Shown one piece after another: positions 1 to 32,498 of a stretch of DNA of 32,498 nucleotides. This DNA is from Candidatus Omnitrophota bacterium (lineage in GTDB: Bacteria; Omnitrophota; Gorgyraeia; Zapsychrales; Fredricksoniimonadaceae). Under the pieces are notes generated by a model, which saw nothing but the letters and a program-made list of their open reading frames with translations, was not told where the DNA came from and ran no database searches. Where the stretch lies: the NCBI GenBank assembly GCA_013285735.1, contig JABDGZ010000019.1, forward strand, positions 1 to 32,498, written 5' to 3'. The translations under genes were made by a program, and so were the position numbers. Within the stretch, counting starts at the first letter, position 1. Each line of letters starts with the position of its first letter.

Positions 1-144
1 ATCAATCGTTTGGGTCGCCTTCTTTATTTCTGAAATGACGGCTTGCTGGCAGCCCCCGTTAGGTGAAAAATAAACCTTTATACCTTGCGCCCAACAAGGA
101 AAAATCATCAGATAAAACATAAATAATAGAAGCATTTTTTTCAT
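1..144 (-). CDS. Phospholipase D-like secreted nuclease/phospholipase, N-terminal part
   Basis: This is the first 48 codons of a minus-strand gene that leaves the window at base 1. The start is ATG at 144..142. The translation begins MKKMLLLFMFYLMIFPCWAQ, a lysine-rich N-terminus and hydrophobic core ending in a plausible signal peptidase I site (CWA-Q). It continues with GIKVYFSPNGGCQQAVISEI, which resembles the mature N-terminus of the small Nuc/PLD family of endonucleases and phospholipases (xVYFSPxGGCxxAI, first strand and helix). The catalytic HxK motifs would lie outside the window. The family cleaves phosphodiester bonds of nucleic acids or phospholipids, and the signal peptide puts this one in the periplasm or outside the cell. 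A good promoter lies immediately upstream. The call rests on a short segment. Confidence 0.68.
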   Translation of the reverse strand, partial: MKKMLLLFMFYLMIFPCWAQGIKVYFSPNGGCQQAVISEIKKATQTID

Positions 145-152
145 CAAAAATG

Positions 153-180
153 ATTATACCAAGTATTGATATTTAATCAA
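153..180 (-). promoter_or_regulatory. Sigma70-type promoter for the PLD-like gene
   Basis: On the minus strand there is TTGATT (180..175), a 16-base spacer and TATAAT (158..153), preceded by TGG, an extended -10. Only 8 bases separate the -10 box from the ATG at 144, so transcription would start at or within a base or two of the start codon. No Shine-Dalgarno sequence fits between them. Confidence 0.6.
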
Positions 181-258
181 TATAATATTGTTTAATAATC
201 ATAACAAGTAAATAAAATTTTCCTTTTCAAAATGCGGAATTAAGGTTAAAGTTACTCT

Positions 259-1746
259 ATGAAAAAAATCAATAAAAACAAACGGGTTCTTTTTTTGGCA
301 TCCTTTGAAGACGCATCCATCCTGCGCAAATTCACCATTCTTTTTCTGATCACCTCGATTATCCCCATGACGCTTCTTTATTATATCTACCTTCAAACCA
401 CTCAACATGGTCACATTAATATCTCTACCATCAACTATACCTATGTCATGATCCTAATGGTTTTAGGTGTTTTTATTGGATTTATTAGTATTCGCTCTTT
501 GCTTGTTAAAGTCATTGATATCTCCAAGCAAAACAGCAAAGCCCTGGAAGGTTTATTAAGCCCTGAGACTGTTGAAGAACTCAATCAAGGAGAAAACGAA
601 ATCGTTGTTTTAAGCCGTTCTTTTTCTGCCGTGACCCAACGGTTGGAAGAAAATGTCCGAAGCCTTGAGCTAGCTAAAAAAACACTGCATACAGTCATGT
701 CCAAGGTTGGCCATGGTATTTCCAACATGGAAAACATCGATACCTTCCTTGAATTGATCCTGGAAACACTCACCAATGCTTTATCTGGCCAAGTTGGCAC
801 CTTATTGCTATTAAATGACAAAAAAACAGAATTAATCGTCAGCAACGTATTTGGCGCTAATTACGATCCTAAAAAAAAGTTACATATCAAACTATTTGAC
901 GGCTCACCTTTAGCCAAGGTTTTATCAGAGAAACATCCATCGAGCGTATCTGGTGTTTTTCTGCAGAACGACAATAATCCATTATTTAAAGAATTTTTCG
1001 GTGAGACCTTGCTTTGCGCGCCCTTAGTTTACCACGAACGTGTCAGCGGTATTATGACTGTCAGCAAACCCGATGGACAAAAGGAAAACTTTTCAGAAGA
1101 AGACCTGGAATTAGTTTTCAATCTCGCCTCCCAAACAGCCATTGCCATTGAAAATTCCAAACTTAACCATGATATTGAAAAAACCTATTTTGAAACTATC
1201 TCTGCGCTGGCCCTCGCCGTTGATGCCAAGGACCAATATTCACGCGGGCATCTTGACCGCGTGGCCAATCATGCATTAATGATCGGCAAAAGCTTGGGAC
1301 TTGACGACGAAGATCTCAATACTTTAAGGGATGCCGCACGCCTGCACGATCTGGGAAAAATAGGCATACCTGATCAGGTCTTGAAAAAAGACAGCGGCTT
1401 GAGCGATGAAGAATGGGTCATTATGCGCCGTCATCCGGAAATTGGAGAATGCATTATCAGGCCGGTACGCTCGCTACAGCATTTGTGTGATATTATACGC
1501 CACCACCATGAAAAACTTGATGGCTCAGGTTATCCGGATGGGCTTAAAGGAGATGAAATATCTCCTCTCGTACGTATCTTAAGTGTGGCGGATGTTTATG
1601 ATGCCTTGACCACTGAGCGTCCCTACCGTCCCAAAAAATCAAAGCAAGAAGCCATCAAGATCCTACATTCCATGCAAAATCATCTCGACCAAGATATTGT
1701 TAATATATTTATAGAAGGCTTAGAGGCTGAAGAAGAACTTACTTAA
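259..1746 (+). CDS. Membrane GAF/HD-GYP protein, probable cyclic-di-GMP phosphodiesterase
   Basis: The protein has 495 residues. Two hydrophobic segments (about 25-45 and 60-83) anchor it in the inner membrane with a short periplasmic loop. A HAMP-like or linker helix follows (about 84-145), then a GAF domain (about 160-300) and a C-terminal HD-GYP domain (about 313-490). The HD-GYP signature is intact: H363-D364 in RLHDLGKIGIPD, HPEIGE at 392-397, HHHEKLDGSGYPDG at 415-428, and ADVYDALTTERPYRP. Such domains hydrolyse c-di-GMP to pGpG or GMP, so this is probably a sensor that lowers c-di-GMP in response to a ligand on the GAF domain or a periplasmic cue. There is no REC domain and no GGDEF partner in the window. 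A weak AAGG lies at 242-245, rather far from the ATG. The 3' end overlaps the convergent gene by 8 bases. Confidence 0.9.
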   Translation: MKKINKNKRVLFLASFEDASILRKFTILFLITSIIPMTLLYYIYLQTTQHGHINISTINYTYVMILMVLGVFIGFISIRSLLVKVIDISKQNSKALEGLLSPETVEELNQGENEIVVLSRSFSAVTQRLEENVRSLELAKKTLHTVMSKVGHGISNMENIDTFLELILETLTNALSGQVGTLLLLNDKKTELIVSNVFGANYDPKKKLHIKLFDGSPLAKVLSEKHPSSVSGVFLQNDNNPLFKEFFGETLLCAPLVYHERVSGIMTVSKPDGQKENFSEEDLELVFNLASQTAIAIENSKLNHDIEKTYFETISALALAVDAKDQYSRGHLDRVANHALMIGKSLGLDDEDLNTLRDAARLHDLGKIGIPDQVLKKDSGLSDEEWVIMRRHPEIGECIIRPVRSLQHLCDIIRHHHEKLDGSGYPDGLKGDEISPLVRILSVADVYDALTTERPYRPKKSKQEAIKILHSMQNHLDQDIVNIFIEGLEAEEELT

Positions 1747-2242
1747 ATTTTAAGGTTGCCACCGCATCATCCATCACTGAACGCAGCTTATCGTCCCCAC
1801 TTCCATACGTAATTGTAACGGCATAGTCTTTATTAAAAAAAGAAATATACGTTACATTAATAGGACTTTGGGGGGCTGGTTTAAAATCCAATTGGGTGGC
1901 ATATATGCCATCTAATTTTATCTCTTTATTATCAATCAAAACACCGTTATGCGCTTCGATCCCTTCCTTGATCATCTTGTCATTACTCGCCCTCAGGGTC
2001 TTTTTGATGTCTGCTGGGGTAAGCTTGACGCTAGGCATTAATTGAATATCCATGGCAACTGTTGTGCCATCAGGATAGGCAATAACAATTTCTTCTGGAT
2101 ATTCCACCCAATGCCATTGCTCCGGGACATCCATGCTAAATAATCCATTTCTTTGGGTATGTTCTAAAGCAAAAACCGGCTTAAGTCCGCTTGCCAAGAA
2201 TATTAGATTAATGATGCAAATAATTAGAATTTTGATTTTCAT
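1739..2242 (-). CDS. Exported PsbP/DcrB-like small protein
   Basis: The protein has 167 residues. An N-terminal signal peptide (MKIKILIICIINLIFLASG, cleavage likely near VFA-LE) is followed by a compact domain. The pattern NGLFSMDVPEQWHWVEYPEE, then a middle lysine-rich helix and a closing AVTITYGSGDD...MDDAVATLKF, resembles the PsbP/MOG1/DcrB fold in which small secreted proteins start with a 'F-S-x-x-x-P-x-x-W' strand. The exact family and function are not known. It is the last gene of the six-gene minus operon starting at 4961. It begins 11 bases after the preceding stop, with an AAGGA ribosome binding site lying within that gap. The 3' end overlaps the convergent HD-GYP gene by 8 bases. 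Export is well supported; the fold is inference. Confidence 0.65.
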   Translation of the reverse strand: MKIKILIICIINLIFLASGLKPVFALEHTQRNGLFSMDVPEQWHWVEYPEEIVIAYPDGTTVAMDIQLMPSVKLTPADIKKTLRASNDKMIKEGIEAHNGVLIDNKEIKLDGIYATQLDFKPAPQSPINVTYISFFNKDYAVTITYGSGDDKLRSVMDDAVATLKFK

Positions 2243-2253
2243 TTTATATATCC

Positions 2254-3030
2254 TTATTTTTTATGGGAAACTTCCTGGCAAGCCGCAGGATCTCCCTTTT
2301 TTTGTCCGAATAATTTACTCGCTTCTTTAAACTCTTTCTTAAATCCCCATTTTCTAATCAAAGCATTGGCTGCCCTTTCGGCATCACAGTTCACATTACC
2401 CTTTCTAATAGAATCCAGCACACGATGCGCTATTTCATGGGCAACAACACCCTCGATTGGGCCTGGAGTCTTGGCTAACCCTAAGCTCATGCCGAGTTTT
2501 ATTAAAGTAAAGCCCTCTTTACAGCAAGGCGAGTCACCCGCGTTGACAATAAACTCCGAGGAACTGGCAAAACGGGCTGTTCCTTCAGTATAGAATTCCG
2601 TAAAAAGAATAGGCCTCTGACGATTGGTAACATTAAGAAAGTCTTTATAGGGCATCCGTCGTAAAACATCTTTAATAGCCTGATAAATTAACGAAGGATC
2701 TTGATAAAAACAAAACTCATCTAAATATTCTTTAATGACCTCAGCACGGTCATTGAGCTTCCATTGAATTAATTTATCATTCTCAAAATAAAAAGTGACC
2801 ACTTCATGAAAGGGGTCATTTAATGGCTCATTATACGTTAACCAATCATTCACGCCTGTATGCCTAAAATCACGCCATTGATTTTGAGGATAAATTTTAA
2901 GAAAATCATTCTCTGGCATACCAACAAAAACACCGTGGATACCAACTTCATCTTTGGCAGAAGCCAGCGCAAAGGAACTGGACAATAGGAGCATTCCAAC
3001 AAATAACAAGTAATTATTGCGCAATTTCAA
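2254..3030 (-). CDS. Exported HExxH zinc-metalloprotease-like protein
   Basis: The protein has about 258 residues and starts at a TTG codon. The first codon (3030) and a second in-frame TTG six bases later (3024) both follow a TAGGA box; the second has better spacing. A signal peptide follows (YLLFVGMLLLSSSFALASA). The diagnostic part is GVVAHEIAHRVLDSIRKG, a HEIAH zinc motif at about residues 199-203, followed about 20 residues later by CDAERAANALIRKWGF. A DAExxA(N/D) segment after HExxH is the usual third zinc ligand of M48-like and related gluzincins. Four other cysteines (SPCCKEG and others) suggest disulphides in the periplasm. The first half (res 30-140) is not recognised. It is translationally coupled, overlapping the upstream gene by 17 bases. 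It could act in envelope protein quality control; the substrate is unknown. Confidence 0.7.
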   Translation of the reverse strand: MKLRNNYLLFVGMLLLSSSFALASAKDEVGIHGVFVGMPENDFLKIYPQNQWRDFRHTGVNDWLTYNEPLNDPFHEVVTFYFENDKLIQWKLNDRAEVIKEYLDEFCFYQDPSLIYQAIKDVLRRMPYKDFLNVTNRQRPILFTEFYTEGTARFASSSEFIVNAGDSPCCKEGFTLIKLGMSLGLAKTPGPIEGVVAHEIAHRVLDSIRKGNVNCDAERAANALIRKWGFKKEFKEASKLFGQKKGDPAACQEVSHKK

Positions 3031-3403
3031 TTGTCCTATTCAAGTCTCTCTCCATTTTTCTCAAAGCTTGGGCAATTAACGGATAGGTCGGCTTGATCTC
3101 GAAGGCCGCTGCTTTTAAAAGTTTTATCTGAAGCTGTATTTGTATTTTTTCTTTATCCGTGACGGGAGCTGGAAGAACATCCTTATTAGCATTTTTATAC
3201 TCCCAATCCTTTTCCATCTCATCGGCAAATTGGGTCAAACTTTTTGAAAGACCAGGATTACTGTCCTCAAGAGCTGCTGCCGAATCATTTAAAAGGATGA
3301 TCTGATCTTGCTCATCGCTTTCTTTAGCTTGCGACACGCCAGGATTAAAAATAATAGCAAAGACAAGAGCAAACGTCAGCAATGTTTTTTTCAAAAGATC
3401 CAT
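3014..3403 (-). CDS. Small exported helical protein of unknown function
   Basis: The open frame extends to 3499, but the ATG at 3403 is preferred. It gives a clean signal peptide (MDLLKKTLLTFALVFAIIF, cleavage near SQA-KE), and it sits 4 bases after the preceding stop. The upstream extension would overlap the ParB-like gene by 90 bases. The 129-residue product is charged and alpha-helical after cleavage. It seems to contain two copies of a short helical unit: AAALEDSNPGLSKSLTQFADEM and, about 55 residues later, AAAFEIKPTYPLIAQALRKM (first copy split here: AAALEDSNPG / LSKSLTQFADEM). This could be a helical hairpin repeat that binds another envelope protein. I do not recognise the family. No clear ribosome binding site is seen, so it is probably coupled to the gene before it. 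Confidence 0.6.
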   Translation of the reverse strand: MDLLKKTLLTFALVFAIIFNPGVSQAKESDEQDQIILLNDSAAALEDSNPGLSKSLTQFADEMEKDWEYKNANKDVLPAPVTDKEKIQIQLQIKLLKAAAFEIKPTYPLIAQALRKMERDLNRTIEIAQ

Positions 3404-3407
3404 CACA

Positions 3408-3785
3408 TTATACAATCTGACAAGGGATAACAGCGTCTTCATCATAATAATAAACCGCGCACATGCGATGATACCCATCCGCGATAACGACTCGCCCATT
3501 TTGACTGTCCCTGACTAAAAGAATGGGAGACAGTTTCTCTTTTGACAATATTTTCTTCTTATCATTAAATACATGGGAATTAACAATGCCTAATAAAGGT
3601 AAGGCTGAAGCCCGAAAAATATCCTTGGCCTTAAACTCTCGTACCGGGGCACGTTTTAATTTATTGACTATCACGGCAGTTGATTTCTTATCGTGCAATA
3701 AACCAAGATAGGACATGGCTGCTGCATAGTCTTGGGTCTCTGGCTTACTCAACCACGTTATCGGAATTTTTCTAATCATATTCAT
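3408..3785 (-). CDS. ParB/sulfiredoxin-fold-like cytoplasmic protein
   Basis: The 125-residue product lacks a signal peptide, unlike the rest of its operon. The C-terminal half reads LSPILLVRDSQNGRVVIADGYHRMCAVYY, then a short acidic turn and IPCQIV. This is the ParB/Srx-type core: 'P-I-x-V' strand, then 'I-x-D-G-x-H-R', then a helix. Similar stand-alone proteins of about 125 residues starting RKIPI-W-S-x-P are common but uncharacterised. Related folds bind DNA or hydrolyse ATP/CTP; nothing here identifies a substrate. The start codon overlaps the upstream stop as ATGA (3785..3782), so it is translated by coupling with the DUF6515-like gene. The next gene begins 4 bases after its stop. A cytoplasmic protein in an operon of exported ones is odd. 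Confidence 0.6.
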   Translation of the reverse strand: MNMIRKIPITWLSKPETQDYAAAMSYLGLLHDKKSTAVIVNKLKRAPVREFKAKDIFRASALPLLGIVNSHVFNDKKKILSKEKLSPILLVRDSQNGRVVIADGYHRMCAVYYYDEDAVIPCQIV

Positions 3786-4474
3786 GAAGCATCTGAATCA
3801 GATTGCACAGGAGCAATGACCTGATACCCTTGGGCTACCTGAACATAAAAAACACCTTTATACCGGTAAAAAACCTGACCATTAGCCTCAATTTGATGGG
3901 CCTGGGCAACAAAGAGATTGACAACTATTCCGATGGGTGGCTCAACAGCGACATACTGACCTCCATCATCTTGTACATAAAATGTCCCCTGATCATAAAA
4001 ATATGTTTGCCCATTATACAAAACGGCAACAACGTCCGCAGAAAGTTCCACTGTTGAAGCGATATTAACATAGGGATAAAAATGGTACTGATTATCATAA
4101 AAATTATAACGCGGCTGCCAATGATTATGGTGCTGACGATTAAACAGCCGATTATTTTGAACGGGTACCGCTTCAGGGGTGGCATAAACATATGGTTGCT
4201 GTTCCCGATGAAAAGACTGAGACACATGATTCTGTACTGTTGGCTGTTGCCTATCTACAAATTGCTGTGGAGCTTGCCTGCGGACTTGGGTCTGCGGTCT
4301 GCTTTGGACCTGTGGCCTAGCTTGACTGTTGCGGGCAAGCGGAGCAGGTCGCGGGGCAGAAGCTTGCCTGGCTGCAGGTGCATGCTGCCCTTTATCCTCA
4401 GGACCTTTTGTCTGAGCGGTAAAAACCATGACGGCACAAATAACAAATAAAATACTTTTTACCTTCTTAAGCAT
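3782..4474 (-). CDS. DUF6515-like exported protein with Pro/Gln/Arg-rich linker
   Basis: The protein has 230 residues. The start ATG at 4474 has a strong GGAGG about 8 bases upstream. A signal peptide (MLKKVKSILFVICAVMVFTA) is followed by a low-complexity Pro/Gln/Arg/Ala region (about 25-105) and a His/Tyr/Asn-rich stretch (110-135). Two copies of an aromatic beta unit come next: YNGQTYFYDQGTFYV with YVAVEPPIG (about 153-182), and ANGQVFYRYKGVFYV with YQVIAPV (about 197-223). The repeated 'G-x-x-Y-Y-x-x-G-x-F-Y' unit is the mark of the DUF6515 family of periplasmic or cell-surface proteins. The linker may let the beta modules reach or cross the peptidoglycan; that is inference. It is the second gene of the operon, 28 bases after the preceding stop, and overlaps the next gene by 4 bases. 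Confidence 0.75.
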   Translation of the reverse strand: MLKKVKSILFVICAVMVFTAQTKGPEDKGQHAPAARQASAPRPAPLARNSQARPQVQSRPQTQVRRQAPQQFVDRQQPTVQNHVSQSFHREQQPYVYATPEAVPVQNNRLFNRQHHNHWQPRYNFYDNQYHFYPYVNIASTVELSADVVAVLYNGQTYFYDQGTFYVQDDGGQYVAVEPPIGIVVNLFVAQAHQIEANGQVFYRYKGVFYVQVAQGYQVIAPVQSDSDAS

Positions 4475-4502
4475 CCTTTATTCCTCCATACTAATTAAAG
4501 AA

Positions 4503-4961
4503 TCACTGCAATGAATAAAGAAACCCCGACTGATTAAAAACAGCAACAGGTAAATATTCTTTTAATTTTTGACGGATAAGCCTATTTAATTCAGATGTAC
4601 TGCCAGGGGCACCTTGACTGCCGCCAAATTGAAGATACGCCATATTAAGACATATCATGCTGTACAACCATTCCTTCTTTTTAGGATCTTGAACATTAAC
4701 TTCCCTGACGATATCCGCGTAGGCCTTAGCCATGGCTTCTCTCATTTGTAAACTGATCTGCGGGTGGCGTGTTTTTTCTAATTCATGGACAGTCGCCCAT
4801 AACGATTTTTTATCAACACCTTGTAAAAGTTCTTCTACCACCCTGACGCGTTCAATTTCCTGCGGCGTCAAATGCTTCAAGGTAGGACTGACTTGCGCAT
4901 ACGCAGAGGCGGTCAAGAATGTAAAAATGATCAAAAAATAAAATCGACTTTTCAATAGCAT
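4503..4961 (-). CDS. Exported protein of unknown function, first gene of the minus operon
   Basis: The frame opens with a TTG at 4964, immediately followed by ATG at 4961. The ATG is chosen, with AAAGGG 11 bases upstream. The product has 152 residues. A signal peptide (MLLKSRFYFLIIFTFLTASA, cleavage at AYA-QV) is followed by a charged, helical mature part. Its recognisable segments are LTPQEIERVRVVEELLQGV, MREAMAKAYADIVREV and LNRLIRQKLKEYLPVAVF. No known domain is recognised. The protein is small and lacks cysteines in the catalytic sense, so a structural or chaperone-like periplasmic role is possible but unsupported. A TATAAT box at 5008..5003 probably starts the transcript that runs through the five following genes. 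Confidence 0.65.
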   Translation of the reverse strand: MLLKSRFYFLIIFTFLTASAYAQVSPTLKHLTPQEIERVRVVEELLQGVDKKSLWATVHELEKTRHPQISLQMREAMAKAYADIVREVNVQDPKKKEWLYSMICLNMAYLQFGGSQGAPGSTSELNRLIRQKLKEYLPVAVFNQSGFLYSLQ

Positions 4962-5002
4962 CAAACGACCAACCCTTTCTAAACCAACTTAAATATTCAT
5001 TT

Positions 5003-5030
5003 ATTATATTGTACTTTTCATTAATTGAAA
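5003..5030 (-). promoter_or_regulatory. Probable promoter of the six-gene exported-protein operon
   Basis: On the minus strand TATAAT lies at 5008..5003, 41 bases before the ATG at 4961. The matching -35 position (5030..5025) reads TTTCAA, a weak match. The same six bases on the other strand (TTGAAA) form the -35 of the recQ promoter, so the two divergent promoters overlap and may compete. Confidence 0.45.
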
Positions 5031-5053
5031 TAGTTATTGTTACATCCTATAAT
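5025..5053 (+). promoter_or_regulatory. Sigma70-type promoter of recQ
   Basis: TTGAAA (5025-5030), a 17-base spacer and TATAAT (5048-5053) make a near-consensus promoter. The -10 box ends 9 bases before ATG 5063, so the transcript would begin at or just before the start codon. This also decides the recQ start: the longer frame from 5009 would begin upstream of the promoter. Confidence 0.65.
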
Positions 5054-5062
5054 AGCGTTCCT

Positions 5063-6838
5063 ATGAAATTGAATATCCTACGATCTGTTTTCGGCTATGA
5101 TTCTTTTAGGCCCTTGCAAGAAACCTGTATCCAATCTGTCCTGGATAAAAAAGACACCTTGCTTATCATGCCCACCGGCGGCGGAAAATCTATTTGTTAT
5201 CAAATCCCGGCGCTGATGCTTCCGGGCTTAACAGTGGTCATTTCCCCTTTGATCTCCCTGATGAAAGACCAGACGAGCCAGCTCAAAAGTTTGGGCGTTG
5301 AGGCTGAAGTTTTAAACAGTTCCCTGACCTGGGATGAGTATGTCATCAACAAGGCCAAGGTCGCTTCAGGAAAAACCAAGCTTCTTTTTTTATCGCCTGA
5401 AACATTGTTTAAAGAAGAAACCCTCGATATGCTCAATGCCTGCCGTGTGGATTGCATCACCATTGATGAGGCGCATTGCATTTCCGAATGGGGTCATGAT
5501 TTTCGTCCTGAATACCGCAGGATCAAGGATTTACGACAACTGTTTCCTAACGCTGTTTTCTTGGCTGTAACGGCCACCGCGACCCTGCGCGTACGTCAAG
5601 ATATCATGACTAATTTGGCTTTAAGAAATCCGCGTGAGTTGATTGCCAGCTTTAACCGTGATAACTTATTCTATGAAGTTATCCCCAAAGGACGCCCTAC
5701 GGACCAAACGATCGATTATATTAATAAATTCAAAAACCAAAGCGGAATCATTTATTGCTTTTCACGCAAGCAGGTTGATACCTTAGCTAATGATCTCAAT
5801 TACTTCGGCTTTAAAGCCCTGCCCTACCATGCAGGCCTGCCTGATGATGTCCGTCATAAAAACCAGGAATTATTTATCCGGGATGATGTGCCCATCATGG
5901 TGGCTACCATTGCCTTTGGCATGGGGATCAATAAACCTAATGTGCGTTTTGTCATCCATTATGATCTTCCTAAAAATATCGAATCTTACTATCAGGAAAC
6001 CGGACGTGCTGGCCGCGATGGCCTGCCTTCGCAATGCCTCTTGCTATTTAGTACCGGGGATGCGACCAAAATTAAATATTTTATTGATCAGAAAGAAGAC
6101 GCAACCCAAAAACGGGTCGCGCAAAACCATTTAAATACCATCATTGCCTACGCCCAAACCCGCCAATGCCGGCGCATACCGTTGATCACTTATTTTGGAG
6201 AGAATTATGGAGTAGAAAACTGCGGCTTATGTGACAATTGCGTTAAACCCCCAGAAGCAACGGTGAATTTGACCATACAGGCCATCAAATTCATGCAATG
6301 CGTCTCAGAAACGGAAGAACGTTTTGGGGCATCACACATTATTAATGTCCTGCGCGGTTCTGAAGCGGAAAAAATATTAAACTATAATCATCATCACTGT
6401 AAGACCTTTGGAGCAGGACGCGACTGGTCCATCAAGCAGTGGCAGCATTTTGTAGGGCAATTGCTTTCCCAAAATCTTCTTAATAAAAATGATGATTACG
6501 GGGTCTTAAGCCTTTCGCAAGGTTCTTATGAACTCTTAAGTGGCAAGCGCCATTTTCAAGGTTACCTGCCTCAAGAAGATATAGCACCTGCCAAAACTAT
6601 CAGGACCAAACAAAGTGAGGCTTACGATACGACTTTGTTTGAAAAATTACGCTCTAAACGCAAAGAACTCGCTGATAAAAATGGCGTCCCACCGTACATC
6701 ATTTTTTCTGATAAATCCTTAATAGATATGTGCTATCGCAAGCCCCGGACAAAAGCAGAATTCTCAGAAGTATTTGGTGTGGGAGAACAAAAACTCGAGA
6801 AATTCAGCGCTGTATTTATCCGCGTCATTAATAGTTAA
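5063..6838 (+). CDS. recQ: ATP-dependent DNA helicase RecQ
   Basis: The protein has 591 residues from ATG 5063, close to the 609 of E. coli RecQ. The longer frame from 5009 is rejected because the promoter lies inside it and homology begins at MKLNILRSVFGYDSFRPLQE. Superfamily 2 motifs are intact: Walker A MPTGGGKS (36-43), DEAH at 135-138 followed by CISEWGHDFRPEY, AVTATAT, and QETGRAGRDG (311-320) as motif VI. The RecQ zinc site has four cysteines (C369, C387, C390, C393). A winged-helix RQC region follows, and an HRDC domain (about 520-591: SKRKELADKNGVPPYIIFSD) ends the protein. RecQ unwinds DNA 3'-5' at gaps and stalled forks for recombinational repair. The gene stands alone; the GspA-like gene 54 bases downstream has its own promoter. 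The identification is secure. Confidence 0.97.
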   Translation: MKLNILRSVFGYDSFRPLQETCIQSVLDKKDTLLIMPTGGGKSICYQIPALMLPGLTVVISPLISLMKDQTSQLKSLGVEAEVLNSSLTWDEYVINKAKVASGKTKLLFLSPETLFKEETLDMLNACRVDCITIDEAHCISEWGHDFRPEYRRIKDLRQLFPNAVFLAVTATATLRVRQDIMTNLALRNPRELIASFNRDNLFYEVIPKGRPTDQTIDYINKFKNQSGIIYCFSRKQVDTLANDLNYFGFKALPYHAGLPDDVRHKNQELFIRDDVPIMVATIAFGMGINKPNVRFVIHYDLPKNIESYYQETGRAGRDGLPSQCLLLFSTGDATKIKYFIDQKEDATQKRVAQNHLNTIIAYAQTRQCRRIPLITYFGENYGVENCGLCDNCVKPPEATVNLTIQAIKFMQCVSETEERFGASHIINVLRGSEAEKILNYNHHHCKTFGAGRDWSIKQWQHFVGQLLSQNLLNKNDDYGVLSLSQGSYELLSGKRHFQGYLPQEDIAPAKTIRTKQSEAYDTTLFEKLRSKRKELADKNGVPPYIIFSDKSLIDMCYRKPRTKAEFSEVFGVGEQKLEKFSAVFIRVINS

Positions 6839-6857
6839 GAGTTTTTTCAAACAGGAC

Positions 6858-6884
6858 TTGATTATCTCAATTCTGTGATATAAT
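6858..6884 (+). promoter_or_regulatory. Promoter of the GspA/GspB-like pair
   Basis: TATAAT at 6879-6884 is preceded by TGA, a TGn extended -10. TTGATT at 6858-6863 gives a short 15-base spacer. Eight bases separate the -10 from ATG 6893. No usable Shine-Dalgarno sequence is present (an AGG lies only 2 bases from the ATG). The expected mRNA is leaderless or nearly so. Confidence 0.55.
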
Positions 6885-6892
6885 TCTAGGTA

Positions 6893-7714
6893 ATGTACAA
6901 TGACTTCTACAAGTTTAAAGAAGCCCCCTTTAACATAACCTCTGACCCTGATTTCTTTTTTTCCTCATCACGCCATGAAGAAGCCTTTAGCCATCTGCTT
7001 TACGGCATCTCCTTGCGTAAGGGAATTATTGTCATCACCGGTGAAATTGGTACCGGCAAAACCACCCTTTGCCGCACCTTGCTTAACCGTTTGGATAAGA
7101 CAGTTAAAACGGCCCTCATTCTAAATCCCAATTTCTCGGATTTGCAATTGCTGCAGATGATCATCAACGATTTAGGCATTCGCTATACTAAAAAAACAAA
7201 ACTTGATCTGGTCGGTGCCATCACTTTATTTTTGACGGAAGAATCCGCCAAAGGGCACAACGTAGCTGTCATTATCGACGAATGCCAAAATCTCAACATT
7301 CGCCAGCTGGAGCAAATCCGGCTTTTATCCAATCTTGAAACCGAAAAAGAAAAACTGCTGCAGATCATTTTAGTCGGCCAGCCGGAGTTGACTGAAAAAC
7401 TTAAGAACCCTGCCCTGCGCCAACTGACCCAGCGGGTGACCGTGCGTTATCACATTCTCCCTTTACAAAAAAATGAGATCGGGGATTATATCAATCACCG
7501 CCTGAAAGTGGCTGGTGCCAGCCCCAAACTTCAATTTACACAAGAAGCTATAGACGCCATTTATACCATTTCACAAGGCACCCCCAGGATCATCAATATC
7601 CTCTGTGACCGTGCCCTGTTAGCTGGATTCTCACGGGAAATGTTTGCGATTGACCATTCCCTGATCCAGGAAAGCGCCAAGGAGACGCAATATACCTATG
7701 AGTATCATTCATGA
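6893..7714 (+). CDS. GspA/ExeA-like AAA ATPase
   Basis: The protein has 273 residues. The start MYNDFYKFKEAPFNITSDPD, with FFFSSSRHEEAFSHLLYGI after it, is the hallmark N-terminus of the ExeA/GspA family ('F-x-x-x-P-F-x-x-x-P-D-P'). Walker A is GEIGTGKTT (50-58), Walker B is VAVIIDECQNL (124-134), and LRLLSNLET-type plus VGQPEL segments follow as sensor I. There is no transmembrane segment or peptidoglycan-binding domain after the ATPase, unlike Aeromonas ExeA, so this is the short form. Such ATPases work with a GspB partner to place type II secretion or type IV pilus components in the envelope. The next gene encodes that partner and overlaps it by 17 bases. No T2SS core genes are in the window. 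Confidence 0.87.
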   Translation: MYNDFYKFKEAPFNITSDPDFFFSSSRHEEAFSHLLYGISLRKGIIVITGEIGTGKTTLCRTLLNRLDKTVKTALILNPNFSDLQLLQMIINDLGIRYTKKTKLDLVGAITLFLTEESAKGHNVAVIIDECQNLNIRQLEQIRLLSNLETEKEKLLQIILVGQPELTEKLKNPALRQLTQRVTVRYHILPLQKNEIGDYINHRLKVAGASPKLQFTQEAIDAIYTISQGTPRIINILCDRALLAGFSREMFAIDHSLIQESAKETQYTYEYHS

Positions 7715-8204
7715 CGCGCTAAAAAAAACCCAACAAGGATTAGCCTCTCAAAACTCTTCTGAGCGCCTTTACGAGGACCCTCCTGAAGTTTTACAATCTG
7801 CCGGTCAAGAAAAAAGCAAAAGTGAAACAATCGCTCTTCAAAATAATTTCAGTCCGCTATTCGCTATTATCTGTTCTCTCGCCATTACCATTGCGTCTGC
7901 CTGGTATATTATTCAATATTTCCATAACCAATTACCTGATTTTAAAATAGTTGACCGTAAACCATTTTATCAATTGATCAATACTATACGCATGCCCAGC
8001 CTTACAGCACAGGCACCTGAGAATGTTGACCCATTAAACATCCAGGGGGTCATGTCCAATACATCAGGTAATTTAGTTTTGATTAATGGCCAGGTTTATC
8101 AGACAGGCGACACGGTGGACGGTGCTAAAATCACTAAAATCAATTTAGACTCGATCATTGTGATGACGAATGGCACAGAAAAAACAATCCACGTAAAAAA
8201 TTAG
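7698..8204 (+). CDS. GspB-like membrane protein, partner of the GspA-like ATPase
   Basis: The protein has 168 residues and starts at ATG 7698 inside the upstream gene, with AAGGAG 13 bases before it. A short cytoplasmic N-terminus (MSIIHDALKKTQQGLASQ) is typical of GspB/PilP-like partners of ExeA-family ATPases. One transmembrane segment follows (about 52-73), then a periplasmic linker. The C-terminal beta domain (about 105-168) reads LNIQGVMSNTSGNLVLINGQ, then GDTVDGAKITKINLDSIIV. This is the T2SSB-type domain seen in GspB and in PilP: a 'G-x-x-x-V-L-I-N-G-x-x-x-x-x-G-x-x-V' strand pair. It probably anchors a secretin or pilus complex. The TAG stop overlaps the TAA stop of the convergent gene within TTAG at 8201-8204. 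Confidence 0.78.
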   Translation: MSIIHDALKKTQQGLASQNSSERLYEDPPEVLQSAGQEKSKSETIALQNNFSPLFAIICSLAITIASAWYIIQYFHNQLPDFKIVDRKPFYQLINTIRMPSLTAQAPENVDPLNIQGVMSNTSGNLVLINGQVYQTGDTVDGAKITKINLDSIIVMTNGTEKTIHVKN

Positions 8205-9787
8205 AACCTTTGCGTTCTTAGTTCTTGCAAGACAATCTGTCGATCAATTAAAGCCTTCACCTCATTAGGGTCTTTCTGTAAAGCCCGGTTGAAATCTTCC
8301 AAAGCGCGTTTATCTTCTCCCAACATATAAAACGCCACTCCCCGGTCCACATAGATATGTACAAAATCTGGTTTAAGTTCAATAACCTGGGTCAAGGCCT
8401 CGACCTCTAGATGCCATTGCCGAAGCTGAAAAAACGCATGACCTTTGTTTTGATACGCACCAGCATTTTGAGGATCTATCTTAAGAAGAACATCGATATC
8501 TTTTAACGCTAGGCGAGGCTGATGGATCGTCAAATAATAATCTGAACGATTAAGGTATCCATCAGCAAATCCAGGGTACTGGGATATGAAATTAGTCCAT
8601 AGCGTCCCGCTATCCCGCCATACCCCTATCTGCTGACTGCTTAAAAAAATGATAAAGATAAACCAAAAAAGTCCTAATGAACCAACCCATTTCTTCAACG
8701 GGAAACTCTCCCACATACCAACGAGTATTAACAAAAATCCCACGGATGGAAGATATAAATACCTGTCATAAATAATAGATTCACTGACCCCGTGTATATG
8801 CAGGAAGGGTAGAATCGTCAATAAAAACCACCATAATCCCAGAAAACAAATCCGCCCTCCAGGCTTTTGGCGAAAAGCAGTAAAAAAAAGAAACACCGCC
8901 CCGCCCATGACCGTAAATAATAAAAACGCCTGTTGAGTATAATAAGTTGTTGGATACAAACAAGAAAGCGGATGGGGAATAAAGAATTTCTGTGCATATA
9001 TCCAAAGCGCTTCGCATGAAAGATTGATCCGATGAAACAAGGAAAAATGTTGTGTCAAAAAAGTGGGGACAAAATCAGCAGTGACATGATGAGCTGCTTT
9101 AAAGGTAAGCCATCCAAAATAAAAAGACATCAAAAAGAATGGTATTTTACGAAGCACTTGGTCTCGATCGATTCTTCCCTGCAAATAATAATCAACCGCC
9201 AATAAAACAAAAGGCAAGGACATGGTCAGTCCACTGTAAAATAAAAGCGCTAAAGAAAAACTAATGACTACCAGGATTTCAAACCTAAACTTCTGTACAG
9301 GAACCCGGCTACTCCATACATATAAAATAACAGCGCTTAAAAAGAAAAAGGTGCCGATTAAATAAGTTTGGGCAGTGGCCAAGGCAACAGGTTCAACATG
9401 AAGCGGGTGTAAGCCAAACAATAACGCTGCCATCAGCGCAGCACCTGCTCTTTCGGTAAGCAAGTAAATTAAGATAAAAACCGCCCCAACATCAAGGCAA
9501 TGCAAAAGAACACTGACGCCATGATACCCCAAGGGATTCGTGCCAAAAAAGTGATACTCTGCAGTATAAAATATCATCGAAAACGGGATGAATCTCTCAA
9601 ACTGGCCAGTCCACATCGTTACCAAAATTGTTTGGATACCATGCCAAGAGAAATCCTTGATCAATGGATTATCCAAAAGAACACTAGGGACATCCCAGTT
9701 TGTAAAACCATTAAAGAGTGCTGGTAAAAAGAAAAGAAAAACAACTGCGGGGACTACGCTGGCATAAACAAAAACTTTTTTATTCAA
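8201..9787 (-). CDS. TMTC/PMT-like multi-pass membrane protein with C-terminal TPRs
   Basis: The start chosen is TTG at 9787 (MNKKVFVYASVVPAVVFLFF), because GGGAG sits 7 bases upstream. A longer frame from TTG 9817 adds ten hydrophilic residues with no ribosome site. The 528-residue product has about ten to eleven hydrophobic segments, with family-like signatures: NGFTNWD after the first helix, YHGVSVLLHCLDVGAVFIL and FGLHPLHVEPVA. These resemble the GT-C fold of TMTC O-mannosyltransferase-like proteins common in deep-branching bacteria. The last 100 residues contain three TPR units (ALKDIDVLLKIDPQNAGAY..., EALTQVIELKPDFVHIYVDR, ALEDFNRALQKDPNEVKALI). The expected role is glycosylation of exported proteins or a polymer from a lipid-linked sugar, on the periplasmic side. 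It probably has its own promoter. Confidence 0.72.
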   Translation of the reverse strand: MNKKVFVYASVVPAVVFLFFLPALFNGFTNWDVPSVLLDNPLIKDFSWHGIQTILVTMWTGQFERFIPFSMIFYTAEYHFFGTNPLGYHGVSVLLHCLDVGAVFILIYLLTERAGAALMAALLFGLHPLHVEPVALATAQTYLIGTFFFLSAVILYVWSSRVPVQKFRFEILVVISFSLALLFYSGLTMSLPFVLLAVDYYLQGRIDRDQVLRKIPFFLMSFYFGWLTFKAAHHVTADFVPTFLTQHFSLFHRINLSCEALWIYAQKFFIPHPLSCLYPTTYYTQQAFLLFTVMGGAVFLFFTAFRQKPGGRICFLGLWWFLLTILPFLHIHGVSESIIYDRYLYLPSVGFLLILVGMWESFPLKKWVGSLGLFWFIFIIFLSSQQIGVWRDSGTLWTNFISQYPGFADGYLNRSDYYLTIHQPRLALKDIDVLLKIDPQNAGAYQNKGHAFFQLRQWHLEVEALTQVIELKPDFVHIYVDRGVAFYMLGEDKRALEDFNRALQKDPNEVKALIDRQIVLQELRTQRF

Positions 9788-9854
9788 AACCTCTCTCCCA
9801 TTGAGGCTCTCACCCAATCATCATTTTAAAACACCTCTCATTGATGAACGGTTT

Positions 9855-9860
9855 ATTATA
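9855..9860 (-). promoter_or_regulatory. Possible -10 box for the TMTC-like gene
   Basis: The 122-base space between the PqiC-like gene and the TMTC-like gene contains TATAAT on the minus strand (9860..9855), 67 bases before TTG 9787. No good -35 sequence is seen at the expected position. It is listed because the gap is the only one in this part of the minus strand large enough for a new transcript. Confidence 0.35.
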
Positions 9861-9909
9861 TTAGAGAAAAACTAAAATATCAGCTAATTATTAGGAAACA
9901 AACAGAGGC

Positions 9910-10539
9910 TCATCTTTTTTTATTTTCAAGGATCCCAAGTTCTTGAGCGATCTGACCACTTAATGACGCGCAAGCTATACTTAGCGTCTTGGCTAAGCCT
10001 AAGTAACTCTTCGGGTTGATAGCTGTATGAAACTCTGATCTTTTGATAATCAGTGTTTTTGAATTTTGCACATCAATAATCATCCATTGCACGGTAAATA
10101 CCATGCCCTTATCAAGATCACTATCTAATTGGACAACTTCCTCAACAACTTCATATTTAACTGACAATGATGAGCCCCAAGGATACAATATCAATTTTGC
10201 CCCCGGAAGCATCATTGTAAGGTCTTCTCTGATTAAACGCGCAAGCCCCAGGTCAAGGGATTCCCCCCAGCGGTCAAATTGGGCAAATTGAAGCATTTTG
10301 TCCGGGCTTTGTGTCACCATTTGCGGCCTGTATTGATATTCAGGAATCTTCACTGGCCCGATACCAATAATCACACCTGGGGTAATATTTATTTTTTTAC
10401 TTACTTGAGTTTCATCGACAGGTGAAAGCGCATAAAACCGCGGTGTTGGACTTGTAGGTATAGATAAGCATCCGCTTAAAAGCACGGTGAGGCACACCGC
10501 ACATAAAGCCACACATTTTTTAATCGTCATTTGTTTCAT
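9910..10539 (-). CDS. PqiC-like ABC-transport auxiliary lipoprotein
   Basis: The protein has 209 residues. The start ATG 10539 has AGGAGA directly upstream and lies one base after the stop of the MCE gene. A lipoprotein signal ends in LLSGC (Cys24 would carry the lipid). The body has the PqiC/DUF330 pattern: PTSPTPRFYALSPV right after the lipid, then IGIGPVKIPEYQYRPQMV, and FDRWGESLDLGLARLIREDL (helix with W-G-E). It ends with LSGQIAQELGI. Members of this family sit in the outer membrane and attach to MCE-protein tunnels (PqiB or MlaD-type), passing lipids between membranes. Its place at the end of the Mla-type operon agrees. Residue 25 is Leu, so normal sorting to the outer membrane is expected. 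Confidence 0.88.
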   Translation of the reverse strand: MKQMTIKKCVALCAVCLTVLLSGCLSIPTSPTPRFYALSPVDETQVSKKINITPGVIIGIGPVKIPEYQYRPQMVTQSPDKMLQFAQFDRWGESLDLGLARLIREDLTMMLPGAKLILYPWGSSLSVKYEVVEEVVQLDSDLDKGMVFTVQWMIIDVQNSKTLIIKRSEFHTAINPKSYLGLAKTLSIACASLSGQIAQELGILENKKR

Positions 10540-10540
10540 T

Positions 10541-11248
10541 TTATTCTCCTGCCTTTCCTTTTAATAAACTTTCCGGATGCTCTTCAAGATATTCAGTAAG
10601 TAAACTCAATGAATGCATGGCCTGCTGTGTCTCCTGAAGGGTACTCTGCATATCGTTGAGACTTCTAGGTATTTCGTTGGAATTGACTATTTTATTAATT
10701 CCCTGGGCGGTCGATTCCAAATTTTTAGCAATTTCTTTAATCGGCAATGCATTCATAATTTCAGAAATATCCGGAGAGGTTGGAAGTGTTGGTAATTCTG
10801 GATATTCTTTAAGGATGCCGCGAAGTTTTGCTGGCTTGTCCGGATAAAAATCAAATGAAATCATCAGCTGGCCTGTTAAAAAATTCTGCACCTCAAGCTT
10901 CCCCCTTAACCCCAATGCAATCATCTTCTTATCCCCATCTAATTCCCCAAAACTGGGACCACCCTTTATACGGCCCTGTTCAATCTCAACAATAACCGGC
11001 AACATAATAGTCCCTGCTTTTGCGTCATAAATCAGGCTGATGTCTTTGACAGTGCCAATACTGACACCCCGAAACATAACAGGGGCGCCTACGGAAAGGC
11101 CTTTAACAGAACCATCAAAATACAAAACAAATTTACTTGTCCGTTTAAAAAGATCTCCTGAACCAAAAATCACTATTCCCGCCGTTAACAATACCAAGGC
11201 AAAGATAACAAATACCCCAATCACTGTTTTATTAACTTTTTTGCTCAT
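10541..11248 (-). CDS. mlaD: MlaD-like MCE-domain protein
   Basis: The protein has 235 residues. A short cytoplasmic tip (MSKKVNK) is followed by one transmembrane helix (about 8-30) and a single MCE domain (about 37-118). The MCE signature is clear: FVLYFDGSVKGLSVGAPVMF, RGVSIGTVKDI. The remaining 100 residues are predicted helical (IKEIAKNLESTAQGINKIV, LNDMQSTLQETQQAMHSLSL), as in MCE proteins that build a periplasmic barrel or needle. It is the substrate-binding part of the lipid ABC transporter, held on the periplasmic face of the inner membrane. AGGAAG lies upstream of ATG 11248. The start overlaps the ATPase gene by 17 bases. The symbol is used in the sense of the family; a PqiB-like role with the PqiC-like lipoprotein is equally possible. 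Confidence 0.88.
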   Translation of the reverse strand: MSKKVNKTVIGVFVIFALVLLTAGIVIFGSGDLFKRTSKFVLYFDGSVKGLSVGAPVMFRGVSIGTVKDISLIYDAKAGTIMLPVIVEIEQGRIKGGPSFGELDGDKKMIALGLRGKLEVQNFLTGQLMISFDFYPDKPAKLRGILKEYPELPTLPTSPDISEIMNALPIKEIAKNLESTAQGINKIVNSNEIPRSLNDMQSTLQETQQAMHSLSLLTEYLEEHPESLLKGKAGE

Positions 11249-12008
11249 CTTTTATGCTTCCTCTCGTTAAAAATTCAATAACCCTGGAATCCTTAGAATT
11301 AGCTAACAAGGCCTTGGGGTCACCGGTCGCGATCATGGTTTTACTTTTCTCATCAAGAAACACAGAATTATTCCCTATGGCAAAAATACTGGCAAGCTCA
11401 TGGGTTACAATAACGATGGTAGCCCCCAAACCATCCCGTAATTCAAGGATCAAATCATCAAGCATTCGTGAGTTGATGGGGTCAAGCCCTGCTGAGGGCT
11501 CATCAAAGAAAATAATTTCCGGATCAAGCGCAATAGCCCGTGCAAGGCTTACCCTTTTACACATCCCCCCGCTCATCCCTGAGGGGTAAGAATCCTCATA
11601 CCCTTCTAAACCTACCAACGAAAGCTTTAACGCTACAATTTCCTGTATCTGTTGCCTGGATAATTTTGTATAAAGCTGTAAAGGGAGCGCCACATTCTCC
11701 CCAACCGTCAATGAACTCCATAAAGCGCCGCTTTGATACAAAACCCCAAAACCCCGCATAATCTTCTGTTGCCCCTTTTTTTCTTCATCCCAATAACTCT
11801 TAGCATAAAACAAAACCTTACCTTTAACTGGCTCTTTAAGACCAATCATGCTCTTGAGCAAGGTGCTTTTTCCGCATCCGCTCACTCCCATGACAATAAA
11901 AATATCACCTTTGTTCACGCTAAAGTTGAGATTTTGCATGACAATGTCATCGTCGTATCCTATGTCAAGTCCTTGCACTTCTATAACCGGCTGCATCGTT
12001 GAATCCAT
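11232..12008 (-). CDS. mlaF: MlaF-like ABC transporter ATPase
   Basis: The protein has 258 residues from ATG 12008, which has GGGAG 9 bases upstream and begins 4 bases after the permease stop. The open frame continues to 12164, but the extra 52 residues would run antisense-like through the permease gene in another frame and have no homology. ABC motifs: Walker A GVSGCGKST (41-49), Q-loop VLYQSGALWSSLTVGEN (Q92), signature MSGGM (145-149), Walker B IIFFDEPSAGLDP (165-177) and H-loop VTHEL (H203). The YQSGALWSSLTVGENV stretch is specific to MlaF/Mkl-type ATPases. It powers phospholipid movement through the MlaE-like permease. The genes lie in the order permease, ATPase, MCE protein, lipoprotein. 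Confidence 0.93.
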   Translation of the reverse strand: MDSTMQPVIEVQGLDIGYDDDIVMQNLNFSVNKGDIFIVMGVSGCGKSTLLKSMIGLKEPVKGKVLFYAKSYWDEEKKGQQKIMRGFGVLYQSGALWSSLTVGENVALPLQLYTKLSRQQIQEIVALKLSLVGLEGYEDSYPSGMSGGMCKRVSLARAIALDPEIIFFDEPSAGLDPINSRMLDDLILELRDGLGATIVIVTHELASIFAIGNNSVFLDEKSKTMIATGDPKALLANSKDSRVIEFLTRGSIKDEQKS

Positions 12009-12012
12009 AAGC

Positions 12013-13140
12013 TTATACTCCCAACATCTGGCAAATAAAGGTGATGATGGCCGTGGCAATGACAATACCGGTGATGGCCGTAACAACAGCCGAAGTAGCG
12101 GCCTTTCCAACACCAGCTGCATCCCGTTCACATTCCATGCCACGCAAACACCCAGAGATTGCAATAATCACACCAAAAACAAAACTGTGTATAAGCCCTA
12201 TCCACAAGTAACTCATTTTTATAGCCTGCTGAGTATCGTTTAAATATTCAATCGGATTAAGATGAAACATGACCGTACTGATAAGAAAACCTCCTAAGAC
12301 ACCCATGAAATCGGCATATATAGTCAGGATAGGCATCATCAGTATTAATGAAAGAACACGCGGGACAACTAAAAATTCAACAGGAGAAACGCCTAATGTT
12401 TTAAGCGCGTCAATTTCCTCATTTGTCTGCATCATCCCGAGTTCTGCTGCGAAAGACGCACCAATACGTCCGGACACAATAATACCTGTCATCACCGCTG
12501 ACAATACACGCACCATGGCAATCCCGACTATGTCAGAAATATAAATTTGGGCCCCAAACATTTTAAGCTGTATGGAAGCCACAAAGGCCAGGATCATGCC
12601 TACCAATAAACTTATCAGAGAAACAAGCAGCAAGGTATCAACCCCGCTTCTCCTGATGAGTAACATAAAATCATCCCAGCGAAAATATACCTTCCCCGTA
12701 ATCAGACGGCCAAAAGAAACTGCGATATCCCCTAGAAAACCAAGACCTGAATAAAAATTTTCACTGATTTGTAAAGCTTTTGTCCCCACGTATTCTAAAA
12801 ATGATTCACGTTCCTTCGGAGGCGAAATATGTTTTTCATGGACCTTTAACGCAAGCATTAAAAGTTTTTGTGCTTCCTGCGGCAATCCATCACGGGCGAT
12901 TTGAATGTTCTTACGCTCACACTCCTTGATCAACTTAAGCAAAAAAGCTATAAGCCCGCAGTCCCACCTTAAGTCTTGTGCGACACCAAAATTTATCTGA
13001 ACGATATCAGGATGGGTGGTGAGTTGCGAAGTAACTAGACTTTCCGAAAGAAGACCTGCGGATATATGCCAATCCCCGCTTAGTTTAATAAGAAGTGTTG
13101 CGGGGGTAGAATAATCAAAAACAAGTTTTTCAGATATCAT
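12013..13140 (-). CDS. mlaE: MlaE-like lipid transport permease with N-terminal STAS-like domain
   Basis: The protein has 375 residues, longer than E. coli MlaE (about 260). The extra part is an N-terminal domain (about 1-110) with the STAS pattern: ATLLIKLSGDWHI, a helix, IVQINFGVAQDLRWDCGLIA. It corresponds to MlaB fused to the permease, and no separate mlaB is present. The usual STAS 'D-S/T-x-G' is DCG here, so a phosphorylated Ser is missing. The rest is a standard MlaE domain: about five membrane helices with VGRIGASFAAELGMMQTNEE-type core (ISGRIGASFAAELGMM as VSGRIGASF), IDALKTLGVSP coupling helix and GCLRGMECERDAAGVGKAAT near the end. No ribosome site is seen. It lies 24 bases after the autotransporter stop and is probably in the same transcript. 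Confidence 0.9.
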   Translation of the reverse strand: MISEKLVFDYSTPATLLIKLSGDWHISAGLLSESLVTSQLTTHPDIVQINFGVAQDLRWDCGLIAFLLKLIKECERKNIQIARDGLPQEAQKLLMLALKVHEKHISPPKERESFLEYVGTKALQISENFYSGLGFLGDIAVSFGRLITGKVYFRWDDFMLLIRRSGVDTLLLVSLISLLVGMILAFVASIQLKMFGAQIYISDIVGIAMVRVLSAVMTGIIVSGRIGASFAAELGMMQTNEEIDALKTLGVSPVEFLVVPRVLSLILMMPILTIYADFMGVLGGFLISTVMFHLNPIEYLNDTQQAIKMSYLWIGLIHSFVFGVIIAISGCLRGMECERDAAGVGKAATSAVVTAITGIVIATAIITFICQMLGV

Positions 13141-13150
13141 ACATATAAAT

Positions 13151-13164
13151 ATTTATCGATAAAT
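13151..13164. repeat. Perfect 14-bp palindrome between autotransporter and mlaE
   Basis: ATTTATCGATAAAT is perfectly symmetrical and fills most of the 24-base gap between the autotransporter stop codon and the mlaE-like start. It is AT-rich and too weak for a terminator, with no T-tract. It could be a repressor operator or chance; nothing else in the window repeats it. Confidence 0.35.
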
Positions 13165-15330
13165 TTAAAAGCCAATCGTGAGCTTCATCGTCACCTGATT
13201 AGCCGTATAACCGTCATCTCTTATAAAATAATCGTACCCCGCTTCAATCGACCATGTTTTCTTACTGCATACACACGAAAGAAGTGTGATAGCAGCACCC
13301 ACATTATATGTATCAGGAGACGTCTTAAGTCCTGTCGTATAAAACGAAGGTGATCCTGGGGCCGTAAAATTTGCAGTCTGTCCCTGCGTTGGATTAAGGA
13401 AATCATAAAGCCACTTGAAATGGAGATCAGGAATAAGTGTCCAGTTATGATAACCGAAGCCACGCTCCACCTTCGCTCCCAGGCCAGACTCGAGAAAATC
13501 ATAGCCCTGTGGCTTTGCATGCAAATCGATGTCACCAGCACCTGTTTCCGTATAGCTATCTAAATTCACACGGCTATATTGAAGTGAGGCAAGCGGCGTG
13601 ATCACAAATTGTTGAGGTACCGCAATGTGATACCCGGAATTCAAATAAGTAGTGTAGTCTTGCCCGTCGTACTCGGATTTCGCTGTTAGATCTACACCAG
13701 GGAACACAATATTCCGCATGCCTGAATACTGATTAATACCGACTGACTCACTACCATTGATGTACCAGGGACCTTGTTCATGACCGATATAGACCGTTGG
13801 TTGGTAAGAATCAAACTCCGTGTTGGTATTATAGGTGTTGCCATCGATGGTAGTATGTGCGTACCCAAAACCTAATCCCGCGCGTGTGTCCGGCCCCAGT
13901 GGTGTGTCGTAAGCGATCATCGTACCAAATATACTTGAAGAATATCCCGAGAATGCGCCTTGATCTTGCTGGTTACCAAAATATCCAAACCCTTTTGCCC
14001 ACCAACCACCATGCGGATCATTTTCCTGACAGTTCGAGGTATCATCATACGGCCGGCTAAACTGGCTGCACATATCCAGACGGGACAACCAAAGATTCTC
14101 AAATTCACGGGCGCCTTGAAATGTTACCAAGGGTGCCGCCAAACTCGTCGCCGATGGATTAAGCTGGGCGACCGCGTTAATAACCGCTGCCGGGTCTGTA
14201 AGTGCATTGATTGCCGTTAAAACACTGGTAAGTCCTGCTGTTAGAGAAATGCCTAATAAGACTGGTACTACCGGATTGGATGCTACCTGTAATGGGACGC
14301 TATCCGTTTTTATTTCTGCCTGACCATTGGGACCATTGACAATAGAGAACTTATAAAGTGGATTGGTAGGATCTGTAACCGTGGCAAGAGCACCCGTACC
14401 GCTTCCTTGGACAACAGTGAACTCGTTTCCAGGTACAATTAATGAGGTAGTTGGAATATTTACATCGATGGCAAGTCCTGTTCCAAGCCCTGAAGCTCCT
14501 CCAACCACTATCACGTGGCCATAAATTGATGAACTATACAAGGTCGTATCAATGACCCCGTTAGTACCGATCGTCAAGGCACCGTTAATATTTAATGTAT
14601 TTGTCCCGAGAGAAAATTTATACGTATCTACCGCACCAACGATTGTTGCACTCACTCCGGAAGAATTAGTCCCACCAACAACACTGATGTCCTTAAGACC
14701 ACTGGCACCACCGACAGCACCAGTCAGTTGACTATTACTAGCAAGATCTAAGGTGCCTGTACCAGCCGTATTCGTAAAGAGAGCGCCTGTGACTGTTGTA
14801 TTTGCAGAAAGAGAAATCGTACCGTCACCGGTAAAAGTTGTCCCCGCTGACACGGTGTTCGCGGTCCCGCTTTCGAAATTCACTGTACCGGTTCCGACAT
14901 TCATCGCGGTTGTATTGACCGCCCCTAGAAAAGTATCCGTATTGGTACCGGCACCAGCGGTGATGTTGAGAAACCTTTGAGCTCCTCCTATATATCCATA
15001 CACCGTCGATGTGCCATTGAAAACAATATTAGACTCACTAGCAACATCAGTGGTGATCGCAGGAAGCAAAGAATTAATCGCGACACCAGAGCTTAATTCA
15101 TTTTCGGTAAAAATATCCTGTGTCCCAACATTCAAGGTCCCGCCACTACCTTGACTGACCATCTCAACACCACCCGTCACACCCGTTCCACTGCCAGGTG
15201 CGCTTGCATTGGTTCCGCTCAAATTAATGGGTGTACTGCCGGTGATTGTTTGCCCATCAAAAGCAAAACCCGGTGAGCACCAAACCATAATAAAAATAAC
15301 GATAAACAAAGAATAAAATATTCGTTTCAT
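13165..15330 (-). CDS. Autotransporter (type Va secretion) with short Gly/Thr/Asn-rich passenger
   Basis: The protein has 721 residues. ATG 15330 has a strong AAAGGAG at ideal distance. A signal peptide (MKRIFYSLFIVIFIMVWCSP, cleavage near GFA-FD) is followed by a repetitive Gly/Thr/Ser/Asn/Val passenger (about 25-350) whose short strands (GTGTVNFESG, GTGTLDLASNSQLTG, GTNTLNINGALTIG) fit a beta-helix. Residues 350-420 form a linker with helical parts. Residues about 441-721 form the autotransporter beta-barrel: GGWWAKGFGYFGNQQDQGAF, GTMIAYDTPLG, LGFGYAHTTI, alternating strands, and the last residues VTMKLTIGF ending in Phe as needed for BAM assembly. Four cysteines (C421, C434 and a CVC near the end) are unusual for the class. 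The passenger function is unknown; adhesion or surface coating is a guess. Confidence 0.88.
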   Translation of the reverse strand: MKRIFYSLFIVIFIMVWCSPGFAFDGQTITGSTPINLSGTNASAPGSGTGVTGGVEMVSQGSGGTLNVGTQDIFTENELSSGVAINSLLPAITTDVASESNIVFNGTSTVYGYIGGAQRFLNITAGAGTNTDTFLGAVNTTAMNVGTGTVNFESGTANTVSAGTTFTGDGTISLSANTTVTGALFTNTAGTGTLDLASNSQLTGAVGGASGLKDISVVGGTNSSGVSATIVGAVDTYKFSLGTNTLNINGALTIGTNGVIDTTLYSSSIYGHVIVVGGASGLGTGLAIDVNIPTTSLIVPGNEFTVVQGSGTGALATVTDPTNPLYKFSIVNGPNGQAEIKTDSVPLQVASNPVVPVLLGISLTAGLTSVLTAINALTDPAAVINAVAQLNPSATSLAAPLVTFQGAREFENLWLSRLDMCSQFSRPYDDTSNCQENDPHGGWWAKGFGYFGNQQDQGAFSGYSSSIFGTMIAYDTPLGPDTRAGLGFGYAHTTIDGNTYNTNTEFDSYQPTVYIGHEQGPWYINGSESVGINQYSGMRNIVFPGVDLTAKSEYDGQDYTTYLNSGYHIAVPQQFVITPLASLQYSRVNLDSYTETGAGDIDLHAKPQGYDFLESGLGAKVERGFGYHNWTLIPDLHFKWLYDFLNPTQGQTANFTAPGSPSFYTTGLKTSPDTYNVGAAITLLSCVCSKKTWSIEAGYDYFIRDDGYTANQVTMKLTIGF

Positions 15331-15384
15331 AAAAGAAACTCCTTTGGGTGTTGGTTTTAGGTATGATATTAGGTGGGCAAAACA

Positions 15385-15407
15385 GAATCAATTGTACCTA
15401 GGTATAA
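15385..15407 (-). promoter_or_regulatory. Shared promoter-overlapping motif, copy A
   Basis: Plus strand: GAATCAAT, TGT, ACCTAGGT, A, TAA. Read on the minus strand, ACCTAGG is followed by TACAAT (15396..15391), a -10-like hexamer, then TGATTC. The -10 lies 60 bases before ATG 15330 of the autotransporter. Copies B (30065) and C (32462) have the same blocks in the same order and spacing. No -35 consensus is shared, so an activator or an alternative sigma factor may read the block. Confidence 0.6.
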
Positions 15408-15412
15408 CACAA

Positions 15413-17635
15413 CTAAAGGAGGGTTTCGTTGAGTAGTCGTGCGGTTTCATCAACGCTCGCCTTCCCTAAAAGCTCGGCTGCGAACGCTTCTGCTCTCCTG
15501 GCATCGATGGCCATGATACGCTGCTGGATTTGAGGTAAATAACGGGCATCCAAACTGAACTTGTGAATACCAATGCCGATCAAAAATGAAATATACCTCG
15601 GGTCGTGGGCCATATCTCCACATACCGAAATATCCCGTTGGTGACGATGGGCAGCCTCGGCCACCCGTTTCATACTGCGCAAAACCGCAGGATGATGTGG
15701 AAAATAACAATCCGCAACCTTTTCATTCGTACGGTCCACGGCAAGCATGTACTGGATCAAGTCATTGGTGCCAATGGAAAAAAAATCGGCCTGCTGGGCT
15801 AGTTCATCAATGACCTCCAGTATCGATGGGATCTCAATCATAGCACCGATAGAAGGCCTACCTTGATGCGGCTTCCCCTCAGCCTTAAGTGCACCCGCGC
15901 TCTCCATGACCAAATTTCGCGCGACCACAAACTCTTCGACTGACGAGATCATCGGAAACATGATACGAACGTCAGTATCAAAACTTGCCCGCAAGATCGC
16001 CCGTATTTGACAAACAAAAATATCCAGGTGCTTAAGCGAGAACCTAATTGAACGCAAGCCCAAAAAGGGATTCGCCTCCTTACCGTTATCGTAATACGAA
16101 AGCATCTTATCACCGCCAATATCAAGCGTGCGGAAAGTAATTTCACGGCCTTTCATGTCTTCGACCAGGCGTCTATAAATGATGCACTGCTCCTCTTCGG
16201 ATGGAAAATCACCGCGGAGCAAAAAAGGGAATTCGGTACGGTAAAGTCCTACACCCTCTGCTTTAAAAGCCTTGGCAACGGCGAGGTCTGCCAAAATGTT
16301 GATGTTTGCAAGCAAGACTACCCTTGTACCATCATTCATGCAGGTTTCCGCCAAAAGGCCCTCTTGGATACGATTGTCATCAGCGTGAACTGCCTGCTTT
16401 TCCTGGAAAGCACGGATGACATCCTCAGATGGCTCGATGGAAATATTTCCCATGGCACCGTCAAGCAGGATACTCGATCCATCCTGCAGGGTCAAAAGTC
16501 GCGGCTCGTCAACGATTACCAGTGGAATATTAAGCGACCGCGCCAGAATCGCTACGTGGGATGTGATACCACCAGACAAAAGTACAATGCCAGCCACATT
16601 CTGCAGGCTAAGTTTCAAAACATCCGATGGTAAAAGTTCATGTACAATAACCACTTTCGCGGCATATTGATGGTGGCTATCCATACGCCCGAACATATTC
16701 GTCAGGATTCGACGCCCAACATCAATAACGTCGTATCGTTTTTCCCGTACATATTCATTCGTCATCTGGTCAAAACGTGCCACATACTGCAAGACAACAG
16801 CACGAACAGCATCCTGTGGAGGAATACCGTTGGCCATCATTGCCTCCATGGCCCCTATCATCGATTGATCCTTGAGCATCATGATCTGTGCAGAAAAAAT
16901 AAGCGCTACGACATCGAGCAATTTTTTCTCAATTACCTTTTGCATGGCGTAAAGTTCTTGCTCAGTCAATATGATCGCCCGGTGGAAATCATCAACCGTC
17001 AAATCATTTTCTCCATCCAGGACCTTGAAATCTCCTAGTAAAAGCGGCGCAAAAACAACTGAATCTCCAAAAGCAAATCCCTCGGCTCCCACACGGCCTT
17101 GAATAAATTTAAGCTCTATGGCTTGGGGCTCAACGACCGGATTAACCTTAGGATGATCAAATGAAAACAAGAGCTTGGCCATCTCGATCGTGGATACCAA
17201 CTGTGCGGTGATAGCACGGAAGGTATTGATATCCTCATCGGAAAAATAGTCTATTTTTACACTCTGAAGCAGTATCGCTCCGATACGATTTTTCCCACGT
17301 AAAATCGGGATTGCCAGAGACGAACAAAATCCTGAATTCTTCACGGTATCCCCTTCACGAACAGCCTGCATCTCATTGAAAGCGATCCCCGCGAGCCCTT
17401 CACCAAGCTCACTTGGAATATTGCCAGTAGCATCGACACAAAGTCCTTTGCTTGCCTTGAGTGTTAATATTTGGATATCGTCATCAAAGAGGTAAAGAGC
17501 GCAGGCATCCGCTCCCATATACGACACGATCATTTCGACGATATTCGAAAGAAGGGTATTAAGATTCGTGGCATTCGTGAAAAGCGCGGTTAGTTCACCG
17601 ATATCGCTGATAGGTTTGATGTCGTCGCGTTTAAT
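15413..17635 (-). CDS. ptsP: GAF-linked PTS enzyme I (PtsP-like phosphoenolpyruvate phosphotransferase)
   Basis: From ATG 17533 the product is 706 residues, but homology continues upstream in frame (PISDIGELTALFTNATNLNT, the first GAF helix). The only start-like codon before an in-frame stop is ATT at 17635, with AAAGGA exactly 6 bases upstream. The 740-residue form is therefore annotated. Domains: GAF (about 20-155), enzyme I N-terminal region with the phospho-histidine in GGITSHVAILAR (H360), and PEP-binding barrel with RTLDIGGDKM, GLRSIRFSL, MIEIPS, FFSIGTNDLIQYMLAVDR and SVCGDMAHDP (Cys672). The domain order is that of PtsP of the nitrogen-type PTS. Enzyme I takes phosphate from PEP and passes it to an HPr or NPr. 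No HPr or EIIA is in the window. It is the last gene of the signalling operon, overlapping the upstream kinase by 46 bases. Confidence 0.88.
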   Translation of the reverse strand: MKRDDIKPISDIGELTALFTNATNLNTLLSNIVEMIVSYMGADACALYLFDDDIQILTLKASKGLCVDATGNIPSELGEGLAGIAFNEMQAVREGDTVKNSGFCSSLAIPILRGKNRIGAILLQSVKIDYFSDEDINTFRAITAQLVSTIEMAKLLFSFDHPKVNPVVEPQAIELKFIQGRVGAEGFAFGDSVVFAPLLLGDFKVLDGENDLTVDDFHRAIILTEQELYAMQKVIEKKLLDVVALIFSAQIMMLKDQSMIGAMEAMMANGIPPQDAVRAVVLQYVARFDQMTNEYVREKRYDVIDVGRRILTNMFGRMDSHHQYAAKVVIVHELLPSDVLKLSLQNVAGIVLLSGGITSHVAILARSLNIPLVIVDEPRLLTLQDGSSILLDGAMGNISIEPSEDVIRAFQEKQAVHADDNRIQEGLLAETCMNDGTRVVLLANINILADLAVAKAFKAEGVGLYRTEFPFLLRGDFPSEEEQCIIYRRLVEDMKGREITFRTLDIGGDKMLSYYDNGKEANPFLGLRSIRFSLKHLDIFVCQIRAILRASFDTDVRIMFPMISSVEEFVVARNLVMESAGALKAEGKPHQGRPSIGAMIEIPSILEVIDELAQQADFFSIGTNDLIQYMLAVDRTNEKVADCYFPHHPAVLRSMKRVAEAAHRHQRDISVCGDMAHDPRYISFLIGIGIHKFSLDARYLPQIQQRIMAIDARRAEAFAAELLGKASVDETARLLNETLL

Positions 17636-19005
17636 AGGGAATCCTTTGCACCAACAGGAATAGTAAAATAAAAAGTTGCGCCATGATCCGGATTATTCTT
17701 TGCATCCAAACAACCACCATGCGCCTCTACTATGGAACGGCTGATAGACAATCCCATACCTAAACCATCAGCTTTGCTGGTAAAAAAATGAGTGAAAATA
17801 TTCTTTATATTTTCTACTGGAATGCCGCATCCAGAATCCTTTACTTCCACTAAAATGGTATTGACATCTTGGAGAGATGTATTGATCAACAATTCACAAG
17901 AATCTTGTGTTTCGTCCATCGCTTCTAAACTATTACTGACAAGATTCAAAAGCACCTGTTGCAGCTGTATGCGATCACCAAAAATAAATGGAAGACCGTT
18001 ACAGAGGTTAAATTTAACGATCTTTTTCCGTCTTGTAATATGCGTCATAATAAGCGAAACCGTATCTTTAATAAGAGCATTGATATCAAAAAACCCGAAT
18101 GCAGGCTTGTTCTTCTTTAACATTGAACGTAATTGCCGAATGACCTCAGCAGCCCGTTGATCATCATTAATAATGTACTGCAAAATTTCTTCTAGTTGAG
18201 GATCACGACCGGCGTACATACGCTGAGCTGCTTGAGCATAAGAAAGAATGGCTGTCAGAGGCTGGCTGATCTCATGGGCTAAAGACGAAACAAATTCAGC
18301 AAGCTTTCCCACCCTCGTGACATGCAAAAGTTCCTCGCGCTGTTCTTCAATCTCTTTATTACGACTATGTATCTGTTTTTCTGCAAATTTTTCACGATCA
18401 GACCCTTCTTTCAATTGCCCTTCTTTACTCTCCAGCTCATCCGTTTGCTGACGAAACTGCTCTTCTGCGAGCTTCTCTCTTTCGACTCCTTGCTTTAATT
18501 GGCTTTTCCTGATTTTCAACTCATCGGATGCAATCGACATAAGATCTTCCCGGATCTGAACGGCCTGTTCAAGTTCTCCTTGAGTCTTTTTAAGTTTACT
18601 CAAGAGTTCTTCTTGCTTCTTTTTCTGCCGGTAGAGCTCGATGAATATGTTCACCTTGCTTTTGACCGCGTGGGTATCAAGCGGCTTAAGAAGAAAATCC
18701 ACCGCGCCGCTTTCATAACCTTTAAACATAAAACTCTGCTCTTTGGCAGTCGCGGTCACAAATATAATCGGGATGCTTTTAGTCTTTTTCGCTCCTCGCA
18801 TGAGTTCAGCAAGTTCAAAACCGCTCATGCCGGGCATTTGGACGTCAACGAGCGCTACTGCAAATTCATGGACCATCATAAGCTCCAAGGCCTCAGTCCC
18901 TGATTTGGCTTTGAAAATATCGATGCCCTCATGCCTCAGTAACCCTTCTAGGGCAAGAAGATTGTCCTTCAGATCATCGACAAGAAGAATCTTTGAGTTC
19001 ACCAT
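17590..19005 (-). CDS. REC-coiled coil-histidine kinase
   Basis: The protein has 471 residues. A receiver domain opens the protein (about 3-122) with the acidic pair D10/D11, phospho-acceptor D54 (ALVDVQMPGM), T84 region (FVTATAKEQ) and K107 (LLKPLD). A long coiled coil (about 123-228) contains two copies of a 27-residue unit (SQLKQGVEREKLAEEQF... and GQLKEGSDREKFAEKQI...). HisKA follows, with H244 in SLAHEISQPLTAIL, then HATPase_c with NLVSNSLEAMD, DSGCGIP and GLGMGLSISRSIV. The order REC-HK means its kinase activity may be gated by phosphate from another kinase, most likely the hybrid kinase two genes upstream. No output domain is present. It overlaps the CheR gene by 7 bases (ATGGTGA) and the PtsP-like gene by 46, so the products are probably made together. 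Confidence 0.9.
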   Translation of the reverse strand: MVNSKILLVDDLKDNLLALEGLLRHEGIDIFKAKSGTEALELMMVHEFAVALVDVQMPGMSGFELAELMRGAKKTKSIPIIFVTATAKEQSFMFKGYESGAVDFLLKPLDTHAVKSKVNIFIELYRQKKKQEELLSKLKKTQGELEQAVQIREDLMSIASDELKIRKSQLKQGVEREKLAEEQFRQQTDELESKEGQLKEGSDREKFAEKQIHSRNKEIEEQREELLHVTRVGKLAEFVSSLAHEISQPLTAILSYAQAAQRMYAGRDPQLEEILQYIINDDQRAAEVIRQLRSMLKKNKPAFGFFDINALIKDTVSLIMTHITRRKKIVKFNLCNGLPFIFGDRIQLQQVLLNLVSNSLEAMDETQDSCELLINTSLQDVNTILVEVKDSGCGIPVENIKNIFTHFFTSKADGLGMGLSISRSIVEAHGGCLDAKNNPDHGATFYFTIPVGAKDSLLNATTSNLSAISVN

Positions 19006-19835
19006 TGTTCCCTCATTTGAAAAATCCGATCCTTTTTTGCAAAAGGATCGAAGTATTTTGCATATTGTGAGAACTGAATTGTTTCATGCAGGCCCAAACC
19101 TAAGAACCCTTGTCCGCAAAGCGACTCGTGAAAAAGCCCAAACACCCTGTCCTGAAGCTCACGATCAAAATAGATCAGAACATTTCGGCACGAAATCAGA
19201 TGCGTTTCTGAAAACACAGCATCAGTCACGAGACTATGATCCGTAAAAGTAATATTTTTCTTCAAATCGCTATTGAATGTCACTGAACCAGTATCAACCG
19301 TATAGTAATCTGATAATGAACGCTTGCCACCGGCCTTTTGGTAGTTATGGGTGAATTGTTGAATGACGTTCAAACTTAAAACGCCTTTTTCAGCTTTTTC
19401 AAGTCTTCTTTGATTGATATCAGTGGCGTACAGGGTTGTACGCTCAAGCAAATCTTCTTCTTGAAGCAGAATCGCCAGCGAATAGACTTCTTCTCCGGTA
19501 CTGCATCCAGCGACCCAAATCTTAAGGGAAGGATATGTTTTAAGATGTGGGAATACCTTTTCACGGAGTGCTAGAAAATAGGTAGGATCACGAAACATCT
19601 CGCTTACAGGGATAGTGAGCGATTGAAGCAAATCGTAAAAACACTTTGGATCTTGAAGAACTTTTTCTTGAAGCGCCGTCAGCGAGGGGCACCCCATCAG
19701 GTCCATCGCATGGACTAACGCCCGCTTCATCGAAGCGAGCGCATAGTGACGAAAATCGTAACTGTATTTAGTATAAATAGACTCAAATAAAATCTTTGGT
19801 TCTATATCAAACTGCGGGATGAAAGTCGGTTTCAT
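18999..19835 (-). CDS. CheR-type protein-glutamate methyltransferase
   Basis: The protein has 278 residues from ATG 19835, with AAGGGA 9 bases upstream. The frame stays open to 19955, but the added 40 residues overlap the hybrid kinase and show no homology. A CheR N-terminal helical domain (about 10-75) is followed by the SAM-binding methyltransferase domain. Key motifs are SEMFRDPTYF (family motif 'F-F-R-D'), IWVAGCSTGEEVYSLAILL (SAM motif I), LYATDINQRRLEKA, and SCRNVLIYFD. CheR enzymes methylate glutamates on chemoreceptors, but no chemoreceptor, CheA, CheW or CheB is nearby. Free-standing CheR genes beside PAS/GAF hybrid kinases are known from stress-type signalling in other bacteria, so the target here may be the coiled coil of the neighbouring kinase; this is inference. 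Confidence 0.9.
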   Translation of the reverse strand: MKPTFIPQFDIEPKILFESIYTKYSYDFRHYALASMKRALVHAMDLMGCPSLTALQEKVLQDPKCFYDLLQSLTIPVSEMFRDPTYFLALREKVFPHLKTYPSLKIWVAGCSTGEEVYSLAILLQEEDLLERTTLYATDINQRRLEKAEKGVLSLNVIQQFTHNYQKAGGKRSLSDYYTVDTGSVTFNSDLKKNITFTDHSLVTDAVFSETHLISCRNVLIYFDRELQDRVFGLFHESLCGQGFLGLGLHETIQFSQYAKYFDPFAKKDRIFQMREQW

Positions 19836-22800
19836 GAACCTTAATCCCTTCCCAATTTGGCATCCAAACCCGGATGACCGAGAAGAGCTGATGAAGGTCA
19901 ATGGGCTTGGCAAGATAATCATTCGCCCCTGCCTCCATGCAAAGCACTTGATCATTCCTCGTAGCTTTAGCTGTCACAGCGATGATGGGCAATTTTGCAA
20001 ATCGTTTTTGTTTTCTAATCTCCTGTGTGGCTTGAAAGCCATTCATCTCAGGCATCATGATGTCCATAAGAACGAGATCCATCAGGGGATATTCCTCGAG
20101 CCTTGTCAACGCTTCCTTTCCGTTGCGTGCAACCACAATATTGGCACCTTTTTCCTCTAAGGCCGCTGTCAGCGCAAAGATATTCCTAACGTCATCATCG
20201 ACAACAAGAATTTTCCTGCCCTCAAAAATATCTTCACTGCTCCGTAACGTTTTTAACATCTGCTGCCTTTCGGGTGAAAGCTTTGATTCGACGCTGTGAA
20301 GAAAAAGGCTGATCTCATAAACAAGCCGCTCCGGAGACTTAGCTCCTTTAATAATGATCGAGCGGGAATACTTACGCAGTTGGTCTTCTTCATCCCTGGA
20401 AAGTGAACGTCCGGTATAAACGATGACAGGCGGGAACGACGCCAAATTTTCTTGCTCACTCATTTTCTTTAGGAACTCTTCACCTGACATATCCGGAAGT
20501 TTTAGGTCAATGACCATGCAATCATAGACGGTCTTTTTAAGAGCATCAAGCGCCTCTCCGGCCAATGCCACCGCAGTGACTTCAATATCTGGATTAGCGA
20601 TGAGTTTAACGATGCTTTCTCTTTGAAGCTTGTCATCCTCGATGATCAAAACACGCTTGTTCTTCTGGACAAGCTTGGATTCGAACTTGGCAAAAGCCTG
20701 TTTTAACGCTTCACGTTTAGCAGGCTTTAAAATGTATCCAATCGCCCCCATTTGAAAAGCCTTTTCCATATAGTCATGAACAGACGCGATATGAACCGGG
20801 ATGTGCCGGGTCGCTTGATTTTCTTTAAGCTGATCAAGCACCGTCAATCCCGAATGATCAGGAAGCATCATGTCAAGCATGATCGCATCTGGAATAAGAC
20901 TTTGGGCCAACTCAAGCCCTTCCTCGGCGTCTTGGGCGACCACGCATTTGTAATGAAGCTCATGGGCAAGCTCATAAAGAATATGGGTAAACTGAGGATC
21001 ATCTTCGATCACCAGAAGTGTTCTTCCTGGCGATTGAAGAGCGTTTCGATCATCTAAAAAGGGTGCCGACCTGACTCGCTCGACACGCGAGTTGGGTACA
21101 GGAATAACAGCTGACGGTGAATAGGTCTTCGGAGATGCTGACTCGATACGGGAATCGTCATAGGTCTCGGGCACAAGAAGAGTAAAGCGGCTTCCTTCAC
21201 CAGGAGCACTTTCGACCTCAATAGTTCCACCCAAAAGACGGGCGAGATCCCGTGAAATTGAAAGCCCAAGGCCCGTGCCTCCGTATTTGCGGTTGGTTGT
21301 CCCATCAGCTTGACGAAATGCCTCAAAAATAACTTCTTGTTGAGCTTGTGGGACACCGATACCGGTGTCGATCACCGAAAGCGAAAGCTTTCCGATAGAA
21401 CTTCGAGACACACGAAGCGTGACCTGGCCTTTTTCCGTAAACTTAAACGCATTTGAAAGCAGATTCTTTAGGATTTGCTGCAATCGTTGACTATCCGTGA
21501 TCATCGTATCCGGTACATTAGGATCAATTTTTATTTGAAACTTGAGTTTCTTTTCTTGAGCTAACGGCTCAAAAGTTTTTTCAAGGCTATTTAAAACTTT
21601 AGGGAGAAATACACTCTCAGGCCTGATCTCAAGCTTTCCAGCTTCGACTTTCGAAAGATCCAAAATATCATTGATGAGATTAAGGAGATCGTTGCCTGCT
21701 GAAGAGATAGAATGCGCGTATTGGATCTGCTCTTGGGTCAAATTTCCACCTGCGTTGTCCGCGAGAAGTTTTGCCAAGATCAATGAACTATTGAGCGGGG
21801 TGCGAAGTTCATGAGACATATTAGCCAAAAATTCAGATTTGTACTGGCTTGCCCGTTGAACCTCGTCAGACCTTTCTTCAAGAAGTGTTTGAGCTTTGTT
21901 AAGGGCTTCATTATTTGCGTTTAAAATATCCCGTTGTTCTTCAAGCTGCTCGTTGGTTTGTTCAAGCTCTGATTGCTGGCTTTTGAGTTCCGTCTGAGAC
22001 TCTTGAAGCGCACGCGCCTGGTCTTCAAGCTCATCATTAGTGGCTTTCAACTCACCTTGCTGGGTTTGAAGTTCCTCGGTTAGATTCTGGGATCTTTCGA
22101 GAAGTTCTTGCTGCTTCTTACGGCTAATCGAGGTATTGATCGCAATCCCGATATTCTCGGACACGTGCTCTAGAAATATTTTTTGGTGCTCGGAAAAAGT
22201 GGTGAACGAAGCCAGCTCAATCACACCGTTGACTTCTCCCTCATAAAAAACAGGAGCTAAAAGAAGCGACCGTGGGGTTGATTCCCCTAAATCAGACCTA
22301 ATTTTTCCAAAATAATGTGATGGAACTTTTTCAAGAAGGATAGGCCTTTTTTCAAGTGCCGCCTGACCGACAAGGCCCTCTCCAAATGGAATCGTCTTTT
22401 CTTTATCTTCAAGTTTTGCGTAAGCATAACCACTCACGCGCTTGAGAGTCTTTTCTTCGGTAACATAATAAAAAGCACCCATTTGAGCATTCAAAAACGG
22501 CGCCAAGTGGCTCAAGACGCTTTGCCCTAGGCGTGAAACATCCTGCTCTCCCCGCATCTTATCATTAAGTGTAATTTGGCCTTCGCGTAAAAATTCCAGC
22601 TCACGTGCTTTTTCTCTGAGGGACGCTTCAGCATGCTTCCGTTCCGTGATGTCACGTTCGGTAGTGGCAATTCCCGTTAGTTTGCCTTTGTCATCTGTGA
22701 GCTTGGTATTGATAAGCCAAACATCAAGGATCCTGCCATCTTTATGTTTTCGTTTTGTTTCCAAATTAGGTAATAATTCGCCGCGTTTAAGAGAAGCAAG

Positions 22801-23826
22801 AAATCCTCGTGCTTCTTCTTGATATTCTGTAGGCACGGTATCGACGATATTTTTTCTCAGGGCCTCAGCTTCTGAATAGCCATACATGGTTTCAGCACCA
22901 CGGTTCCATGCTAAAATATTTCCTTCTAAATCCTGGAAGGTAATCGCATCATTGGAATCTTGAATGACCGTCGCCATCCGGCGGAATTTTTCCAACGCTC
23001 CCATGCGCTCGGAAATGTCACGTTCGGTGGTCGCAATTCCGGTTAATTTTCCTTTATCATCAGTAAGTTTGGTATTGGTGAGCCAAACATCAATGATCCT
23101 GCCGTCTTTATGTTTTCGTTTTGTTTCTAAGGTCGGCACCAACTCTCCACGTTTAAGAGAGTAAAGGAATTCACGCGCTTCTTCCTGATAGGCCTTGGGC
23201 ACGGTATCAACGATATTCATGCTAAGGGCTTCCGCTTGTGAATAACCGTAAATACTCTCAGCAGCCTTGTTCCATGCCAGGATATTACCTTCTAAATCCT
23301 GGAAGGTGATCGCATCATTAGAATCTTGGATAACGGTCGCCATCCGACGAAATTTTTCCAGTGTTTTCGTTTGCTCAGTGATGTCACGCCCCGTCGTTGC
23401 AACCCCCGTAAGCTTGCCCTGGTCATCAACAAGTTTGGTATTCGTGAGCCACACATCGATGATACGCCCGTCCTTGGTCTTGCGTTTGGTTTCAAGCGAA
23501 GAAACAAGCTCGCCGGAATTTAATGCGGCGATGAAATTCATAGCCTCGGATTGATGCGATTCAGGAACAGTGTCTACGATGTTCATCTGGAGCGCTTCGG
23601 ACTCAGAGTATCCGTAAATGATTTCTGCTCCGCGGTTCCAAGCTAAAATCCGTCCTTCCAAATCCTGAATGGTGATAGCGTCATTGGAATCTTGAATGAC
23701 GGTGGCCATACGTCGAAGCCGCTCTTCATTACTCCCGATTTGAACGTCGGCATGCACCGAAGAAACCGCATGCTTTGATTGAAGGATACGATTCTTTTTG
23801 AGGGTTGAGGTTTTTCTAATTTTCAT
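19807..23826 (-). CDS. Hybrid sensor histidine kinase PASx3-GAF-HisKA-HATPase-RECx3
   Basis: The protein has 1339 residues, cytoplasmic with no transmembrane helix. Three nearly identical PAS/PAC domains (about 36-158, 159-280, 281-400) repeat at exactly 122 residues. They share MATVIQDSNDAIT, DLEG-ILAWN, NIVDTVP and LETKRK-KDGRI, each ending in a PAC block. A GAF domain (about 430-565) follows. A long signalling coiled coil (about 568-662) leads to HisKA with H672 (NMSHELRTPLNS) and HATPase_c (NLLSNAFKFT, DTGIGVP, GGTGLGLSISRDLA). Three receiver domains close the protein, with phospho-acceptor Asp at about D985, D1107 and D1255, each with its conserved Thr/Ser and Lys. The PAS and GAF domains would sense a small molecule or redox state, and phosphate may go to the REC-HK partner. 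It begins at ATGA overlapping the GT4 gene. Confidence 0.94.
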   Translation of the reverse strand: MKIRKTSTLKKNRILQSKHAVSSVHADVQIGSNEERLRRMATVIQDSNDAITIQDLEGRILAWNRGAEIIYGYSESEALQMNIVDTVPESHQSEAMNFIAALNSGELVSSLETKRKTKDGRIIDVWLTNTKLVDDQGKLTGVATTGRDITEQTKTLEKFRRMATVIQDSNDAITFQDLEGNILAWNKAAESIYGYSQAEALSMNIVDTVPKAYQEEAREFLYSLKRGELVPTLETKRKHKDGRIIDVWLTNTKLTDDKGKLTGIATTERDISERMGALEKFRRMATVIQDSNDAITFQDLEGNILAWNRGAETMYGYSEAEALRKNIVDTVPTEYQEEARGFLASLKRGELLPNLETKRKHKDGRILDVWLINTKLTDDKGKLTGIATTERDITERKHAEASLREKARELEFLREGQITLNDKMRGEQDVSRLGQSVLSHLAPFLNAQMGAFYYVTEEKTLKRVSGYAYAKLEDKEKTIPFGEGLVGQAALEKRPILLEKVPSHYFGKIRSDLGESTPRSLLLAPVFYEGEVNGVIELASFTTFSEHQKIFLEHVSENIGIAINTSISRKKQQELLERSQNLTEELQTQQGELKATNDELEDQARALQESQTELKSQQSELEQTNEQLEEQRDILNANNEALNKAQTLLEERSDEVQRASQYKSEFLANMSHELRTPLNSSLILAKLLADNAGGNLTQEQIQYAHSISSAGNDLLNLINDILDLSKVEAGKLEIRPESVFLPKVLNSLEKTFEPLAQEKKLKFQIKIDPNVPDTMITDSQRLQQILKNLLSNAFKFTEKGQVTLRVSRSSIGKLSLSVIDTGIGVPQAQQEVIFEAFRQADGTTNRKYGGTGLGLSISRDLARLLGGTIEVESAPGEGSRFTLLVPETYDDSRIESASPKTYSPSAVIPVPNSRVERVRSAPFLDDRNALQSPGRTLLVIEDDPQFTHILYELAHELHYKCVVAQDAEEGLELAQSLIPDAIMLDMMLPDHSGLTVLDQLKENQATRHIPVHIASVHDYMEKAFQMGAIGYILKPAKREALKQAFAKFESKLVQKNKRVLIIEDDKLQRESIVKLIANPDIEVTAVALAGEALDALKKTVYDCMVIDLKLPDMSGEEFLKKMSEQENLASFPPVIVYTGRSLSRDEEDQLRKYSRSIIIKGAKSPERLVYEISLFLHSVESKLSPERQQMLKTLRSSEDIFEGRKILVVDDDVRNIFALTAALEEKGANIVVARNGKEALTRLEEYPLMDLVLMDIMMPEMNGFQATQEIRKQKRFAKLPIIAVTAKATRNDQVLCMEAGANDYLAKPIDLHQLFSVIRVWMPNWEGIKVHETDFHPAV
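22612..23709 (-). repeat. Three tandem 366-bp PAS/PAC-coding units
   Basis: Inside the hybrid kinase gene, the codon for the Met of RRMATVIQDSNDA occurs at 23709, 23343 and 22977: exactly 366 bases apart. Units 2 and 3 are more alike than either is to unit 1 (both encode DAITFQDLEGNILAWN, HKDGRI and GIATTERDI). This points to two successive in-frame duplications of one domain. Confidence 0.85.
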
Positions 23827-25100
23827 ACATGCACCGGAGTAGAAGAAATGTAAGCTTCCGTAGCATGTGATAAATTTTTAGCTGTCCCCCATTGGGCTTG
23901 AATAGAATGCACCGCCTTTGACCAAAATCCCTCTTCTGAATTACGACGAGAGAACCCTTGATTAGTTGTCAGCGATACATATATCTTCAACGCCCTTTGG
24001 GCACAGTCTTTCATTAAGAAATTTCCAGCCGTTGCTTTGCATGCTTTCTTGATTATTTTAATTTGAGAAACAGGTAATTTCTTAAGCCATACTAAAGCAT
24101 CAACAAAATCTTCAATAGATTCATTCTTAAGTAAACGGCCATTCACACCATCTTTGACGACCTCCCGAACACCAGGTGCGTCAACGGCCACCACAGGAAT
24201 GCCTGCCGCCATAGCTTCGGTGATAACCAATCCTTGTGTTTCGCTTTGCGAAGCAAAAACAAAGGTATCCATCGCATGATAGGCGTCTACCAAATCTTTT
24301 CCTTTAAGCATGCCTGCTAAATGCAAACGGTCAATGACTCCTTCTTGGGCCATGATCTCTTTAATGGGCTCTTCAGAAGGTCCTGTGCCGCCTATTAAAA
24401 AATGAGCCTTGGGTTCTTTCTTTAAGAATTGGGCAACTGCACGCGTTACAAATTCTAAATTCTTTTCAGGAGCGAGCCTCCCCACATGACCCACCACAAA
24501 AGCATCTGCAGGAATATTTAATTTTTTACGAAAAGCTTTCCCAGCTCCTCTGGCAAACTGATCTGTATAGATCCCGGTGGGAACCACATTAATATTGGTA
24601 GTCACTCCCCTTTCCTTCATCATCAGCATAACACTTTCACTGGGAGCAAAAACCTGGTCAGCCAGATTGGCATAGCCCGTTGATAATTCAATCATAAAAC
24701 GTTTGAGGGCCTCGATATTACCAGGCATATAATGAACATTTTCCTCATAAAGGCTATGATGGGTGAAAACTAATGGCACATTATATTTGGAAGCGATCCT
24801 AAGAGCTGTATCCCCAATTAGAAATGGATGCTGGGAATGAACAATATGGGGAATAAAATCACCCAAGGCCTTTGTCAACGTTCCCTGAATGGGTAATTGC
24901 ACAGAAAAATTTGACCCATTGTAATGCTGAAACGCTGGAATTCGAATCACATCTTCTTCCGGCTCCATATCAGGAAGCTCAGGAGCTACAATAATGACCC
25001 TGTGCCCTGCCTCCCGGTATTCTTTAGCAAAACTAATAACTGATTTCTCTAATCCACCTACCATTGGCTTATACGTGTTGGTCATCAATAAAATATTCAT
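23823..25100 (-). CDS. GT4 family glycosyltransferase (diacylglycerol/phosphatidylinositol glycosyltransferase-like)
   Basis: The protein has 425 residues. ATG 25100 has AAGGAG 7 bases upstream, just after a palindromic repeat. The GT-B fold is clear: N-terminal half MNILLMTNTYKPMVGGLEKS with HSQHPFLIGDTALRIA and THHSLYEENVHY. The C-terminal half has VVGHVGRLAPEKNLEFVTRA, FLIGGTGPS and SQSETQGLVITEAMAAGIPV, which contains the EX7E nucleotide-sugar motif. The THHSLYEEN block resembles 1,2-diacylglycerol 3-glucosyltransferases and PimB-like enzymes. With the acyltransferase next to it, glycolipid synthesis at the inner membrane is likely. The last 60 residues are not conserved and may be a species-specific tail. 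It overlaps the upstream gene by 4 bases (ATGA) and the hybrid kinase by 4 bases, linking envelope and signalling genes in one transcript. Confidence 0.88.
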   Translation of the reverse strand: MNILLMTNTYKPMVGGLEKSVISFAKEYREAGHRVIIVAPELPDMEPEEDVIRIPAFQHYNGSNFSVQLPIQGTLTKALGDFIPHIVHSQHPFLIGDTALRIASKYNVPLVFTHHSLYEENVHYMPGNIEALKRFMIELSTGYANLADQVFAPSESVMLMMKERGVTTNINVVPTGIYTDQFARGAGKAFRKKLNIPADAFVVGHVGRLAPEKNLEFVTRAVAQFLKKEPKAHFLIGGTGPSEEPIKEIMAQEGVIDRLHLAGMLKGKDLVDAYHAMDTFVFASQSETQGLVITEAMAAGIPVVAVDAPGVREVVKDGVNGRLLKNESIEDFVDALVWLKKLPVSQIKIIKKACKATAGNFLMKDCAQRALKIYVSLTTNQGFSRRNSEEGFWSKAVHSIQAQWGTAKNLSHATEAYISSTPVHV

Positions 25101-26605
25101 TTTTTATCTCCTTGTCCTGGATCCCCGCCTTCGCGGGGATGACAGACTGGTGAGTCAATTTTTAATTCGATTAGTGCTTTTCTTGCAGCCATACAAATGG
25201 CTTCATAAGAATCTTTTGTACCCATTTTCAATCCTTCCTTTTCCAAATCTCCGGGCAAAAGTGGTTTGCCGAACCTCACCTTGATCGGATATAATTTGGG
25301 ATACTTGGCTGTACTCGGCCACGCTTGATGAGCTCCGTCGATAAACACAGGCACAAGCATGGCACCAGTCACCTTAGCCAAAATACCAAAACCTTTTTTA
25401 AATTCTCCAATTTCGCCGGTAGTACTACGCAATCCTTCCGGAAAAAAACACAGGCCCTTGCCATTTTTTAATACAAAATAACAACTACGCAGTGCCTCCA
25501 AAAAATGTTTTGAGAAGTCAAAAGGGATAAATCTTCCCATTTTAACGAAATTCCTTAATACACGATTTTTAATAAACGGCCTGAAGAAATAGGGACCAAA
25601 GACAAAGTAAAAAATCTGAAACACCGGCCTGCGCGGCAAACATGCACCAATGGCTGGCCCGTCAAGAAAACTCGTATGATTGCCATATAAAATATAGGCA
25701 CCTGTTATAGGCACATTCTGTGAGCCTTCTGATTTAATTTTAAAAAATATTTTAAACATCAAACAATCAAAGGCTGTAAAAAGAAAACGAAAAACCCAAG
25801 CGAAAAAACCCGTAGTCAACTCGAGCATCTGCATGGTTTCTTCTTGAGGAGGTACGTTTAAATGTTCTTTCCAGTAGTCCTCTCCTATAGCTACTCCTTG
25901 ATCTTCCATAGGAATATCTTTTGCCCCTCTTAAAGCCTCGGTTATTCCTAAAATAAGATCCTTCACACTAAAAGCCTGTGAGATCGTCTCTACTTTTAAA
26001 TCAGCGCTGAAAGCTGATTCAAGGCCAGAGGTAAGCTCAATCCTGCCTAATGAATCGATGCCCAGATCAAGCTCCAAAGAATCCCCCAGGATAATCGGCA
26101 TTCTGATACCACTTTGCTTTTTAAGACATTCCAAAATTCTTTTTCCAACAACTGACTCTATCAACACATTATCCTCAATCGAAAGTTCTCCTGATACTGG
26201 CAGGGCGCCTTCCTTGCCAGCTATAACTCGAGGTTCGTATATTTCTTTAATCTCACATCTATTTAATTTCCCCAACGTAGTAAGCGGCAAATCTTCAAGC
26301 GTTATAGTAAAACCGTTAAGCCTTTTATAAACAGGAAGCTCTTCGGAAGCATTATCAAATCTCTCCTTAAATACGAAACGTAAATTGACTTCTCCAAATT
26401 CCCTAAAATTATCAAGATTAGGCTGAATGATGGCCCAAAGCACTTCTGATGTCCTGATGCTTTCCATTCCAGAGACGGTAAAAACACACATTTCTTTGAC
26501 CGGAGCAATCTTTGTATAAAATTCTTCCAGTTCCTGTGGATAAATCTTTTCTCCTGAATTCAACATAATAAAATCATCATAGGGTGGAGTAAGAACTTCT
26601 GTCAC
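25097..26605 (-). CDS. Acyl-adenylate ligase lid domain + ACP-like domain + 1-acylglycerol-3-phosphate acyltransferase
   Basis: The protein has 502 residues and starts at GTG 26605, with AGAGG 6 bases upstream and 29 bases inside the preceding gene. Residues about 9-128 are the small C-terminal domain of an ANL acyl-CoA/acyl-ACP synthetase. It begins at the hinge (YDDFIMLNSGEKIYPQELEE) and keeps the catalytic-type Lys (K113 in TTLGKLNRCEI). The large N-terminal adenylation domain is absent. Residues about 145-228 look like an acyl carrier domain with the phosphopantetheine-type Ser (S185 in LGIDSLGRIEL). Residues about 295-480 are a PlsC-like acyltransferase: NHTSFLDGP (H310, D315), FFPEGLRSTTG and VPVFIDGA. 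The final residues CHPREGGDPG come from a REP-like repeat. It probably transfers an acyl chain to a lysophospholipid or glycolipid. Confidence 0.8.
   Translation of the reverse strand: MTEVLTPPYDDFIMLNSGEKIYPQELEEFYTKIAPVKEMCVFTVSGMESIRTSEVLWAIIQPNLDNFREFGEVNLRFVFKERFDNASEELPVYKRLNGFTITLEDLPLTTLGKLNRCEIKEIYEPRVIAGKEGALPVSGELSIEDNVLIESVVGKRILECLKKQSGIRMPIILGDSLELDLGIDSLGRIELTSGLESAFSADLKVETISQAFSVKDLILGITEALRGAKDIPMEDQGVAIGEDYWKEHLNVPPQEETMQMLELTTGFFAWVFRFLFTAFDCLMFKIFFKIKSEGSQNVPITGAYILYGNHTSFLDGPAIGACLPRRPVFQIFYFVFGPYFFRPFIKNRVLRNFVKMGRFIPFDFSKHFLEALRSCYFVLKNGKGLCFFPEGLRSTTGEIGEFKKGFGILAKVTGAMLVPVFIDGAHQAWPSTAKYPKLYPIKVRFGKPLLPGDLEKEGLKMGTKDSYEAICMAARKALIELKIDSPVCHPREGGDPGQGDKK
25115..25145. 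repeat. REP-like palindromic repeat (GCGAAGGC type) at a gene end
   Basis: ATCCCCGC-CTTC-GCGGGGAT at 25121-25140 is a perfect 8-bp stem with a 4-base loop. With its flanks (CTGG before, GACAG after) it matches the widespread dispersed repeat that reads TCATCCCCGCGAAGGCGGGG on the other strand. It is read through as the last residues of the acyltransferase (CHPREGGDPG), a typical translated form of this element. GC content is far above the surroundings. Confidence 0.8.
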
Positions 26606-29357
26606 TATTGGCCTCTACTTTCAATTCAAGAGAACTAGTTGCCGGAGTAATCCTGACCTTTTTAAAACCAGGCAATTGAATATCAATAATTGGTTCTTTC
26701 TTAAACCATTGACCATGCCATTCGATAAGGACACCCTCATCATCTTGTGGTTTTATGGAAATTTGAATATCTCCAAAACTTGTTGGTGCCCATCCCAAAC
26801 TCATGACTTGTTTTTTATCAAGCCAAACTTGAGGAATACCTGAACACAAAATCAACCCCTCATTTTCTTCCCGGACAAAACAATTGCGTATCATTAAAAC
26901 CCATTCTGCCGCGGCCCATACATGCTGTCCATCCCCCATACAACCGCCACCCGTGCGAGGATGTATTGACTCTGGCCATTGCCCTGTGGATGAAGCCAAT
27001 TTGGCGACTGCAGTCATCAAAGCAAAATACCTGGGATCACCTGCACGTAAAAGTACTTGAGCTAAATGTAACGTAAGGTACGGATTGATACCTGAATGGG
27101 TCATGTCATGAAAGAATCCACCATGAACCAAATTTTTTTCCATTAAAAAGTTAGCCGTATCTAAAACCCTTGGGTCGCTCGGTCCAAAAACTCGTAACGG
27201 ATAGCTGGCAACCATCGAGCCGATTGCTCCGGTATCCATACGCCGATAGGGAGAAGCTGGTATCGCAGGTCTTATTAAACGCTCTTCAACTGTTTTTAAA
27301 CTTTGATTAATGCTTTCCAATATTGAATTGGATTCCTCTTCAAAATTGACAGCTTCATCAGTATCCTTATTCGCCATACACAAAAATGCTGCAGCTTTTA
27401 ATCCAGCAACAGCCCAAAAATCATCCCAATAATAAAAATCATTAGGCCCCAAATGCTCGGCGCTAAATCCTGAAGGCAATAAACCGGAATGAGGCGATAA
27501 AGGATTATTAGATAAACGTTTTTTACAAATCCACCTGCCTCCTTTGATAATTGATTCCTTCCACTCGGCTGGTGGAATGTTTCCAGTCATCTCACAATAC
27601 TGACCCATGATCCACAACGCTTCACCGTTTGAATCCCACTCGCCTTCCTGAGACAAAAAATAACCCTGAGCTGTCTGACGGGCGCGAAAACAATCCAAAG
27701 CCCTATGCACACGCTGTTTTAATCCGACACATAACAAAGCATATAATATAAATGCGGCATCACGAAACCAAAATCGCTTGTAAATAAAGGGCCCAGGATA
27801 AACTTCCTTGGGAGAATGCAAGATCATGGTGTGGATAGCCGCTTGATAGAGAAATTGAAAATGTTCATCGGGTATTTGTAATACACACACCCCTTGAAGA
27901 CTCTCCTGCCATGCCTCTTGGGAAGTTAAATCTCCGCCGTCTGCTTTATTAATTTTATTTTTTGTTAAGGGTACGGAAATGGTGATTACTTGCGCTTGTC
28001 CTGCTTCCAACCTATATATTGCTGCAGCAGTAGCCATGCCAACCTTGCAGGAAACGGCTTGATCATTCTCTTCTGAAATTAAATGTCTATAAACATCCCC
28101 CTGATGATACTCAGAAAATACACATTTATCCGGTGGCTTATCAAAATAAATAAGATTTTCTTTATTAATTTGCCAACCCAAGGAGCTTTCTACTAGATTA
28201 ATGCTATGTATAAAACTGATACCTTCCGGATTATAGGGTCTTAAAGAAACAACTAAATTTGCCTTATTGCTTGCGGATCCGGTAACCTTAAGCTGACAAA
28301 CAGGTGCTTGGGCTGATTCAATCACCTGAGCTTTCAATTGTAATTTTAATTGACCGAAGTTTGATTCTGTAATCACACAAAGATTATCATCCATCAACAT
28401 CTTTTGTGATACATTTGGGCAACGCGAAGGAATTAACGGCAAGCCTTCATCTGGAATAATCCAAACATCAATAGACCAGCTATCATAAAAAGGAGTTAAA
28501 AGCCCCCGAGGATCTACGAGAGGATATTCACTGCCACCTGGAACACCTAAAGCTGTCCAATTGCGATGAGTGAGATTGATTTGAGTAATCGAAAATGACC
28601 GCGGGATAAATGCATCGTTTTGAGGATCATATTGACATTCCACCCAATACGGCCATACCCAATCAAGATTATGCTGGATGGCTAAACTATTGATCAATCC
28701 ACGGGCATGAAAAACAACGCCTGAACGTATCAACTCCGTTGGGGCTGCTACTTCTGATGGTTGCGCAAAATTCTGTAATTGGGATAGAAGCTTGATCGGA
28801 TCTAAAAACCCTTGGGCTCGAGCAGCTTTTCTGACTAAATATCTCCAGGGAAACCATTGCCACCATCTAAAGCAACCCTCTTTTTTTCTAAAAACCCACC
28901 ATTTAAGACCGACAAAGGTAAACAGCCCTGTTATGGACGTGGCAATGATTAAAGCTGCGAAAACGGCCCTGGGCCAGTGGCTTAGGACGAGATGATTGAC
29001 TAAAATATTAATCCCTAAGGCTAAAAAATTAGCGAACGCATAACGAATGACTTCGCCCAAGGAAGGTTCATTGTTTTTAAATGTCCAGTATTTATAAAGT
29101 AAATACCCGACTATTCCGGCTGTTGTAAAAGAAATTCCTTTGGCGACACTATATGGCAAAAAATGAAATAAAACGAAATAAATACTAAAGTCAGTGGCAT
29201 TGGCAATAGTTCCCGCGATACAAAACCTGATAAATTCATTCTTTTCCTTCGTATCAATTTTCAGAAGATTCCTTGCTCTCTTTATTAACGACTGAATTGA
29301 CCACGGCGTGAATTCCAGTGAATTGGCTCCATGTTTCTTCTCTAAACAAATAGACAA
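26577..29357 (-). CDS. GtrA-like membrane domain fused to six-hairpin glycosidase-like domain
   Basis: The 926-codon frame starts at TTG 29357, but no ribosome site precedes it and the first 103 bases overlap the upstream gene. A CTG at 29258 with AAGGA 5 bases upstream is a fair alternative. Residues about 40-158 are a GtrA domain with four hydrophobic segments (FIRFCIAGTIANATDFSIYF, FTTAGIVGYLLYKYWTFK, LGINILVNHLVLSHW, TGLFTFVGLKWWVFRKKE). GtrA proteins help flip polyprenyl-linked sugars. Residues about 200-490 look like a beta-sandwich, and about 500-860 an alpha/alpha barrel as in GH15/GH63/GH94-type enzymes (FIYKRFWFRDAAFILYALL, SQEGEWDSNGEALWIMGQY, GQWPESIHPRTGGG, MGDGQHVWAAAEW). The acidic residues in EGEWDSNGEA may be catalytic. 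A membrane-tethered enzyme acting on a glycan or glycolipid is the best guess; the glycosidase class is not certain. Confidence 0.75.
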   Translation of the reverse strand: MSICLEKKHGANSLEFTPWSIQSLIKRARNLLKIDTKEKNEFIRFCIAGTIANATDFSIYFVLFHFLPYSVAKGISFTTAGIVGYLLYKYWTFKNNEPSLGEVIRYAFANFLALGINILVNHLVLSHWPRAVFAALIIATSITGLFTFVGLKWWVFRKKEGCFRWWQWFPWRYLVRKAARAQGFLDPIKLLSQLQNFAQPSEVAAPTELIRSGVVFHARGLINSLAIQHNLDWVWPYWVECQYDPQNDAFIPRSFSITQINLTHRNWTALGVPGGSEYPLVDPRGLLTPFYDSWSIDVWIIPDEGLPLIPSRCPNVSQKMLMDDNLCVITESNFGQLKLQLKAQVIESAQAPVCQLKVTGSASNKANLVVSLRPYNPEGISFIHSINLVESSLGWQINKENLIYFDKPPDKCVFSEYHQGDVYRHLISEENDQAVSCKVGMATAAAIYRLEAGQAQVITISVPLTKNKINKADGGDLTSQEAWQESLQGVCVLQIPDEHFQFLYQAAIHTMILHSPKEVYPGPFIYKRFWFRDAAFILYALLCVGLKQRVHRALDCFRARQTAQGYFLSQEGEWDSNGEALWIMGQYCEMTGNIPPAEWKESIIKGGRWICKKRLSNNPLSPHSGLLPSGFSAEHLGPNDFYYWDDFWAVAGLKAAAFLCMANKDTDEAVNFEEESNSILESINQSLKTVEERLIRPAIPASPYRRMDTGAIGSMVASYPLRVFGPSDPRVLDTANFLMEKNLVHGGFFHDMTHSGINPYLTLHLAQVLLRAGDPRYFALMTAVAKLASSTGQWPESIHPRTGGGCMGDGQHVWAAAEWVLMIRNCFVREENEGLILCSGIPQVWLDKKQVMSLGWAPTSFGDIQISIKPQDDEGVLIEWHGQWFKKEPIIDIQLPGFKKVRITPATSSLELKVEANSDRSSYSTL

Positions 29358-29664
29358 AGATAGCTGTTGCCCCCAACAGCTCTATTGCGCCCAGTAATAG
29401 AGCTACGGTGAATTTCGTTTCACTGCTCCACATGGAATAGGTGAAAAAGGCTGATTGGATCAAGGTTAGGCCATTGGTAAGGAACACAAAAGAAATCGAA
29501 ATGAATAAAGCTGCCAGGAAAAAAAGCCGCGTTTTATGCACTCCCACCACGTACATCTGGGCGGCTTTTATTTTCATCAAAGAAGATCTATTTTTAAATC
29601 TCCTGACAAAATTCAAAAGAAGAAAAGAAGACAATAATTGACTGATTAATCGTCGGATATCCAT
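29254..29664 (-). CDS. Two-transmembrane protein, possibly YqjE-like
   Basis: The protein has 136 residues and starts at ATG 29664, 23 bases after the DUF883-like stop. No strong ribosome site is seen; an internal ATG at 29577 is a weaker choice. A basic amphipathic N-terminus (RRLISQLLSSFLLLNFVRRF) precedes two hydrophobic helices (about 46-68 and 84-107, joined by a short loop with TYSMWSSETKF), then an acidic tail. In enterobacteria the YqjD/ElaB gene is followed by yqjE, a two-TM protein of similar length. Position and topology fit that pair, but the sequence does not clearly match, so only the arrangement is suggested. The 3' end overlaps the frame of the GtrA-glycosidase gene. Confidence 0.6.
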   Translation of the reverse strand: MDIRRLISQLLSSFLLLNFVRRFKNRSSLMKIKAAQMYVVGVHKTRLFFLAALFISISFVFLTNGLTLIQSAFFTYSMWSSETKFTVALLLGAIELLGATAIFVYLFREETWSQFTGIHAVVNSVVNKESKESSEN

Positions 29665-29687
29665 GGCACACCATTATCATTTAAGAA

Positions 29688-29999
29688 TTATTTACGTTTT
29701 GATCCCATCAAATAACCCAATAAAAGAGATGCTGCAGCGGTCCCAGCGATATAAACCCACGGATCCTTATGCACGCGCTTATCCACATCACTCGCTATTT
29801 CAATGACCTTATCACGGCCTTGAGCAATCGCCTCTTTGCCTTGTTCTACCCCGGCTGCCATTGCCTCCTGGATATGTGCGTATCTGTTGCCTATGATGCC
29901 TTTTAATTCATCTCTCTTTTCCTTAGCTGCTTCGTTCAAAAGTTCGAGGGCTTCAGAGATCTTTGCATTGCTTGTCCTGATATGTGTTTCTGTTGTCAT
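29688..29999 (-). CDS. DUF883/YqjD/ElaB-like membrane-anchored protein
   Basis: The protein has 103 residues. ATG 29999 has a strong AAAGGAGA upstream. Residues about 8-75 form an amphipathic helix rich in Glu, Lys and Ala (ISEALELLNEAAKEKRDEL, EAMAAGVEQGKEAIAQGRDK, VDKRVHKDPW). A single C-terminal transmembrane helix (YIAGTAAASLLLGYLMG) and a basic tail GSKRK complete it. 'VxxxPW-xxxGxAAxxGxLxG' is the DUF883 signature. YqjD and ElaB in E. coli are inner-membrane proteins that bind ribosomes in stationary phase and are under stress control. By homology this protein may anchor ribosomes or the chromosome to the membrane when growth slows. It is the first gene of the nine-gene run and follows motif copy B. 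Confidence 0.82.
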   Translation of the reverse strand: MTTETHIRTSNAKISEALELLNEAAKEKRDELKGIIGNRYAHIQEAMAAGVEQGKEAIAQGRDKVIEIASDVDKRVHKDPWVYIAGTAAASLLLGYLMGSKRK

Positions 30000-30064
30000 A
30001 ATAATTCTCCTTTATTTATAGTTATATCCAGTTGAGGCTTTCATTCTATAAAACCAACAAGAAT

Positions 30065-30087
30065 GAATCAATAGCACCTAGGTCTAA
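30065..30087 (-). promoter_or_regulatory. Shared promoter-overlapping motif, copy B
   Basis: Plus strand: GAATCAAT, AGC, ACCTAGGT, C, TAA, followed by TAG as in copy C. On the minus strand the hexamer at the -10 position is TGCTAT (30076..30071), 71 bases before ATG 29999 of the DUF883-like gene. It lies just downstream of the terminator of the 30191 gene, as expected for a new transcript. It would drive the nine-gene run to 15413. Confidence 0.6.
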
Positions 30088-30109
30088 TAGATCATCGTCG
30101 GACTAATAT

Positions 30110-30149
30110 AAAAAAGATTGCCACACCCTAAAAACAGGATGCGGCAATC
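30110..30149 (-). terminator. Rho-independent terminator of the 30191..32374 gene
   Basis: On the minus strand a 14-base stem (GATTGCCGCATCCT with AGGGTGTGGCAATC, two G-U pairs) closes a 6-base loop and is followed directly by six T residues (30115..30110). It starts 42 bases after the stop of the exported-protein gene. The position between that gene and motif copy B separates two transcription units. Confidence 0.85.
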
Positions 30150-30190
30150 ACTTGTTGAAATGTTCTTAAGACTAAACTATTACACCAGCA

Positions 30191-32374
30191 TTATGCTGCC
30201 ATCTGCTGAACTTCTCCACTATTCATCCCTAAAAACGTGGGTAAACTTTTCAAAGGATAAATATAGAAAACCTGCGCTGTAAGGCCAGATCCTGTCGTGA
30301 TGCTCGTAGTAAGAGCTGTATCAGTCGCAAAGGTGATCGTCCCACCCTGATTGCGCACATCTAATGGTGTGGAGCTTCTTGTTAAATCGATACCACCGTC
30401 CGCTGGCTCAATGGAGCTGTTTACCGCGGCAAGATTTGACAATACCTCATGCGTAGAGTCAGGAGTGACCGTTGCCACAACATTCGCCTGACCACTTGCA
30501 TTTTGAACAACGAGAATAGCCGTCTGTATGGCCTGACTTTCAACCGGAGTCAAACCTGATGTAGGCACAGCCTGTAACTGCCCTAATAATGGTTGCCCAT
30601 AATTTTGCCAATCTGTAACACCTTCTGCAGCAAATGCACCAGCAAATACTTGATATAGAATTGGAGTAGGACCTGGAATAAAGGCTAACGTCACAACTCC
30701 TTGTTCCAGATGAACTGCCGGTATTGGAGTAGCAAAATTCATAGCTACATATTGGGAGTCTGGAAAGAACACAACTCCATCCGCAACACCATTAGCCTTA
30801 ATAAAAACAGGTTTATCAGCATCGGGAATCTTTCCATTCGTCAAAATTTGATTCTGGGCAGCGGTTAATTGTGCCAACCCTGGTGTCGTAAATCCTGCTG
30901 AAGGACGTCCTGCCACTTGCTTATCATCCTGTAGGGCCTGTACCACGCTTAACTCGGCCGCAGTCGCTGCAGGTGTGCCGAACGCTAATGCTTGGCCATT
31001 CACATTAATCGCACTTGCACCATAATTAAAGGTGTAATTATTTGTTTGTGATGTATTAGGATCTGTGACACTCATGCTCAAAGGACTAAATGAGTTGATG
31101 ATATTGCTCTTATACCCGCCAATGTAAACACCTGTGGGGGCTTTGGTAGTAGTACCCCCACCACTGCCAGCGCACCCTACCATCAGTACTGCAAGCCCAA
31201 CTCCTAATCCTGCAATAGTGTTCCTAATGGAACTACCCATCATGCGATCATTCAAAACATATATATTTCTTGGCATGCCATTTACTGTAAACCCACCAGC
31301 AAAATACTTGCGAGGAATAATCTCGCTAGTAGCCGAATCTTTTTCTTCACTGATAATATTAAAAGCACCTTTCTTATAGGCTTGTACATATTGCTGCCAG
31401 ATCTTCGCTGCAGCAGCCTTATCCGCTACATTCACGCCTGCCACCTTGCCGCGATTGACATAGGCTGAGGATAGAATACTTCCTTGCATCCGTTCCTTAT
31501 ACCACATGGCTAAAATGATTGAACTATACACCTGACGCAAGGGGGCAAAATTGGCACCTGTATTGACCTCTTTTTCCAACATCGGAATAATGATCTGGCG
31601 CGTAATATCTCTGGATAACTTTTGTGCTGCTGTTAAAGTACCCAACTGAACAGCACCAACAGCAACAGCCTGCGCGTGTTTCTGAGTGGCAATATAATCT
31701 GATTCCAGCATAACCTTCAAACTGGATTGCACCACAAAGGCGGTGGCCTCATTATTACCCAACTTCTCATAAATAACAGCCTTATCTGGCATGATCCATA
31801 CTTTATTAAAAGTATTCACCGGAATCTGTGTCGTTCCGAACTGTTTTTGAGCCTGTGCATATATACTAGCCCAAAACTTTTTACCAGACTCACCTTGGGG
31901 GAACATCAAAGAAGCAGTGATCTGTTTGAGCAAATAATCCTGGCCCAAAAGATCGCGGCCCATTTCAGTCTGGCCAAATTTTTCGGAAATAACACGATTT
32001 TTTTCATAAGGAGAAAGATTGACCCAAATTTCACTGTCAGGCACTGTTAATGTCGTCAAAAAATATTTGAGAAGACGATTGGATGTTTCCTTAAGGCTGG
32101 CCTGAACTACGGGATCAATCTTGCCACTCAACATGGCTGCACGACCCTTATCACCAGGGTCTAAAATAAAATTAAAATTAAGCGGGTCATTGGTAAAAAC
32201 TTTGATACCACGCAAGACCGGTGGATTAATTGGATTTGAAAGCGCCACCATTGTCCCAGGTGCTGGGAGCGGAGCTAAATCTTTGCCCATTAATGACTGC
32301 GCATATGACGGGGACACAATGCTGGTGAAGATAAAGCTGGTACAAATCAAAAACGATAAAATTCTTCTGAACAT
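30191..32374 (-). CDS. Large exported protein of the Omnitrophota-type family with internal lipoprotein signal
   Basis: The protein has 727 residues. ATG 32374 has AGGAGG 6 bases upstream. A signal peptide (MFRRILSFLICTSFIFTSIV, cleavage near SYA-QS) leads into a conserved block (about 30-375): LPAPGTMVALSNPINPP, VNLSPYEKNRVIS, GQTEMGRDLLGQDYLLKQIT, TTQIPVNTFNKVWIMPDKAV, SSLKVMLESDYIA, and PRKYFAGGF. Residues 378-401 form a second signal-like stretch ending in the lipobox LMVGC (Cys401), then GSGGGTTTK. A Thr/Asn/Ala-rich middle (about 405-655) follows. The end GGIDLT, LDVRNQGGTITF, YPLKSLPTFLG again matches the family. I recall this block pattern as abundant in Omnitrophota genomes; function is unknown. 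The gene stands alone: motif copy C upstream, hairpin terminator downstream. Confidence 0.8.
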   Translation of the reverse strand: MFRRILSFLICTSFIFTSIVSPSYAQSLMGKDLAPLPAPGTMVALSNPINPPVLRGIKVFTNDPLNFNFILDPGDKGRAAMLSGKIDPVVQASLKETSNRLLKYFLTTLTVPDSEIWVNLSPYEKNRVISEKFGQTEMGRDLLGQDYLLKQITASLMFPQGESGKKFWASIYAQAQKQFGTTQIPVNTFNKVWIMPDKAVIYEKLGNNEATAFVVQSSLKVMLESDYIATQKHAQAVAVGAVQLGTLTAAQKLSRDITRQIIIPMLEKEVNTGANFAPLRQVYSSIILAMWYKERMQGSILSSAYVNRGKVAGVNVADKAAAAKIWQQYVQAYKKGAFNIISEEKDSATSEIIPRKYFAGGFTVNGMPRNIYVLNDRMMGSSIRNTIAGLGVGLAVLMVGCAGSGGGTTTKAPTGVYIGGYKSNIINSFSPLSMSVTDPNTSQTNNYTFNYGASAINVNGQALAFGTPAATAAELSVVQALQDDKQVAGRPSAGFTTPGLAQLTAAQNQILTNGKIPDADKPVFIKANGVADGVVFFPDSQYVAMNFATPIPAVHLEQGVVTLAFIPGPTPILYQVFAGAFAAEGVTDWQNYGQPLLGQLQAVPTSGLTPVESQAIQTAILVVQNASGQANVVATVTPDSTHEVLSNLAAVNSSIEPADGGIDLTRSSTPLDVRNQGGTITFATDTALTTSITTGSGLTAQVFYIYPLKSLPTFLGMNSGEVQQMAA

Positions 32375-32461
32375 ATACTGCCTCCTGGATGTACTTTTTT
32401 ATTAAATTTTTTTGAAATGGAACCAATGTTCCTATGGGTAAGATATACAGTGGGGGAAGAA

Positions 32462-32484
32462 GAATCAATTATACCAAGGTTTAA
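32462..32484 (-). promoter_or_regulatory. Shared promoter-overlapping motif, copy C
   Basis: Plus strand: GAATCAAT, TAT, ACCAAGGT, T, TAA, then TAG. On the minus strand CCTTGG is followed by a perfect TATAAT (32473..32468), 93 bases before ATG 32374. A 7-base inverted repeat (GGTTTAA at 32478-32484 and TTAAACC at 32491-32497) flanks the upstream side and could be part of an operator. Confidence 0.6.
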
Positions 32485-32498
32485 TAGGTGTTAAACCC

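Follow-up and report, generated by a model that had tools for sequence, protein, structure and literature searches.

The gene at positions 30191 to 32374 of the window, the whole 32,498-nucleotide stretch of DNA analysed here, encodes a member of a very large, undescribed protein family of the uncultured phylum Omnitrophota. Members appear to be exported, polyprotein-like chains that hold replaceable cargo between constant ends, and in the window protein the cargo is probably a pre-lipoprotein that would be separated from the rest of the chain and matured by Lgt/Lsp. The features of the gene, with the basis of each, are as follows.

30191 to 32374, minus strand: whole gene, a head-cargo-tail family member of 727 aa (ORF call, translation, own-genome search)
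32300 to 32374, minus strand: N-terminal Sec-type signal peptide, residues 1-25, ending ...SPSYA and followed by QS (sequence read by eye, aligned paralogue signal peptides)
31292 to 32299, minus strand: constant head (N-block), residues 26-361, ending RKYFAGG (paralogue alignment, AlphaFold, PDB fold search)
31238 to 31249, minus strand: degenerate junction motif D376-R-M-M379, against the family consensus D-x-A-M (motif comparison)
31175 to 31243, minus strand: putative internal lipoprotein signal, residues 378-400 (MMGSSIRNTIAGLGVGLAVLMVG), with positive n-region, h-region and lipobox (sequence, pattern scans)
31172 to 31174, minus strand: Cys401, the sole cysteine beyond the N-terminal signal peptide
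31145 to 31171, minus strand: Ser/Gly/Thr linker AGSGGGTTT, residues 402-410, after Cys401 (sequence)
30398 to 31171, minus strand: cargo, residues 402-659 (genome, Pfam and NCBIfam searches)
30194 to 30397, minus strand: constant tail (C-block), residues 660-727, GGIDL...FLGM (tail alignment, tail searches)

An earlier note on this DNA had proposed a modular scaffold with replaceable cargo, a proposal now strongly supported by about 46 paralogues and hundreds of relatives that share their ends and vary in the middle. The paralogue alignment that it called for, extended over the own and related genomes, gave constant first and last blocks and differing middles. Its conserved blocks stood, while their limits shifted: the head ends at residue 361 rather than near 375, and the tail starts at residue 660, at GGID, rather than near 658. 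In the own genome (1.84 Mb, 71% complete, Omnitrophota), all of the roughly 46 family places were extracted and read. They match the first ~365 residues of the window protein at 46-55% identity in open frames of 295-3,023 aa, tail copies likewise number 46, and the family ORFs total about 63,000 codons, or some 10% of the assembly. Alignments establish a common layout of constant ends and a replaced middle, namely a signal peptide, a ~335-residue head ending RKYFSGG, a middle of 0.1-2.6 kaa and a ~65-residue tail from GGIDL. The head was present in 56 of 193 sampled genomes of the phylum; all seven other members of the taxonomic family have it, as do 14 of 15 in the remaining order. The named relatives are labelled Omnitrophota, Omnitrophica, Omnitrophus or Elulimicrobium, except for one "bacterium" and one "Planctomycetales". 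Among the relatives' stop-terminated head ORFs, the tail is found in 65 of 75 and forms the extreme C-terminus in every case.

The middles carry unrelated and mostly cytosol-type Pfam domains, including Peptidase_M3, response regulator, histidine-kinase ATPase (several), hexokinase, glutamate and alanine dehydrogenase, methyltransferases, Fic, NUDIX, PP2C, FHA, HEAT, mTERF-like, ABC1 kinase, pentapeptide and GNAT; the majority have no Pfam match. Neither Pfam nor NCBIfam gave a match to the window protein, its head or its cargo, and no relatives of the window cargo, beyond the tail, were found in 81 genomes of the order. Searches of the literature on Omnitrophota for polyproteins, polymorphic toxins or paralogous lipoproteins returned no description of a head-cargo-tail family. 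At C14, C15, C2 and C20 of genome G000 (L040, L034, L070 and L036, respectively), the head ends in a short ORF and a downstream tail lies in another frame or behind stops, as in broken genes, assembly errors or frameshifts. Separately, REP-like palindromic repeats are translated in frame (IPAKAGIQ, HPERSEGSQQ, VLRSFANAQDDKS, DSRFRGND) within variable loops of the heads of L034, L036, L040, L053, L057, L059 and L061 and of the tails of L037 and L041. They resemble the intragenic palindromic elements of Rickettsia.

The internal lipoprotein signal of the window protein recurs where its cargo does not. The text reported by the earlier note, MMGSSIRNTIAGLGVG-LAVLMVGC-AGSGGGTTT, is present and runs from M378/M379 to G400, then Cys401 and the Ser/Gly/Thr linker; residues 378-410 read MMGSSIRNTIAGLGVGLAVLMVGC-AGSGGGTTT, with residue 401 as the candidate lipidated cysteine. 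Residues 378-401 fit the test pattern [LVIMFWSTAG]2-x-[AGS]-C after an uncharged h-region and a positive n-region. The two closest heads, at 62% and 64% identity, belong to L079 of genome G195 (1,453 aa) and L191 of genome G197 (1,011 aa). Among the three proteins, heads align at Z 189-251 and tails at Z 29-33, whereas the 41 aa after the head and the cargo each give Z -0.7 to 1.6, like shuffled sequence. A lipobox cysteine nevertheless stands at +40, +39 and +41 from the head end in the three proteins, two of which have a Gly/Ser linker after it. Internal lipoboxes number three in L079 and two in L191, each extra one opening a further cargo unit, and each of the six cysteines in the cargo of these three proteins belongs to a lipobox. 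Because the signal recurs in unrelated cargo and accounts for every cargo cysteine, it appears to be a selected feature. Neither outcome that the note had set against its own reading was seen: the relatives' middles are unrelated, each with a lipobox cysteine, in place of a shared middle lacking it, and cargo Z values near 0 against head values of 189-251 separate the middle from the conserved ends. Gene order does not support orthology of the three lipobox proteins, as L191 adjoins groEL and guaB-like genes and the window gene does not.

Across the family, the middles contain three PROSITE-like lipoboxes that have both an h-region and a positive n-region, against 0.15 per shuffle. Signal-peptide-like segments, counted by simple rules of our own rather than by a trained predictor, number 19 in all middles, where shuffled sequences gave 3-5 and reversed ones 4; of the 19, 11 lie within 120 aa past the head. 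Internal signals are confined to about 10% of the family, and many middles have none. A junction-like motif lies within 32 aa upstream of 12 of 23 internal signals (4.7 expected; one pair is a duplicate record). One internal signal of L191 is twin-arginine-like (SRRSFLG). Tat-like cargo signals were noted as SRRNLL near residue 1400 of L058, SRRDLL near middle residue 1828 of L069 and SRRSFL near residue 372 of L191.

The borders between units are marked by a recurrent motif. Its consensus, DxAMx[SAGTV], is found at head/cargo, cargo/cargo and cargo/tail borders; D-x-A-M occurs 84 times in the own-genome middles against 5.0 expected, and the second residue past the methionine is a small one. 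Relatives have 121 occurrences against 13.6 expected, and the other ORFs on their contigs show no enrichment (10 against 16.7). No site of 47 falls inside a Pfam domain, where 8.5 were expected, and six are no more than 5 aa away from a domain edge (against 1.6 expected; P=0.003); relative to the middle interior, density is 10x higher beside the head and 6x beside the tail. In six genomes taken regardless of motif, D.AM ranked first in four (G121, G071, G132, G128), second to D.SM in G131 and was absent from G177; G132 and G131 are the same assemblies as JAGVNC and CAIUQE, so these two are not independent of the single-genome motif counts. E.AM or D.AQ is favoured in single genomes, and distant members without D.AM have S-S-P-[VLAIM] instead (45 against 3.9 expected). 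The S-S-P-[VLAIM] members, L223-L235, belong to families f12, f21, f27 and f34 of the class, often with 1-3 copies per genome, and their state is perhaps ancestral. A motif that keeps its positions and changes by lineage is the expected trace of a co-evolving processing enzyme. Separate units in one frame with a recurrent junction, as in polyproteins, are found family-wide, the window protein contributing one degenerate junction: it has only DRMM, without a canonical DxAM, and no junction motif ahead of the tail.

The junction motif is a protein-level feature. In frame it occurs 84 times, against once in the other frames. The junction alanine codon is GCG in 53 of the 84 D.AM sites of the own genome (L031-L078), against a 17% background, and D.SM sites, also in the own genome, use TCG for serine in 9 of 19 cases, against about 8%; in relatives, the GCG bias was not seen. 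The aspartate codon is unbiased, and ATG is not replaced by GTG or TTG. A DNA-level repeat at the junctions was rejected because only the codons for D, A, M and the small residue carry information.

Cysteine is nearly excluded from these chains. It makes up 0.14% of cargo and 0.09% of heads, compared with 1.25% of other ORFs of the same contigs and 0.74% of exported-like ORFs outside the family, and no other amino acid shows a comparable shift. A hexokinase-bearing middle of 1,518 aa contains one cysteine. Cysteine-poor passengers are typical of proteins that cross the envelope unfolded, such as autotransporter passengers and RTX proteins. Since the exclusion extends to the cargo, the whole chain, beyond the head, would be taken to leave the cytoplasm. 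The window also encodes an autotransporter beta-domain protein (13165-15330; Pfam E 2e-53), whose cysteine content is an ordinary 0.69%.

AlphaFold gives a confident model of the head (pLDDT 88.5, pTM 0.88); against the PDB, the head had no sequence match and no fold match, the best probability being 0.06. For the tail, weak leucine-rich-repeat-like matches to Roco proteins in the PDB were disregarded, as no stretch passed alone. The full-length prediction of the window protein, with cargo pLDDT below 50 and tail about 56-75, is uninformative for topology. A head profile finds distant homologues in Streptomyces secreted proteins (~29% identity, E down to 1e-45). Their N-terminal regions are nuclease-like or deaminase-like (HSE...CxxC), and three of the five carry an LAxTG-type tail. 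These regions look toxin-like by eye, and Pfam gave no match in the two homologues scanned. Five such proteins (L188, L189, L195, L196, L197) come from Streptomyces plasmids, and in them the head homologue follows the deaminase- or nuclease-like regions, possibly an unlisted polymorphic-toxin architecture. In the Streptomyces homologues GG[IV]D flanks the head domain on both sides, which raises the idea that head and tail may form one split domain. The tail profile recovers only the GGID motif in Streptomyces, and no contiguous head-tail protein without cargo was found among the short members fetched.

These features may be combined into a model of a modular precursor. The Sec signal peptide, the ~335-residue head and the ~65-residue tail would act as a scaffold, with one or more exchangeable cargo proteins between head and tail. 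The junctions (D-x-A-M-x-small; elsewhere E-x-A-M, D-x-A-Q or S-S-P) are probably processing sites or protease-accessible linkers. The cargo of the window protein, L079 and L191 would be a complete pre-lipoprotein with its own n-region, h-region and lipobox cysteine, and its likeliest fate is to be parted from the head and then matured by Lgt/Lsp. We infer export of the whole chain, cleavage at the junctions and lipidation of Cys401 from the sequence pattern.

The topology of such a chain poses a problem. If the N-terminal signal exports the head, the later h-region would enter the membrane the wrong way round for Lgt, and the Tat-like internal signal of L191 sharpens this difficulty; a head signal, internal signals and cysteine-free cargo do not all fit a simple Sec topology. 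Cleavage ahead of export, or while it is under way, would avoid the wrong-way insertion. If the chain is split in the cytoplasm or as it is exported, each unit could use its own signal; alternatively, the entire chain may be exported, with the internal signals acting in some other way. The exclusion of cysteine from signal-less cargo, such as the hexokinase unit, points to whole-chain export and conflicts with cytoplasmic cutting.

We favour processing over an uncut use of the internal signals. It seems rather unlikely that the chain stays uncut, its internal hydrophobic stretch anchoring a periplasmic or surface scaffold and its junctions serving as flexible linkers. D.AM at domain borders could be a linker signature, the hydrophobic stretch of the window protein reads as long enough for a membrane span, and only about 10% of members have hydrophobic stretches, many middles having none. 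Linkers, however, leave the fixed D-x-A-M-x-small and the lineage switches to S-S-P unexplained, and an anchor does not account for cargo cysteines found only at lipoboxes in three cysteine-poor proteins. The plain membrane helix that the earlier note had offered as an option likewise leaves the cysteine and its Gly/Ser linker without explanation. A smaller chance still falls to the internal signals being functionless relics, carried in with whole genes of secreted or lipid-anchored proteins that were recently taken up between the constant ends. Such capture would suit cargo that is highly exchangeable and unrelated between close relatives, and junction methionines that in several cases read as signal-peptide start methionines; but the repeated signal-bearing unit keeps its lipobox in all three L079 copies and both L191 copies, and six of six cargo cysteines are kept at lipoboxes despite strong cysteine exclusion.

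An internal translation start at the junction methionine, freeing cargo with no proteolysis and also raised by the earlier note, is very improbable as a general mechanism. The methionine is invariant in the D.AM junction, and the GCG bias (53 of 84 against 17%) is a nucleotide-level one. Against this, the frame is open through every junction, the motif occurs in frame only, ATG does not give way to GTG or TTG and the aspartate codon is unbiased. No Shine-Dalgarno-like stretch was read before M378/M379, the first junction of L191 has no methionine in the stretch between head and SRRSFLG, and the S-S-P lineages have none there.

Beyond separation and maturation of the window cargo, we tentatively consider a dedicated Omnitrophota polyprotein system, somewhat less likely to be true than not. 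Occupying about one tenth of the assembly, it would take cargo of any origin, which loses its cysteines and is freed by a co-evolving protease at a lineage-specific site. Such cargo would include enzymes resembling those of eukaryotes and entire pre-lipoproteins bearing Sec or Tat signals, the nested signals being re-used after release. We know of no comparable bacterial system.

Omnitrophota are abundant, uncultured and suspected to be predatory or parasitic, and their effectors are not established. The shared ends (WVNLSPYE ... RKYFSGG ... GGIDL) offer a sequence handle for candidate effectors and for predicting cleavage sites, and because the junction motif switches by lineage, a co-varying protease could be searched for. 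Use of the internal lipoprotein signal would break the rule that such signals stand at the N-terminus and would raise a clear question of membrane orientation. The family-wide junction motif, its switch by lineage, the cysteine exclusion and the distant Streptomyces homologues go beyond the earlier note.

As in bacterial lipoproteins (Lgt/Lsp substrates, PROSITE PS51257-type), the window signal has an n-region with Arg, an uncharged h-region, L-M-V-G-C and a Gly/Ser linker. Unlike theirs, it is internal, about 375 residues in, behind a signal peptide and a folded head; where a lipoprotein signal lies at the translated N-terminus, Cys401 comes after a 335-aa head that itself follows a Sec signal. 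Polymorphic toxin systems (PMC3482391) likewise combine a constant trafficking part with exchangeable cargo, whereas the family places its cargo between head and tail, with several units per chain and mostly no known toxin. At the extreme C-terminus, the place of the toxin domain in those systems, 65 of 75 complete relatives have the constant tail. The window neighbour at 29688-29999 has a weak DUF883-like match and is not a recognisable immunity gene; immunity genes are often unrecognisable.

To our knowledge, the Mycoplasma hyopneumoniae system has no shared head or tail, no fixed junction motif of the family kind and no internal signal peptides. Its surface proteins and lipoproteins undergo several cuts from one precursor and include cytosol-type enzymes at the surface (PMC4772806), and the family, known here from sequence and presumably cut, resembles these endoproteolysed proteins. 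The giant ORFs of Omnitrophota/Velamenicoccia, defined as exceeding 20 kb and described as poorly conserved (PMC10066038), are from the same phylum and, like the family, are large, exported, multi-domain and poorly annotated; a word search of that paper returned no mention of paralogues or polyproteins. The window gene, at 2.2 kb, falls below their length limit, and the family differs from them in being mostly 0.5-3 kaa and in having both conserved ends and a junction motif.
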